NCBI GenBank assembly: GCA_027486725.1
Contig: JAIXOP010000011.1
Span: 1 to 64,000, forward strand
Reading direction: 5' to 3'
Length of the DNA: 64,000 nucleotides
Source of the DNA: Burkholderiales bacterium
Lineage (GTDB): Bacteria > Pseudomonadota > Gammaproteobacteria > Burkholderiales > Burkholderiaceae_A
Within the stretch, counting starts at the first letter, position 1, and each line of letters starts with the position of its first letter. The notes under the pieces are model-generated. The model did no database searches. It had not been told where the DNA came from and worked only from the letters and a program-made list of their open reading frames with translations. This document shows, in pieces, positions 1 through 64,000 of the stretch. A program made the position numbers and the translations under genes.

Positions 1-420
1 GAACCAGAAGTTCAAAACACCAGCCCATAGCGCCTGATCTGCTTGGGTCCAAGCATGCACAATCGCATCGCCCCAGCTAACGCCCGCGGTTAGTGCACCG
101 ATGAAGACGGCCGTCTTCGCTGCGCAGTACAGCCCCATGAACCAGTAGGTAATGACAGGGCGAACGCTCGCTGAAAGGGCGTCCGCCCACCCACCCCCAG
201 AAGAACGCCCCTGAGCCGCCACAGCCTCTTTCAAGGCTTCAATGGCGCCGGTGTTCCATGCTCCGTCGGCAGCGGCGCTGATCTCGGCCATGCGCTGGGC
301 GCCGCGGAGTTTTTCAAACTCCAGAGCCTTGTCCTGCATGGCCAACTCGTGGCCCCGCTCGCCCTTGCGATCAAGCCACTTCAGAACCTCAGGAGCAGGG
401 CGGTAATCCTCCCTCAGGTT
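1..420 (-). pseudogene. phage holin-like protein, 5' end cut off by an IS element, 3' end beyond window
   Basis: The minus strand is open without a stop from about 420 to the window edge, giving about 140 residues. The first part is charged and helical (for example REDYRPAPEVLKWLDRKGER). It is followed by a Gly-rich hinge and then hydrophobic segments beginning at SVRPVITYWFMGLYCAAKTA. This layout resembles the small three-TM holin-like proteins of tailed phages and gene transfer agents; that family assignment is from memory of the pattern and is tentative. No start codon lies in the phage-derived part before the reading frame enters the terminal repeat of the IS at about 419-440, so the native N-terminus has probably been lost. 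The C-terminus lies outside the window. Its presence beside a tRNA-Ser gene suggests a prophage remnant. Confidence 0.5.
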
Positions 421-467
421 AGGTGGGGCGGGAAGTAGAATTTTCTCGCTACGAGGAGGTTCTGCAG

Positions 468-733
468 ATGAAGAAGTCGAGGTTTACGGACAGTCAGATT
501 GTGGATGCGTTAAAGCGCGTGGAGGCTGGGCTGGCAGTGCCGGAGCTATGCCGTGGATGGGCATCAGCACGGCGACGTTTTACAAGTTGCGCTCGCGCTT
601 TGGGGGCATGGACACCTCGATGGTGGCCCGCATGAAGGAGTTGGAGGTTATAAACGCTCGGCTGAAGAAGATGTATGCGGAGGAGCGGCTGAAGGCCGAG
701 ATCCTGAACGAGGCGCTCACAAAAAAGTGGTGA
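468..733 (+). pseudogene. IS3-family transposase OrfA, frameshifted
   Basis: OrfA is the helix-turn-helix and leucine-zipper subunit that supplies DNA binding to the OrfAB transposase. The N-terminal part ([19 protein letters not shown]) reads from the ATG at 468. At about 552-557 the frame is lost, and the expected continuation ([18 protein letters not shown], then [20 protein letters not shown]) appears one base earlier. Comparison with the usual family wording CRE.GIST suggests that a single base is missing at about 555. Two fragments therefore replace one protein of about 88 residues. The slippery heptamer A AAA AAG at 721-727, just before the stop, is the normal -1 frameshift site that makes OrfAB. 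With orfA broken upstream, active transposase is unlikely unless the deletion is a sequencing error. Confidence 0.8.
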
Positions 734-1578
734 GGCCTGATGTTTTCAACTCGCGCAGGCGCGAGACGGCCAAGCGGGTGGTGGCTGAGCGGGGGGTATC
801 GATTCGGCTCGCTTGTGTGATCTTCTCGGTCAGTGAGACCTGCTACCGTTATGAAGCCAAGAAGAACGCCGAGGACGAGCAGATCGCGGACTGGCTGCTG
901 CGGCTGACCGACAACCACCGAACCTGGGGCTTCGGCCTTTGCTACCTCTATCTGCGCAACGTCAAAGGCCCTATGACCAAAATGCGATGGAACCACAAGC
1001 GTGTCTATCGGATTTACAAGGAGCTTGAGCTCAACCTTCGAATCAAGCCGCGCAAGCGGCTCACCCGGGAGAAGCCTGAGCCCTTGGCTGTGCCCGAGGC
1101 GATCAATCAGGTCTGGTCAATGGACTTCATGCACGACCAGTTGTCTGACGGCCGGACCTTCCGGGTGCTCAACGTGATCGATGACTACAACCGAGAGGCA
1201 CTGGGTGTGGAGATCGACTTCTCCTTACCGTCAGAGCGCGTGATCCGAGCGTTAAAACAGATCATCGAGTGGCGAGGCAAACCCCTGGTGATCCGCTGCG
1301 ACAACGGCCCTGAGAACGTCAGTGGCGCCATCCAAAACTGGACCGAAGAGGCCGGCATCACCTTCCAGTACATCCAACCAGGCAAACCGCAGCAAAATGC
1401 TTACGTCGAGCGATTCAACAGGACGGTTCGATACGAGTGGCTGAGCCAGTACTACTGGGGCGATCTCGATGCAGTCCGAGATCACGCCACCCAATGGCTC
1501 TGGACCTACAATCATGAACGCCCAAACATGGCCTTGGGCGGCATCACACCAAAACAGCGGCTGGCCATGGCCGCTTAG
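730..1578 (+). CDS. IS3-family transposase OrfB (DDE integrase core)
   Basis: This frame encodes the catalytic part of the IS3-family transposase, which cuts and joins the IS ends. The retroviral-integrase-like (rve) core is intact: WSMDFMHD holds the first Asp, IRCDNGPEN the second, and [14 protein letters not shown] the Glu, with the usual spacing. An HTH_21-like region ([18 protein letters not shown]) precedes it. The frame is -1 relative to the second half of orfA. The first possible start is the GTG at 730, which overlaps the orfA stop, but in this family the product is normally made as an OrfAB fusion by slippage at 721-727. The length after the overlap, about 282 residues, is normal. 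Confidence 0.85.
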
Positions 1579-1602
1579 CTCTACTTCTCGCCCCAGCTAA
1601 TA

Positions 1603-1947
1603 ATGGGGGGATTACCCTGTGAATTCTGGATTGGGGACACCAAAGTCTACGAATGGCAGGAAACGTACTGGGGCAGTTTTGGAGGAATGGGGGCTGGCTA
1701 GTGGATCGAGCAAGGCGACACTTCGATCGACTTCGAAGTACAAGCGCTCTTGGAGCTTCTTGACCTTTTACCCGATGCACCGGAGGTTCCCAAACCCGAT
1801 ATTGCAGGCGATGACTAGCATGGTAGGGAACAGATCACCTTGGACTTGTTCAAACGGTACGGCACCAAAACGCCGATTTTTCGCCACACCCCGCCCGCCG
1901 TACCACGGCGAAAAAGTCAGGAGGCTCTGAGACGGAACGGGTTTTGA
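1603..1947 (+). pseudogene. decayed reading frame of unknown function beside the IS
   Basis: Starting at an ATG at 1603, three bases past the IS end, one frame reads protein-like sequence with acidic and aromatic composition (EFWIGDTKVYEWQETYWGS, then DFEVQALLELLDLLPDAPEV, then LDLFKRYGTKTPIF). It is interrupted by in-frame TAG codons at 1699-1701 and 1816-1818 before a TGA at 1945-1947. The other two frames read as low-quality basic sequence. The coherence across two stops suggests a gene of about 115 residues under decay. I do not recognise the family. Position next to a phage-like gene and an IS fits degenerate prophage cargo. Confidence 0.35.
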
Positions 1948-1996
1948 GACGGTTTACGGGGGTGAGTGGCCATGGGGTCAGTCAGGAGCCCATAGC

Positions 1997-2021
1997 AAAA
2001 AGCCCCGCGTGGTGCGGTGCT
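1997..2021 (-). terminator. Rho-independent terminator of tRNA-Ser
   Basis: Read on the minus strand, AGCACCGC and GCGGGGCT form a stem with one mismatch around a five-base loop, followed directly by a run of five T residues. It lies 46 nt past the 3' end of the tRNA-Ser gene, in the right orientation to end that transcript and any read-through from lysC. Confidence 0.75.
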
Positions 2022-2067
2022 CTGAGCGCCTGACAACTCGACTGAGCGAGTTAGCAGGTCTTGTTCT

Positions 2068-2158
2068 TGGCGGAGACGGAGGGATTCGAACCCTCGATGG
2101 GCTTTTGGCCCATACTCCCTTAGCAGGGGAGCACCTTCGGCCTCTCGGTCACGTCTCC
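2068..2158 (-). tRNA. tRNA-Ser (anticodon GCU)
   Basis: The minus strand folds as a class II tRNA. The acceptor stem GGAGACG pairs with CGTCTCC, there is a long variable arm (TATGGGCCAAAAGCCCATCG), the T arm contains GGTTCGAATCC, and the anticodon stem-loop presents GCT in the loop CTGCTAA. The discriminator base is G and CCA is encoded. It reads AGC/AGU serine codons. Its 3' end faces the phage/IS region at 1-1950, the usual side for integration by tyrosine recombinases. Confidence 0.95.
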
Positions 2159-2180
2159 AATTCTTGCTTGGCGCGAAGAG

Positions 2181-3428
2181 TCAGGATTCTAGCCCAAAAG
2201 CCTTGTGCAGGGCCCGAACCGCCAGCTCCATGTACTTGTCGGCAATCACCACCGAGATCTTGATTTCGCTGGTGCTGATCATCTGGATGTTGATGCCCTC
2301 ATCGGCCAGGGTCTGGAACATCTGACTGGCAACACCCACATGGCTCTTCATGCCGATGCCCACCACCGAGACCTTGGCGATCTGGTTGTCGCTGGTGATC
2401 TCGCGCGCGTGGATTTCGGGCTGCACCTTGGTCTGAATGACTTCGAGCGCCTTGGCCAGCTCATTGCGGTGGACCGTGAACGAGAAATCGGTGGTGCCAT
2501 CGTGGCTGGCGTTCTGGATGATCACATCCACATCCACATTGGCTGCCGCCACTGGGCCAAGAATCTTGTACGCCACGCCCGGCTTGTCGGGCACGCCGGC
2601 GATGGTGATCTTCGCCTCGTCGCGGTTGAAGGCAATGCCAGAGATAACGGCCTGTTCCATGCTGGGGTCTTCCTCGTAAGTGATCAGGGTGCCCGACTGG
2701 GCTTCGTCGTTCAGATCCATCAGGGGGTCGGTGAGGCTCGAGAGCACGCGAGTCTTGACCTTGTACTTTCCAGCAAACTCCACCGAGCGAATCTGCAGGA
2801 CCTTGGAGCCCAGGCTCGCCATCTCCAGCATCTCTTCAAAGGTGATGCGCGAGAGACGGCGGGCGTCGGCCACGACCCTCGGATCGGTCGTGTAGACGCC
2901 ATCGACGTCGGTGTAGATCAAGCATTCGGCCGCATCGAAGGCTGCCGCAATGGCCACCGCCGAGGTGTCAGAGCCGCCGCGGCCGAGCGTCGCCACGGCC
3001 CCCTCGGGCGAGACGCCCTGGAATCCGGTGATCACCACCACACGGCCTGCATCCAGGTGGGCCTGCACCGCCGTGCGGTCGATGGACTCGATGCGGGCCT
3101 TGGTGTGGGCTGCATCGGTCTTGATGGGGACCTGCCAGCCGCAGAAGCTGATGGCATCGAGCCCCTCGGCCTGCAGCGCCAAGGCCAGCAGCCCCACCGA
3201 CACCTGCTCACCGGTGGCGGCAATCTGGTCCAACTCCCGAGGGTTGGGTCGGTCGGTGATCTCTTTGGCCAGACCGAGCAGACGGTTGGTCTCACCGGAC
3301 ATCGCCGAGGGCACCACAATCATCTGATGGCCCGCGCGCTGCCATTTGGCCACCCGCTTGGCAACGTTGCGGATGCGCTCCACGCTGCCCATCGAGGTGC
3401 CGCCATATTTGTGAACGATGAGGCTCAT
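2181..3428 (-). CDS. lysC: Aspartate kinase
   Basis: Aspartokinase phosphorylates L-aspartate with ATP, the first step towards lysine, methionine, threonine and diaminopimelate. The 415-residue protein has the N-terminal kinase signature KYGGTS at residues 7-12, the nucleotide-site motif GRGGSDTSA at 149-157, and two C-terminal ACT domains (from about 270 and 350, with VPDKPGVAYKI and VGIGMKSHVGVASQ) that normally bind feedback inhibitors. I chose the ATG at 3428 because the protein then starts directly at the conserved [10 protein letters not shown]; a longer upstream frame is only tilS read out of frame. The start overlaps the tilS stop as ATGA, so the two are translationally coupled. asd, the next enzyme, is elsewhere in this window. 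Confidence 0.95.
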   Translation of the reverse strand: MSLIVHKYGGTSMGSVERIRNVAKRVAKWQRAGHQMIVVPSAMSGETNRLLGLAKEITDRPNPRELDQIAATGEQVSVGLLALALQAEGLDAISFCGWQVPIKTDAAHTKARIESIDRTAVQAHLDAGRVVVITGFQGVSPEGAVATLGRGGSDTSAVAIAAAFDAAECLIYTDVDGVYTTDPRVVADARRLSRITFEEMLEMASLGSKVLQIRSVEFAGKYKVKTRVLSSLTDPLMDLNDEAQSGTLITYEEDPSMEQAVISGIAFNRDEAKITIAGVPDKPGVAYKILGPVAAANVDVDVIIQNASHDGTTDFSFTVHRNELAKALEVIQTKVQPEIHAREITSDNQIAKVSVVGIGMKSHVGVASQMFQTLADEGINIQMISTSEIKISVVIADKYMELAVRALHKAFGLES

Positions 3429-4429
3429 TCCTGGATCTCGGGGGATAAGGGTTGAATGGGTCGGGGCTGAATGCAAAGGATGGAAGCCCGCAAACATACC
3501 CGAAAGCCCAGGGGGCCGCCAACGCGGGGGTGGACCACCAGCTCGCAGTTCTGGCCGGGCTGGCCGGCATGGCCATCGCGGGTCTGCCCGAGCTGGCGAG
3601 AGAACTCGCGCAGGCGACGCTCGGGCGGCATGGCCAGCTGCATCTGCCTCAGCCATGCCCGCAAAACCCAGGGCCTCTCGGCCTCATCCAGTGCCCGCAA
3701 CGGGGCAAGCCGCAGTCCCTCGGCCGGGGCACCTGGCACCGCCAGGCAATCCCCGAGTTGTTTTTCGTCCCAACCCTCCATGCGAGCACGGGCCGCCTGA
3801 AGGTGTCCAATGCTCCGGCCCATGGCCTGCCGCGCTCCTGCCCTCAGGTCGGTGATCACCGGCATCACCTCTGCACGAATGCGGTTTCGATCCATATCCA
3901 ACTGCGCATTGCTCGGATCCTCCACCCACTGTAGGCCCCATGTCTGGGCAAGGGTCATCAGCTCTTGTTTGGCAAGGCTCAGCATCGGCCGCCAATACGG
4001 GGCAGACGAGGCCGTCATGCCGCAGAGTCCATCGAGGCCTGCACCGCGGATCCACTGAAGCAGCGTGGTCTCAATCTGGTCGTCGAGGTGGTGGCCGAGG
4101 GCGATCCACTCGCCCGCCGAATGGGCCTCCAGAGCCAGGCGCCTGGCCTGTCGGGCGGCGGCCTCCATGCCCTGGGCGGCAATGTGTGCCGGTGGAATCT
4201 GCAGCCGAAGCACATCGCAGGCCAGCCCAAGCCCTTCGGCATGGCGCACCGCCTGCGCGGCGAAGTCGTCGGCAGCAGGCTGCAGGCCGTGGTGGACATG
4301 CACTGCCCGCAAGGGAAGGCGGACCGACGTGGGCTGTGGGAAGTGCCCTCGGGCCAGGCCCTCCAGCAGCACGGAGGAATCCATTCCTCCGGAGGTGGCA
4401 ACCCAGAGGCTAGGCGGCCTGACTTTCAT
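3425..4429 (-). CDS. tilS: tRNA(Ile)-lysidine synthase, short form
   Basis: TilS converts C34 of the CAU-anticodon tRNA-Ile to lysidine, using ATP and lysine, so that it reads AUA. The PP-loop motif SGGMDSS lies at about residues 12-18 of the chosen start ([10 protein letters not shown]), and the substrate-recognition region [15 protein letters not shown] and [15 protein letters not shown] follow as in the family. At about 334 residues it is much shorter than E. coli TilS (about 430). The sequence ends after a region with LREFSRQLG and CELVVHPR, so the C-terminal tRNA-binding domain looks absent or reduced. The start lies inside the accA 3' end (20 nt overlap), and the stop overlaps the lysC start. 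A longer N-terminal extension would only be accA read in another frame. Confidence 0.9.
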
Positions 4430-5381
4430 CGAACCGGCCGTAGGCCCGCAGGCGGGCCTGGCGACGGTCGACCAGGGCATCCGGCGCGTGCTGGACGAGC
4501 TGGGCAAGCTGCGCTCGCAGGGCATCGCGAAGCGTTGCGGCCATGGACTCGGGTGCCCGGTGGGCGCCGCCCACGGGCTCGGGCAGGATGGTGTCAATGA
4601 GGCCCAGCCCCTGCAAGCGCTCGGCCGTAATTCCCAGCGAGACCGCCGCATCGGGTGCCTTGGCGGCGCTCTTCCAAAGGATCGAGGCGCAGCCCTCGGG
4701 CGAGATCACCGAGTAGGTCGAGTGGGCAAGCATGTTGACCTGATCGGCCACCGCAATGGCCAAGGCTCCGCCCGAGCCGCCCTCGCCAATCACGGTGGCG
4801 ATGATGGAGGTGCGCAGACCGGCCATCACGAACAAATTCCGCCCGATGGCCTCGGACTGGCCCCGCTCCTCGGCGCCAACCCCAGGGTAGGCTCCGGGGG
4901 TGTCGATGAAGGTGAGCACAGGGAGTCGAAACTTCTCGGCCAGCAGCATGACGCGCTCGGCCTTGCGATAGCCCTCGGGCCGGGGCATGCCAAAGTTGCG
5001 CCGGGTGCGCTCTTTCAGATCTCGGCCCTTCTGGTGGCCGATCACCACCACCGACTGCCCCTCGAAGCGGGCGAGGCCCGCCACGATGGCGGGATCATCG
5101 GCGAAACCCCGATCGCCATGCAGCTCGTGGAACTCGGTGAACAGCATGCGGATGTAGTCGAGGGTGTAGGGCCGCTGTGGATGCCGCGAGACCTGGGAGA
5201 CCTGCCAGGGCGTGAGCTTGGCGTAGATCTCTGCCATCTGCTGCGCCGACTTCTCCTCGAGCGTCTGGATTTCTGCACTGATGTCGACCCCAGCGGAGTC
5301 CTGGGTGGCGCGCAGCTCACGGATGCGTTTGTCGAGCTCCGAGAGGCTCTGCTCGAATTCAAGATAGGTCATGTTGCTCAT
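4410..5381 (-). CDS. accA: Acetyl-CoA carboxylase carboxyltransferase subunit alpha
   Basis: AccA pairs with AccD (also in this window, 42692-43561) to form the carboxyltransferase that moves CO2 from biotinyl-AccB to acetyl-CoA, making malonyl-CoA for fatty acid synthesis. The 323-residue length matches the family (about 320). Visible family segments are the N-terminal helical region, [11 protein letters not shown] near residue 67, the [15 protein letters not shown] stretch, and the oxyanion-hole glycines [10 protein letters not shown] at 199-208. It lies between cysS and tilS in a minus-strand operon, 28 nt after cysS. Confidence 0.97.
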
Positions 5382-5409
5382 CGAAGTTCTCCTCGGTCGT
5401 CGGTGGGGC

Positions 5410-6855
5410 CTAGGCGCGGCGCCATTGGGTGCCGCTGGGCCCGTCTTCCAACACGATGCCTTGGGCCGTCAGGGTCTCACGAATTTCATCGGCGCGGGCA
5501 AAGTTGCGCTGGGCCTTGGCGCTGGCGCGTTCAGCAATCAGCGCCTCGATGTCGAGGGCCGGGGCCTCGGCCTGGCCGGACCCCAGGCCACCCTGCCGCA
5601 CCGCCTGCGGGTCATCGTGCAGCAGTCCGGCAATCAGGCCACAGCCGCGCAGCGCCCGAGCCATGGTGTTGGCCTCGGCCGCCGAACCCGCGCGATGGAT
5701 GGCCGAGGCCAGGCCAAAGAGCGCTGCAAAGGCCTCGGGGGTGGCGAGGTCATCGGAGAGGGCCTGGCGAAAGGCCACTGCCTCGGGCAGCCCACTTCCC
5801 AGCGCCTCGCGGCGGAGTTCCTCGGCCTCGGGGGATTGGTCTGGAACCGCCCCGCGAACACCCGCCTGGTGCAGGGCGCCATAGAGGCGCAGCAGCCCCT
5901 GTCGGGCGTCGTCCAGGGCAGCGTCGGAGTAGTTGAGCGGGCTGCGGTAGTGGGACCGGAGGATGAAGAAGCGCAGAACCTCGGGCGGGCAGACCTCGAG
6001 CACCTCGCGGATCGTGAAAAAGTTGCCGAGGGACTTCGACATTTTTTCGTCGTCGATGCGCACGAAACCGTTGTGCATCCAGAGCTGCACGAACGGGACT
6101 GCCTCGGGGTTGGCGCCCTCCGACTGGGCGATTTCATTCTCGTGGTGGGGGAACTGCAGATCGGCACCCCCGCCATGGATGTCGAACTGCGGACCCAAGA
6201 GGCTGCAGCCCATGGCGGAGCACTCGAGGTGCCAGCCCGGTCGGCCGGGTCCGTAGGGCGATGGCCAGATGACCTCCTCGGGCTCACCGGCTTTGGCCTG
6301 CTTCCAGAGCACGAAGTCGAGTGGGTCTTCCTTTTGATCGGCCACGGCCACCCGCTCCCCGGCCCGCAGGTCGTCCAGGCTCTTGCCCGAGAGCCGGCCA
6401 TAGCTGGGGAAACGGCGCACCGAAAAATAGACATCCTTCCCGTCGCCCGCCTGATAGGCCAGGCCTCGATCGAAGAGTCGGCCCACCAGCCCCAGCATCT
6501 GGGGAATGTAGTCGGTGGCCTTGGGCTCGTGGGTGGGCCGAAGCACGCCCAGGCGGTCGGCATCCTCGTGCATGGCCTCGATGAATCGCTGAGTAAGGCT
6601 CCGCGTGGTCTCCCCGTTGTCCACGGCGCGCCGGATGATCTTGTCGTCGATGTCGGTGATGTTGCGGACGTAGGTCACCCGAAGGCCCTGGGCCTCCAGC
6701 CAACGCCGCAGCAGGTCGAACGACACCAGGACCCGCGCATGCCCCACATGGCAGTAGTCGTAGACCGTCATGCCGCAGACATACATGCGGACGTGGCCGG
6801 GCTCCAATGGCCGAAGTTCGGTCTTTTCGCGGGTAAGTGTATTGAAAAGCTTCAA
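5410..6855 (-). CDS. cysS: Cysteinyl-tRNA synthetase
   Basis: This is the class I aminoacyl-tRNA synthetase that charges tRNA-Cys. The 481-residue protein has [18 protein letters not shown] near the N-terminus, containing the zinc ligand Cys27 and the HIGH-type motif HVGH (36-39); the further zinc-site segment GWHLECSAM; and the KMSKS loop in [12 protein letters not shown] near residue 275. The length is normal (E. coli 461). It is divergent from the TPR gene at 6939, with 83 nt between them. In many Burkholderiales a DNA glycosylase gene sits between cysS and accA; here only 28 nt remain. Confidence 0.97.
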
Positions 6856-6938
6856 AAATTCACCGTGTTAGACTGCCGGCATCCAGCCAGCGCAGACAGC
6901 ATTCTAGCGACTGACCACCGCCTCCTGCCCCGACCACC

Positions 6939-7571
6939 ATGCCCAACCTCCCACCGCTCCCCGTTGTTGCTGGCCTGCTGGTCACCGCCATCTCGTTGAT
7001 GGCCAGCGCTCCCACCGCCGCCCAGATCACCAGCCGCACCTCAGGGCCGGCATCGCAGACCACCGCCGGTGGCCTCATCACCTCGGCCGAGGGCCTCTCA
7101 CCCAAGGTCAACCCCGAAGTCAACGAGACGGCCCTGCTCATTTCGGCCGGTCAGACGGAGAAGGCCCGCGCAACCATCGCGCGGCGACTGCAAGAGAGGC
7201 CGCGCGACCCGCAGTGGCGCTTTCTGCGCGGGGTCTTGGCCGCCCAGGAGGGCCAGACCGAGGCCGCGATCGTGGAGTTCGAGTCCCTCACCCAGGCATT
7301 TCCAGAGCTGGCCGAGCCCTACAACAACCTCGCTGTGCTTCACCTGCGCCAGGGCAGAACCCGCGAGGCCCGCGAGGCCCTCGAGCGGGCGATCCTCAAC
7401 CGCCCCGACTATGGCCTCGCCTATGAGAATCTCGGCGACCTTTATTCCCGCCTTGCACGCGAGGCCTACACCGATGCGGCCCGCCGCAAAGGCAGCACGG
7501 CCTACGCACCCGCCAAGCGCGATCACCTGCGGGCGATGCCCGCTGGACCCGGCCAGCCCGCCAGCCGATAA
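6939..7571 (+). CDS. Exported tetratricopeptide-repeat protein
   Basis: This is a 210-residue protein with a signal peptide (hydrophobic VVAGLLVTAISLMASAPTAA, cleavage probably after TAAQ). At least two TPR-like helical pairs follow in the middle, for example AEPYNNLAVLHLRQGRTREA, with the canonical spacing of small and aromatic residues, and then YENLGDLYSRLA. TPR units mediate protein-protein contacts, and an exported copy suggests a periplasmic scaffold. The partner is not known. It precedes ppiB by 69 nt on the same strand, a neighbourhood shared by many betaproteobacteria, which fits a link with envelope protein folding but does not prove it. Confidence 0.8.
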   Translation: MPNLPPLPVVAGLLVTAISLMASAPTAAQITSRTSGPASQTTAGGLITSAEGLSPKVNPEVNETALLISAGQTEKARATIARRLQERPRDPQWRFLRGVLAAQEGQTEAAIVEFESLTQAFPELAEPYNNLAVLHLRQGRTREAREALERAILNRPDYGLAYENLGDLYSRLAREAYTDAARRKGSTAYAPAKRDHLRAMPAGPGQPASR

Positions 7572-7640
7572 TCGCGGCCGCGGCGAGGTCGCAGCGGATG
7601 CCCTTCCGGTTTTATTCAACCCACCCTTAGAAAGTCACCC

Positions 7641-8132
7641 ATGGTCGAGCTCAACACCAATCACGGACGCATCGTGGTCAAACTCCACGCCGACAAGGCC
7701 CCGGTCACCGTCGACAACTTCAAGTCGTATGTCCGCAGTGGCTTCTACGACGGCACCATCTTCCACCGAGTCATCGGCAACTTCATGATCCAGGGCGGCG
7801 GCTTTGAGGTTGGCATGAAGCAAAAGGCCACCCAAGCCCCGATCAAGAACGAGGCCGACAATGGTCTGAAAAACAAGCGCTACACCTTGGCCATGGCCCG
7901 GACCAACGATCCGCACTCGGCCACGGCCCAGTTCTTCATCAATGTGGTCGACAACGACTTCCTCGACTTCACCTCGCCCACCCCCAGCGGCTGGGGCTAT
8001 GCGGTGTTTGCCGAGGTGGTCGAGGGCCAGGATGTCGTTGATGCCATCAAGGGAGTGCGCACCGGCAATTCCGGCTTCCACCAAAACGTTCCGCTGGAGC
8101 CGGTGGTCATCGAAAGCGCCAAGCTGCTGTGA
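7641..8132 (+). CDS. ppiB: Peptidyl-prolyl cis-trans isomerase, cyclophilin type
   Basis: This cyclophilin catalyses cis-trans isomerisation of X-Pro bonds during protein folding. At 163 residues, without a signal peptide, it matches the cytoplasmic PpiB type. Visible family signatures are [16 protein letters not shown], which holds the catalytic Arg and the Phe-Met-Gln pocket, then [20 protein letters not shown] and [16 protein letters not shown]. The stop overlaps the lpxH start as GTGA, so the two are coupled. Confidence 0.96.
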
Positions 8133-8971
8133 TCGTTCTTCGCGCAGAAGACACGGCCCTCTTCTGCTCCGACCAGCACCTCTCGGGCTCTCCGGAGTCT
8201 GCCAAGAGTCTGGAGGCCTGCTTTTTGGCTTGGCTGGGGCGCGAGCTCAGCGAGCGCCAGCCCCAGTGGCTCTTTCTGGTGGGCGACCTCTTCGAGGCAT
8301 GGGTGGGCGACGACCTGCTCGAGAGCGACGAGGGGCGCGCCTTCCAGCCGAGCTTTGAGCCCCTGCGCCAGCTGCTCGCCGACTACCGCGCTGCGGGTGG
8401 GCAGGTGATCTGGATTGCCGGCAACCGCGACTTTCTGCTTCAAGAGCGGGCCTGCAAGGCGCTGGGCGCCGATGCACGGCCCCAGGGCGTGGCCGTGGAA
8501 CACAACCGCCTTGGACGGATCTGGGTGCTGCATGGCGACACCCTCTGCACCGAGGACCGCGCTTACCAGCGGTTTCGCTGGCTGTCCCGACGGCGAACCA
8601 TTCAGGCGATCTTTCTCGCCCTCCCCCGACGGCTTCGCCTGGCGATCGCGCGACGGCTGCGCGCCCACAGCATGGCCAAGTATGGATCGCTGTCCGGCGC
8701 GAGCATGCCCTGGGCCGATGTGACCGAGCAGGCATGCGACCGGGAATTCATCCAACGCAAGGCACGCACCCTCATCCATGGCCACACGCATCGGCCCGGC
8801 TGCCACCGCCATCGGCGCGGCATGCGCTGGGTACTGCCCGACTGGCGGACCGAGGGCGATGCAGTCTCGGGCGGGGGCCTCTGGCTGGGGCCTCAGGGCT
8901 TGTCGTGGCGCGTGTTCTCGTCCGACCCCGATGCGGCCCGGCCGAGCTGGGCGGAGAGCGCCTCGACCTGA
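8129..8971 (+). CDS. lpxH: UDP-2,3-diacylglucosamine hydrolase
   Basis: LpxH cleaves UDP-2,3-diacylglucosamine to lipid X and UMP in lipid A synthesis, at the inner face of the cytoplasmic membrane. The calcineurin-type metal motifs are present in order: SDQHLSG (about 14-20), [12 protein letters not shown] (about 51-62), GNRDF (about 97), HGDTL (about 133) and IHGHTHRPG (about 213). Length is 280 residues against about 240 in E. coli, the excess being mainly C-terminal. Translation begins at a GTG that overlaps the ppiB stop. The last 79 nt overlap the 3' end of the convergent cysE. Confidence 0.93.
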
Positions 8972-9666
8972 GCCTTCTGCGCCTTGAGCTCGTCCATGAG
9001 CTGGTGCAGCAACACGTCGAGTGGGTCGGGCTGATCGGGCGAGACCCCATAGGCCCGAAAGCCAGTGGCGGGATCCCCAAAGGGCAGTGGCTCGGCATGG
9101 GCCTCCTGGCCCACCACCCGGGCAGGAATCCCAATGGCGGTGGCGCCCGCGGGCACGGCCCGAACCACCACAGCATTGGAGCCGATGCGGGCACCGGCAC
9201 CCACCGTGAACGGCCCGAGCACCTTCGCCCCCGCACCCACCACCACCCCCACCTCGAGGGTGGGATGGCGCTTGCTGCCCTTGACGAGTGAGGTTCCCCC
9301 GAGGGTCACCCCCTGATAAATCGTGCAGTCATCCCCAATCTCCGCCGTCTCGCCAATGACCACGCCATGCCCATGGTCGATGAAGACCCGGCGCCCGAGC
9401 TGTGCACCCGGATGGATTTCCACGCCCGTGAACAGCCGAGTGAGGTGGGCCAGGAAGCGGGCGAGCCAACGCAGCGGCGCAAAGCCCGTGCGCCAGAGGG
9501 CGTGGTTGAGCCGGTGCGACCAGAGCGCGTGCAATCCGGGATAGCAGGTGAGCACCTCGAAGCGGCCACGGGCGGCGGGGTCGCGCTCGAGGATGGCATC
9601 GATGTCTTCCAGGAATGGAATGGCCGAGGATGTCTTCGGCACTGGCGTCGGCGGTGGGGTATGCAT
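8893..9666 (-). CDS. cysE: Serine O-acetyltransferase
   Basis: CysE acetylates L-serine with acetyl-CoA to O-acetylserine, the acceptor for sulfide in cysteine synthesis. The 257-residue protein has an N-terminal helical domain and a left-handed beta-helix of hexapeptide repeats, visible as [20 protein letters not shown] and [18 protein letters not shown], with the active-site DHGHG. The C-terminal tail has a predicted helical stretch ([15 protein letters not shown]) that is not part of the core. It lies tail to tail with lpxH, with 79 coding nucleotides shared on opposite strands, and starts 12 nt after trmJ on the same strand. Confidence 0.94.
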
Positions 9667-9678
9667 CGCGGGAGACTA

Positions 9679-10542
9679 TCAGGAGTTTTTAAGCGGGGAC
9701 TTCCCCAGAGAGGACTTCTCCAGCGCAGTGCACAGGCCGCGCAGCATCTGCACCTCGTCCTCCAGGGGCGAGGCCCGATGCAGAAGGCGCAAGAGGCGCT
9801 CGGACATGCGGCCCGGCACCTCGGGATTGAAGTAGCCCGAGGCCTCGGCCAAACGCATCAGGTGATCGTGCAGGCCATGCACCGCGGCGGCGGCAGCCGG
9901 ACGGGCCGTCGGCCGGCCCTGCCCACCCGTGGCGGGGCTGGGTGCCGGCACCGCAGCCTGCCGGCGGCACTCCTGGCGCAGCGAGAAGGCCACCAGCGAG
10001 ACGGCCTGGGCAAGATTGAGCGACGAGAAGGCCGGGTTCACGTCCAGCCCACAGACATGGCTGCAGAGCATGAGCTCCTCGTTGGTCAGGCCCGAGCGCT
10101 CGGTGCCAAAGACCACCGCCACCCGGCCGCCCTCGCTCGATAACCCCATGGCAGATGAATCCACCGCAGGCGGATCCACGGCGTTGCGGAGCCCCGGTTC
10201 TGAGGCCGCCTGCGCCAGGGCCAGCAGCCCGGCCTCGAGCGACAGGCGCGGCGGCTCAAACTCCCTCGGCCGCGCGGTGAAGGCCAGGGACATCTGGGTG
10301 TCGGCCAGGGCCTCGCGCAAGGAAAGGATTCGGGCTCCGAGGCGCCAGGCCTCGGCGCCGGCTGCCAGGGCCTCGGCCTGCGGGTCGTGGCGCAGGGCAT
10401 CGAGCGCCTCGGCGCTGCGTTCGTCTGTGCTCGCCAGCACCAGGCTGTCGGGGGCGGCCCCTGCCACGCCCAGCGCCCGGGCCACCGAGCCGACGTTGCC
10501 CGCATGGGTGGGGCCCACCAGCACGAACCGAACCCGCGACAT
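9679..10542 (-). CDS. trmJ: tRNA (cytidine/uridine-2'-O-)-methyltransferase TrmJ
   Basis: This is a SPOUT-class enzyme that 2'-O-methylates nucleotide 32 in the anticodon loop of several tRNAs with SAM. The knotted SPOUT motifs are visible: VRFVLVGPTHAGNVGSVAR at the N-terminus, VVFGTERSGLTNEEL (motif 2) and NPAFSSLNLAQAVSL (motif 3). The chosen ATG at 10542 gives 287 residues starting at MSRVRFVLVG. A far longer open frame extends upstream, but it is only the antisense of suhB and mutS. An Ala/Pro-rich insert (about residues 205-230) follows the SPOUT core. It is divergent from suhB. Confidence 0.92.
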   Translation of the reverse strand: MSRVRFVLVGPTHAGNVGSVARALGVAGAAPDSLVLASTDERSAEALDALRHDPQAEALAAGAEAWRLGARILSLREALADTQMSLAFTARPREFEPPRLSLEAGLLALAQAASEPGLRNAVDPPAVDSSAMGLSSEGGRVAVVFGTERSGLTNEELMLCSHVCGLDVNPAFSSLNLAQAVSLVAFSLRQECRRQAAVPAPSPATGGQGRPTARPAAAAAVHGLHDHLMRLAEASGYFNPEVPGRMSERLLRLLHRASPLEDEVQMLRGLCTALEKSSLGKSPLKNS

Positions 10543-10659
10543 CAGGCCCTGCAGGGCCGGCGCATCGGCGGTGGTGTGGCCGAAGGCCGCATTGGGTGGG
10601 GAGGGATGAAGTGACGACAAAAGGTAAACTCGCAGGCAGTTCTTTAAGTGATCGAAACC

Positions 10660-11517
10660 ATGCATCCGATGCTCAACACGGCCGTGAAAGCCGCTCGGCG
10701 CGCAGGCGCCATTATCAACCGCGCAAGCCTCGAACTCGAGCGCGTGCAGGTCTCCCGCAAAAGCGGCAATGATTTCGTCACCGAAATCGACCGGGCCTGC
10801 GAGTCCGCCATCATCGAGGTGCTGGCCCAAGCCTATCCCGATCACTGTTTCCTGGGCGAAGAGTCCGGATACACCAACGCCCGCGGCGAGGTCATCGAGT
10901 CGCCCTGCGCCGCCAACACGCGCAACCTCTGGATCATCGACCCCCTCGACGGCACCACCAACTTCATCCACGGCCTGCCCATCTACGCCGTCTCCATCGG
11001 CCTGATGCAAGAGGGCAAACTCACCCAGGGCGTCGTCTACGACCCCAGCCGAGATGAGCTTTTCATGGCCAGCAAGGGCAAGGGGGCCTACCTCAACGAT
11101 CGCCGACTGCGCGTCTCGCGCCAGGATCGAGTCGAGGAGTCCATGCTGGGCACGGGCTTTCCGTTTCGTCCCGACGACGACTTCGAGCTCTACAGCGCCA
11201 TGCTGAAAAAATTCAGCAGCCGCCTGGCCAGCATTCGCCGCCCGGGTGCTGCTGCGATCGATCTCGCCTACGTGGCAGCAGGCCGCTTCGACGGCTTCTT
11301 CGAGATGGGCCTGATGCCCTGGGACGCTGCCGCAGGCGCTCTGCTGGTCACCGAGGCCGGAGGCTATGTGGGCAACTTCCAGGGAAATGAAGACTTTCTC
11401 TTCAGCGAAAATCTGATTGCGGCAACCCCGAAGGTCTTCGCGCAGATGGTCTCGCTGCTCTCGCCCTTCCAGCTCCACCCACCCCGCAAGGCTCCAGGCC
11501 TCAAGCCCGCCGATTGA
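10660..11517 (+). CDS. suhB: Inositol-1-monophosphatase family protein SuhB
   Basis: This is a Mg-dependent inositol monophosphatase-fold protein; in enterobacteria SuhB also acts as an rRNA transcription antitermination factor. The 285-residue protein has the metal-site motifs GEESG (about 65), DPLDGTTNF (about 92-100) and WDAAAGALLVTEAGG (about 220). I prefer the ATG at 10660 (MHPMLNTAVKAARRAG), which matches the family start, over the in-frame GTG at 10648. The 117 nt upstream separates it from divergent trmJ and should hold both promoters; I see no convincing -10/-35 pair. Confidence 0.94.
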   Translation: MHPMLNTAVKAARRAGAIINRASLELERVQVSRKSGNDFVTEIDRACESAIIEVLAQAYPDHCFLGEESGYTNARGEVIESPCAANTRNLWIIDPLDGTTNFIHGLPIYAVSIGLMQEGKLTQGVVYDPSRDELFMASKGKGAYLNDRRLRVSRQDRVEESMLGTGFPFRPDDDFELYSAMLKKFSSRLASIRRPGAAAIDLAYVAAGRFDGFFEMGLMPWDAAAGALLVTEAGGYVGNFQGNEDFLFSENLIAATPKVFAQMVSLLSPFQLHPPRKAPGLKPAD

Positions 11518-11544
11518 ATCCCGTCGATTGACGCCCACCGATCG

Positions 11545-14001
11545 ATGACACTGGAAAGCCAGCCCGCCACGCCCCACACCCCGATGATGCAGCAGTACCT
11601 GCGCATCAAGGGCGAGCATCCCGATGCCCTGCTGTTCTATCGGATGGGCGACTTCTACGAGCTGTTCTACGACGATGCCGAGGTGGCCGCACGGGTCCTG
11701 GGCATCAGCCTCACCCAGCGTGGCCAGAGCGCGGGCCAGCCCATCACCATGGCGGGCGTGCCCGCGGTCAGTGCCGAGGCCTACCTTGCCAAGCTGCTGG
11801 AGGCCGGGCTCACGGTGGCGATCTGCGAGCAGGTGGGCGACCCCGCCACCAGCAAGGGGCCGGTCGAGCGCCGGGTGGTCCGCGTGGCCACGCCCGGCAC
11901 CCTGAGCGAAGAGGGCCTCATCCCCGAGCGGGCCAGCGCCTGGCTGGCTGCCATCTCCCCCTGCGGCAGCGGCCTGGTGCTGCTCGATGTCTCCACCGGC
12001 GAGCTGCGCTGGCAGGCGCCCACCACGCCGAGCGAACTGGCCGATGCGCTCGGCCGAACCCAGCCCGCCGAGGTGCTGGTGCCCGAGGGCTTCGAGGCCC
12101 TGCCCCTCGCAGAGATCCCCACCCCGCGCCGCCTCTCGGCCTGGCAGTTCGACGGCCGCGAAGGCGTCGACCGACTCATGCAGCGGCTGTGCGTCTCGCG
12201 CCTCGAGGCCTTCGAGATCGCCCAGCACGCCCCCAGCATGGCCGCCCTGGGCGCCTTGCTCGCCTACGCCGAGCGCAGCCTCGGGCGACCACTCACCCAC
12301 CTGCAGGCCCCCCAGGGCAGCCGACGGGCCCAGCACCTGGTGCTCGATGCGGTGGCTGTCCGCACCCTGGAGATCGTGCAGCCACTGCTGCCCGGCTCGG
12401 GGGGCCAGAGCCTCTTTGATTCGCTCGATCGCAGCCTCACCGCGCCGGGGGGCCGGCTGCTGCGCAGCTGGATGCTGGCGCCTCTGCTGTGCAACCGCGC
12501 GCTGGCCGCACGAGTCTCGGCCCAGCAGGCGCTGGGCCAAGGGCCCGAGAGCCCTCTGGCCCAGGTGCGGCAGCAGCTTCGCGGGCTGGGCGATCTCTCT
12601 CGCCTGCTCGGGCGTCTGGCCCTGGGGCAGGCACGGCCCCGAGACCTTCTCGCCATGGCGCGCAGCCTGGGGGTCTGTGGCCCCCTGGCCGAGACCATCG
12701 GGCATGGACCCAACGAGACACTCTCGCGCATCGCCGAGGCCCTGCGCTCTCCGGGCCTGGCCGAGGCCGCGCAACGCATCCAGGCCACCATCGCCGACGA
12801 TCCCCCGATGCTGCTGCGCGATGGTGGGGTGATCCGCGCGGGCCTCGATGCCGACCTGGACGCACTGCGGCGGCTATCGCAAGACACAGGCGAGGCACTC
12901 CTGGCCCTCGAGGCCGAGGCCCGCGCCCAGAGCGGTATCCCGAACCTGCGCGTGGGCTTCAACGCCGTGCACGGCTACTACTTTGAAGTGACCAGCAGCC
13001 ACCTCGAGAAAGTGCCGGTTCACTTCACCCGCCGGCAGACCCTCAAGAATGCCGAGCGCTTCATCACGCCCGAGCTCAAGGCCTTCGAGGACCAGGCGCT
13101 CTCGGCGCGCGACCGCTCCATCGCCCTGGAGAAGCAGCTCTTCGATGCGCTGATTGAGGCCCTGCTGCCCCACCTTGGAATCCTGCAGATCGCAGCCGAG
13201 GCTCTGGCCGAGGTGGATGCCCTGGCCGCGCTGGCCGAACTCGCCAGCCTGCCGCAGTGGGTCTATGCCGAAAGCAGCGAGGAGCCGCGCGTCGATATTG
13301 TGCAGGGCCGCCACCCGGCCATGGCGCTCTCGATGCCCGACTTCACCCCCAACGATGCCCTGCTGCACGAGGCGCGGCGGCTCATGGTGATCACCGGGCC
13401 GAACATGGGCGGCAAGTCGACCTTCATGCGCCAGACCGCGCTCATCGTGCTGCTGGCGCGCATGGGCTGCCCCGTGCCTGCGCAGCGCGCCTGCATTGGC
13501 CCCATCGACCGAATTTTCACCCGGCTGGGCGCCGCCGACGACCTCGCAGGAGGCCGCTCCACCTTCATGGTCGAGATGACCGAGGCAGCGCAGATCCTGC
13601 ATCAGGCCGGCCCCGCCAGTTTGGTGCTGATGGACGAGGTGGGCCGAGGCACATCCACCCAGGATGGCCTGGCGCTGGCCCAGGCCATCGCCATTGCACT
13701 CTGCGAGAGCCGCCGCAGCCTGAGCCTCTTTGCCACCCACTACTTCGAGCTCACGGGCCTTGCCCATCGGCTGGAGGCCGCCGTGAATCTGCACAGCGTG
13801 GCGGTCGAGCACGGGGGCAGCATTCGATTCCTGCACCAAATCAATGAGGGTGCGGCCAGCCGCAGCTTTGGTCTGCAGGTGGCCAAGCTCGCCGGCCTTC
13901 CCGACGCGGTGATTCGCCAGGCCGAGCAGCTCGCCGAGGACTGGGCCCAGCGCGAGCGTTCCATGGGCCGGGCATCCAGCCCCCAGCTCGATCTCTTCTG
14001 A
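11545..14001 (+). CDS. mutS: DNA mismatch repair protein MutS
   Basis: MutS recognises mispaired bases and small loops and recruits MutL. The 818-residue protein has the mismatch-reading domain I with the Phe-X-Glu segment [14 protein letters not shown] near residue 37, the connector, core and clamp regions, and a C-terminal ATPase with Walker [10 protein letters not shown] near 618, Walker [13 protein letters not shown] and the switch segment [10 protein letters not shown]. It is slightly shorter than E. coli MutS (853), the loss being at the C-terminal dimer/tetramer end. The gene starts 27 nt after suhB on the same strand. Confidence 0.97.
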
Positions 14002-14017
14002 CGCGAGGGTCTTTGCC

Positions 14018-15349
14018 GTGCACCGCCCCATCCAGAGCCCCACCCTGCCCCTGCCGCTCGATGCCCCCCTGCCCTGGCTGGGTGGACTGTCGGCCCGGGC
14101 CTTCATGCGCGACCACTGGCAGAAAAAGCCCCTCTTTGTGCCTGGGGCCTTCCCGGGCTTTGCCACGGCGCCCCAAGACCATTTGCCGATGTCGGTGTCG
14201 GAGCTTCTGGACTTGGCCCAGGGCACCGGCGATGCCGAGGACATCGAGCTGCCCGTGCGTTGGATTTCCGAGGGCCGCATGCGCTCGGGACCCCTGCGCC
14301 GCCCCCCGCCCCAGGGTCCTCGGGCCAAGCCCTTCAGCCTGCTGGTGCAGCAGACCAATGCCGCCAGCCTCGCCGCCGACCTCTTCCTCGACCACTTCCG
14401 CTTCATCCCCGAGGCACGGCTCGACGACCTGATGGTGAGTCTGGCCAATGCGGGCGGTGGTATTGGCGCCCACGTCGACAGCTACGACGTGTTTCTCATT
14501 CAAGGCGAGGGCGAGCGCCTCTGGGAGACCGCAGCGACCTTCGATCGCAGCCTCGCGCCCAGCCAAGACCTGCGGGTGCTGGCGAAGTTTGTTCCCGAAT
14601 GGCAGGCCCACTGCAAGCCGGGCGACCTCCTGTATCTGCCCCCCGGCATCGCGCATCGGGGCACAGCCACGACCGACGGCTGCACGACCCTGTCGGTGGG
14701 CTTTCGCACCGCCAGCCCACAGCATCTGCTGGAAGAAGCCATGATGGCCAAGGCCGAGTCGATGGCAGACATGGCCGAGGCCACCACCGGGCTGGGCGAA
14801 TCCGCCTGGAGGGATCCGGGCCTGCTGCCCAGCGATTCGGCGGGTGAGGTGCCCAGCAGCATGCAGGAGTCCCTGGTGGCCCAGATTCGGGCGCGCATGC
14901 CCACCACCGAGGAGCTGCTGCGTGGCATCGCCCTGGGCCTCTCCTCCCCGCATCCCGATGTCCATGCCCCACCCTTTGAGCCTCCGCGCGACTGGCGGCA
15001 GTGCCTGCGCAGCCCCAAGCCCAGACACCATCTGCGGCTAGCCCCCGGCGTGCGGATGTTGCATGCCTCGGGCACCTGGGTCATCCACGGGCAGCCCCTG
15101 GCCGAGGTCTTGGGATGCAGCGAGGACGAGGCGCGTCGGGTTTCGCCCATCTGGTCGGTGCTGGCCGGCCGTCAGCCACTGTCCACCGAAGAACTTCGGC
15201 GCCGGATGGATGGTGCGGCTGGACTGCAAGACAGTGCAATCGAGTCATGGCTGGGCGCCCTGTTGGCCCAAGGCCTGGTGCTGCTGCTCAAGCAGGAGCT
15301 CCCAAAATATTCCGTGGATTCGCTACACTCTTGGCACGCGCAAGCGTAA
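14018..15349 (+). CDS. roxA: JmjC-type ribosomal protein L16 3-hydroxylase-like oxygenase (YcfD family)
   Basis: This is a 2-oxoglutarate/Fe(II) oxygenase of the YcfD/RoxA family, which hydroxylates an arginine of ribosomal protein L16. The cupin core carries the Fe ligands as HVD in GAHVDSYDVF (about residues 152-154) and His in GIAHRG (about 213). Family sequence around it includes MRDHWQKKPLFVPGAF and LLYLPPGIAHRG. The C-terminal winged-helix-like part is present, giving 443 residues against about 373 in E. coli. Translation probably starts at GTG 14018, 16 nt after mutS; an internal ATG before MRDHWQKK is an alternative. The product assignment is by family pattern. Confidence 0.85.
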   Translation: MHRPIQSPTLPLPLDAPLPWLGGLSARAFMRDHWQKKPLFVPGAFPGFATAPQDHLPMSVSELLDLAQGTGDAEDIELPVRWISEGRMRSGPLRRPPPQGPRAKPFSLLVQQTNAASLAADLFLDHFRFIPEARLDDLMVSLANAGGGIGAHVDSYDVFLIQGEGERLWETAATFDRSLAPSQDLRVLAKFVPEWQAHCKPGDLLYLPPGIAHRGTATTDGCTTLSVGFRTASPQHLLEEAMMAKAESMADMAEATTGLGESAWRDPGLLPSDSAGEVPSSMQESLVAQIRARMPTTEELLRGIALGLSSPHPDVHAPPFEPPRDWRQCLRSPKPRHHLRLAPGVRMLHASGTWVIHGQPLAEVLGCSEDEARRVSPIWSVLAGRQPLSTEELRRRMDGAAGLQDSAIESWLGALLAQGLVLLLKQELPKYSVDSLHSWHAQA

Positions 15350-15382
15350 TTCGTGCAATCCCCACCTTACTTTGGAACTGAC

Positions 15383-15592
15383 ATGACCAAGACCCTGATC
15401 GCCGTTTCGATGATGACCCTCGTTCTCGCCGCCTGCGGCAAGAAAGAAGAGGCTGCTGCTCCCGCCGCTCCCGCACCTGCTGCTGCTCCCGCTGCCGCTC
15501 CCGCAGACGCTGCTGCTCCCGCCGCCGCTCCTGCTGCTGCTCCTGCAGACGCTGCTGCTCCTGCTGCCGCTCCCGCGCCCGCCAAGCAGTAA
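15383..15592 (+). CDS. Small Ala/Pro-rich lipoprotein
   Basis: This encodes a 69-residue protein with a lipoprotein signal peptide: MTKTLIAVSMMTLVLAACGK, lipobox LAAC with the lipidated Cys at residue 18. A short KKEE stretch follows, and then a low-complexity tail built from Ala-Ala-Ala-Pro units. The tail is encoded by a tandem repeat with a 42-nt period (repeat starts GCAGACGCT at 15503 and 15545). I chose the ATG at 15383 because the signal peptide begins there. The tail is likely extended and could span part of the periplasm. The function is unknown. A strong terminator follows, so the gene ends its transcript. Confidence 0.75.
   Translation: MTKTLIAVSMMTLVLAACGKKEEAAAPAAPAPAAAPAAAPADAAAPAAAPAAAPADAAAPAAAPAPAKQ
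15460..15586 (+). repeat. 42-nt-period tandem repeat coding Ala/Pro tail
   Basis: The sequence repeats units that translate as Ala-Asp-Ala-Ala-Ala-Pro-Ala-Ala-Ala-Pro-Ala-Ala-Ala-Pro, with GCAGACGCTGCTGCTC at 15503 and again at 15545, 42 nt apart, flanked by partial units. The GCT/GCC/CCT/CCC mix is a candidate for slipped-strand length change between strains, always in multiples of three. Confidence 0.8.
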
Positions 15593-15618
15593 GTTGTCCT
15601 CGGCCGTCTAGGCCCTCG

Positions 15619-15662
15619 CCGCCCAGTGTGCCCCTCGGGGTCCTGGGCGGTTTTGTTTTTTC
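15619..15662 (+). terminator. Rho-independent terminator after the small lipoprotein gene
   Basis: A perfect 8-bp stem CCGCCCAG (15619-15626) / CTGGGCGG (15643-15650) encloses an inner CCCC/GGGG pair and is followed by TTTTGTTTTTTC. It lies 27 nt after the lipoprotein stop and marks the end of the plus-strand transcript before the convergent minus-strand genes. Confidence 0.92.
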
Positions 15663-16462
15663 TAAATCACCGTCCAGGGCAGGCCGCTGGAGGCCTCGGC
15701 GATGGCGAAGCGATCGCCCAACGCGAGATGTTCCACGGCAGATCGCACATGGTCGGGTGAATTGTTTTTCTGACTCAGATGGCCCGCCACGATCGTGTGC
15801 AGACCATCGTGCAGACACGACTCCAGAAGATCTGCCGCCTGGCGATTGGAGAGATGGCCATAGTCTCCCGCCACCCGGGCCTTGAGTTTCGGCGGATACT
15901 CCCCCCGCTGCAGCATTTCGAGATCGTGGTTGAACTCGAGCAGCAATGCCCGACATCCCTGAAACGCCTCGGTGAGCATGGCGCTGCCCATCCCCAGGTC
16001 GGTTACAACCCCCAGCCGTGCCTCGCCCGCATCCACCCGATAGGCCACCGGCTCACGGGCATCGTGGCAGACCGGCACCGGCAAGATCGACAGGCCACAG
16101 AGGTCAAAGGACTGTTCGGGCTTCACGAACACCAGTTCGGCACCGCGCAGGCTGTCGGCCGGCGCCGCGTGGTGGGTTCCGTGGGTCAGGAAGACTGGGA
16201 GTCCCGTGGCCCTGGCCAAGGCACCCACGCCGCCCAGATGATCGCCGTGCTCGTGGGTCACCAGGATGAAGTCGAGATCGCGGGCCAGGAGGCCATGGCC
16301 CTGGAGACGAAGCTCCAGCTCCTTGAGGGTGAGGCCGCAATCGATGAGGCCCCGCAGTGGGGTGCCGGAATCGGCTCCCCACTCCAGCAGGAGGGCGTTG
16401 CCCTCGCTGCCGCTGCCGAGGCAGGAAAAACGAAGGCCCGCCGCAATGGGCGGTGCCGTCAC
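15662..16462 (-). CDS. MBL-fold metallo-hydrolase (YycJ/WalJ-like)
   Basis: This is a 266-residue metallo-beta-lactamase-fold hydrolase. The zinc motif THEHGDHLGG lies near residue 69, with later ligands in VPVCHDA, DLGMG and AGHLSQKN. The overall pattern and length match the COG1235/YycJ group, whose members are linked to DNA-repair exonuclease activity or cell-wall signalling in other bacteria; the substrate here is not predictable. It starts at a GTG that overlaps the bamC stop as GTGA and is last in the trpS-dapA-bamC-MBL run. The stop codon lies at the distal edge of the opposing terminator's T-tract. Confidence 0.85.
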   Translation of the reverse strand: MTAPPIAAGLRFSCLGSGSEGNALLLEWGADSGTPLRGLIDCGLTLKELELRLQGHGLLARDLDFILVTHEHGDHLGGVGALARATGLPVFLTHGTHHAAPADSLRGAELVFVKPEQSFDLCGLSILPVPVCHDAREPVAYRVDAGEARLGVVTDLGMGSAMLTEAFQGCRALLLEFNHDLEMLQRGEYPPKLKARVAGDYGHLSNRQAADLLESCLHDGLHTIVAGHLSQKNNSPDHVRSAVEHLALGDRFAIAEASSGLPWTVI

Positions 16463-17607
16463 TGGAACTGCTCGTTCAGAACGATGAGCATGCGGTCGGC
16501 GTTGGCATCTTTGCCCACATCGCCGCCGGTCGAGGAGCGAACCTGAACGCGGGTGGTGGCATCGCCCGAACGCAAGACCTGAAGCTGGTAGAGCTTGGCC
16601 GAGGTGGGCTCGTCGCTGGCAAAGAGCCGGCCGAAGAATCCGGTCTTCTTCTCGGAGTCGAGGCTTGGGTCGCGATAGCGCACGTAGTAGATGCCCTTGG
16701 CGCGATCGCGGTCGTCGATGGTCATGCCCAGACGGTCGATCGCCAGACCGACCCGACGCCAGGCATCGTCGAAGGGCTCGCGCAGTTCAATCAGGGATCC
16801 CTTCTCAGAGCGCGTGAGCGTGGCCAGTGAGGCTCCCTTGGCGCCAGCGGTGAGCAGGGACTTCGACTCGGTCTCGCTCGCACCGAGCTTCAGCATGATG
16901 CGGCGAAGGAAGGTGTCCTCGAGCTGGGGATCGGAGGGACGATTGGTCCAGGTGGTGCGGGCGTCGGAGCCCCCTTCCTTGGCGATCTCCACGAGGCCGC
17001 GGTGGGCGATGGTGATCTCGGTCTGGCCCGCACTGCGGCGCTCCAAGCGGGTGCGGAAGCGGTCGCGTTCTCCGGTGTCGTAGATGCGGTCGAGCAGGCT
17101 GCCCACCGTGCGACGGATGAAGTCCTGCGGCAGCTTGGCCTTGTTCTCGGCCCAGTCGGTTTCGATCAGGCCGATCTCGGGCTGTTCCACGGCGAGCTCA
17201 AAGCCCTGGTCGAGCCAGAACTGGCGCAGCACCGGGTAGAGCTTGTCGGCGGGCTCGTTGATGAGAAGCACGCGACGGCCAGGCACGCCCTCGAGGGTCA
17301 TGCGCTGGCTGACGGGCAGCACGCCCGACTCGGCCGTTGGGGCACCGGCTGCGGGTGCTGCCAGGCCTCCGCCCGCGCGTTGGAAATCGGACTGCCGGGC
17401 CACACCCGAGGCGGGCACCGAAAAGCGGCTGTTGGCCTGCGGCGTGATCAGGTCGGGTGGAACCTCCAGGCCCTTGGATTCCCGGGGCTTTGCGCCGCGA
17501 TAGTCGACCTCATTGGCCGACGGAATGCTGCTGCATCCGGCGGCAAACACGACGGCCAGCACCAAGGCGGCGGCCGTGGCGGGGGAACGCGAGGGGAAAA
17601 CAACCAT
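16459..17607 (-). CDS. bamC: Outer membrane assembly lipoprotein BamC
   Basis: BamC (NlpB) is a lipoprotein partner of the BamABCDE complex that inserts beta-barrel proteins into the outer membrane. The signal peptide ends in a lipobox with Cys25 (VVFAAGCSS). The unstructured N-terminal segment holding DYRGAKPRESKGLEVPPDL is typical of the family, where it contacts BamD. Two helix-grip domains follow, to residue 382. The start overlaps the dapA stop as TGATG, the arrangement seen widely in proteobacteria. Confidence 0.93.
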   Translation of the reverse strand: MVVFPSRSPATAAALVLAVVFAAGCSSIPSANEVDYRGAKPRESKGLEVPPDLITPQANSRFSVPASGVARQSDFQRAGGGLAAPAAGAPTAESGVLPVSQRMTLEGVPGRRVLLINEPADKLYPVLRQFWLDQGFELAVEQPEIGLIETDWAENKAKLPQDFIRRTVGSLLDRIYDTGERDRFRTRLERRSAGQTEITIAHRGLVEIAKEGGSDARTTWTNRPSDPQLEDTFLRRIMLKLGASETESKSLLTAGAKGASLATLTRSEKGSLIELREPFDDAWRRVGLAIDRLGMTIDDRDRAKGIYYVRYRDPSLDSEKKTGFFGRLFASDEPTSAKLYQLQVLRSGDATTRVQVRSSTGGDVGKDANADRMLIVLNEQFQ

Positions 17608-18500
17608 CAGATCACTCCTTGTTCGGAAAGGGCCTGCTCAACCGCAGACTGTACCGCGTTCGAGGGGGGAACCAAAGGAAGCCGAATGCCGCCTGGCATG
17701 CGGCCCATGCGGTGCAGGGCCCACTTCACTGGAATGGGATTGGCCTCGAGGAACATGGCCTTGTGCAGCGGCAAGAGCGCCCGATTTCGGCGCGCCACTT
17801 CGGCCGCATTGCCCGCCAGCGCGAGCGTGCAAAGCTCGGCCATCGCCCGAGGCACCACGTTGGCGGTCACGGAAATATTGCCGGCGCCGCCCATGAGCAT
17901 GAGCAGCGGGGCTGTCGGGTCATCGCCGCTGTAGACCGTGAAATCGGCCGGCGCATCGCGCAGCAGCCACTGGCCACGCTCGAGATTGCCGGTGGCGTCT
18001 TTGATGCCGACGATGTTGGGGATCTGGGCCAGCGCGATGGTGGTCTCGTGGGCAATGTCGGCCACGGTGCGTCCCGGCACGTTGTAGAGGATGTGCGGCA
18101 TGGGAACGGCCTCGGCAATGGCCCGGAAGTGCGCCAGCAGTCCAGCCTGGGTGGGCTTGTTGTAATACGGCGCCACCTGGAGCGAGGCATCGGCACCCAG
18201 ACGCTGGGCCTCGCGGGTGAGCTCGATGGCCTCGGCGGTGGAGTTGGCGCCGGTGCCCGCAATCACCGGGATGCGGCCTGCCGCCTGCTCGACGGCGACA
18301 CGGATCAGCTCCAGGTGCTCTGGCACATCCACGGTGGGAGATTCGCCGGTGGTGCCCACCGCCACGATGGCGTGGGTGCCTTCGACGATGTGCCAGTCGA
18401 TGAGCCGACGATAGGCGTCGTAGTCGATCTGGCCGTCGTCGTGCATGGGGGTCACGATGGCAACAAGGCTGCCGCGGGGTGCGAGGAACAGGGTGCTCAT
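17607..18500 (-). CDS. dapA: 4-hydroxy-tetrahydrodipicolinate synthase
   Basis: DapA condenses pyruvate with aspartate semialdehyde in the lysine/diaminopimelate pathway. The 297-residue TIM-barrel protein shows VGTTGES (48-54), the Schiff-base Lys167 in VGIKDATGN, Tyr139 in ILYNVPGRT, and YYNKP (112-116). I chose the ATG at 18500 ([19 protein letters not shown]), since the longer frame adds only a non-conserved stretch. It follows trpS by 56 nt and overlaps bamC. Confidence 0.96.
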
Positions 18501-18556
18501 GGGGGTGGGGGCAGACGAGGGGGGGTTGGAGAGTCGAGTGAAAGAGGTCGCTGCGA

Positions 18557-19639
18557 TCAACGAGGCAGGCGCAGGCCCAGCGTGGTGCGCACTTCCTGAA
18601 GGGTCTGTTGTGCCACGGCTCGGGCCTTCTCGGCACCGCGAACGAGCATGGACTCCACCGCCGCCGGATCGTCGAGGAAGGGCTGGGCCCGAGCTCGAAA
18701 GCCATCTTGTTCGGCGACCACGGCCTCAATGAGCGGGGTCTTGCATTGGATGCAGCCGATGCCTGCCCGAGTGCAGCCCTCCTGCACCCAGGCGCGCGTC
18801 TCGCTCGAGGAATAGACCTGATGCAGGGGCCAGACGGGGCATTTCTCTGGGTTGCCCGGGTCGGTCTTGCGCACGCGGGCAGGGTCGGTGGGCATTTTGC
18901 GGATCTTGTCGTTGACGGCGTCGGGCGACTCTCGCAGGCCCAAGGTGTTGCCGTAGCTCTTTGACATCTTCTGGCCATCGAGGCCCGGCATCTTCGATGC
19001 GGGCGTCAGGAGCGCCTGGGGCTCCACCAGCAGGCTGCGCACGATCGGCTCGCCGTGGGTGTTGGTCTTGCCGGTCTGGCCATAGAGGTGATTGAAGCGG
19101 CGCGCCACCTCGCGGGTGAGCTCGATGTGCGGCACCTGGTCCTCGCCCACCGGCACCTGCTGCGCACCATAAATCAGGATGTCGGCCGACTGCAGCAAGG
19201 GATAGCCCAGAAAGCCATAGGTGGAGAGGTCTTTGCCGCTCAGTTTTTCCTGCTGGTCTTTGTATGTGGGGACGCGCTCCAGCCAAGACAGCGGGGTGAC
19301 CATCGAGAGCAAGAGGTGCAGCTCGGCGTGCTCGGGCACCTGGCTCTGCGCAAACACGACCGCCCGGGCGGGGTCCACACCCGCAGCCAGCCAGTCGATC
19401 ACCATGTCGAGGCTGTGGGCAGAAATCTGCGAGGGGTCGTCGTATTGGGTGGTGAGGGCGTGCCAGTCGGCCACAAAGAAAAAGCACTCGTGGGTGCTTT
19501 GCAGTGCAAGCCAGTTTTTCAGGACCCCATGGTAGTGGCCTAGGTGCAGAGCACCGGTGGGTCGCATTCCGGACACCACGCGAAGCGGGCGGTCGGGGGA
19601 GGCCGGTGCAGCGGGTGCTGCGGGGGTGGTCGGGATCAT
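18557..19639 (-). CDS. trpS: Tryptophanyl-tRNA synthetase
   Basis: This is the class I synthetase charging tRNA-Trp. The HIGH-type motif HLGHYHG lies near residue 37 and the KMSKS loop in [11 protein letters not shown] near 230. [12 protein letters not shown] and [13 protein letters not shown] are standard TrpRS text. Length is 360 against 334 in E. coli; a Pro/Ala-rich N-terminal leader of about 17 residues accounts for most of the difference, and the true start may lie a little downstream. It is first in the trpS-dapA-bamC-MBL minus-strand run. Confidence 0.95.
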
Positions 19640-19700
19640 GTCGGGGGAAAGAAGCCAGCAGCCGGGAGTCTAGCAGGGCAAGGCCGCTCGATCTGAGGAC

Positions 19701-20606
19701 TCAGGCCCGGGAAAACCACTCCGGGCGGCTGGCCCAGACCGGCAGCGTGGCATCCGGCAGCGGCGGCGCCATGCCCACATCGAACCGGCTCTCCTGCACG
19801 CTGTGGAAATCGCTCCCACGGCTGGCAGCAAACCCCTGCTCGACCGCAATGCGTTGGTATCGGCGGGTCTCTTCGCGGCTGTGGCTGCCGGTGGCGACCT
19901 CGATCGCATGGCCGCCCAGGGCCCGAAACTCTTGGAGCAAGGCCCAGTGGGCGGTGGCACTAAGCCGATAACGGGCCGGGTGCGCCAAGACCGGTACACC
20001 GCCAGCGGCCTGGATCCAGCCCATAGCATCGGACAGCCGTGCCCACTCCTGCGGCACGTAGCCGGGCTTGCCGGGCGTGAGGAAGCGATCAAAGACCTCC
20101 TGGGTGTAGCTGCAGACGCCCCTGGCCACCAGGGCTCGCGCAAAGTGGGCACGCCCGATCAGGTTGGGGTTGCCGGCATAGGACATCGCCTCATCGAGGA
20201 CCGACGGCAGGCCATGGGCCATGAGCTCGGCGTCGATGCGCCGCGCGCGCTCGTGGCGGCTCGCCTGCATGGCGCGCAGGGTATCTCCCATGGCGGGATG
20301 GTCGGGGTCGAAGTCGAGGCCGACCAAGTGCAGGGTCTCGCCGCCCCAGCTCACAGAGATCTCCACTCCGCTCAGCACGGGCAGCCCGAGATCGGCCCCC
20401 GCCTCGAGAAACTCGGGCAGACCATCGAGGGTGTCGTGGTCGGTGAGAGCAAGCAGGCTCGCCCCGTGCTCGACCCCGCGCGCAACCAACTCGGCCGGGG
20501 CCATGACCCCGTCCGAGGCGCGGGAGTGCATGTGCAGATCCACATTAAGATCGTGGGGATGCAGCACTGGATTTGGAAGTGAGACGGCGGTGCCCATGCT
20601 CGCCAT
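19701..20606 (-). CDS. rnm: PHP-domain 5'-3' exoribonuclease RNase AM
   Basis: This PHP-superfamily phosphoesterase has the YciV/RNase AM pattern, which trims 5' ends of rRNA and other RNAs. Metal motifs are DLHMHSRASDG near the N-terminus, LALTDHDTLDG, and later LAHPARYR and SRGSDFHS. Two starts are close together: ATG 20606 (MASMGTAV) and ATG 20597 (MGTAVSLP). The longer frame upstream runs into the divergent carbonic anhydrase leader and is unlikely. It lies 61 nt before trpS on the same strand. Confidence 0.88.
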   Translation of the reverse strand: MASMGTAVSLPNPVLHPHDLNVDLHMHSRASDGVMAPAELVARGVEHGASLLALTDHDTLDGLPEFLEAGADLGLPVLSGVEISVSWGGETLHLVGLDFDPDHPAMGDTLRAMQASRHERARRIDAELMAHGLPSVLDEAMSYAGNPNLIGRAHFARALVARGVCSYTQEVFDRFLTPGKPGYVPQEWARLSDAMGWIQAAGGVPVLAHPARYRLSATAHWALLQEFRALGGHAIEVATGSHSREETRRYQRIAVEQGFAASRGSDFHSVQESRFDVGMAPPLPDATLPVWASRPEWFSRA

Positions 20607-20662
20607 TTTCCTCCGTTTCGTGCCTTTTCGCAGGATTCCCATCGCCGCCAAGGAGATCGCCG

Positions 20663-21187
20663 ATGCCCACCTTTGAATTCGATGGCCACCGGCCAAACAT
20701 CGACCCCAGCGCCTGGGTTGCCCCCGGGGCGCAGGTGATCGGGCGGGTGGTGCTCGGGCCTCAAAGCAGCGTCTGGTTCAACGCCGTCATGCGCGGCGAC
20801 AACGAGCCCCTGATTCTGGGGGCGGGCAGCAATGTGCAAGACGGCGCCATCGTTCACACCGATGTGGGCCTGGTGGTGGACATCGGCGAGCGCGTCACGG
20901 TGGGGCATCAGGCCATGCTGCACGGCTGCCGTGTGGGGCATGGAAGCCTCATTGGGATGCAGGCCACCCTGCTCAATGGCTGCCAGATCGGCCAACGCTG
21001 CCTGATCGCTGCGGGGGCCTTGGTCACGGGCGGTACGGTGATTCCCGACGACTCGATGGTGATCGGGCGACCCGGCAAGGTGCACCGTCCCCTCACCGAC
21101 GCCGAGCGCGCCATGCTGGCCGCCTCGGCCCAGGGCTACATCGACAAGGCCGTGGTCTTCGCCCACAGCCTTCGGGCCATCGCATGA
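20663..21187 (+). CDS. Gamma-type carbonic anhydrase-like hexapeptide protein
   Basis: The 174-residue protein folds as a left-handed beta-helix of hexapeptide repeats (GAGSNVQDGAIVHTDVG). The three zinc-type histidines appear in VHTDVG and VTVGHQAMLHGC, as in the gamma carbonic anhydrase/YrdA/PaaY group. Members range from true carbonic anhydrases to thioesterase-like proteins, so the activity is uncertain. The ATG at 20663 has a good ribosome site, AAGGAG at 20650-20655. The stop overlaps the hslO start as ATGA. Confidence 0.88.
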   Translation: MPTFEFDGHRPNIDPSAWVAPGAQVIGRVVLGPQSSVWFNAVMRGDNEPLILGAGSNVQDGAIVHTDVGLVVDIGERVTVGHQAMLHGCRVGHGSLIGMQATLLNGCQIGQRCLIAAGALVTGGTVIPDDSMVIGRPGKVHRPLTDAERAMLAASAQGYIDKAVVFAHSLRAIA

Positions 21188-22167
21188 GTCAGAACCAGAG
21201 CGCCAGCGCCCTGATCGGGCGGGAATCCGACGTGCTGGTCAAGCTGCTCTTTCACAAGGCAGGGGTGCGGGCGCACTTCGTGCGGCTGGGCGAATCTTGG
21301 GGTGGCGTGGTGCAGCGGCATCCCGACCTGCCCACCTCGGGGCAAGCGCTCCTGGGCGAGATGACTGCTGCCGCTGCCCTGCTCTCGGCCTCGCTGAAGT
21401 ACGACGGGGCAGTGGTTCTACAGATCCATGGCGACGGGCCCCTGCGGCTGGCGGTGGCCGAGTGCACCTCGGGGCTCACCGTCCGCGCCACAGCGCGGCC
21501 CTCCGACGCACCGTGGCCAGATCATCCGCGCGGCATGTCCGATCTGGTGAATGTTCACGGCAAGGGCCGCTTCAGCCTGGTGCTCGACCCCCAGGTCGAC
21601 CACCAGCAGCCGTATCAAAGCATCGTCTCGCTCGAGGGCGAGACCCTGGCCGAGACCCTGGCGGGCTACATGCACCAGTCCGAGCAGATCCCCAGCCGCT
21701 TCTGGCTGCACGCAGAAGGAGGCTCTGCGGCCGGCCTTCTGCTCCAGCAGATGCCGCCCGAGGGGGGCCATGCCCACGCACTGCCCAAGGCCGAGCAGGC
21801 TGAGCGGGCCGAATCCTGGGAGCGCCTCTGCATGCTGGCCGACACGCTGTCGGCCGACGAGCTCCATCGGGTCCCCGCGCTGGACCTGCTGCACCGCCTG
21901 TTCTGGGAAGAGGCCCCGCGCGTGATTGAGGAGCCCCGAGCACCCCGGTTCTTCTGTCCATGCAGCCGGGCACGGGTGGGCCGCATGCTCAGCGGCCTGG
22001 GACGCGACGAGATCGACAGCATCCTGGCCGAGCGGCAGGGTGTGGTCGAGGTGGGATGCGATTTCTGCAACACCCACTACCGCTTCGATGCGGTGGACTG
22101 CGCGCGGCTGTTTATGGATTCTTCGGTGGGGATCCCGACAGCCCCCGGTCCGCAGTCGACCCAGTAG
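21184..22167 (+). CDS. hslO: Redox-regulated chaperone Hsp33
   Basis: Hsp33 is a holdase chaperone switched on by oxidative unfolding. The zinc-binding redox switch is present at the C-terminus as CPC (about 258-260) and CDFC (about 291-294). The N-terminal half carries family text such as LGEMTAAAALLSASLKYDG and FSLVLDP. Length is 327 against 292 in E. coli. It overlaps the preceding gene by 4 nt, and its last 56 nt overlap the convergent ftsB 3' end. A Pro-rich tail after the zinc centre is encoded by that overlap. Confidence 0.94.
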   Translation: MSQNQSASALIGRESDVLVKLLFHKAGVRAHFVRLGESWGGVVQRHPDLPTSGQALLGEMTAAAALLSASLKYDGAVVLQIHGDGPLRLAVAECTSGLTVRATARPSDAPWPDHPRGMSDLVNVHGKGRFSLVLDPQVDHQQPYQSIVSLEGETLAETLAGYMHQSEQIPSRFWLHAEGGSAAGLLLQQMPPEGGHAHALPKAEQAERAESWERLCMLADTLSADELHRVPALDLLHRLFWEEAPRVIEEPRAPRFFCPCSRARVGRMLSGLGRDEIDSILAERQGVVEVGCDFCNTHYRFDAVDCARLFMDSSVGIPTAPGPQSTQ

Positions 22168-22450
22168 AGGGCCCCGGGGTCGGGGTCACGTACTGCACAA
22201 AGGGCTCGCCCGGCCGCACAAGACCCATCTCGTAGCGGGCCCGCTCCTCGATGGCCTCGGTGCCCGATTGAAGGTCTCCGATCTGCGCCTGCACTCCCCG
22301 GATGCTCTGCTCCAACTCTTCATTCGCTGCCCGGCGCTCATCGAGCTCGGCACGCAGCGCCTCGGCATCGCGTGCCCCGCCCTCGCCGAGCCAGAGCATG
22401 GCCTGCAGCGAGAGCAGAACCACAAGCAGCACCGCGGGAATCCAAGGCAC
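22112..22450 (-). CDS. ftsB: Cell division protein FtsB
   Basis: FtsB is a bitopic divisome protein that joins FtsL and FtsQ. It has one TM helix (IPAVLLVVLLSLQAMLWLG), then the conserved GEGG and a coiled coil (LRAELDERRAANEELEQSI) followed by ARYEMGLVRPGEPFVQ, as in the family. I propose the GTG at 22450 (VPWIPAVLL) as start, giving 112 residues, because it puts the TM helix at the N-terminus. An in-frame extension reaches back to 22657 but overlaps eno. Neither start has a strong ribosome site. The C-terminal Pro/Ser tail overlaps hslO on the other strand. Confidence 0.85.
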   Translation of the reverse strand: MPWIPAVLLVVLLSLQAMLWLGEGGARDAEALRAELDERRAANEELEQSIRGVQAQIGDLQSGTEAIEERARYEMGLVRPGEPFVQYVTPTPGPSTGSTADRGLSGSPPKNP

Positions 22451-22580
22451 TCGGCGGGCCCGGTCAAGCCCCGCAAACAGCGGCGCAAGCCAGACGCCCG
22501 CCCTTCCAGCCTCGAGGCCCTCACGCAGCCCGAGGGCGAGCCGACGCAGGGCCTGAAGGCGCGACGGCCGCGGGGACCTC

Positions 22581-26448
<3,868 letters not shown>

Positions 26449-27090
26449 TTAAAAATGCACGGGGCAGCCCGTCTTGGACTGCAGAAATTCGGCGCTCACG
26501 CCAGGGGCCAGCTCTAGGCAAGCCAGGCCCTGGGGGGAGACTTCCAGCACCCCAAGGTCGGTGATGATGAGATCGACCACCCCCTGGCCCGTGAGGGGCA
26601 GGGTGCACTGCGGCAGGATCTTGAAATCCTCGCTGCCGTCTTTTTTGGTGGCCACATGCTCCATGAGCACCACCACCCGACCCACGCCCGCCACGAGGTC
26701 CATGGCGCCCCCCATGCCCTTGACCATCTTGCCGGGGATCATCCAGTTGGCGAGATCTCCGCGGGCGGAGACCTGCATGGCCCCCAGCATGGCGATGTTG
26801 ATGTGGCCACCCCGGATCATGGCAAAGGAGTCGGCACTCGAGAACACGGCCGAGCCCGGCAGGGTGGTGATGGTCTGCTTGCCCGCGTTGATGAGGTCGG
26901 CGTCGACCTCGGCCTCGGTGGGAAACGGGCCGATGCCCAGCAGGCCATTCTCGGACTGCAGCCAGACGCTGATGCCCTCGGGGACATGGTTGGCCACCAG
27001 GCCGGGAATGCCGATGCCCAGGTTCACGTAGTAGCCGTCGCGCAGCTCTTGGGCGGCGCGCTGAGCGATTTGATCTCGATTCCAGGGCAT
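26449..27090 (-). CDS. scoB: 3-oxoacid CoA-transferase subunit B
   Basis: This is the beta subunit of a two-subunit class I CoA-transferase, which moves CoA between succinyl-CoA and acetoacetate or a related 3-oxoacid. The catalytic Glu is in the conserved [10 protein letters not shown] near residue 48. [10 protein letters not shown] and [14 protein letters not shown] are family text. The 213-residue length is normal. The start lies 8 nt after scoA. It could also be a PcaJ/beta-ketoadipate type; the neighbours (ETF dehydrogenase) favour ketone-body or fatty acid use, but only weakly. Confidence 0.9.
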
Positions 27091-27098
27091 GGGCGCTC

Positions 27099-27800
27099 CT
27101 ATGCCAAAGCGCGCACGGTGCGCTGCTCGATGGCTTTCTCGGGGGTGGCATTGAGCACGATGCGCTTTACAAAAATGCCAGGGGTATGGATTTCGTCGGG
27201 GTGGAGCTCGCCGTTCTCGACGATCTCCTCGACCTCGGCGATGGTCATGCGGCTGGCCGTGGCCACATTGGGATTGAAATTGCGCGAGGTGTAGCGATAG
27301 ACCAGGTTGCCCGCACGGTCGGCCTTCCAGGCCTTGACTAGGGATACATCCGCAAAGAGGCTGCGCTCCATGATGCAGGTCTTGCCGTTGAACTCGCGGT
27401 GCTCTTTGCCCTCGGCCACCACCGTGCCCACCCCGGTGGCGGTGAAGAAGGCCGGGATGCCGGCCCCGCCCGCCCGCAGCTTTTCCGCCAGGGTCCCCTG
27501 GGGGGTGAATTCCAGCTCGAGCTCGCCCGCCAGGTACTGACGCTCGAACTCTTTGTTCTCGCCCACATACGACGAAATCATTTTCTTGATCTGACGCGAG
27601 GCCAGTAATAGGCCCAGGCCCTTGCCATCGACCCCGGCGTTGTTGCTGATGACGGTGAGGCCACGGGCACCGTGGTCGCGCACCGCCTGGATGAGTGCCT
27701 CGGGGATGCCGCAGAGCCCGAAGCCACCCACGGCCAGGGTCTGGTGGTCTTGCAGCACATCGGCCAGGGCTGCAGCCGCGGTGGGGTAAAGCTTATTCAT
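27099..27800 (-). CDS. scoA: 3-oxoacid CoA-transferase subunit A
   Basis: This is the alpha subunit of the same CoA-transferase. The ATG at 27800 ([20 protein letters not shown]) gives 233 residues, the usual size. The CoA-binding loop [13 protein letters not shown] lies near residue 25, with the conserved NNAGVDG and [20 protein letters not shown] following. It is divergent from the ETF-ubiquinone oxidoreductase gene; 76 nt separate the two starts. Confidence 0.92.
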
Positions 27801-27876
27801 GGGATCTCCGGCGGCGCACCGTAAAATGCGGCCCAATTTCAACGCATCAACCCCATAGTGTAACGAGGAGCCACCC

Positions 27877-29565
27877 ATGCCAGAGAACCTTTCTCAAGCC
27901 GAACGCGAGTCGATGGAGTTTGATCTGGTGATCGTGGGCGGGGGGCCGGCCGGCCTGGCCGCCGCCATTCGCGCCAAGCAGCGGGCGGCCGAGCGCGGGC
28001 AGGAGGTGTCGGTCTGTGTGCTGGAGAAGGCCGGCGAGGTCGGTGCCCACATCCTCTCGGGTGCGGTGATGGACCCCATCGCCCTCAATGAACTGATGCC
28101 CGACTGGAAGGCTCAGGGCGCCCCGCTGCACACCCCCGTCACCGAAGACCAGTTCATGTTTCTGTCGGAGACCGGCGCACGCTCGGTGCCCCACTGGATG
28201 CTGCCCGGCTGCTTCAAGAACGAGGGCAACTATGTGGTGAGCCTGTCCGATGTGGTGAAGTGGCTGGGGGCCCAGGCCGAGGCCCTGGGGGTGGAAATTT
28301 ATCCGGGCTTTGCCGCTGCCGAGGTGCTCTTCGATGCCTCCGGTGAGCGCGTGGTGGGGGTGGCCACCGGAGACATGGGGCTGGACCGCAGCGGAAACCC
28401 TGGTCCGCATTACCAGCGCGGCATGGCCCTGCTGGGCCGCACCACCCTCTTTGCCGAGGGTGCCCGCGGGCATCTGGGCAAGCAACTGATTGCCAAATAC
28501 GGCCTGGACCGCAATGCCGACCCCCAGAGCTACGGCATCGGCCTCAAAGAACTCTGGGAGGTGCCGGCCGAGAAGTCCAAGCCCGGTCGGGTGGTGCACA
28601 CCGCCGGCTGGCCGCTCTCCAGCGACACCTACGGCGGCTCCTTCCTCTACCACCTGCAGGGCAACCGAGTGGCGGTGGGCTTCGTGGTGGGCCTCAATTA
28701 CAAAAATCCCTGGCTCTCGCCCTTCGAGGAGTTCCAGCGCTACAAGACCCACCCGGCCATTCGGGCCGAGCTCGAGGGTGGACGTCGAATTGGCTATGGG
28801 GCCCGGGCCATCACGGCCGGTGGCCTCAACAGCCTGCCCGAGCTGACCTTCCCTGGCGGCGCCCTCATCGGCTGCGATGCCGGCTTTCTCAACGCATCGC
28901 GCATCAAGGGCAGCCATGCCGCCATCAAGTCGGGCATGCTGGCGGCCGATGCGGCCGTGGATGCACTGGCCGAGGGCTCCGAGCAGATCGATCTCCAGGC
29001 CTACCCCGAGGCCTTCAAAAACAGCTGGCTTCACGACGAGCTGCACCGGGCCCGCAATTTCAAGCCCGCCATGGCCAAGGGCCTCTGGGTGGGCACGGCC
29101 CTGGTGGGCATCGACCAGGTCCTGTTCCAGGGCAAGGCCCCCTTCACCCTGCACACCCAGAAGCCCGACCACGCCTATCTGGAGCCTGCGGCCCAGCACA
29201 GCCCCATCGTCTATCCCAAGCCCGATGGCAAGCTCACCTTCGACCGCCTCTCCTCGGTGTTCTTGTCGGGCACCAACCACGAGGAAGACCAGCCCTGCCA
29301 CCTGACCCTGCGCGACGAGGCTCGCCCGGTGGCCATCAACCTCGCCACCTACGCGGGCCCCGAGGCCCGCTACTGCCCGGCCGGGGTCTATGAATATTTG
29401 GATGGGGCGGGCAACCCGGTCAGCAGCCCTGCCGAGGGGGCCAGTCTGCGCATCAACGGCCAGAACTGCGTGCACTGCAAGACCTGCGACATCAAGGACC
29501 CCACGCAGAACATCGTGTGGGTGACGCCGCAGGGCGGCGAGGGGCCGGTCTACACCGGGATGTAA
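27877..29565 (+). CDS. Electron transfer flavoprotein-ubiquinone oxidoreductase
   Basis: This membrane-associated flavo-iron-sulfur enzyme passes electrons from ETF, reduced by acyl-CoA and other dehydrogenases, to ubiquinone. The 562-residue protein has the FAD dinucleotide motif VIVGGGPAG near residue 20, GARAITAGGLNSLPELTFPG in the middle, and a C-terminal 4Fe-4S domain with the cysteines of YCPAGVYEY and NCVHCKTCDIKDPTQN. The ribosome site GAGGAG at about 27865-27870 supports the ATG at 27877. It sits next to the CoA-transferase genes, consistent with fatty or branched-chain acid oxidation. Confidence 0.95.
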   Translation: MPENLSQAERESMEFDLVIVGGGPAGLAAAIRAKQRAAERGQEVSVCVLEKAGEVGAHILSGAVMDPIALNELMPDWKAQGAPLHTPVTEDQFMFLSETGARSVPHWMLPGCFKNEGNYVVSLSDVVKWLGAQAEALGVEIYPGFAAAEVLFDASGERVVGVATGDMGLDRSGNPGPHYQRGMALLGRTTLFAEGARGHLGKQLIAKYGLDRNADPQSYGIGLKELWEVPAEKSKPGRVVHTAGWPLSSDTYGGSFLYHLQGNRVAVGFVVGLNYKNPWLSPFEEFQRYKTHPAIRAELEGGRRIGYGARAITAGGLNSLPELTFPGGALIGCDAGFLNASRIKGSHAAIKSGMLAADAAVDALAEGSEQIDLQAYPEAFKNSWLHDELHRARNFKPAMAKGLWVGTALVGIDQVLFQGKAPFTLHTQKPDHAYLEPAAQHSPIVYPKPDGKLTFDRLSSVFLSGTNHEEDQPCHLTLRDEARPVAINLATYAGPEARYCPAGVYEYLDGAGNPVSSPAEGASLRINGQNCVHCKTCDIKDPTQNIVWVTPQGGEGPVYTGM

Positions 29566-29602
29566 GCCCTCAGCCGGGGGCTGCCGCCCTCGACCCCCAC
29601 CT

Positions 29603-30646
29603 TCAGGCCATGAGCACAGGCTCCTGGCGCCAGACAGCCCAAAGGGTTCGCAGCAGCAGGCCTGCGATCAGCAGGCTTGCCCAGGCCAGGGCCACGGCCT
29701 GCAGCCCCACCAGGCCAGGGTGCTGGGAAAAGTGCCCATAGGCGAGCACCGTCGCGGCAAAGGCCGCGCTGGGAAAGCTCAGGGCCCAAGAAGGCAGACC
29801 AAAGGGCAGGCGAATCCAGCGGGGTGCCTGGGTCAGCAAAAAGAGGGCGAAAAAGAGGGCCAGACCAAACAAGGCCTGCCCTGCCCCATCGAGCGGCAGG
29901 AGCAGGGTTGGGGTGGAGACCAAAGCGGGGGCCAGAACGGGAGTGGCCAAGGCAGGCGCCTGGCCCGTGAGCTGAATCCACGACAAAAAACCCACCGTGG
30001 GCGGGGCCAGAAAAATGGCCAGCGAGGGGGTCAGTGGGCTGGGCAGTGGGGGCTGAACAAACAAAAGCCTCGCCATCACCACCGTGAGCAGCAGCCCCCA
30101 AAAGAGAATTCCCACCGCAAAGAACCACCACGAGATCACCACAAACCCCAGAGGCACTCCGGCCAAGGGGATCACCACATTGGCCACCGCGGGGATGAAC
30201 CAGATCGGGCTCGCATGGGCGGGCTGAAGGCTTGGGCGGTGGACCCAGGCATTGAGCACCAGCAGCATGACCAGCAGCTGCAGGCTTGCACCCAGGGCCC
30301 AGAGCGGCTGCGCCAAGGCAGGGGCATGCACCAGAGCCACCGCACCCAACAGGGCGAACGACACCGACACCGCAGCAAAAAACGCCGACTTCACCGGATG
30401 CTGCCATTCGTCGCGGGCGCCGACGGGCCTGCGCATGAGCTTGCGCAGGTAGAGCAGCAGCAGGGTTGAAAACAGCCCCGCGGCAATGAGGCCCAGGGCG
30501 CGCGAGACATCGATGGCCCAGACCCCCAGCAGGGGCACGGCACGGGCCCAGGCCAGAGACAGCCCCGAGACTCCCATCACCATGGCAAAGGCCGGAATGG
30601 GCAGGGAACGAAGAAAAGGGCTCTGAAGCAGGGGCGTGCGGGCCAT
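29603..30646 (-). CDS. TehA/SLAC1-family membrane transporter
   Basis: The 347-residue, very hydrophobic protein has about ten predicted TM helices. The opening segment PIPAFAMVMGVSGLSLAWAR, the central SPIWFIPAVANVVIPLAGVP and the conserved Phe/Trp-rich helices match the voltage-dependent anion channel/TehA family (tellurite resistance and C4-dicarboxylate relatives). The substrate cannot be told. It is divergent from lexA; the 126 nt between them contain the SOS boxes, so SOS repression of this gene is possible. Confidence 0.82.
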   Translation of the reverse strand: MARTPLLQSPFLRSLPIPAFAMVMGVSGLSLAWARAVPLLGVWAIDVSRALGLIAAGLFSTLLLLYLRKLMRRPVGARDEWQHPVKSAFFAAVSVSFALLGAVALVHAPALAQPLWALGASLQLLVMLLVLNAWVHRPSLQPAHASPIWFIPAVANVVIPLAGVPLGFVVISWWFFAVGILFWGLLLTVVMARLLFVQPPLPSPLTPSLAIFLAPPTVGFLSWIQLTGQAPALATPVLAPALVSTPTLLLPLDGAGQALFGLALFFALFLLTQAPRWIRLPFGLPSWALSFPSAAFAATVLAYGHFSQHPGLVGLQAVALAWASLLIAGLLLRTLWAVWRQEPVLMA

Positions 30647-30690
30647 TCCGAGGGTCTCCAGGGATGCGGGGGTGAACAGAAAGCAACGGC

Positions 30691-30746
30691 TTGATCAATT
30701 GCCCCAGAAGGATTACTGTATAAAAAAACAGTGTTAATCCATACAG
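30691..30746 (+). promoter_or_regulatory. lexA promoter with two abutting LexA (SOS) boxes
   Basis: 30716-30731 reads CTGTATAAAAAAACAG, a perfect CTG-N10-CAG SOS box. 30731-30746 reads GTGTTAATCCATACAG, a box with one changed base in the left half and a perfect right half; the two share base 30731. A candidate promoter, TTGATC at 30691-30696 and TACTGT at 30714-30719 with a 17-nt spacer, is overlapped by box 1. The start codon of lexA follows 26 nt after box 2. The boxes lie also upstream of the divergent transporter gene at 30646. Confidence 0.85.
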
Positions 30747-30772
30747 TACTTTTGCGAAAGCGGCCCAGGCCC

Positions 30773-31411
30773 ATGAAGAACCTCACCCCCCGCCAGCAGG
30801 AAATCCTGACCTTCATCCAGAAGCACATTCAGGATACTGGCTTTCCCCCCACCCGGGCCGAGATCTGCCGGGCCCTGGGCTTTCGCTCCCCCAATTCCGC
30901 CGAAGAGCATCTGCGCGCCCTCGCCCGCAAGGGGGCCATCAGCATGGCCGAGGGCACCTCTCGGGGAATTCGCCTCTCCGAAGGCTCCTTCAGCCCACAG
31001 GCCATGGCCAGCCTTCTGAGCCTGCCGCTCGTGGGCCGGGTCGCCGCAGGCTCTCCCATCCTCGCCCAGGAGCACATCGAGCAGCATTACCAGGTCGACC
31101 CGCAGCTCTTTTCCGAGCCGCCCGACTACCTGCTGCAGGTCCGCGGCCTGAGCATGAAAGACGCCGGCATTCTGCATGGCGATCTGTTGGCTGTTCGCCG
31201 CCTGGCCGGCGGCCTCTCCGATTGCCGCAACGGCCAGATCATCGTGGCCCGCCTCGAAGACGAGGTCACCGTCAAGCGCTTTGAGCGCTCGGGCAACGAG
31301 GTCCTCCTGCACCCCGAAAACCCCGACTTCTCGGTCATCCGCGTCGACCCGAGCCACGATGCCCTGCGCATCGAGGGCCGGGCGGTGGGCGTTATCCGCC
31401 CCTTCGCCTGA
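30773..31411 (+). CDS. lexA: LexA repressor
   Basis: LexA is the SOS repressor, self-cleaving when RecA is active. The 212-residue protein has the N-terminal winged helix ([40 protein letters not shown]), the cleavage dipeptide Ala-Gly in RVAAGSP (near residue 89), the nucleophile Ser in RGLSMKDAG and the general-base Lys in VTVKRFER. I chose ATG 30773 (MKNLTPRQQ). It is followed after 9 nt, with a GGAG ribosome site, by imuA, so lexA appears to lead the mutasome operon and to autoregulate it through the boxes at 30716-30746. Confidence 0.96.
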
Positions 31412-31420
31412 GGAGCCTCC

Positions 31421-32302
31421 ATGTCCGGACCCCCCATTTCTCTGGCCGACCTCCCCCTGGAGGCCCGGCACATCCGCAACCCACAGGCCATCCACCCCGA
31501 CCTCTGGCACGCCTCGGGCCTCAGCCAGGGCCTGGCCCAGGAGGTGGGCGGCACCCTGCAGCCCTCGGTGCCCAGTGGCCATGCGGCCCTCGATGCCCAG
31601 CTCCCCGGTGGAGGCTGGCCCAGCGGCTGCCTGACCGAGCTCATGGTGCGCGCCCTGGGCATGGGCGAGCTTCGCCTTCTGGCCCCAGCCCTGCGGCTTC
31701 TGGCGCAGTCGGGCAAACAAATCCTCATGCTCGCTCCCCCCAGCATGCCCTACGCCCCAGCCCTGGCTGCCCTGGGCATTCCGCCCGAGTCTTTCCTGGT
31801 GGTGCGGGCCAGCCGTGGGGCCGACCGGCTCTGGGCCATCGAGCAGTCCCTGAAGTCCAACAGCTTCGGTGCCCTGCTCGCCTGGCTTGATGCCGACGTT
31901 CCCCCCGAGGCCCTGCGCCGCTTCCACCTGGCAGCCCGGCAGGCCCGCGGACCCGTCTTTCTCTTTCGGCCCATGGCAGCCCAAAACCAGGCCTCCGCAG
32001 CCCCACTGCGCATGGCCCTCCTTCCGCGCGGCTATCCCGGTCTGGCCGTCCAGATCCTCAAGCGCCGCGGCCCCGTCTCCCTGGCCCCCATTCCCATTGC
32101 GGTCCCCCTGCCCCAGCGGGCCATGCGCCCGCTGGAAGACCGCATGGCGGGTGCCGGGGTCCCCCTCCAACCCAACCGATCCGCCCATGTCCCGTCGCAG
32201 CACACCCGCCCGGCTCTGGATCGCCTCCCACTTCCCGGCGGCCCGCTGCCCAGAGACTCAGCGCCCCATCCCGCCCGCATCGGTCCGTCTTTCACCCACT
32301 GA
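31421..32302 (+). CDS. imuA: Translesion synthesis accessory protein ImuA
   Basis: ImuA is the RecA-like accessory subunit of the ImuA-ImuB-DnaE2 mutasome used for damage-induced mutagenesis. The 293-residue protein has the family opening HPDLWHASGL and the region SGHAALDAQLPGGGWPSGCL, followed by LTELMVRALGMGELRLL. A usable Walker A lysine is not visible where RecA has one, as is common in ImuA. It follows lexA with 9 nt between and overlaps imuB by 116 nt in another frame; its own C-terminal 40 residues are a Pro/Arg-rich tail of low conservation. Confidence 0.88.
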   Translation: MSGPPISLADLPLEARHIRNPQAIHPDLWHASGLSQGLAQEVGGTLQPSVPSGHAALDAQLPGGGWPSGCLTELMVRALGMGELRLLAPALRLLAQSGKQILMLAPPSMPYAPALAALGIPPESFLVVRASRGADRLWAIEQSLKSNSFGALLAWLDADVPPEALRRFHLAARQARGPVFLFRPMAAQNQASAAPLRMALLPRGYPGLAVQILKRRGPVSLAPIPIAVPLPQRAMRPLEDRMAGAGVPLQPNRSAHVPSQHTRPALDRLPLPGGPLPRDSAPHPARIGPSFTH

Positions 32303-33569
32303 GGATTTCGCCGAGGTCCGCGAACGCATGGGCCAGTGGGCCCTGCAGTTCACGCCCGATGTGGCCCTGGGGCAGCACGAGCAGGTGCTCCTGCTCGAGG
32401 TCGCGGCCAGCCTGCGGCTCTGGGGTGGGCGCTCGGCACTGCTGAACCGGCTGGAGGCCGGCCTGGCCAGCCTCGGCTGGCCAGAGCCCCCCTGCTTTGG
32501 CCTGGGCACCACCCCCCGATCTGCAGAATGGCGCGCCCGTTGGCGGGCCGAAGGCCCCAGTGCCCTGCCCGAAGCACCCAGCCTGGGAGGCCTGCCCCTG
32601 CGGCTCATTCCAGAGGCACAGCCCCACCTGACTGTGCTGCAAGGCATGGGCCTCTGGCAGCTTCAAGACCTTCAGCCCCTGCCCCGGGCAGGGCTTCGAC
32701 GCCGCCTGGGCCCTGCCCTGCTGGAGGCCATCGATGCGGCCCTGGGCCGAGTGCCCGATCCGCGCCTGCCCCTGCAGGCCCCGGCAACGTTCTCGCAGTC
32801 CATGGAATTGCCCGAGCCCAGCGCCCAGATCGAGCTCCTGCTTCTGGGCATTGAGCGGCTCTGGCTGGCCTGCCAGGCCTGGCTCATCGGACTGCAGCTG
32901 GGGCTGGTTCGGCTGCGCCTGGTCTTTCATCAGGGCCGTCGGGAGCAGGACACCCAGGCGGTCCTGCTGGGCCTGTCCGAACCCACCCAGCAGAGCAGCC
33001 GAGTCATGCGCCTCGTTCGAGAGCGCCTTGGGGCCCTGCAGCTCCACCAGGCCGTGCATCGACTGAGCTGGGAGGTGGTCCAGGCCCAGCCCTGGGACGG
33101 GCAGACCCCCAGCCTTTTCCCCGGGCTGGCCCAGGCGCAGCAGGATCTTCGTGGCCTGTGCGAGCGGCTGGAGGCCCGCCTGGGGCCAGAGCAGGTCTGT
33201 GTGCTGAGCCTGCACGACAGCCACTGCCCCGAGGTGGCCGGACAGATGCATCCCCTGGCCATCGACCGGCCCCTGCCCAGGCCCTCCCCAAGCCGCTGGC
33301 CCGAGGCATTTCAGCGCTCTGCGGCGCTCCAGCCCCCCAGACCTCTGTGGCTGCTGGATGCCCCCCAGCCCCTTCGGATCCTGGGGCACCGACCCTGCCT
33401 GCGCGGCACCCCGCTGCGGCTGCGCATGGGCCCAGAGCGGATCGAATCGCAGTGGTGGGAGGCACCCCTGCGGCGCGACTACTTTGTGGCCGAGTGCGAG
33501 GACCAGCGTCTGGTCTGGATCTACCGCACCCCCGAGCACGCCTGGTTTTTGCATGGCCACTTCGGCTAG
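32187..33569 (+). CDS. imuB: Mutasome protein ImuB (inactive Y-family polymerase homologue)
   Basis: ImuB is a catalytically dead relative of Y-family polymerases that bridges DnaE2 to the sliding clamp. The ATG at 32187 (MSRRSTPARLWIASHFPAAR) gives 460 residues. The acidic catalytic residues of Pol IV (such as its N-terminal DMD) have no counterpart, while the fold-type segments SLRLWGGRSALLNRL and GLGTTPRSAEWRAR and the little-finger region are present. A candidate clamp-binding motif QTPSLF lies at about residues 306-311. The gene overlaps imuA by 116 nt and dnaE2 by 17 nt. Confidence 0.88.
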   Translation: MSRRSTPARLWIASHFPAARCPETQRPIPPASVRLSPTEDFAEVRERMGQWALQFTPDVALGQHEQVLLLEVAASLRLWGGRSALLNRLEAGLASLGWPEPPCFGLGTTPRSAEWRARWRAEGPSALPEAPSLGGLPLRLIPEAQPHLTVLQGMGLWQLQDLQPLPRAGLRRRLGPALLEAIDAALGRVPDPRLPLQAPATFSQSMELPEPSAQIELLLLGIERLWLACQAWLIGLQLGLVRLRLVFHQGRREQDTQAVLLGLSEPTQQSSRVMRLVRERLGALQLHQAVHRLSWEVVQAQPWDGQTPSLFPGLAQAQQDLRGLCERLEARLGPEQVCVLSLHDSHCPEVAGQMHPLAIDRPLPRPSPSRWPEAFQRSAALQPPRPLWLLDAPQPLRILGHRPCLRGTPLRLRMGPERIESQWWEAPLRRDYFVAECEDQRLVWIYRTPEHAWFLHGHFG

Positions 33570-36500
33570 CCCCACGGCGGGGGTTCCCGCCTACGCAGAG
33601 CTCTGTGCCCAGAGCTGCTTCTCGTTTCTGCGCGGGGCCAGCGAGCCCGATGCCCTGGTGGCCCGGGCCGCCGAACTCGGCTACACCGCCATCGCCATCG
33701 CCGACGAGGCGAGTGTCTCGGGCAGTGTCCGTGCACACTTGGCCGCCCGAGACTGGCCGGGCCTGCGGCTGCTGCACGGGGCGCGCTTTGCCCTGGCCGA
33801 CCGGCCGCTGGAGTTCGTCGCGCTGGTGCGCAACCGGCAGGGCTGGGCGCAGCTCTGCGGCCTGATCAGCCAGGCCCGCCGCAACGCCGCCAAGGGCCAG
33901 GCACGGCTGGAATCGGCCATGCTGGAGGCATGCCCCCTGCCCGACTGCAGCCTCATCTGGCTGCCCAGCCCCGAGCAGCCCGAGACCGACCTGCACACCC
34001 AGGGCCAATGGCTGCGGTCGTTGGCGGGTGACCGCCTGTGGCTGGGGGCCAGCCTGCACCTGCGGGCCGACGACCGCGCCTGGCTGCACCAGCTCCAGGC
34101 GCTGAGCGCCCTGCTGCGCATTCCGGGCGTGGCCTGCGGGCAGGTGCTCATGGCACGGCGCAGCGACAAGCCCCTGGCCGACCTGCTCACCGCGATTCGG
34201 CTGGGCCGCCCCTTGGCCGAGTGTGGCCAACAGCTGGCCTTGAATGCCGAGCGCCACCTCCGCTCCCGCCTTCAGCTCGCGCAGCTGTTTCCCGAGGGCT
34301 GGATGGCCGCCACCCAGCAGGTCGCCCAGTCCTGCAGCTTTTCGCTCGACGAACTCCGCTACGAATACCCCGACGAGATTGTTCCAGCGGGGCTCAGCCC
34401 CACCCAATGGCTGCGCCACCTCACCGAGGAAGGCCTGCGGCACCGCTACCCCGCGGCGCAATTTCCAGAAGGCATCCCACCATCGGTGCGGCGACAGGTC
34501 GAACATGAGCTCGCCCTCATCGCCGAGCTTCGCTATGAGCCCTACTTCCTCACCGTCTACGACATCGTGGCCTTTGCGCGTGGGCAGGGCATCCTCTGCC
34601 AGGGCCGAGGCTCGGCGGCGAATTCTGCGGTCTGCTACTGCCTGGGCATCACCGAGGTCGATCCCGCGCGCATGAGCATGTTGTTCGAGCGATTCATCTC
34701 GCGCGAACGCAACGAGCCCCCCGACATCGACATCGACTTCGAGCACCAGCGCCGCGAAGAGGTCATTCAATACCTCTACCAAAAATATGGGCGCGAGCGG
34801 GCTGCGCTGGCAGCAGCCCTCATCTGCTACCGGCCTCGCTCGGCCCTGCGCGATGCAGGCAAGGCCCTGGGCATTGCGGCACCCTGGATCGATGCGGCTG
34901 CCGAGGGCCGCAGCTGGTGGGAGGGCCACGAGATCCGTCCAGACCGCCTGCAAGCAGGGCTTGAAGAGGCCGAGGCGAGGCTGTCTGCCCTGCCCCAGGC
35001 CAGGCCCCTGCCGCCCCTGCCCAGCCCATCGGCCCTAGCCCTCTGGGCCCGCATGGCCGGTGAGCTCCTGGGGCTGCCCCGGCATCTCTCCCAGCATGTC
35101 GGTGGCTTTGTCATCGCCCGCCATCGGCTCTCCGATCTGGTCCCTGTCGAAAATGCCGCCATGGCCGAGCGCAGCGTCATCCAGTGGGACAAAGACGACA
35201 TCGACGCCCTGGGCCTTCTGAAGGTGGATGTGCTGGCCCTCGGAATGCTCTCGGCCCTGCGCCGCGCCCTGGCCTTCATCGGCCAGACCAAGCGGGGATT
35301 GCCGGGCCCCATGCCCATGCAGGACATCCCGCCCGAGGACCCCGAGACCTACGCGATGATCTCCAAGGCCGACACCGTGGGCGTGTTCCAAATCGAGTCG
35401 CGGGCCCAGATGAGCATGCTTCCCCGCATGCGTCCCGCCTGCTTCTACGATCTGGTGATTGAGGTCGCGATCGTTCGTCCAGGCCCCATCCAGGGGGGAA
35501 TGATTCACCCCTACCTGCGCCGGCGCCAGGGGCTCGAGGCGGTGGACTACCCAGGGCCCGAGGTGCGAGAGGCCCTGGCCCGCACCCTTGGGGTGCCCAT
35601 CTTCCAAGAGCAGGTCATGCAGCTGGCCGTGCTGGCCGCGGGCTTTACCCCCGGCGAGGCCGATCAGCTGCGGCGAGCCATGGCCGCCTGGAAGCGCAAG
35701 GGAGGCTTAGGGCCCTTCCATCAGAAGGTGGTCGAGGGCATGACCTCCCGCGGATACTCGGCCGAGTTCGCCGAGCGGGTCTTTGCCCAGATCGAAGGCT
35801 TTGGCGAGTACGGCTTTCCCGAGAGCCATGCCGCCAGCTTTGCCTTGCTCGTCTATGTGAGCTGCTGGATCAAGAGGCACCATCCCGATGCATTTCTGGC
35901 GGCCCTGCTCAACAGCCAGCCGATGGGGTTCTATGCGCCAGCCCAGCTCATCCGCGATGCCCAGTCGCATGGAGTGGTGGTGCTCCCCGTCGATGTGCAG
36001 GCCAGCGAGGCCCAGAGCCATCTGGAGCCGCTGCAAGCGCAAGAGACGCCGGGAGGGTCTGGCCCCTGGGCGGTGCGTCTGGGCCTGGACCGCATCGGCC
36101 AGCTGTCCGGCGAGGCGGCCCAGCGCATTGTGGCGGCCCGGGCTGCGGGGCCATTCGAGGGGGTCGAAGACCTGGCCCACCGCGCCCAGCTCGATCGGCG
36201 AGACCTGCAGGCCCTGGCTGCATCGGGAGCCCTGAGCGGCCTGTCGGGCCACCGCCACCAGGCGCAATGGGAGGCCAGCGGCGTGCATCGGCTCAAGGGC
36301 CTGCTCAGCCGGGTTCCCAGCACCGAGCTGCCCATCGAGGCCGATGCCCTGCCCAGGCCCACGGATGCCGATGATGTGATGAACGACTACGCCAGCCTGG
36401 GGCTTAGCCTGGGGCAGCACCCCATGGCCTTCGTGCGCAGCCACCTGCGGCAGCTATGCCGCAGCCAAACGGCCGCCGAACTGCAGAAGTGTGCAGACCG

Positions 36501-36819
36501 CGAACTGGTGCGGGCCAGCGGCATCGTCACCCACCGACAGCGGCCAGGCACAGCCCGAGGCCTCATCTTCATGAGCATCGAAGACGAGACTGGGAGCATT
36601 CAGCTGGTGGTGCCGCCCGAGACCCTGGAGCGCTGCAAATGGGCCGTGCTGCAGGGCCAGATGGTCACCGCCTATGGCCAATGGCAGCGGCCCCACCGGC
36701 TCGGGGCCGAGGCCTCGGCCAAGACCAGCACCATCTGGGTCGGTCGGCTCGAGGACCACACGGCAGTCCTGCACCGGGTTTTGGGGGAAGTGCGCACCAC
36801 CTCGCGCGACTTCCACTAG
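33553..36819 (+). CDS. dnaE2: Error-prone DNA polymerase DnaE2
   Basis: DnaE2 is a C-family polymerase alpha subunit for translesion synthesis and induced mutagenesis. The ATG at 33553 (MATSASPTAGVPAYAELCAQ) gives 1088 residues. The PHP domain starts with AELCAQSCFSFLRGASEPD; the polymerase signature PDIDIDFEHQRREEVIQYLY and GRGSAANSAVCYCLGITEVD are typical of DnaE2 rather than DnaE1. An OB domain (GIVTHRQRPGTARGLIFMSI) is near the C-terminus. It overlaps imuB, completing the lexA-imuA-imuB-dnaE2 operon, and its stop overlaps the convergent NlpC/P60 gene by 4 nt. Confidence 0.95.
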   Translation: MATSASPTAGVPAYAELCAQSCFSFLRGASEPDALVARAAELGYTAIAIADEASVSGSVRAHLAARDWPGLRLLHGARFALADRPLEFVALVRNRQGWAQLCGLISQARRNAAKGQARLESAMLEACPLPDCSLIWLPSPEQPETDLHTQGQWLRSLAGDRLWLGASLHLRADDRAWLHQLQALSALLRIPGVACGQVLMARRSDKPLADLLTAIRLGRPLAECGQQLALNAERHLRSRLQLAQLFPEGWMAATQQVAQSCSFSLDELRYEYPDEIVPAGLSPTQWLRHLTEEGLRHRYPAAQFPEGIPPSVRRQVEHELALIAELRYEPYFLTVYDIVAFARGQGILCQGRGSAANSAVCYCLGITEVDPARMSMLFERFISRERNEPPDIDIDFEHQRREEVIQYLYQKYGRERAALAAALICYRPRSALRDAGKALGIAAPWIDAAAEGRSWWEGHEIRPDRLQAGLEEAEARLSALPQARPLPPLPSPSALALWARMAGELLGLPRHLSQHVGGFVIARHRLSDLVPVENAAMAERSVIQWDKDDIDALGLLKVDVLALGMLSALRRALAFIGQTKRGLPGPMPMQDIPPEDPETYAMISKADTVGVFQIESRAQMSMLPRMRPACFYDLVIEVAIVRPGPIQGGMIHPYLRRRQGLEAVDYPGPEVREALARTLGVPIFQEQVMQLAVLAAGFTPGEADQLRRAMAAWKRKGGLGPFHQKVVEGMTSRGYSAEFAERVFAQIEGFGEYGFPESHAASFALLVYVSCWIKRHHPDAFLAALLNSQPMGFYAPAQLIRDAQSHGVVVLPVDVQASEAQSHLEPLQAQETPGGSGPWAVRLGLDRIGQLSGEAAQRIVAARAAGPFEGVEDLAHRAQLDRRDLQALAASGALSGLSGHRHQAQWEASGVHRLKGLLSRVPSTELPIEADALPRPTDADDVMNDYASLGLSLGQHPMAFVRSHLRQLCRSQTAAELQKCADRELVRASGIVTHRQRPGTARGLIFMSIEDETGSIQLVVPPETLERCKWAVLQGQMVTAYGQWQRPHRLGAEASAKTSTIWVGRLEDHTAVLHRVLGEVRTTSRDFH

Positions 36820-37385
36820 GCCAGCCGCCGCACCCCGGTGATTCGCACCCGCCAATACCTGTCGTCGATCCGATCGAGCCGCACCTTTCCGCCGCGAGAT
36901 GGCGCGTGCACGAACTCGTTTTTGCCAACGTAGATCCCCATGTGCGAGAACCGATGGCGCCGCGTGTTGAAAAAGATCAGGTCTCCGGGCAGACGCTCTT
37001 CGAGGCGCACCACCGCTCCCACTTGAGCGATCTCCATGGTGCTGCGTGGCAGGTCCAGCCCCAGGCTCTGACGCACCACCCAACGCACCAGGCCCGAGCA
37101 GTCAAAGCCCCCCTCCGGGGTATTTCCGCCCCATCGATAGGGGGTACCCACCAGGGCGAAGGCCTGCAGCACCGGCTCGCTCTGACCAGGTTTCTCCGAT
37201 TCGATGATGGCTGGAACGAGGGGAACTGCACCCTCGGCCAGACCCGGCACCTCCTCGGGCGTCTCCGAGGGCCGCAGCGGCGGCGAGGCACAGCCGCCCA
37301 GCAAGGACAGCGCCCCCAGCGCTGCCGTGCCCAGCAACAGCCGTCGCCGCTCAGCCCCGGTGGCGCAGTCCCTGTTCGAGGTCAT
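36816..37385 (-). CDS. NlpC/P60-family lipoprotein
   Basis: This is a putative murein endopeptidase or amidase of the NlpC/P60 fold. The catalytic Cys is in GGFDCSGLVRW and the His in FSHMGIYVG; a further His lies in FVHAPSRGGK. The N-terminus (ERRRLLLGTAALGALSLLGG, then CAS) combines an arginine-rich Tat-like start with a lipobox, so it may be exported folded and lipidated. Start is ATG 37385 (MTSNRDCA), which overlaps the metZ 3' end by 35 nt; a TTG further up is possible. Length is 189 residues. The stop overlaps dnaE2 tail to tail. Confidence 0.88.
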   Translation of the reverse strand: MTSNRDCATGAERRRLLLGTAALGALSLLGGCASPPLRPSETPEEVPGLAEGAVPLVPAIIESEKPGQSEPVLQAFALVGTPYRWGGNTPEGGFDCSGLVRWVVRQSLGLDLPRSTMEIAQVGAVVRLEERLPGDLIFFNTRRHRFSHMGIYVGKNEFVHAPSRGGKVRLDRIDDRYWRVRITGVRRLA

Positions 37386-38634
37386 GGCGAAGATCGGCAA
37401 CGTCCTCCAGGCCCACGGCCAGGCGAATCAGCCCCTGCTGGATGCCGGCGCGCTGCCGGGCCTCCTCGGAGATCCGTCCATGCGTGGTGGAGGCCGGGTG
37501 GGTGATGGTGCTGCGGGTGTCGCCCAGATTGCCGGTGCGCGAAAAGACCCGAACCCCATTGATGAGATCGAAGGCCTGCGCGCGAGCCGCCTCGGGGGTT
37601 TCGGCCCGCAACTCAAAAGAGAGGATGGCCCCGCCGTTCTTCTGCTGGGCCATGGCCAGTGCATGCTGCGGGTGGCTTGCCAGCCCCGGGTAGAACACCC
37701 GCGAGACCTCGGGCTGGGCCTCCAGCCACTGCGCCAGCGCCAGGGCGCGGGCAGCGTGCGCCTCCATGCGCACCGAGAGGGTCTCGAGTGCTTTGAACAA
37801 AACCCAGGCGTTGAAGGGTGCCATCGCGGGGCCGCAGGTCCGCACCACACCCCGCACGGGATCCACCAGATGGCGCGGGCCAGCGACCGCCCCACCGAGC
37901 ACGCGGCCCTGACCATCGATGTATTTGGTGGCCGAATGCAGCACCAGATCAATTGGATACAGAAGGGGCTGCTGCAGCGCCGGTGTGCAGAAGCAGTTGT
38001 CGACCACCGAGAGCACGCCCGCACGGCGCGCAATCTCGCCGATGGCGGCGAGGTCCGCGATCTCGGTGAGTGGATTCGAGGGGCTCTCGAGATAGATCAG
38101 CCGGGTCTGAGGCGTGATGGCGCGCGCCCAGGCATCGGGATCCGTGAGGGGCACATAGACCGTCTTCACGCCAAACTTGGCCAGGTAGTTCTCAAAGAGC
38201 TGGACCGTGGCACCAAATAGGCTGGGCGTCGTGAGGATCTCGTCGCCGGCCTTCAGATGGCCCAGGCAGACCGCCAGAATGGCCGACATGCCAGAGCTCG
38301 TGGCCACGCAGTCCTCGGCACCCTCGAGTGCGGCAAGCCGCGACTCGAACATCTGCACCGAGGGATTGGTGAAGCGCGAGTAGACCATGCCGCGCTCGAC
38401 GTTCTGAAAACGCCGGGCCGCCTCTTCGGCATCCTCGAACACGAAGCTGCTCGTGAGGTAGAGCGATTCCGAATGCTCGCCCGCATCGGAGCGAAAGCTG
38501 CCCGCGCGGACCGCCCGGGTGTCAAAGCCCCACTCTTCGGGGCAAGGCTCGGGCATGCCGGGGGCTGCCGCGGGCGTCGGCGCCGCAGACGAGGATGCGG
38601 GAGGTAGGGAGGAAGGGTTGTTGCGATCGGACAT
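37351..38634 (-). CDS. metZ: O-succinylhomoserine sulfhydrylase
   Basis: This PLP enzyme makes homocysteine directly from O-succinylhomoserine (or O-acetylhomoserine) and sulfide. The Lys that binds PLP is in LHSATKYIDGQG near residue 225; YSRFTNPSVQMFE and SSGMSAILAVCLGHLKAGD are family text. The first 28 residues are a Ser/Pro/Ala leader that is not part of the fold. Length is 427. It follows purF as in most Burkholderiales, which supports metZ over metB or metC. Confidence 0.92.
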   Translation of the reverse strand: MSDRNNPSSLPPASSSAAPTPAAAPGMPEPCPEEWGFDTRAVRAGSFRSDAGEHSESLYLTSSFVFEDAEEAARRFQNVERGMVYSRFTNPSVQMFESRLAALEGAEDCVATSSGMSAILAVCLGHLKAGDEILTTPSLFGATVQLFENYLAKFGVKTVYVPLTDPDAWARAITPQTRLIYLESPSNPLTEIADLAAIGEIARRAGVLSVVDNCFCTPALQQPLLYPIDLVLHSATKYIDGQGRVLGGAVAGPRHLVDPVRGVVRTCGPAMAPFNAWVLFKALETLSVRMEAHAARALALAQWLEAQPEVSRVFYPGLASHPQHALAMAQQKNGGAILSFELRAETPEAARAQAFDLINGVRVFSRTGNLGDTRSTITHPASTTHGRISEEARQRAGIQQGLIRLAVGLEDVADLRHDLEQGLRHRG

Positions 38635-38693
38635 GGGTGGATGTTACGCCAGCGCTGGAGAGGATCGACGCCGAGCCCGGCAGTGCAGCAGGA

Positions 38694-40148
38694 TCAGGAG
38701 ATGCGAGACGACTCCAGGCGCTCGAGCATGGCGGGGGTGACATCGCCCGTGATGTATTCACCGTCGAAGCACGAGGCCTCCAGGTGGGCCACCTTGGCAT
38801 TGAAGCTGCTGACGTCGCGCTTCATGTCGGCCACGGCCTGGTAGACCAGAGCGTCGGCGCCGATCGCTCGACGAATCTCGTCATCGCTGCGATTGTGCGC
38901 AATGAGCTCCGAGCGGGTGGGCATGTCGATGCCATAAACATTCGGGAAACGCACCGGGGGCGCGGCCGAGGCAAAGACGACCCGGTGGGCGCCCGACTCG
39001 CGCGCCATCTGCACGATCTCTCGGCTGGTCGTGCCGCGAACGATCGAGTCGTCGACGATGAGCACACTGCGGCCCTTGAACTCCGAACCAATCGCATTGA
39101 GCTTCTGGCGGACGGATTTCTTGCGCACCTCCTGGCCCGGCATGATGAAGGTGCGGCCCACATACCGGTTCTTGATGAAGCCCTCGCGGTAGGGAACGCC
39201 CAGCCGCATGGCAAGCTGCAGCGCCGCAGGTCGTGCAGAGTCGGGAATCGGCATGACCACATCGATCTCCCCCGAGGGAAAGCACTTGGCGACCTCCTCG
39301 GCCAGGGTCTCGCCCATCCGCAGGCGAGAATCGTAGACCGAGATGCCATCGATGACCGAGTCTGGCCGCGCGAAATACACAAACTCAAAGACGCAGGGAT
39401 TGAGGCTGGGGGCATCGGCGCACTGCTGGAAGAAAATCTCGCGGTCCTCGGTGATGACCACACACTCACCCGGCGCAACATCCCGAACTCTCTGGAAGCC
39501 CAGGGCGTCGATCGCCACCGACTCGCTCGCCAGCATCCACTCCTTGCCCTGGGGCCCATCAAAGGAGCCCAGCACCAGGGGACGAATGCCGTAAGGGTCG
39601 CGAAACCCAATCAGCCCGAACCCGGGGATCATGGCCGTGCAGGCGTAGGCGCCCCGGACCCGCTGATGCAGACGTCGAACGGTGGTGAAGACCGCGTGGG
39701 GATCCAGATTGAGCCCCTCGACGGCCTGCTGAAGCTCGTGCGCCAGCACATTGAGCAGAACCTCGGAGTCGCTCTCGGTGTTGATGTGGCGGCGGTCTCG
39801 CCGATACATGTCTTCCTGCAGCTCGGCTGCGTTGGTGAGATTTCCGTTGTGTCCCAGCGCGATTCCGAAGGGTGCATTCACGTAGAAGGGCTGGGCCTCT
39901 TCCACCGACACACTGCCGGCGGTGGGGTAGCGGACATGCCCGATGCCCATGTGGCCGTGAAGGTTGCGCATATCGCGGGTGCGAAAGACATCCCTCACCA
40001 GACCATTGCCGCGGGCCAGATTGATGCGCTTGCCCTGGCTGGTGGCAATGCCCGCCGCATCCTGGCCGCGGTGCTGAAGAACCAGCAGTGCGTCATAGAT
40101 GGACTGATTGACGGGTCCAGTGGAGACAATGCCAACGACGCCACACAT
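38694..40148 (-). CDS. purF: Amidophosphoribosyltransferase
   Basis: PurF makes 5-phosphoribosylamine from PRPP and glutamine, the first committed step of purine synthesis. The ATG at 40148 places the N-terminal nucleophile Cys directly after Met (MCGVVGIVSTG), as needed for the Ntn amidotransferase. The PRPP-binding motif VLIVDDSIVRGTTS lies in the C-terminal half. Length is 484 (E. coli 505). A longer open frame upstream is cvpA read in another frame. cvpA ends 5 nt before the start. Confidence 0.97.
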   Translation of the reverse strand: MCGVVGIVSTGPVNQSIYDALLVLQHRGQDAAGIATSQGKRINLARGNGLVRDVFRTRDMRNLHGHMGIGHVRYPTAGSVSVEEAQPFYVNAPFGIALGHNGNLTNAAELQEDMYRRDRRHINTESDSEVLLNVLAHELQQAVEGLNLDPHAVFTTVRRLHQRVRGAYACTAMIPGFGLIGFRDPYGIRPLVLGSFDGPQGKEWMLASESVAIDALGFQRVRDVAPGECVVITEDREIFFQQCADAPSLNPCVFEFVYFARPDSVIDGISVYDSRLRMGETLAEEVAKCFPSGEIDVVMPIPDSARPAALQLAMRLGVPYREGFIKNRYVGRTFIMPGQEVRKKSVRQKLNAIGSEFKGRSVLIVDDSIVRGTTSREIVQMARESGAHRVVFASAAPPVRFPNVYGIDMPTRSELIAHNRSDDEIRRAIGADALVYQAVADMKRDVSSFNAKVAHLEASCFDGEYITGDVTPAMLERLESSRIS

Positions 40149-40153
40149 AGGGT

Positions 40154-40666
40154 CTACCTTCGAAAAGTGTCGGGGATACGGCTGGAAATGGAATTCGGCA
40201 GGTGGGGCACGGCCAGGCGGATGCCCTGCTCCATGGGGGTGCGCAGCACCGCCGTCTGCCAGGCGGGAGATTCGATGAGCGGCGTGAGGGTGGCAAGGAT
40301 TGCCAAGGCCAGAGCGATGAGCAGACCGCGGCCGAGACCAAAAACGCCGCCAAGGCCCTGGTCGATCAGGGAGCCGCCCACCTTGTGGACGACCTCGCGC
40401 AGCGCGCTGGTCAGCAGGCGCCCAATCAGCATGATGAGCAGAAAGACCAGCAAAAATCCCAAAATGACCGGCAGGGGCTCGGGCGCGAACTCCGCCAGCG
40501 GAACTGCTGCTGTGTTGGAAAGGCGGCTCGCACCGACAAAGGCCAGGATCCAAAGACCCAGAGAGGCAGCCTCTTGAATCAGCCCACGCAACAGGCCGAG
40601 GGCCATCGAGGCGACCGCCACGCCCAAGAAGACCCAGTCCACCCAGGTGAAGTCCGGCATGCTCAT
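40154..40666 (-). CDS. cvpA: CvpA-family membrane protein
   Basis: The 170-residue inner membrane protein has four hydrophobic segments (WVDWVFLGVAVASMALGLLR, LWILAFVGASRL, LPVILGFLLVFLLIMLIG, LIALALAILATL), matching CvpA. Named for colicin V production, the family is tied to envelope stress tolerance, and its link with purF expression is positional. Start overlaps the stop of the SPOR gene as ATGA; purF begins 5 nt after its stop. Confidence 0.92.
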   Translation of the reverse strand: MSMPDFTWVDWVFLGVAVASMALGLLRGLIQEAASLGLWILAFVGASRLSNTAAVPLAEFAPEPLPVILGFLLVFLLIMLIGRLLTSALREVVHKVGGSLIDQGLGGVFGLGRGLLIALALAILATLTPLIESPAWQTAVLRTPMEQGIRLAVPHLPNSISSRIPDTFRR

Positions 40667-41307
40667 CGGCCGGCCTTCACCAAGACGGCCTCATAGCGCT
40701 GGGCCTTTGCCCGATCGCGGAAGTCTTCGGCGTCTTTGCGCGAGAAGGGCCCCACGCGCACCCGCCAGCGACTTCCGTTGGCGGTCTTGACCTCCGACAC
40801 ATCGGTGGGGCCCGCGCTGGCCACGCGCTTGGCCACGGCCCGGGCGGTTTTCTCATTGCCATAGGCGCCCACCTGCACCAGCCAACTCCGGTCTTCGGCA
40901 TCGGCCTTGGCCGGGGATTCCTTGGGCGGAACTGCTGGGGCCGGTGCTGCTGCCGGTGCCGATGTTGGCGCTGATGTGGGTGCTGATGTGGGTGGCGATG
41001 CGGGTGCCACTTCGGACACGACGGGAGGGGCAGGCTCTGCCGCGGGTGCGGGAGCCCTCCCCTCGGCCAGACCAGGAACCACCGCGGCGGCCGAACCCAG
41101 GCCCGCCGAGGCGTCGGCGGCTGCCTCGCTGGAAGGCATGCGCAGCACAAATTCATGGGCCAGAGGCCGCGGCCGATCGCGCAGGATGGCCATGGCCAAG
41201 GCGGTCATCGCCATCAGAAACACCAGGGCTCCAAGAAGACGCCAGCGGGCCCGCTGCTTGAGCTCGGCCATGGGGTCTGCGGTGCGTGGGCGGGATTCAG
41301 ACGGCAT
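40663..41307 (-). CDS. SPOR-domain membrane protein (DedD/FtsN-like)
   Basis: The 214-residue bitopic protein has a cytoplasmic N-terminus, one TM helix (WRLLGALVFLMAMTALAMAI), a long periplasmic Pro/Ala-rich linker, and a C-terminal SPOR domain (SWLVQVGAYGNEKTARAVAK, then RVRVGPFSRKDAEDFRD) that binds denuded peptidoglycan at division sites. In this position (folC-SPOR-cvpA) it is the DedD-type protein. The linker holds PTSAPTSAPTSAPAAAPAPA, encoded by a 12-nt tandem repeat. The ATG at 41307 overlaps folC by 11 nt. Confidence 0.9.
   Translation of the reverse strand: MPSESRPRTADPMAELKQRARWRLLGALVFLMAMTALAMAILRDRPRPLAHEFVLRMPSSEAAADASAGLGSAAAVVPGLAEGRAPAPAAEPAPPVVSEVAPASPPTSAPTSAPTSAPAAAPAPAVPPKESPAKADAEDRSWLVQVGAYGNEKTARAVAKRVASAGPTDVSEVKTANGSRWRVRVGPFSRKDAEDFRDRAKAQRYEAVLVKAGR
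40950..41010 (-). repeat. 12-nt tandem repeat in the SPOR-protein linker
   Basis: GCTGATGTGGGT (plus-strand reading) occurs twice in a row with diverged copies on both sides (GATGTTGGC, GGCGATGCGGGT), coding the Pro-Thr-Ser-Ala steps of the periplasmic linker. Copy-number changes would alter linker length in units of four residues without shifting the frame. Confidence 0.75.
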
Positions 41308-42691
41308 GGGGTGCTTTTCCGATTCGACGGGCCTCATCATAGACCGCACCGACCAGGGCGAAGGATCCGAAGACCACGATCCGGTCTGCCGGCTCGCAGG
41401 CTGCGGCCGCCTGGGCCAACGCCTGCGAGGGATCGGCCACCACCTCGATGGCTGCAGGCCCCACCCCCGGGCGCCCTCCATCGGGCAGGCTGGATTGCAG
41501 GCGGTGAAGCGTGTCGGCCAGGGCAGCGCCGGTTCTCTCGCGCCCTGTGGAGACGCCTTGGGCAACGCCCAGATCGGTGCAGATCCATCGATCGACGCGA
41601 GACATCAGGTGCTGCAGCGCGCTGGCGGCGTCCTTGTCGGCCAGCATGCCGACGACGGCCACGGTGTTGGGGTAGAAGCCCATCTGATCGAGGTTGGCTG
41701 CGAGTACCCCCACCGCCTGAGGGTTGTGGGCGACATCGAGGACCACCGCCGGCTGGCCGGGCAGAACCTGAAATCGGCCCGGGAGCTCCACCTGGGCCAG
41801 GCCCTGGCGGATCGCCCCCATCGACACCGGCAGTGCATCGCGCACCGCCGACAAGGCGGCCATGGCGGTGCTGGCATTGAGCAGCTGATTGGCACCCCGA
41901 AGCGCGGGAAAGCCCAGGGCATTGCGCCGCTGCCCCCGGCCGGCCCAGGACCACTGCTGGCGGTCGCCCTGGAAGTTGAAGTCGCGGCCCATCAGCCAGA
42001 GGTCGGCACCCAGGGCTGCAGCGCCTTCGAGCACCGAGTTGGGGGGCATCGGGTCACCCACAATCAGGGGGCGGCCTGCGCGTGCGATGGCCACCTTCTC
42101 GCGGCCAATGTGCTCGCGGGTCGGGCCGAGGTAGTCCATATGATCGAGGTCGATGCTGGTGAGCACCGAGGCATCGGCCCCGATCGCGTTGACTGCATCG
42201 AGGCGGCCACCCAGGCCCACCTCGAAAATTGCCAGGTCTGCAGACTCTGCATGGCAGAGCCGCAGGGCCGCCAGGGTGATCGCCTCAAAAACTGTCAACG
42301 GACCCGCCGTAGGGTTGGGCCCCAGGGCCTCGCGCTCGAGCGCTTCAATCTCGTCGAGGGCCGTCAGCCAACGTTCGGCCGCCACCGGCTCGCCATCCAC
42401 ACTCAGCCGCTCCTCGAAGTGACAGAGATGGGGAGAGCCATAGACCACCGTGCGGTAGCCCGATGCTCGAGCGATGCTGCCGAGAAATGCGCAGGTCGAG
42501 CCCTTGCCGTTGGTGCCCCCCACCACGATGGTCTGTCGGGCGGGGCGCAGGCCCGCGGCATCCGAAGGAATGCCAAGACCGGGGAGCATGGCCTGAACAC
42601 GCTCCAGGCCAAGAGCGATTTCCTTGGGTCTTCGGGCCTGGCGCTCGGCCAGACGTTGGCCAATCAGCGCGCGGGCCTGGGCTGCCTGCAT
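41297..42691 (-). CDS. folC: Dihydrofolate/folylpolyglutamate synthase
   Basis: FolC adds L-glutamate to dihydropteroate and further glutamates to folates. The 464-residue protein carries the ATP loop GGTNGKGSTCAFL near residue 58, the Mg/ligase segment YGSPHLCHFEER, DLAIFEVGLGGRLDAVN and the C-terminal VVLDVAHNPQAV. It starts one base before the accD stop codon (ATG at 42691, accD stop at 42692-42694) and overlaps the SPOR gene by 11 nt. Confidence 0.96.
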   Translation of the reverse strand: MQAAQARALIGQRLAERQARRPKEIALGLERVQAMLPGLGIPSDAAGLRPARQTIVVGGTNGKGSTCAFLGSIARASGYRTVVYGSPHLCHFEERLSVDGEPVAAERWLTALDEIEALEREALGPNPTAGPLTVFEAITLAALRLCHAESADLAIFEVGLGGRLDAVNAIGADASVLTSIDLDHMDYLGPTREHIGREKVAIARAGRPLIVGDPMPPNSVLEGAAALGADLWLMGRDFNFQGDRQQWSWAGRGQRRNALGFPALRGANQLLNASTAMAALSAVRDALPVSMGAIRQGLAQVELPGRFQVLPGQPAVVLDVAHNPQAVGVLAANLDQMGFYPNTVAVVGMLADKDAASALQHLMSRVDRWICTDLGVAQGVSTGRERTGAALADTLHRLQSSLPDGGRPGVGPAAIEVVADPSQALAQAAAACEPADRIVVFGSFALVGAVYDEARRIGKAPHAV

Positions 42692-43561
<870 letters not shown>

Positions 43562-43582
43562 GGTGATGAACTCCGAAAAAAG

Positions 43583-44400
43583 CTAAGCGGTGGCGGTGGA
43601 CGCGTCGAGGGCCGACCGCACACGATGAAGGAACTGGGCGGCGGCCTCGATGGGGTCGGCCGAGGACTGGCTGGCGCGCTCCATGAGCTGAATGATGGCG
43701 CTGCCAATCACCACCGCATCGGCGTGCTGGGCGATGGCCACCGCCGCTTCGGGGGTCGAGATGCCAAAGCCAACCCCAATGGGGATGTTGCACAGACTGC
43801 GGATTTCGGCGACCCGGGCCGCCACATCGCTGGCCTGCAGGTTGGAAGCGCCCGTGACACCGCGCAGAGAGACGTAATAGAGGTAGCCACTGCCCTGGCG
43901 GGCCACCTGAGCCATGCGGTCGCGGCTGCTGGTGGGTGCGAGCAGAAAGATGGGGTCAATGCCTCGGTCGCGCAGCGCCTCGGAAAATGCCTCGCTCTCC
44001 TCGGGCGGGTAGTCGACGATGAGGACGCCATCGACGCCTGCCTCGGCCGCGGCCGCAGCGAAGGCATCGCGGCCGTAGCGCTCCACCGGATTGGCATAGC
44101 CCATCAGCACAACCGGGGTGCTTTGGTCGGTGCGGCGAAATTCCGCCACCGCCGCGAGGCAGTGGCGCAGGCTCGCACCCAGGGCCAGGGCGCGCTCGCT
44201 GGCGCGTTGAATGACTGGACCATCGGCCATGGGGTCACTGAACGGAACGCCCAGCTCAATCACATCGGCCCCGGCCTCGGCCATCGCATGCAGCAATGGC
44301 ACGGTCGACTCGAGGCTGGGATCTCCGGCGGTGAAATACGGGATGAGTCCCTTGCGGCCCTCGGCAGCCAGCGTCCGGAAGGTCAAGGCAAGGCGTGACA

Positions 44401-44401
<1 letters not shown>
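43583..44401 (-). CDS. trpA: Tryptophan synthase alpha subunit
   Basis: TrpA cleaves indole-3-glycerol phosphate to indole and glyceraldehyde 3-phosphate, passing indole to TrpB. The catalytic Glu is in [12 protein letters not shown] and the Asp in [12 protein letters not shown]; the phosphate loop GVGFGIS is near residue 212. Length is 272 (E. coli 268). Its start overlaps the trpB stop as TGATG. Confidence 0.97.
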
Positions 44402-45621
<1,220 letters not shown>

Positions 45622-45652
45622 GGGTTGTCTCGGTGGGTTCAACAGGGGTGAA

Positions 45653-46324
45653 TCACTCGCAGTCTCTCTCATCGGCCTGGCGAACGGCCTGCACAAAAGC
45701 CAGCATTCGGGCGGGGTCTTTCAGGCCCTTCCGGGGCCGACCTGCCCCATCCAAGGCCTCAATCCCGCTCGACACATCCACCGCCGAGGGTTGCAGCAGC
45801 GCAATGGCTCGGCCCACATTCTCGGCCGACAGCCCCCCACTCAGCACCCAAGGCCGAGGCATGGCTGAGGCCACGGGGGCCACCAGGCCCCAGTCGAAGG
45901 TGTGGCCAGCCCCACCAAAACCAGGGCTGTCTGCGTCCAACAAAAGGCCCGAGGCCTGCGCAAAACGTTGGGCAGATGATACCAACCCCTCCGGACTTGC
46001 CCCCGCCCCAAGCCGCAGGGCCTTGAGCACGGGCCGATTGATCTCGGCCAGCTGCTCGGGGGGCTCATCGCCATGGAGCTGAACGTGGGAGAGGCCCACC
46101 GCATTGGCCACCCGGCAGATGTCGGCCGGATCCTCGTTGACGAAGAGGCCGACCGCCGAGACGAATGGGGGAAGCCGACGGATCAGCCGGGCAGCGAGCT
46201 CGAAATCCACGGACCGGGGGCTCGGCGGATAGAACACAAAGCCCAGGGCGTCGGCCCCCGCCGCCACCGCGGCATCCACATCCGCCTCGCGGGTCAGGCC
46301 GCAGAACTTGATTCGGGTTCGCAT
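45653..46324 (-). CDS. trpF: Phosphoribosylanthranilate isomerase
   Basis: TrpF performs the Amadori rearrangement of phosphoribosylanthranilate. The catalytic Cys lies at the N-terminus in [10 protein letters not shown] and the catalytic Asp in AVDVSSGIE; the phosphate segment [12 protein letters not shown] precedes it. The ATG at 46324 gives 223 residues; the longer frame upstream is truA out of frame. Its first 31 nt overlap the truA 3' end. trpF is stand-alone here, not fused to trpC. Confidence 0.96.
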
Positions 46325-47082
46325 GCAAACGCCTTGGGGTAAGTGACCTGGGTAAGGCAGAGGCCCTGGGCAGGGAAGGTTCGGGCAGCCTGGCCGCGAT
46401 CGCGGGCGCGCAGCAGCTCCGCCATCCAGTCCTCGGGCTGAGCACCCCGGCCCACCTCCACCAGACTGCCCACGATGTTCCTCACCATGTGGTGAAGGAA
46501 GGCGTTGCCCTCGATGCTCAGGCGCACCAGATCGCCCCGACGCTCCACGCCGATGGCGTCGATGCGCCGCACCGGTGTTTTGGCCTGACATTCGGCGGCC
46601 CGAAACGAAGAAAAATCGTGCTCACCCACGAGGTGCTGGGCGGCTCGGTGCATGGCCGCCGCGTCGAGGGGCTGAAAAACCCAGGTCGCGTAGCGGTGGC
46701 GCAGCGGGTCGTCCACGGGGGCATTGATGATGTCGTAGGTGTAGGCCCGACGGGTGGCATCGAACCGCGCGTGAAAGCCCTGCTCGACCCGCGCAGCCCA
46801 AAGCACACGAATGCTGGCTGGCAGAGCGCTGTTGAGTCCCCGCACCCAGTTCCACTCCGGTCGATCGGCCTCGGTGTCGAAATGCACCACCTGGCCGCGG
46901 GCGTGAACCCCGGCATCGGTGCGGCCCGCAGCGGTGGTGCAGAGGCGGGTCGTCTCGCGCGGCACCGCGAGGAAAAATGCCAGGGCACCCTCGAGGTGGT
47001 CTTGCACCGACTGCCCACTGGGCTGGGTCTGGTAGCCCTGAAAGTCGGTGCCGTCGTAGGCAAGTCCCAGGGCAAGGCGCAT
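46294..47082 (-). CDS. truA: tRNA pseudouridine(38-40) synthase
   Basis: TruA isomerises U38-U40 in the anticodon arm of many tRNAs. The catalytic Asp is in AGRTDAGVHARGQVVHF near residue 52; FHARFDATRRAYTYDI and GNAFLHHMVRNIVGSLVEVG are conserved. Length is 262 residues. It starts 42 nt after asd, where most Burkholderiales carry a large fimV gene, and overlaps trpF. Confidence 0.96.
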   Translation of the reverse strand: MRLALGLAYDGTDFQGYQTQPSGQSVQDHLEGALAFFLAVPRETTRLCTTAAGRTDAGVHARGQVVHFDTEADRPEWNWVRGLNSALPASIRVLWAARVEQGFHARFDATRRAYTYDIINAPVDDPLRHRYATWVFQPLDAAAMHRAAQHLVGEHDFSSFRAAECQAKTPVRRIDAIGVERRGDLVRLSIEGNAFLHHMVRNIVGSLVEVGRGAQPEDWMAELLRARDRGQAARTFPAQGLCLTQVTYPKAFACEPESSSAA

Positions 47083-47124
47083 GGTGGCTGACTGGTGAAT
47101 GGAGGGGTGGGGCCGAACGCCGAA

Positions 47125-48249
47125 TCAGTCCACCAGGATGCGCAGCATGCGGCGAAGAGGCTCTGCCGCACCCCAGAGCAGCTGGTCGCCGCAGGTGAAG
47201 GCCGCCAGATACTCCGGGCCCATCGCCAGCTTGCGCAGGCGTCCCACGGGGATCTCGAGCCGGCCGCTCACAGCCGCGGGCGTCAGGCCGCGCTCGGTGG
47301 CCTCACGCTCGTTGGGGATGAGGCGCACCCAGTCGTTGGACTTCGAAATGAGCGACTCGATCTCACCCAGGGGCAGATCCCGACGAAGCTTGACCGTGAT
47401 GGCCTGCGAGTGGCACCGCATGGCGCCCACACGCACGCAGAGGCCGTCGATGGGAATGGAGCCCGGCGTGCGAAAGGCGGGATTGCCGAGAATCTTGTTG
47501 GCCTCGGCACCGGCCTTCCACTCCTCGCGGGTGGCACCGTGCTCGACCGGCGAGTCGATCCAGGGAATCAGGCTGCCCGCCAGGGGCACACCACGGAAGT
47601 TCTGCACGGGCAGCTCGGGGCTGCGCAGGGTCTCGGCCACCTTGCGATCGATGTCGAGGATTGCCGAGGCGGGGTTGGCCAGCTCGGCCGACACGCTGCG
47701 GTGCAGGGCACCCATCTGCTCGAGCAGCTCGCGCATGTTCTGTGCGCCAGCACCCGATGCCGCCTGATAACTCATCACCGACATCCACTCCACATGGCCC
47801 GCGCGGAAAAGGCCACCGAGGGCCATCAGCATGAGGCTCACCGTGCAGTTGCCGCCGACCCAGGTCTTGCCACCGGCCTCGAGCGCGCGATTGATGACCG
47901 GTCGGTTGACGGGGTCGAGGATGATGACCGCCGAATCGTCCATGCGCAGGCTGGAAGCGGCATCGATCCAGTGGCCCTGCCAGCCGCGTGCCCGCAGAGG
48001 TCCATAGACTTCCTTGGTGTAGTCACCGCCCTGGCAGCTGATGATGATGTCATGCGCAGCCAGCGCATCCAGGTCGTGGGCATCGGCCAGCGTGGGCGCC
48101 GCACCGGCCACCTTGGGCGCGGCTGCGCCCGGGTTGGAGGTCGAGAAAAAGGTGGTGGCCACCTGGGCGAAATCGCGCTCTTCGGCCATGCGCTGCATGA
48201 GCACCGAGCCGACCATGCCGCGCCAGCCAATCAGTCCTAGTTTTTTCAT
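47125..48249 (-). CDS. asd: Aspartate-semialdehyde dehydrogenase
   Basis: Asd reduces aspartyl phosphate (from LysC, 2181-3428) to aspartate semialdehyde, feeding DapA and the threonine/methionine branch. The NADP loop [15 protein letters not shown] is at the N-terminus and the catalytic Cys135 in GGNCTVSLM; later segments include [16 protein letters not shown]. Length 374 matches the gram-negative class (E. coli 367). It follows leuB after 78 nt. Confidence 0.96.
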
Positions 48250-48327
48250 CGGGTTGCCGTGGGTGGAATTGGGTTGTGTGTTGGGGAAGGTGTGTTGGGG
48301 ATGTGCGTCGCGCAGCAGGGGGTCGTC

Positions 48328-49407
48328 TTAGCCGAGGGCCGCAAGAAGCGCATCACCCATGCCCGAGCAGCCCGTGGAGGCCAGACCTGGGCGCGCGATG
48401 TCGGCGGTGGCAGGGCCCGTGGCAAGCACCCGGCGGACCGCATTCTCCAGAGCCACGGCCGAGGCCTCCAGGCCGAAGGTGTAACGCAGCATCATCGCCG
48501 CCGACAGCACCGTGGCCATGGGGTTGGCGAGGTCCTTGCCGGCGATGTCGGGGGCCGAGCCATGGATGGGCTCATAGAGGCCCTTGTTGTTTGCATCGAG
48601 CGAGGCCGAGGGCAGCATGCCGATCGATCCCGTGAGCATTGAGGCCTCGTCGGAGAGGATGTCGCCGAACATGTTTCCAGTGAGCATCACATCGAACTGC
48701 TTGGGATTCTTCAGCAGCTGCATGGCGGCGTTGTCGACATACATATGCGAGAGGGCAACATCGGGGTATTCGGACGACACCTCGGTCACGACATCGCGCC
48801 AGAGCTGGGTGGTCTCAAGCACATTGGCCTTGTCGACCGAGCACAGGCGGTGCCCCCGCTTCTGGGCTGCCTGAAAGCCGATGTGGGCGATGCGCCGGAT
48901 CTCCGACTCCGAGTAGCGCATGGTGTCAAAGCCCTCGCGCTCACCATTCTCGAGAATGCGGATGCCTCGGGGCTGGCCGAAATAAATATCGCCCGTGAGC
49001 TCGCGGATGATGAGCAGGTCCATGCCGGCAACCACCTCGGGCTTCAAGCTCGAGGCGGCGGCGAGCTCTGGATAGACCATCGCTGGACGCAGATTGGCAA
49101 AGAGCTGCAGGTGCTTGCGCAGGCCCAGGATGGCCTGCTCGGGGCGCAGCTCGCGCGGGAGCGTGTCGAGGGAGAAGTCCCCGACTGAGCCAAAGAGAAC
49201 GGCATCGGCCTGCTGGGCCAGACGCAGGGTGGCCTCGGGCAGCGGGTGGCCCGAGCTTCGATAGGCGGCACCCCCCACATCGGCGTGGTCGAGTTCGAGG
49301 GCGAAATGCCCCTGCTCGGCCAGCCGCTGCAGCAGTCGAACCGCCTGATGGGTGATTTCGGGGCCGATGCCGTCGCCGGGCAGCACTGCGATGTGAAGGG
49401 TCTTCAT
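48328..49407 (-). CDS. leuB: 3-isopropylmalate dehydrogenase
   Basis: LeuB oxidises and decarboxylates 3-isopropylmalate in leucine synthesis with NAD. The 359-residue protein starts with [15 protein letters not shown] and shows [29 protein letters not shown] and the C-terminal [20 protein letters not shown], all family hallmarks. It follows leuD after 15 nt. Confidence 0.97.
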
Positions 49408-49422
49408 GGGGGAGGGAGGAAT

Positions 49423-50091
49423 TTAGGGCTGGAGGCTGTGGGGATCTCGGGCGATCCAAGGCTTTTCCGCAAGTCGGCGTGCCTCGTAGGCGCGGATCTT
49501 GTCGGCCTTCTGCAGGGTCAGGCCAATGTCGTCGAGGCCATTCAACAGGCAGTGCTTGCGGAATGCATCGACCTCGAAGGCGGCCTCGAAGGCTGCACCT
49601 GGGGTGGTGCTGCGAATGGTCTGCGCGGGGAGATCAACTTCCAGGGAGAAGCCCTCGTGCGTGGCCACCAGGCCGAAGAGCGCATCGACCTGGGCGGCCG
49701 AGAGCCGAATGGGCAGCAGGCCGTTTTTAAAGCAGTTGTTGAAGAAGATGTCGGCAAAGGATGGGGCGATCAACACCCGAAAGCCGTAATCCTCCAGAGC
49801 CCAGGGGGCATGCTCGCGCGAGGATCCGCAGCCAAAATTCTCGCGGGTCAGCAGCACGCTGGCGCCAAGAAAACGGGGCTGGTTGAGTTCGAACTCAGGA
49901 TTCAACGGCCGCCGGCTCACATCCTGGCCCGGCGCACCCTCGTCGAGGTAGCGCCAGTTGTCGAAGAGGTTGGGTCCAAAGCCGGAACGCTGAATGCTCT
50001 TCAAAAACTGCTTTGGAATGATGGCGTCGGTGTCGACGTTGGAGCGGTCCATGGCCGCCACCAGACCGCGGTGAATGGTCAGTGCGCGCAT
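49423..50091 (-). CDS. leuD: 3-isopropylmalate dehydratase small subunit
   Basis: LeuD is the swivelling-domain subunit of isopropylmalate isomerase. Family text includes [36 protein letters not shown] and [17 protein letters not shown]. Length is 222 residues, slightly above E. coli (201). It starts 3 nt after leuC, with which it forms the enzyme. Confidence 0.96.
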
Positions 50092-50094
50092 GGC

Positions 50095-51501
50095 TCAGTG
50101 GGCTCCCAGACGGCGAATATCAACAAAATGGCCGGCCACCGCAGCGGCAGCGGCCATGGCGGGCGAGACCAGATGGGTCCGGCCACCGGCCCCCTGCCGC
50201 CCCTCAAAGTTGCGGTTGCTGGTGGAGGCGCATCGCTCCCCAGGGCCCAGGCGGTCGGCATTCATGGCCAGGCACATGCTGCAGCCCGGCTCGCGCCACT
50301 CAAAGCCCGCATCAAGGAAGATGCGATCGAGGCCCTCGGCCTCGGCCGCGGCCTTCACCAGGCCCGAGCCCGGAACCACCATGGCCAGCTTCACATTGGG
50401 CGCCTTGGTCTTGCCGCGCACCATGGCTGCTGCGGCCCGCAAATCTTCCAGGCGGGAGTTGGTGCAGGAGCCGATGAACACGGTATCAATCTGAATGTCG
50501 GTGATGGGGGTGCCCGGCTGCAGGCCCATGTACTCCAGGGCTCGGGTCCAGCCCGCCTTCTGCGACGCGTCTTTGGCGTCCTTGGGGTCGGGCACGACGC
50601 CCGTGACGGGCAGCACCATTTCGGGCGAGGTGCCCCAGGAGACCTGGGGCTCGATGTCTTCGGCCCGCAGCTCCACCACCGCATCGAACTGGGCATCGGG
50701 GTCGGTGTGGAGGGTGTTCCAGTAGGCCAGCGCCAGATCCCACTCGGCACCCGTGGGCGCCAAGGGCCGGCCCCGCACATAGTCGCGGGTGATGTCGTCG
50801 AAGGCGACCATGCCCGCACGGGCGCCCGCCTCGATGGCCATATTGCACATGCTCATGCGGCCTTCCATCGGAAGGCTGCGGATGGCACTGCCCGCAAACT
50901 CGATGGCATAGCCTGTTCCGCCGGCCGTGCCGATCTTGGCGATCACGGCCAGCACGATGTCCTTGCCGGTGATGCCGGGCTGAAGGTGGCCCTCCACCCG
51001 GACCAGCATGTTCTTGGCCTTTTTCATGAGCAGGGTCTGGGTGGCCATCACATGCTCGACCTCGCTGGTGCCAATGCCAAAGGCCAGGCAGGCCAGAGCG
51101 CCGTGGGTGCTGGTGTGGGAGTCGCCGCAGACCACGGTCATGCCCGGCAGGGTGGCGCCCTGCTCAGGGCCGATCACATGGACGATGCCCTGACGGGCGT
51201 CGTGGATGTTGAAGTACTTCACCCGAAACTTGGCGGTGTTGGCATCGAGCGTTTCGACCTGCAGGCGGGAGGTGGGATCCGCGATGCCCTGACGACGGTC
51301 GGTCGTGGGCACGTTGTGGTCGACCACCGCCAGATTGGCCGAGTTGCGCCACAGGGGCCGACCGGCCAACTCCAGGCCCTCAAAGGCCTGGGGACTGGTG
51401 ACTTCATGGACCAACTGGCGGTCGATGTAGAGCAGGCAGGTGCCGTCGTCTTGACGGTCGACCACGTGCTCGTCAAAGAGCTTGTCGTAGAGGGTGGGCA
51501 T
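50095..51501 (-). CDS. leuC: 3-isopropylmalate dehydratase large subunit
   Basis: LeuC is the aconitase-type catalytic subunit, holding a 4Fe-4S cluster. Cluster Cys residues are visible in [14 protein letters not shown] and [29 protein letters not shown] is conserved. I chose the ATG at 51501 ([17 protein letters not shown]), giving 468 residues; a further ATG at 51531 adds ten unconserved residues. It lies 54 nt after the MFS gene on the same strand. Confidence 0.97.
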
Positions 51502-51555
51502 GGCGTTGGGCGGGTGGGCGGCGCGGGACATCCGGCCGATGACATAAAACCGTCA

Positions 51556-52746
51556 TTATGCCTTTCGCGCCACCGCAAAGCCGATGGCGGCCGCCATGGC
51601 CGAGAGGGCAAAGGTGGCCTCGGGCCCAACCCATTCGTAGACGGCGCCGGCCGCAATGCCCCCCAGCGAGCCCCCCAGGCCATAGCTGGCCATGGTGTAG
51701 AGCGCCTGGCCTCGTGCCTGGGCCCGCGGCGGGAACCATTCGCGCACCAGAGCCACCGAGGCGGTGTGGTGGACTCCGAAGGTCACGGCATGCAGCAGTT
51801 GCGCGGGCAGCAGCATCCAGAGGCTGCCGCCCGAGGCCGCCACCAAAAGAAACCTCAGTGCCGCGATGATGAAGCTCCAGCGCCAGATGCGCGCCAGGCC
51901 GATGCGGGCAAAGATCGGCTGCTGCACGCGGAACAGCAGAATCTCGGCCAAGACACCCAGGGTCCACAGCATGCCGATTTCGGTGCGCGTGTAGCCCTGC
52001 TGTTCGAGCCAAAGGGAGAACAGCGTGTAGATCGGCGCGTGGGCCACGAGCATCAGAAACGAGGCTAAGAGGAACGGCCGCACATGGGCAAGCTGCAGCA
52101 GCGACCCCCCACTCGTTAGCCCTTCGGCAGGCTCATGGACCTCGCGGGCAGGCAGCAGCAGGGCCGAGGCGGCCACCCCGCCAAGCAAGAGCAGCAGCGT
52201 GGAGGGCAGGGCCTCGATGCCGATCCAGTCGAACCACAGCCCGCCCGCCAGCACCGCCACCACAAACCCCACCGAGCCCCAGAGGCGGATGCGCCCGTAG
52301 TGGCCAATGTCGCCGCGACAGACCTGCATGGTGAGGGACTCGGCAATCGGAACCTGACCGCTCAAAAAAAGGCTCATCAGACAGAAGACCAAGAAGAGCT
52401 GCCAAAAGGGCCAATCCCAGAGCAGCAGGCCCGCCGAGGCAAAGGCTCCGAGGGCTGCCAGCGCCACAATGCGTGGCACCCAGGGGGCCGGCGCATGGTC
52501 GGCCAGCCATCCCCAGGCCGGGGGGCCCACCACCCTCGCCCACTGCATCGGCGAGACCAGCACGCCGATCTCTGCGGGCGAAAACCCACGGCCATTCAGC
52601 CAGAGGGAAAGGTAGGGCGAGAAGACCCCGACGTAGGCGAAGTAGCCGCCGAAGAAGGCCGCGAGGCGGCCCGAGGTGTTAATGCTGTCCCGGGCCAGCA
52701 GCCCCTGCGGCATCGCCGGGGATGGGGCCATTGGGCAGAACCACAT
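51556..52746 (-). CDS. MFS transporter (PPP/HcaT-like)
   Basis: This is a major facilitator protein with about twelve hydrophobic segments. The opening [20 protein letters not shown], the WGWLADH loop and [13 protein letters not shown] resemble the phenylpropionate/HcaT-like or LacY-like branch of MFS; the substrate is unknown. The frame opens at 52746, inside the aroC 3' end. Alternative ATGs are at 52731 and 52713, and all overlap aroC (stop at 52679), so up to 68 nt are shared in different frames. It may have been placed between aroC and leuC with translational coupling. Confidence 0.85.
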
Positions 52747-53803
52747 CGGCGTTCTGGGCGCGATGCCTCAGGGCATGGTCGATGAGGACCAGAGCGACCA
52801 TGGCCTCGGCAATGGGGGTGGCGCGGATGCCCACACAGGGATCGTGTCGACCCAGGGTCTCCACGACGGTGGGCTCTCCCGCACGATTGATGGAGTCGCG
52901 CGGCACGCGAATGCTGCTGGTGGGCTTGATGGCGATGGCCGCCGAGATGGTCTGCCCGGTGGAGATGCCGCCGAGAATGCCGCCCGCATGGTTGGTGCGA
53001 AATCCCTCGGGGCTCAGTTCATCGCCATGCTCAGAGCCGCGCTGGGCGACCGAGGCAAAGCCCGCGCCGATCTCCACCCCCTTCACCGCATTGATGCCCA
53101 TGAGCGCATGGGCGAGGTCTGCATCGAGGCGATCAAAGACCGGCTCTCCCCAGCCCACCGGGGCGCCGGAGGCCTCCACCACGATCTTGGCGCCGCAAGA
53201 ATCGCCCGCCTTGCGCAGCGCGTCCATGTAGGCCTCGAGCTCGGGAATCTGGCTGGCATTGCAGGCAAAAAATGGGTTGGCATCTCGGTGCGCCCAGCCC
53301 TCGAAGGCGATGGGCAGGGTGCCCAACTGGGTCATGTGGCCGCGGACCTGCACCCCAAAGCGCTCGGCCAGCCACTTCTTGGCAATGGCGCCGGCGGCCA
53401 CCCGAACCGCCGTCTCGCGCGCCGAGGAGCGGCCTCCCCCCCGAGGGTCGCGGATGCCGTACTTGCGCCAGTAGGTGTAGTCGGCATGGCCGGGGCGGAA
53501 GGTGTCCGCGATGTTGGCGTAGTCCTTGGATCGCTGGTCCTGATTGCGAATGAGCAGAGCGATGGGCGTGCCGGTGGTCTTGCCCTCGTAGACCCCAGAG
53601 AGGATCTCCACCGTGTCGGGCTCCTGGCGCTGGGTGACATGGCGCGAGGTGCCGGGGCGACGACGATCGAGCTCGGGCTGGATGTCGGCCTCGGACAGAA
53701 CCATCCCTGGCGGACAGCCATCGACCACGCAGCCAATGGCAGGCCCGTGGGATTCGCCAAACGAGGTGACGGTGAAGAGATGGCCGAAGGTGTTTCCCGA
53801 CAT
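52679..53803 (-). CDS. aroC: Chorismate synthase
   Basis: AroC makes chorismate from EPSP with reduced FMN, the last shikimate step. The 374-residue protein begins [20 protein letters not shown], and has [35 protein letters not shown] and [20 protein letters not shown], all conserved. It supplies the precursor for the trp genes downstream. The C-terminal GAAGPGQH tail lies inside the MFS overlap. Confidence 0.97.
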
Positions 53804-53854
53804 GAGGATTCCTGTGCGTCGCGGGGGATGGAAAAAAACGGAGATGCGGAGAGT

Positions 53855-55324
53855 CTAGACCCTCGCTGCCACGACCTGCGCGACCCGGGACGGCCCGAGA
53901 AGGGCAATCACCCGGTCGATGGCCGGCGTTTCGGTGCGGCCAAGCAGCAAGAGGCGCAGGGGCATGGCGAGCTGAGGCATCTTCAGGCCATGCGCCTTGA
54001 GCAGGTCTTTGAGCAAGGCTGAGACCTCGGCAGGCCCGGCCGTGGGCTGGGCAGTGAGGCCCGCAGCCAGGCCCCGCAGGGCGGCCATGACCTCGGCACT
54101 CTGGGCGCTGGCGTCGAAGGCCTCGGGGGAAACAGGCACATAAAACATCTCGGCCGCCTGGGCCAGCGCCACCAGGGTCGGCGTGCGGTCCTTCAGCAGG
54201 TCGCAGACCGCTGCCAATGCGGGGCCATTGCGCAGCGCCGGGCCGAGGCCGGCGGCCTCGAGTCGCGGTGCCACCAGAGCTGCCAGACGCTCGCCACTGG
54301 CCATTTTCATGTGGTGCTGATTGACCCAGAGCAGCTTCTCGAAGTCGAACTGGGCCGCCGACTTGCTGCAGTGGTCAAGGCCAAACCATTCGGTGAACTG
54401 CGGCATGGCAAAGAGCTCGTCATCGCCATGGCTCCAGCCGAGCCGCGCCAGGTAGTTGAGCAGGCCCTCGGGGAGGTAGCCATCGGTCTCGTATTGGAGC
54501 ACCGACACCGCCCCATGCCGCTTGGAGAGCTTTTCGCCGTCGGGCCCATGAATCATCGGCAGGTGGGCATACACCGGCTCGGCACCACCGAGCGCCCGCA
54601 GGATATTGATCTGCCGGGGCGTGTTGTTGATGTGATCGTCGCCTCGGATGACGTGGGTGATGCCCATGTCCCAGTCGTCGACCACCACGCAGAAGTTGTA
54701 GGTCGGGGTGCCATCGGCGCGGGCGATGATGAGGTCATCGAGCTCGGCGTTGGCAATCGAGATGCTGCCCTTCACGCCATCGTCCCACTGGACCACGCCG
54801 TCGTCGGGATTGCGAAAGCGCACCACGGGCCGTCCGTCGGCCGGGGGCTTTACCCCCGCGGCAGCAGCGCGCTCGGGCCGCCAGCGGCCGTCGTAGCGGG
54901 GCTTGTCGCCCGCGGCCTTCTGGGCCTCGCGCATGGCTTCCAGCTCGGCCGGGCTGGCGTAGCAGTGGTAGGCACGGCCATCGGCCAGCATCTGGGCGAT
55001 GACCTCGCGATAGCGCTCCATGCGCTGCATTTGGTAGAACGGCCCCTCATCGGGATTCAGGCCAAGCCAGGCCATGCCATCGAGAATGGCCTGCACCGCC
55101 TCGGGGGTCGATCGCTCGACGTCGGTGTCCTCGATGCGAAGGATGAAATCGCCGCCGTGGTGCCGAGCAAATGCCCAGGCATAGAGGGCCGTGCGGGCGC
55201 TGCCCACATGCAGATAGCCGGTGGGGCTGGGGGCAAAGCGGGTGCGGACACGGGCATAGCCCGGGGTGTTGCCTGGGGCGTTGCCTTGGGCGTCTTGGGG
55301 GGCAGCGGGAGCAAGAGAAGTCAT
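53855..55324 (-). CDS. gltX: Glutamyl-tRNA synthetase
   Basis: This is the class I synthetase charging tRNA-Glu. The HIGH-type motif is in [20 protein letters not shown] near residue 37, and the KMSKS loop reads [15 protein letters not shown] near 265. Length 489 is normal (E. coli 471). The N-terminal 25 residues are Ala/Pro/Gly rich and may not belong; an internal start is possible. It is first in the long minus-strand run ending at 36816 and divergent from the DUF2946 gene. Confidence 0.96.
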
Positions 55325-55364
55325 GGTCAGATTTTACGCCGGCGCCTGTGCGACACTCCGCGCC

Positions 55365-55868
55365 ATGCAGTTCCACCGCCTGTCCCAGACGGAGCGTCAA
55401 AATGCGCGCCCGAGAGCACGCCAGAAAGCACGCCGCAGCCCGGCACTGTTGGCGCTGCTTGCGTTGATCTGGGCGGCCCTTTGGCCTGCCCTTTCGATGG
55501 CCACCAGCCCGGCCGCGGTGCAGAGTCAGCGCGGCCTTCAGGTGCTCATCTGCGGCCAACACGGAACCCGCTGGGTGTCGTTGGACGAACTGGATCTGGG
55601 GTTGGGGGATGTCGCGCCCATCGCCTCCAAGGCGGGCAGCGCTTCCGACGCTGCAGAGGATTCGCCCAATGTGCGAGGCGATGGCTACTGCATGGTCTGT
55701 GCAGGCAAGAGCTTGGGCACCGCCCATTTCCCATCAACGACCCACTGGATTGCATCGGCAGATCCAGTCGACGAATTTTCTGCAAGGCCCCTCCCGACCC
55801 CACGCGTCCAGCTTGCTGCGGGTCTGCCACCGCCCAGCACTGCACCACCCCACTTCTCGATCGAGTGA
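55365..55868 (+). CDS. DUF2946-family protein, probably metal-related
   Basis: The 167-residue protein has a hydrophobic N-terminal segment (LLALLALIWAALWPALSMA), then LQVLICGQHGTRWVSLDE and GDGYCMVCAGKSLG, the spaced Cys residues of the DUF2946 group. Members often sit beside TonB-dependent copper or siderophore receptors; that context holds here, since a receptor gene follows after 68 nt. The Cys-X2-Cys and His residues suggest metal binding, but no member has a proven activity known to me. The start is ATG 55365; a longer in-frame extension overlaps gltX and is unlikely. Confidence 0.7.
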   Translation: MQFHRLSQTERQNARPRARQKARRSPALLALLALIWAALWPALSMATSPAAVQSQRGLQVLICGQHGTRWVSLDELDLGLGDVAPIASKAGSASDAAEDSPNVRGDGYCMVCAGKSLGTAHFPSTTHWIASADPVDEFSARPLPTPRVQLAAGLPPPSTAPPHFSIE

Positions 55869-55936
55869 CCTAGCGCCCCCGCCGCGGCCCGATGCATGGC
55901 CGCCGGGGATTCGTTGTGCCCCATCGAGGAGTTTCC

Positions 55937-58150
55937 ATGCAAGTCCAGAAGATTTGCTTCGCTGCCGCCATTGCGGCCAGCCTTCTGAGCAGCCCCATCG
56001 CAGTCTTCGCCCAGGCCGGCATCTCCAGTGATCCACACCAAGACCAGCGCCTAGACCAAGTTCTGGTCTCGGGTTCCAAAGAAGCCACCCAGATCGAGTT
56101 CGTGCCTGCAGCCGCCCATCGGGTCGATGCCGAGACCATGGAGCGCGATCGCCCCAACTTCGTGGGCGAAGTCGCCAACCGAGTTCCGGGTGTTTACATC
56201 AACAACCTCGGGGCCGAGCAGCACATGGCCAGCATTCGCCAGCCCATCTCCACCCAGGGCGTGTATCTCTATCTTGAGGATGGCGTGCCCATCCGACCGG
56301 CCGGCCTCTTCAACCACAACCAAGTTTATGAAGTGAACCTGGCTGGCATCGGCGACATCGAGGTGATCAAGGGTCCGATGTCCTCGATTTTTGGCAGCTA
56401 TGCCACCGGTGGCCTGATGAACTTCCTCACCAAAGCACCCAGCCAAGATCTCTCGGGATCGATTGGTCTGCTCTACGGCGACAACGGCTATCGCCGTGCC
56501 GAGGTCGATGTGTCCGACACCTTCGGCGCCCACGGCCTTCGCCTCAGCGGCTACCTGTTTGACAAAAACGATCGCAACTTCGGTCACAACAACTCGGACA
56601 AGCAGGCCTTCACACTGCGGCACGACTGGGCCATCTCGAACAAGGCCAAGCTCAAGACCACCCTCACCCAGACCCAACTCTTCGCAGAGCAGGGCGGCAC
56701 ACTGAGCGAGGCAGACTTCAAGGCGGGCCGTCTCGACAAGACTCCCCAGACCTTCACCTTCCGCGATGTCGATGCCCTGCGGCTGACCTCGAGCCTGGAG
56801 GCCGAGCTCAACCCCGGTGGACTGACCAGCCTGACGGTCTTCGCGCGAGAGAACACCACCAACCAGGTGCCGACGTTTTTTCAGGTGACGGCCACTGCAC
56901 GGCAGCAAGGGAACTCAACGGTGCCACTGAGCAATGTCTGCACCAACGACCCCTCGGGTGCGCCCGCACTTTCTGGGGTTCCAACGAATGCACTTGCAAA
57001 TGAAGCCGGGCTGCGCTGCGGCCGCACCACCGATGTGTCGTTCGAGTCGCGGGGGATAGAGCTGCGCCACCGCCAGAACCTGGGCTCGGGGGGCTCCCGC
57101 GTCATCGGTGGTCTGGTCTACGACCAAGGCACAGTGGATTCGCTTGAAGAGCGCTACACCTTTCAATACGACCCCAACGGTCTCTACACCAACAAGAGCG
57201 CCAACATCGATGCCTACCGCAGCTACGCGGTCGACTTCGAGAATCAGGCCGCCTACCTGCAGGCCGAGATCGCCCTCACCGACACGCTGATGGCCATCGC
57301 CGGCAATCGCTACGATCGCGTGCAATACAACTACACGCGCCTGGGGCAGTTCGGTGCACCCTCGGCCAAGGATGGCTTTCAGGCCAACAGCCCCAAGGCC
57401 GGCCTGATCTGGAATCCCGAAGCTGGGCTTACGCTGTATTCCAACGTGGGCTTTGGCTACTCGCCGCCCGAGATCAGTGGCAAGTATGGTGGCGCCAACA
57501 TCGGCCTGCTCGATGACACGCGCTCGCGGAACATTGAGGTGGGCGGACGGGCTGAGGTGCCAGGAATTCGTGGTGCCATCGACTTTGCGCTCTACAGCCT
57601 GCGGCTCAGCGATGCGGTCTATTCGAGCGAGAGCAGCGCCAGCTACAACGCCGACAGCCGCCACCGTGGACTGGAGCTCGGCATCAGCAGCAAACTCAGC
57701 GCTGCCACCCTCGCTCGGGCCTCCTTCAGCCGCAGCCGTCAGACCTTCGAGTCCGAGGCCAGCAACTTTGCGGGTCCCGCCGCTGGCTCGCCCGGGAGCG
57801 CCGTGGTGGCTGGTCTTTCAGGCCGCAGCCTGCGCTACGCGCCTGACACCATCCTGAACCTGAATGTGGCCCACCGATTCGGCACCCAGACCACCCTCGT
57901 GGGTGAGATGCAGTACCTCTCGTCGTACTTCATCGATGAGACCAACACCCGCACCTACGGAGGCCACACCCTCTTCCACACGCGGCTGGTGCAGGCCCAC
58001 GGCCCCTGGGAGTTCTCCTTGGCTGTGCGCAACATCTTCGATCGCAACCATGCCGAATTCGCGAGCTTCGGATTTGGCCGCTCCAGCTTCAATGCCGGCG
58101 AGCCCCGCACGGTGTTGATTGGTGCCCGCTACATCTTCGGAGGCCGCTGA
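55937..58150 (+). CDS. TonB-dependent outer membrane receptor
   Basis: This 737-residue outer membrane receptor has a signal peptide ending in VFAQA, a TonB-box-like DQVLVSG shortly after, a plug domain (RVPGVYINNLGAEQHMASIR, then YLEDGVPIRPAGLFNHNQVY and IEVIKGPMSSIFGSYATGG) and a 22-strand-type barrel ending in an aromatic residue motif (GARYIFGGR). It imports a metal chelate or cobalamin-like ligand across the outer membrane; the DUF2946 and PepSY neighbours favour copper or iron, by inference only. The ATG at 55937 follows a GAGGAG-like ribosome site. Confidence 0.9.
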   Translation: MQVQKICFAAAIAASLLSSPIAVFAQAGISSDPHQDQRLDQVLVSGSKEATQIEFVPAAAHRVDAETMERDRPNFVGEVANRVPGVYINNLGAEQHMASIRQPISTQGVYLYLEDGVPIRPAGLFNHNQVYEVNLAGIGDIEVIKGPMSSIFGSYATGGLMNFLTKAPSQDLSGSIGLLYGDNGYRRAEVDVSDTFGAHGLRLSGYLFDKNDRNFGHNNSDKQAFTLRHDWAISNKAKLKTTLTQTQLFAEQGGTLSEADFKAGRLDKTPQTFTFRDVDALRLTSSLEAELNPGGLTSLTVFARENTTNQVPTFFQVTATARQQGNSTVPLSNVCTNDPSGAPALSGVPTNALANEAGLRCGRTTDVSFESRGIELRHRQNLGSGGSRVIGGLVYDQGTVDSLEERYTFQYDPNGLYTNKSANIDAYRSYAVDFENQAAYLQAEIALTDTLMAIAGNRYDRVQYNYTRLGQFGAPSAKDGFQANSPKAGLIWNPEAGLTLYSNVGFGYSPPEISGKYGGANIGLLDDTRSRNIEVGGRAEVPGIRGAIDFALYSLRLSDAVYSSESSASYNADSRHRGLELGISSKLSAATLARASFSRSRQTFESEASNFAGPAAGSPGSAVVAGLSGRSLRYAPDTILNLNVAHRFGTQTTLVGEMQYLSSYFIDETNTRTYGGHTLFHTRLVQAHGPWEFSLAVRNIFDRNHAEFASFGFGRSSFNAGEPRTVLIGARYIFGGR

Positions 58151-59749
58151 ATGGAAACCCGCCTCGACGCCGGCCAAACGGCCCCGAAGTCAATCAGCCC
58201 CACCCGCCGCTACCGAGGCCTCCACCGCGCCATGGCCTGGGCCGCAGGACTGGCCCTGGCCGCCTGGGCCATCTCTGGCCTGCTGCACCCCATCCTCGCG
58301 CAGTTTGGGGTGCAGCAGAAGACGATGAGGCCACCGGCGATGTCGGCGCTGCCCTCGACCGAGCTTCGGCTCGGCCGCGTTCTGGCCGAGGCGGGAATTC
58401 AGGAAGCTCAGGCGGTGCGCCTGGTGGCAGGGCCCAGCGCGGCCCTGCTCCAGATCACCACCTCTCAAGACCAGGAGCGGCGCTACTTCGCCCTACCCTC
58501 AGGTCGTGAGCTGCCCGGCCACGATCGGCAGCAGGCGGAGTTTCTGGCTCGTCACTACCTGAAGGCCGATGCCCCGGTGCGGGAGATGCGCTGGGTCGGT
58601 GACTTCAACCACGAGTACCCATCGGTGAATCGGCTGCTGCCCGTCTGGCGGGTGGAGTTCGACACCGAGGACCGACTCACCGCCTTCGTCTACACCGAGA
58701 CCAACACCCTGGCCTCCGTCACCAACAACACCAAGCGGACGGCGCAGACCATCTTCCAGTGGCTGCACACCTGGAGCTGGGTGCCCCAGGCCGGCGAGTG
58801 GGGCCGGGTGGTTGTGATGGCTGCACTGCTGCTGGCCGTGCTCGGCATGGCCTACTCGGGGATCCGTCTCTGGCGCGGTCTCGCAGGCCTGCGAAAGGCG
58901 GTCCGCCAAGCAGCAGCGGCAGCCGGGCGCGCCGAACCACGGGTGCCGCTCATTCGCCGCTTGCACAAAACCGTGGGCCTCACCCTGCTTATTCCCCTGC
59001 TGGCCTTCACTGCCAGCGGACTGTTTCACCTGCTTCAGAATGCCAACTCACCGCCAGAAAAGAATTTGCGGCTGCAGCCAGCAATCCCGATGCAGTCATT
59101 GGTGGTGGCGGAGCCCCGGAAGTGGCAAGGCATCGCGACCGCGCAGGGCATCACCCAGGCGTCCTTGGTTCAGGCCCAGGGTGGCGAAGTGCTGTTGCGG
59201 CTGCAGTCGGCCTTGCCTGCGGCCCCGGCGGGCGAGCACGATCACCACGGACATGCCAGCCGTCAGGCACGATTTGATGGCAAGCCGCAGCAATCTGCTG
59301 CCACATATTTGGTTGCCAACACGGGCAAGCTATGGAATGGCAACGATCGGGAGCTGGCCATTCAGTTGGCCGAGCGGCATCTGGGATTTGGGCGTGAGCA
59401 CTTCAACGACATCACCCTGGTGACACGCTTCGGCCCCGAGTACGACTTCCGAAATAAGCGGTTACCGGTCTGGCGCATTGGCTTTGCAGAGAGCAACCCT
59501 GCGGGGCTCCCCGCCCAGTGGGTCTTCATCGACACCGCGAGCGGCGTTTTGGCCGATCGTCTCCTCGCGGCCGATGTTCCCGAGCGCTGGAGCTTCAGCC
59601 TGCTCCACAAGTGGAACTTCCTCATGCCCATGATCGGGCGAGAGGGAGTGAACATCGCGACGGGCGTTGCCGCCGCGATGATCGCTGGCCTCGCCGCGGT
59701 GGGACTGCGGCTACGAAGCCGTCGGGGTCAGGCGAGAAAACTGGGTTAA
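58151..59749 (+). CDS. PepSY-associated membrane protein
   Basis: The 532-residue inner membrane protein shows the PepSY-TM layout: TM1 (AMAWAAGLALAAWAISGLL, about 28-47), a periplasmic PepSY-like region (GDFNHEYPSVNRLLPVWRVE), TM2 and TM3 (MAALLLAVLGMAYSGIRLW; GLTLLIPLLAFTASGLFHLL), a second periplasmic region, and a last TM near 500. A His-rich loop, GEHDHHGHASR, lies near residue 360. Such proteins accompany TonB receptors and often act as ferric or cupric reductases; the reaction here is inferred. The start abuts the receptor stop with no gap, so the two are coupled. Confidence 0.85.
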   Translation: METRLDAGQTAPKSISPTRRYRGLHRAMAWAAGLALAAWAISGLLHPILAQFGVQQKTMRPPAMSALPSTELRLGRVLAEAGIQEAQAVRLVAGPSAALLQITTSQDQERRYFALPSGRELPGHDRQQAEFLARHYLKADAPVREMRWVGDFNHEYPSVNRLLPVWRVEFDTEDRLTAFVYTETNTLASVTNNTKRTAQTIFQWLHTWSWVPQAGEWGRVVVMAALLLAVLGMAYSGIRLWRGLAGLRKAVRQAAAAAGRAEPRVPLIRRLHKTVGLTLLIPLLAFTASGLFHLLQNANSPPEKNLRLQPAIPMQSLVVAEPRKWQGIATAQGITQASLVQAQGGEVLLRLQSALPAAPAGEHDHHGHASRQARFDGKPQQSAATYLVANTGKLWNGNDRELAIQLAERHLGFGREHFNDITLVTRFGPEYDFRNKRLPVWRIGFAESNPAGLPAQWVFIDTASGVLADRLLAADVPERWSFSLLHKWNFLMPMIGREGVNIATGVAAAMIAGLAAVGLRLRSRRGQARKLG

Positions 59750-59761
59750 ACTTCCGAGCTC

Positions 59762-59836
59762 GGACGGCTAGCTCAGTGGTAGAGCACTGCCTTCACACGG
59801 CAGGGGTCACAGGTTCGAACCCTGTGCCGTCCACCA
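59762..59836 (+). tRNA. tRNA-Val (anticodon CAC)
   Basis: GGACGGC pairs with GCCGTCC in the acceptor stem, the D arm is TAGCTCAGTGGTAGAGC, the anticodon stem CTGCC/GGCAG encloses TTCACAC with CAC at the anticodon position, and the T arm holds GGTTCGAACC. CCA is encoded at the 3' end. It reads GUG valine codons. It starts 12 nt after the PepSY gene and ends 22 nt before the convergent sodC stop. Confidence 0.97.
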
Positions 59837-59858
59837 TCCCCCACCGCCCCCACTGCCT

Positions 59859-60419
59859 TCAGCTCTGCCGAATCACTCCGCACCCAGGTCGTGGGCCTGC
59901 GTTGCCGGTCGGCTGCGTCGTGTAATCGTCGGGATCGCGGTGGACGATCACGCCTCGCCCCACCACGCTCATGGGGCCCGCCGACACCGTCAGCTTCTTC
60001 ACCAACACGTTCACTTCGGCCACGCCGTTGGCATCGGCCCTCAGCGCCGGCAGGTCGCCCGCATGGTGGTTTCCTCCATCGTGTCTGCCGTGGGGAGACG
60101 CGTCGGGATTGAAGTGGCCTTTGGTCGCCATGCCGTCGCCAGAGCAGTCGGAGCCCTCGTGCACATGAAAGCCATGCTCCCGGTTTGGCCTCAGACCGGA
60201 GATTCGGCCGGTCACCAAGACCCCGTCGGCCTGTTGTTGGAATGTCAACTGCCCTTGGGGGTTCATGGATGCAGCGGCGGCCACCGAGGTGGGGGCGATG
60301 TCTGCGACGGCCTTGGGACCAGACGAGCCGCCCAGCATGGCGCAACCGGAGAGGGCGAGCAGACTGACAGCCACTGCGGGCCAGCCGACCATCGAACGAA
60401 TATTGTGTGAGGGATGCAT
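59859..60419 (-). CDS. sodC: Cu/Zn superoxide dismutase, lipoprotein type
   Basis: SodC dismutates superoxide in the periplasm. The 186-residue protein has a lipoprotein signal (VAVSLLALSGCAML), then the metal ligands in HGFHVHEGSDCSG, KGHFNPDASPHGRHDGGNHH and RGVIVHRDPDD, and the disulfide Cys pair (SDCSG and PGCGVI). I chose the ATG at 60419 (MHPSHNIRSMVGW); a longer open frame upstream is unsupported. It lies between tRNA-Val and the terC riboswitch leader, divergent from terC. Confidence 0.93.
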   Translation of the reverse strand: MHPSHNIRSMVGWPAVAVSLLALSGCAMLGGSSGPKAVADIAPTSVAAAASMNPQGQLTFQQQADGVLVTGRISGLRPNREHGFHVHEGSDCSGDGMATKGHFNPDASPHGRHDGGNHHAGDLPALRADANGVAEVNVLVKKLTVSAGPMSVVGRGVIVHRDPDDYTTQPTGNAGPRPGCGVIRQS

Positions 60420-60768
60420 GGGTTTCCTCCTGGGTTGGGACTTCTGCGAGGCAGTATGCATCTCAGGGCCGTTGCCGAGAAGGCGTTGAGGACCAAAGAT
60501 CGGGGAGCAATAACCAGTAGACCAACGCGTCGGGCGGCACCCAGCAGGCCCCAAAACCCTGTTGGCACGATGGTCTTTGGGTGCGGGTTTTGCTCGCCGT
60601 CGAGCTCTCAGGCACACTTCTCATTGAAGGGGAGTAGCCCTGCGCAGTTTCTGGTGGCCGTCATTCCGTCGGCGATATGTCGGCCGGCCCACCAGGCAAG
60701 ATCAGACTCGGTCTTGCGGCGAGACCTTCGAATTGTTTTCTCCCCAAAAATCTTTTCGGAGTTCTCTG
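60420..60768. other. sodC-terC divergent intergenic region
   Basis: These 349 nt separate two divergent starts. The riboswitch occupies 60621-60735. Between 60420 and 60620 I see no open reading frame worth calling and no convincing sigma-70 promoter. The sodC promoter (minus strand) and the leader promoter for terC should both lie here. Confidence 0.6.
60621..60735 (+). promoter_or_regulatory. yybP-ykoY (manganese) riboswitch upstream of terC
   Basis: The element opens with GAAGGGGAGTAGCC (60626-60639), the signature of the yybP-ykoY class, and closes with GGCGAGACCTTCGA (60718-60731), where GCGAGACCTT is the matching 3' signature. TTGAAGG at 60624-60630 pairs with CCTTCGA at 60725-60731 to form P1 (one G-U). 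It sits 34 nt before the terC start codon and should raise expression when Mn2+ is high. Nearby CGTCGG and CCGGCC stretches can form the internal helices. Confidence 0.88.
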
Positions 60769-61749
60769 ATGGAATCCTTGAGCATTGGCTCGGCCTGGAT
60801 GTGGGCCGGATTTGCGTTGTTCGTGGTCATCGCCTGCGCGGTCGATCTTCTTCTGCTGGGCAAAAACGGGAGCGCCAAGGTCAGCGTCGGCCAGGCTCTG
60901 CGCTGGTCTGCCCTCTGGGTCTTTCTGGCCATCCTCTTCAATGGTCTTCTCTGGTGGCTCGTAGACCAGGATGCTGGCCGGGCAGTGGCCAATCAGAAGG
61001 CCACCGAGTTCTTCACCGGCTACCTGATCGAGAAGTCGCTGGCGGTAGACAACATCTTTGTCTTCCTGATGCTCTTCACCTACTTCAAGGTTCCAGCCGA
61101 GCTGCAAAAGCGCGTGCTGATCCTGGGCGTGATCGGCGCCATCGTGCTGCGGGCCATCATGATCTTGATCGGCGCCTGGCTGATCAAAGAGTTCCACTGG
61201 ATCCTCTATGTCTTTGGCCTGTTCCTGCTGGTAACCGGAATCAAGATGCTGGTGTTCGCCGACAGCGAGAGCGACCTCGAGAGCAACCCCATCCTCAAGT
61301 GGATGCGTGGCCACCTCAAACTGACCCCGGGATTCGTGGGTGAGAAATTCTGGATCACGGACAATGGCGTCCGGGCCTACACCCCGCTGTTTGTGGTGAT
61401 GGTGCTCATCGGCATCACCGACGTGGTCTTTGCGGTGGACAGCATTCCGGCCATCTTCGCCATCACCGAAGACCCGTTCATCGTCATGACCTCCAACATC
61501 TTCGCCATTCTGGGTCTGCGAGCCATGTACTTCCTGCTGGCCGACCTGAAGGATCGCTTCCACCTGCTCACCTACGGCCTGGGCGTCATCCTGGTCTTTG
61601 TGGGCACCAAGATGCTCATCGTCGACGTCTACAAGGTGCCGGTGTTCTGGTCCTTGGGCATCGTCGCGGCGATCCTGACGGCGTCGATCGTGGCCAGCCT
61701 GCTGCTGCCTGCAAAGTCGGCATCCAAAGAGGTCGCCCAGGGCTCCTAA
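60769..61749 (+). CDS. TerC/Alx-family membrane protein, probable Mn2+ exporter
   Basis: The 326-residue polytopic protein has about nine TM helices and the conserved acidic motifs LIEKSLAVDNIFVFL and GITDVVFAVDSIPAIFAIT, which match TerC/Alx. Members of the family export Mn2+ (Alx in E. coli; TerC-type proteins in Gram-positives), and the upstream yybP-ykoY riboswitch supports manganese as the signal here. The ATG at 60769 (MESLSIGSAWMWAG) fits the family start. Confidence 0.92.
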   Translation: MESLSIGSAWMWAGFALFVVIACAVDLLLLGKNGSAKVSVGQALRWSALWVFLAILFNGLLWWLVDQDAGRAVANQKATEFFTGYLIEKSLAVDNIFVFLMLFTYFKVPAELQKRVLILGVIGAIVLRAIMILIGAWLIKEFHWILYVFGLFLLVTGIKMLVFADSESDLESNPILKWMRGHLKLTPGFVGEKFWITDNGVRAYTPLFVVMVLIGITDVVFAVDSIPAIFAITEDPFIVMTSNIFAILGLRAMYFLLADLKDRFHLLTYGLGVILVFVGTKMLIVDVYKVPVFWSLGIVAAILTASIVASLLLPAKSASKEVAQGS

Positions 61750-61775
61750 ACATGCCCTCCTAGGGAAGGGGTTGG

Positions 61776-61800
61776 GGGGAGACTTGGCCTGGGTCTCCCC
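61776..61800 (+). other. GC-rich hairpin downstream of terC
   Basis: GGGGAGAC (61776-61783) and GTCTCCCC (61793-61800) form a perfect 8-bp stem with a 9-nt loop. No T-run follows, so it is not a standard terminator; TACAAT directly after it (61801-61806) could be a -10 element of the next gene, but no -35 is placed correctly. It may stabilise the terC mRNA end. Confidence 0.4.
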
Positions 61801-61860
61801 TACAATCGGGCCGGAAACTGCCTTGCCATTCTCCCCACCCATTCCCACACGCCCACTTGC

Positions 61861-63198
61861 ATGCCTGACGCGACCAAACCCACGGTGGGCCTGCTCTTTG
61901 ACTACGAGTTCGATGCCCGCTGCCATGAGCGGCTCGAGTGCGATGGACTTGTCCAGTTTCGACGGCACGGGTTCAACATCTTTTCCTTCCCCAGCAACCT
62001 TGCCCTGCCCTTCTTCGGCTTCGAGGCATATTCCCAGCGGCTGATTCGGCGAGGCCAACGCGAGCAGTGGCAGGCCGTGCTCTCGCAAGACGAGACCTTT
62101 GGGGCGATCTTGGCCAGCCTTGCGGCCGAGGCACTTGGGCTGCCTGGAACTGCCCCCGAGGCGATTCTGGCCAGCCAGCACAAGCTCTGGGCACGACAGG
62201 TCATGACGCAGGCCTGCCCTGAGGTCGCTGTACCGGCGTCGGCGCTCGACTGGCGGCCAGGCGAGCCCGCACCGCGGGTGAGCGGCTTTCCTTTTTTCCT
62301 CAAGCCCATCCGGGCAAGCTTCTCGGTCTTGGCACGGCGAATCCACAACCAGGCCGAGCTCGACGAGCACCTGCAATTCAGCCTGCGAGAGCGGGCCACC
62401 CTCGGCTGGCTGGTGCGGCCCTTCGAGCAGCTCTGTGCCACTCGAATCCCCGATGCACCTCCCGCCCTGGGATTCATGCGCGAGCCCATTGCCGAAGGCC
62501 TGCAGTTCAATCTCGACGGCTATGTATTCGAGGGCACCGTGAACTTCCTCGGTGCTGTAGCGGCTGTCATGTATCCAGGAACCCAGGCCTTTCAGCGCTG
62601 GGAATACCCGGGCCAGGTCCCCGCCGACGCGCTGGCTCGGGCCCAAGATGCCAGCCGACGATTTCTCGCTGCGGTGGGCTTCTCCCACGGCATCTTCAAC
62701 ACCGAGTTCATCTACAACCCCCGCAGTGAGGCACTCACCATGCTGGAGTGCAATCCGCGGATGGCCTCACAGTTCAGCGATTTGTATCGGGCGGTGGACG
62801 GGATCGACCTGCACCGACTGGGGCTGGGGTTGGCCTTGGGCGACCGGTCCATGATCGCGCACCGCGAGGAGCCCAGGGGCCGACAGGCCTCGAGTCTCGT
62901 CTGGCGATCATTTGGGCTGAACGACACCCCACCCATGCCATCGAGGTCCCGCGTCGCCGAACTGCGTCGAGCGTTTCCCGATGCGGAGTTCTTTGTCTTC
63001 GATCGCGACCTCGATGAGCGCCGCAGGGACTTCAAGTGGCTGGGGTCGCACCGCTACGGCATTCTCAATCTCAGTGCCCAGTCGCCGGGGGACATGTTCG
63101 ATCGGGCTCAGCGGGCGGCGGATTTGCTGGGCTGGCCCAATGCACCCTTCTCGGAGGCCATCCAGGCCCAGAGTCCAACGCTGCTGGCCGCGACATAG
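61861..63198 (+). CDS. Stand-alone ATP-grasp domain protein
   Basis: The 445-residue protein opens with TVGLLFDYEFD, then a pre-ATP-grasp region with ALGLPGTAPEAILASQHKLW. The ATP-binding segment is FPFFLKPIRASFSVLARRI, and the Mg-site motif is TMLECNPRMASQFSDLY, as in biotin-carboxylase-like ATP-grasp ligases. The C-terminus has DAEFFVFDRDLDERRRDFKW. Such enzymes join a carboxylate to an amine or thiol, but I cannot name the substrate. It is not part of an operon on its strand, and its 3' end overlaps the convergent glycosyltransferase by 91 nt. Confidence 0.8.
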   Translation: MPDATKPTVGLLFDYEFDARCHERLECDGLVQFRRHGFNIFSFPSNLALPFFGFEAYSQRLIRRGQREQWQAVLSQDETFGAILASLAAEALGLPGTAPEAILASQHKLWARQVMTQACPEVAVPASALDWRPGEPAPRVSGFPFFLKPIRASFSVLARRIHNQAELDEHLQFSLRERATLGWLVRPFEQLCATRIPDAPPALGFMREPIAEGLQFNLDGYVFEGTVNFLGAVAAVMYPGTQAFQRWEYPGQVPADALARAQDASRRFLAAVGFSHGIFNTEFIYNPRSEALTMLECNPRMASQFSDLYRAVDGIDLHRLGLGLALGDRSMIAHREEPRGRQASSLVWRSFGLNDTPPMPSRSRVAELRRAFPDAEFFVFDRDLDERRRDFKWLGSHRYGILNLSAQSPGDMFDRAQRAADLLGWPNAPFSEAIQAQSPTLLAAT

Positions 63199-64000
63199 GG
63201 CAGCGCTAGGGCAGTGAGCAGCAGCGACCAGGCCCAGGCCGGTGCCCGGTCGTAGTCGAGCAGGCCCACCCCCACGGCCCAGGCAAAGCCCAGCGCAAGC
63301 GCCAGCATGGCGGGGCCCGTCAGGGCCGAAGCAAGACGGACAAGCCACTGCCACGCGCCCGTGGGTGCAGGCCCTGCACGGGTGCCCTGAAACACCAGGG
63401 CGCGCCGGCCAATGCCGGCAGCCATCCCGCGCAAGACCGAGACGCCGATGGTGGGGGTGAGGGCCACCCCCATGAGGGTTGCGGCAGCGATGTCCGACCA
63501 GCGGCGGTGCGGCTGCTGCATCCGCATCTGCCATGGGCCCAGAACAAGGCGCGCTGCCCAGAAGACTGCCAGCGGCATCCACAGCGCATCCAAGGGCAGG
63601 CCCAACATCCCCGGTCCATCGCCACCCTGCACGATCAGGGCAACAGTCCAAGCCACCGCCGCGATGGAAAACAGGGTGTGAAGCCCGTCGGTCAGCCAGC
63701 CAGCCCAGCCCATCCAAAAATGGTAAGCCTGCCCCGATCGCAGTCCCAGGCGCGGGCGACATCCGTGCGCCGAACTCCAGCCGTGCAGGCAGAGAATCTG
63801 CATGGCGCCCTGGGCCCATCGACTGCGCTGTCGGGCATAGGCAGACACATGGGCTGGCAGTTGGCCTTCGCCCGCAACTCGAGGGCGGTACTCGACCCGA
63901 TGGCCCGCCTGCAATAGCCGCAGCCCCAGCTCGCTGTCCTCGCACAGGGTGGCCGAAGACCACCCACCCACCTCAACCAAGGCAGCCCGTCGGATCAAAC
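63108..64000 (-). CDS. Membrane family-2 glycosyltransferase, C-terminal part (partial)
   Basis: The frame runs in from the window edge and ends at 63108. It shows IRRAALVEVGGW, then the acidic ED of TLCEDSELGLRLL and the QRSRWAQGAM motif typical of processive, cellulose-synthase-like GT2 enzymes, followed by five or six TM helices (for example WMGWAGWLTDGLHTLFSIAA and ATLMGVALTPTIGVSVLRGM). The catalytic N-terminus is beyond the window. It makes an exported or membrane-linked glycan of unknown kind. The last 91 nt overlap the ATP-grasp gene on the other strand. Confidence 0.85.
   Translation of the reverse strand, partial: LIRRAALVEVGGWSSATLCEDSELGLRLLQAGHRVEYRPRVAGEGQLPAHVSAYARQRSRWAQGAMQILCLHGWSSAHGCRPRLGLRSGQAYHFWMGWAGWLTDGLHTLFSIAAVAWTVALIVQGGDGPGMLGLPLDALWMPLAVFWAARLVLGPWQMRMQQPHRRWSDIAAATLMGVALTPTIGVSVLRGMAAGIGRRALVFQGTRAGPAPTGAWQWLVRLASALTGPAMLALALGFAWAVGVGLLDYDRAPAWAWSLLLTALALPYVAASSVGLWAWMASEKGALGQPSKSAAR

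Follow-up and report, generated by a model that had tools for sequence, protein, structure and literature searches.

The window analyzed here, a stretch of 64,000 nucleotides from a small-genome Burkholderiales-like bacterium, carries lexA, imuA, imuB, and dnaE2 in this order on one strand, and we consider it highly probable that these genes form one autoregulated SOS control operon led by what is apparently the organism's sole LexA. The basis for this reading is the gene order, the domains of the encoded proteins, the LexA boxes in front of lexA, the conservation of the locus among relatives, and the finding of no second LexA in the organism's own assembly or in its family.

A lexA-led mutagenesis cassette

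The four genes are closely packed (Table 1): 9 nt separate lexA from imuA, imuB overlaps imuA by 116 nt, and dnaE2 overlaps imuB by 17 nt. A reading made earlier from the sequence only had described a canonical LexA with a mutagenesis cassette 9 nt behind it, and the gene calls and coordinates agree. A GTG at 30731, taken from the open reading frame list as a possible lexA start, was ruled out; the ATG at 30773 aligns with the starts of the relatives' genes.

Table 1. Genes and control sites of the proposed lexA operon (window positions)
Feature	Position	Strand	Description
Inferred promoter	30691-30719	+	TTGATC (30691-30696), 17-bp spacer, TACTGT (30714-30719)
SOS (LexA) box 1	30716-30731	.	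CTGTATAAAAAAACAG; perfect CTG-N10-CAG, over the inferred -10
SOS box 2	30731-30746	.	GTGTTAATCCATACAG; imperfect GTG-N10-CAG, 15 bp downstream of box 1
lexA	30773-31411	+	212 aa, ATG at 30773; E. coli-type SOS repressor; PF01726, PF00717, TIGR00498 (232 bits)
imuA	31421-32302	+	293 aa; NF033429 (197.9 bits, cut-off 150)
imuB	32187-33569	+	460 aa; probable Y-family polymerase relative without catalytic motifs
dnaE2 (imuC)	33553-36819	+	1,088 aa; error-prone C-family polymerase; NF004225 (1,365 bits, cut-off 939)

The LexA protein is of the E. coli type, with a helix-turn-helix (HTH) domain, an Ala-Gly cleavage site, and a Ser/Lys dyad; A92-G93, presumably that cleavage site, and S127 and K168, which we take to be the dyad, are invariant in 25 aligned LexA proteins, and a solved LexA is matched at an E value of 2e-69. 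Both ImuA and DnaE2 exceed the curated cut-offs of their families, and DnaE2 carries the motifs PDIDIDF at residue 390 and KVDVL at residue 557.

ImuB is the least direct of the assignments. The window protein has no Pfam or NCBIfam match and lies under all family cut-offs, and no solved relative was found for it by sequence. The Pfam IMS model misses it; among 21 aligned sequences, IMS is matched by 4 and IMS_C by 5 at E <= 0.1, and the window protein matches neither. An AlphaFold2 model of low confidence (pLDDT 67.8, pTM 0.43) gave Y-family polymerases as its best Foldseek matches (E value of 2e-8), with TM scores of only 0.19 to 0.32 among the best 50 of 422, and within those 50 the titles that name an enzyme name Y-family polymerases. 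In a comparison by eye, the window ImuB has WIASHFPAA and LEVAASLRLWG at the places where VDCNNFYVS and SIDECFIDL are found in UmuC of a relative (genome G024); QTPSLFPG, also picked out by eye, is a possible clamp motif. Taken together, alignment and model indirectly suggest a Y-family polymerase relative that lacks the catalytic residues.

The probable promoter and its two SOS boxes

The same early reading had placed two abutting boxes, one perfect and one imperfect, over the likely -10, and this arrangement is what we see: the boxes share the G at 30731, and TTGATC-N17-TACTGT puts box 1 on the inferred -10. Scanning for consensus promoters gave no sigma-70 match here, and conservation is therefore what the promoter call is based on. 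Of 20 family lexA promoters, 18 retain TTGNNN-N17-TACTGT, with a spacing of exactly 17 bp. A box occupies the box 1 position in every one of the 20 for which upstream sequence is available, that of genome G011 being one base off (CTG-N10-CAC).

How far do the boxes stand out in the window? A simple pattern search proved uninformative at this G+C content, with 25 CTG-N10-CAG sites against 36.7 +/- 6.4 expected. A 20-bp LexA matrix, built from 41 lexA and recA boxes of relatives with the organism's own lexA and recA excluded, did separate them, ranking box 1 first (29.8 bits) and box 2 second (13.7 bits) among all window positions, 11 bits above the third (2.3 bits).

Could box 2 be a chance match without function? 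We give this explanation a real but minority chance. Five of its bases belong to box 1 as well, so its score is not independent, and it is not conserved: when 19 other family promoters were scored, G011 alone had a further site exceeding 7.5 bits, and among 80 named lexA promoters a pair spaced by 15 bp occurs once, weakly. Against chance stand the second-highest score in 64 kb and the pair in G011, which is separate and likewise 15 bp apart, with the strong and weak boxes in swapped order (that G011 box is one of the 41 training sites). LexA is also described as binding overlapping boxes in colicin operators (PMC2994835, PMC4482635); in these, as in the window, a pair of LexA sites that overlap each other covers a promoter, but the regulated gene is a colicin. 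The abutting second box appears from the promoters compared to be a lineage-specific addition and no defining feature of the system.

Conservation of the locus in the family

imuA and imuB stand behind lexA in 20 of 21 family loci, the window included, and dnaE2 follows in 19 of those 20; the remaining locus, in G021, ends at a contig end. The exception to the arrangement is G024, which has no cassette behind lexA. G024 and G025, in the latter of which no lexA was found, are also the only 2 of 26 family genomes with an IMS-family (DinB/UmuC) match; both carry an estimated contamination of 6 to 7%, and the absence of the cassette from G024 was judged behind lexA only. On a quick LexA tree, which splits the family and was used only for this purpose, genomes with lexA linked to imuA fall into clusters, and the linkage has changed several times (8 changes against a shuffled mean of 28.7).

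These loci bear on whether lexA and imuA-imuB-dnaE2 are for the most part independent units, the level of the mutasome being set by an internal promoter or a processing event before imuA. In G011, a YafQ/RelB toxin-antitoxin pair separates lexA from imuA, and imuA has its own SOS-box promoter; the projected lexA-imuA gap is 554 to 748 nt in three order-level genomes (L022, L026, and L029). The window itself argues otherwise, in that the terminator scan found no terminator-like site in its 9-nt gap and no additional box in it scores above 2.3 bits, as does the family, in which the projected gap is at most 10 nt in every locus with imuA behind lexA except that of G011. Terminator-like sites inside imuA, imuB, and dnaE2 are at chance level (3 against 2.2 in shuffled sequence). 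We regard separate units as unlikely and continue with a single operon.

Boxes beyond the operon

The CTG-N10-CAG box type of the lexA promoter is also found before recA, as expected of an E. coli-type LexA/RecA SOS system, and this holds for 25 of 25 family recA loci. Strict sites in the organism's own genome are not clearly above control (4 + 4 strand hits against 3 + 3 for the reversed pattern, and 4 + 4 against 4 + 4 in a second count), so the regulon rests on conservation. In 26 family genomes, strict sites gave 52 strand hits, compared with 18 for the control, and, with palindromes merged by hand, 43 distinct places: 14 at lexA, 17 at recA (one beside a recA fragment), 1 each at imuA of G011 and umuD of G024, 4 at toxin-antitoxin pairs, 1 at an integrase, and 5 with no clear assignment (4 inspected, plus G011:C1:644782).

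One LexA or two?

Whether this lexA is the only one of the genome had been singled out as the main point of the sequence-only reading. A single LexA HTH was found in the organism's own assembly, and of the 26 genomes of the family, 21 carry a single LexA, 5 (75 to 86% complete) have none, and none has two. The assembly itself is 83.7% complete, so the claim of a sole LexA leans on the relatives. A second DnaE, and hence the replicative DnaE, was likewise not found in this assembly, yet all 5 of the near-complete relatives have it; a second lexA could have escaped detection in the same way. As far as the data allow, these searches support a sole LexA that would act as master regulator.

The rival idea is of the pseudomonad type, in which the window LexA would be a local LexA2 for the cassette only, with another LexA running the main regulon. 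Such a cassette is known: lexA2-imuA-imuB-dnaE2 of Pseudomonas putida, with the gene order of the window, is reported to be a single transcription unit under its own LexA (PMC3901139). A second, divergent LexA paralogue also leads imuA in a Stutzerimonas genome (G070), and a second LexA-like protein, with 29% identity, is encoded in a linked order-level genome (G030). Yet P. putida has two LexA proteins and two regulons (PMC3901139), whereas the window has one E. coli-type LexA whose box type recurs at recA, and the second lexA beside a main one was found neither in the 84%-complete assembly nor in the 26 family genomes. The pseudomonad parallel drawn at the outset also falters on the protein: in the solved LexA that matches best, the recognition segment reads FRSPNAAEEHL, and the 11-residue segment of the window LexA is close to it. 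The Stutzerimonas paralogue differs, a contrast drawn with this one genome: its recognition helix is FASRSVARKHI, its start is preceded by GGAGTACAAATGTACTCC, and the 150 nt upstream of it contain no CTG-N10-CAG. We consider a local LexA2 very improbable and retain the apparently sole LexA.

Known systems and a model

Operons of lexA, imuA, imuB, and dnaE2 have been described in Dechloromonas aromatica, Methylococcus capsulatus, Acidithiobacillus ferrooxidans, and others (PMC8072749), and as listed in the legend of that paper's Fig. 1 they are like the window in gene content, in order, and in having lexA first. That legend is silent on whether lexA is the sole one; in the window's family no second was found, and box 2 is extra. 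Operons in which lexA leads imuA-imuB-dnaE2 are thus already in print, and the window operon is a further case, kept in its family.

In E. coli, lexA and umuDC lie under separate promoters, so that repressor and mutagenic polymerase can be regulated separately; in the window, by contrast, both appear to be under one promoter. The LexA type and box type are those of E. coli, whose lexA has two boxes and a basal expression that umuDC does not detectably have (PMC2994835).

From these features we infer cotranscription, LexA binding, induction, and mutagenesis by the operon, and we posit the following sequence of events. LexA would bind box 1 over its own -10, and the weaker box 2, keeping lexA-imuA-imuB-dnaE2 off. 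After damage, RecA filaments would trigger LexA self-cleavage, and one transcript would then yield fresh LexA together with ImuA, ImuB, and DnaE2. Once the filaments are gone, the new LexA would shut off both the operon and recA again. If this is right, damage should induce the repressor and the error-prone machinery together.

We speculate, tentatively and without claiming that it is probable, that this is a stripped-down SOS response in which mutagenesis is not timed separately: of the translesion systems sought (DinB/UmuC type and ImuABC), the only one in the family would be tied, in most genomes, to the promoter that serves the sole repressor found, and a second box 15 bp away would be added where tighter control is favored, as seen twice (in the window genome and in G011). 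The mutasome would then be expressed early and, like lexA, at a basal level, unlike the tightly held umuDC of E. coli. Repressor and mutagenic polymerase would not be separable under the operon reading, and the family would be a natural test of whether restraining mutagenesis matters, with further natural contrasts offered by G024 and G025, the genomes with umuC, and by G011, whose imuA is under its own SOS promoter.

The lexA-led cassette and its conservation

The best named relatives of the window LexA suggest a Burkholderiales-like source. In the assembly that holds the window (1.66 Mb in 18 contigs; estimated completeness, 83.7%), lexA on contig 6 is followed after a 9-nt gap by imuA, which overlaps imuB by 116 nt, which in turn overlaps dnaE2 by 17 nt. 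This order and spacing confirm the claim of the sequence-only reading that a mutagenesis cassette stands 9 nt behind lexA, as do the family scores of LexA (both Pfam domains; TIGR00498, 232 bits) and of ImuA and DnaE2, which pass NCBIfam cut-offs. ImuB reached no Pfam or NCBIfam family cut-off. We identify it from its genomic place, from IMS and IMS_C (Pfam Y-family polymerase domain) matches in 4 and 5, respectively, of 21 aligned sequences at E <= 0.1, the window ImuB not among them, and from a Foldseek search with a low-confidence structure model (pLDDT 67.8, pTM 0.43), in which the titles of the best 50 of 422 matches, where informative, name Y-family polymerases (best E, 2e-8; low TM-scores, 0.19-0.32). 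By eye, the acidic motifs of the UmuC of family genome G024 are absent from the window ImuB.

Coordinates of the features discussed (L, fetched locus; C, contig; own, genome that holds the window)
Feature	Genome	Position	Strand	Remark
lexA, imuA, imuB, dnaE2	own	window 30773-36819	+	gene order and domains
Box 1	own	window 30716-30731		perfect, CTG-N10-CAG
Box 2	own	window 30731-30746		imperfect, GTG-N10-CAG
SLAC1/TehA-like transporter gene	own	window 29603-30646	-	divergent from lexA; start ~70 nt from box 1
Box before recA	own	C9:152524		LexA type
recA	own	L033:1555-2709		384 residues
Box before phage-type integrase gene	own	L167:1501-1520 (contig 7)		SOS-like, 23.1 bits; 36 nt before gene
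umuD, GIY-YIG-like gene, umuC	G024	L202:936-3480		perfect box upstream
umuD, GIY-YIG-like gene, umuC	G025	L206		box one base off
YafQ/RelB pair	G011	L154:2254-3061	opposite to lexA	between lexA and imuA
Box before hicAB	G011	L200:1505-1524		pair by Pfam
Box before hicAB	G011	L201:1525-1544		pair by 95% DNA identity to L200
Box before hicAB	G017	L197:1501-1520		HicA by Pfam, HicB by eye
Box before HI1420-type pair	G015	L199:1549-1568		perfect TACTGT-N9-CAGTA

The lexA-led cassette is a type known in print, of which the window operon is a further member: the part of PMC8072749 bearing on it lists such operons in Pseudomonas, Xanthomonas, Dechloromonas, Methylococcus and Acidithiobacillus. In the sources consulted on this arrangement, PMC8072749, PMC3901139 and PMC9578287 among them, no statement on the window's family was found; we claim no wider absence. 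Within the family, imuA and imuB stand behind lexA in 20 of 21 loci, the window counted in, and dnaE2 is next in 19 of these 20 (the exception is G021, whose locus stops at a contig end; in G016 the contig ends within dnaE2). The imuA matches of G005 are spread over two reading frames, a possible frameshift. Outside the family, imuA follows lexA in 7 of 11 fetched order-level loci (projected gaps, -31 to 748 nt) and in 6 of 80 named lexA loci (73 without; 1 too short to judge), the named loci being the best LexA matches of a longer list and not a fair sample.

Promoter and LexA boxes

A LexA-box matrix built on 41 boxes of relatives, with the own lexA and recA boxes left out, ranked box 1 first (29.8 bits) and box 2 second (13.7 bits) over all window positions, with the third at 2.3 bits; the proposed pair of abutting boxes, one perfect and one imperfect, with one base shared, therefore stands. 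On direct reading, two boxes that share this base cannot both be perfect, because one letter would have to serve as the G that ends CAG and as the C that opens CTG. The placement over the likely -10 also holds: of the 20 family lexA promoters whose upstream sequence is available, 18 keep TTGNNN-17 bp-TACTGT, and the box starts inside TACTGT. In the exceptions (G009 and G014), the first hexamer or its distance differs; G016, whose locus starts too close to a contig end, was left out. Box 2 is not conserved, 18 of the 19 other family promoters scored being without a second site above 7.5 bits; G011 alone among the 19 has a 15-bp box pair, in which the imperfect box comes first and the perfect one follows. 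Two full boxes lie upstream in 57 of the 80 named loci, 53 of them spaced 17-21 bp, and a 15-bp pair occurs at one (L107), where it is weak. Overlapping LexA sites are described for colicin operators in the relevant parts of PMC2994835 and PMC4482635. The SLAC1/TehA-like gene is a neighbour of lexA at 14 of the 20 family loci that were fetched, and LexA might act on it as well.

A probably sole LexA and the likely reach of its regulon

The suggested search for further CTG-N10-CAG sites was uninformative in the window (25 found versus 36.7 expected), where this motif alone is too loose to carry meaning, and it found the same box type at the own recA. That box scores 31.4 bits, and the type recurs upstream of recA at every one of the 25 family recA loci (G023 had no recA match). 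A search for another lexA found none: the own genome, 83.7% complete, has one LexA DNA-binding domain, and among 26 family genomes 21 have one, 5 (75-86% complete) have none and none has two. The single LexA of G001 and of G002 was matched as two pieces of one open frame, and the G024 and G025 matches to S24 alone belong to UmuD-like genes. The own genome alone cannot settle the matter, because no second DnaE was found in it either, and one, taken as replicative DnaE1, occurs at ~30% identity in five of five near-complete relatives; an assembly gap is the probable reason, and absences in this genome call for caution. G002, G011, G013 and G015, which are 98-99% complete, have one LexA each. Since no second LexA was found in the family and the same box type lies at recA, the window LexA most likely governs the SOS response rather than the cassette alone.

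The own RecA carries a charged C-terminal tail of repeated DKADKL units; full-length family matches stop at its residues 334-368.

Among 13 linked genomes outside the family, a single LexA domain exceeds the Pfam cut-off in 12; the order-level genome G030 has a second, at 23.9 bits where the cut-off is 23.7, and the protein that carries it shares 29% identity with the window LexA along its length. These counts suggest that a cassette-leading LexA without a clear second is not special to the family. The likeness to a pseudomonad second lexA did not hold. Stutzerimonas nitrititolerans has two LexA, the main one 58% and the imuA-leading one 46% identical to the window LexA, and the latter differs from the window LexA in its recognition helix, while the 150 nt upstream of its gene hold no CTG-N10-CAG. 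The remaining three pseudomonads in the same search gave one LexA apiece.

Loci that depart from the pattern

G024 keeps lexA with no cassette behind it at the examined locus; no lexA was found in the genome search of G025. Both have umuD and umuC around a gene for a 283-aa GIY-YIG-like nuclease (naming by eye), and both have an estimated contamination of 6-7%. They alone among the 26 family genomes gave an IMS-family match, a search that is blind to ImuB and therefore counts DinB/UmuC types only; none was found in the 10 family genomes that are 90% complete or more and no more than 5% contaminated. A review describes UmuDC and ImuABC as mutually exclusive (PMC3901139, relevant part). In G011, a single-contig genome whose lexA and imuA are separated, imuA is preceded by a promoter of its own, TTGCAG-N17-TACTGT, much like the lexA promoter, and by its own box. 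SOS control survived the splitting of the operon or was restored with it, an argument that this control matters.

Proposed regulation

LexA repression, RecA-driven LexA self-cleavage and shut-off by new LexA are established SOS biology. We posit that LexA sits on the -10 of the lexA promoter and would thereby repress the operon; that, upon DNA damage, RecA would drive LexA self-cleavage and open it; that repressor and mutasome would then be made jointly; and that newly made LexA would shut the operon off again. One autoregulated transcript for the repressor and the error-prone polymerase, as the sequence-only reading had it, is predicted from gene order and from the box over the -10. If so, the mutasome would not be separable from lexA by promoter strength. 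In Escherichia coli, umuDC is without detectable basal expression and lexA and recA have it (PMC2994835, relevant part), and the P. putida lexA2 operon is described as a single transcription unit in the corresponding part of PMC3901139.

Boxes elsewhere

The box before the own phage-type integrase gene may be a chance match. Three sister-genus genomes (G011, G015 and G017) carry perfect TACTGT-N9-CAGTA boxes 55-99 nt before toxin-antitoxin pairs. A further ATG falls in the stretch from box to toxin gene; some of these stretches also hold a palindrome (by eye), which may be the pair's own operator.
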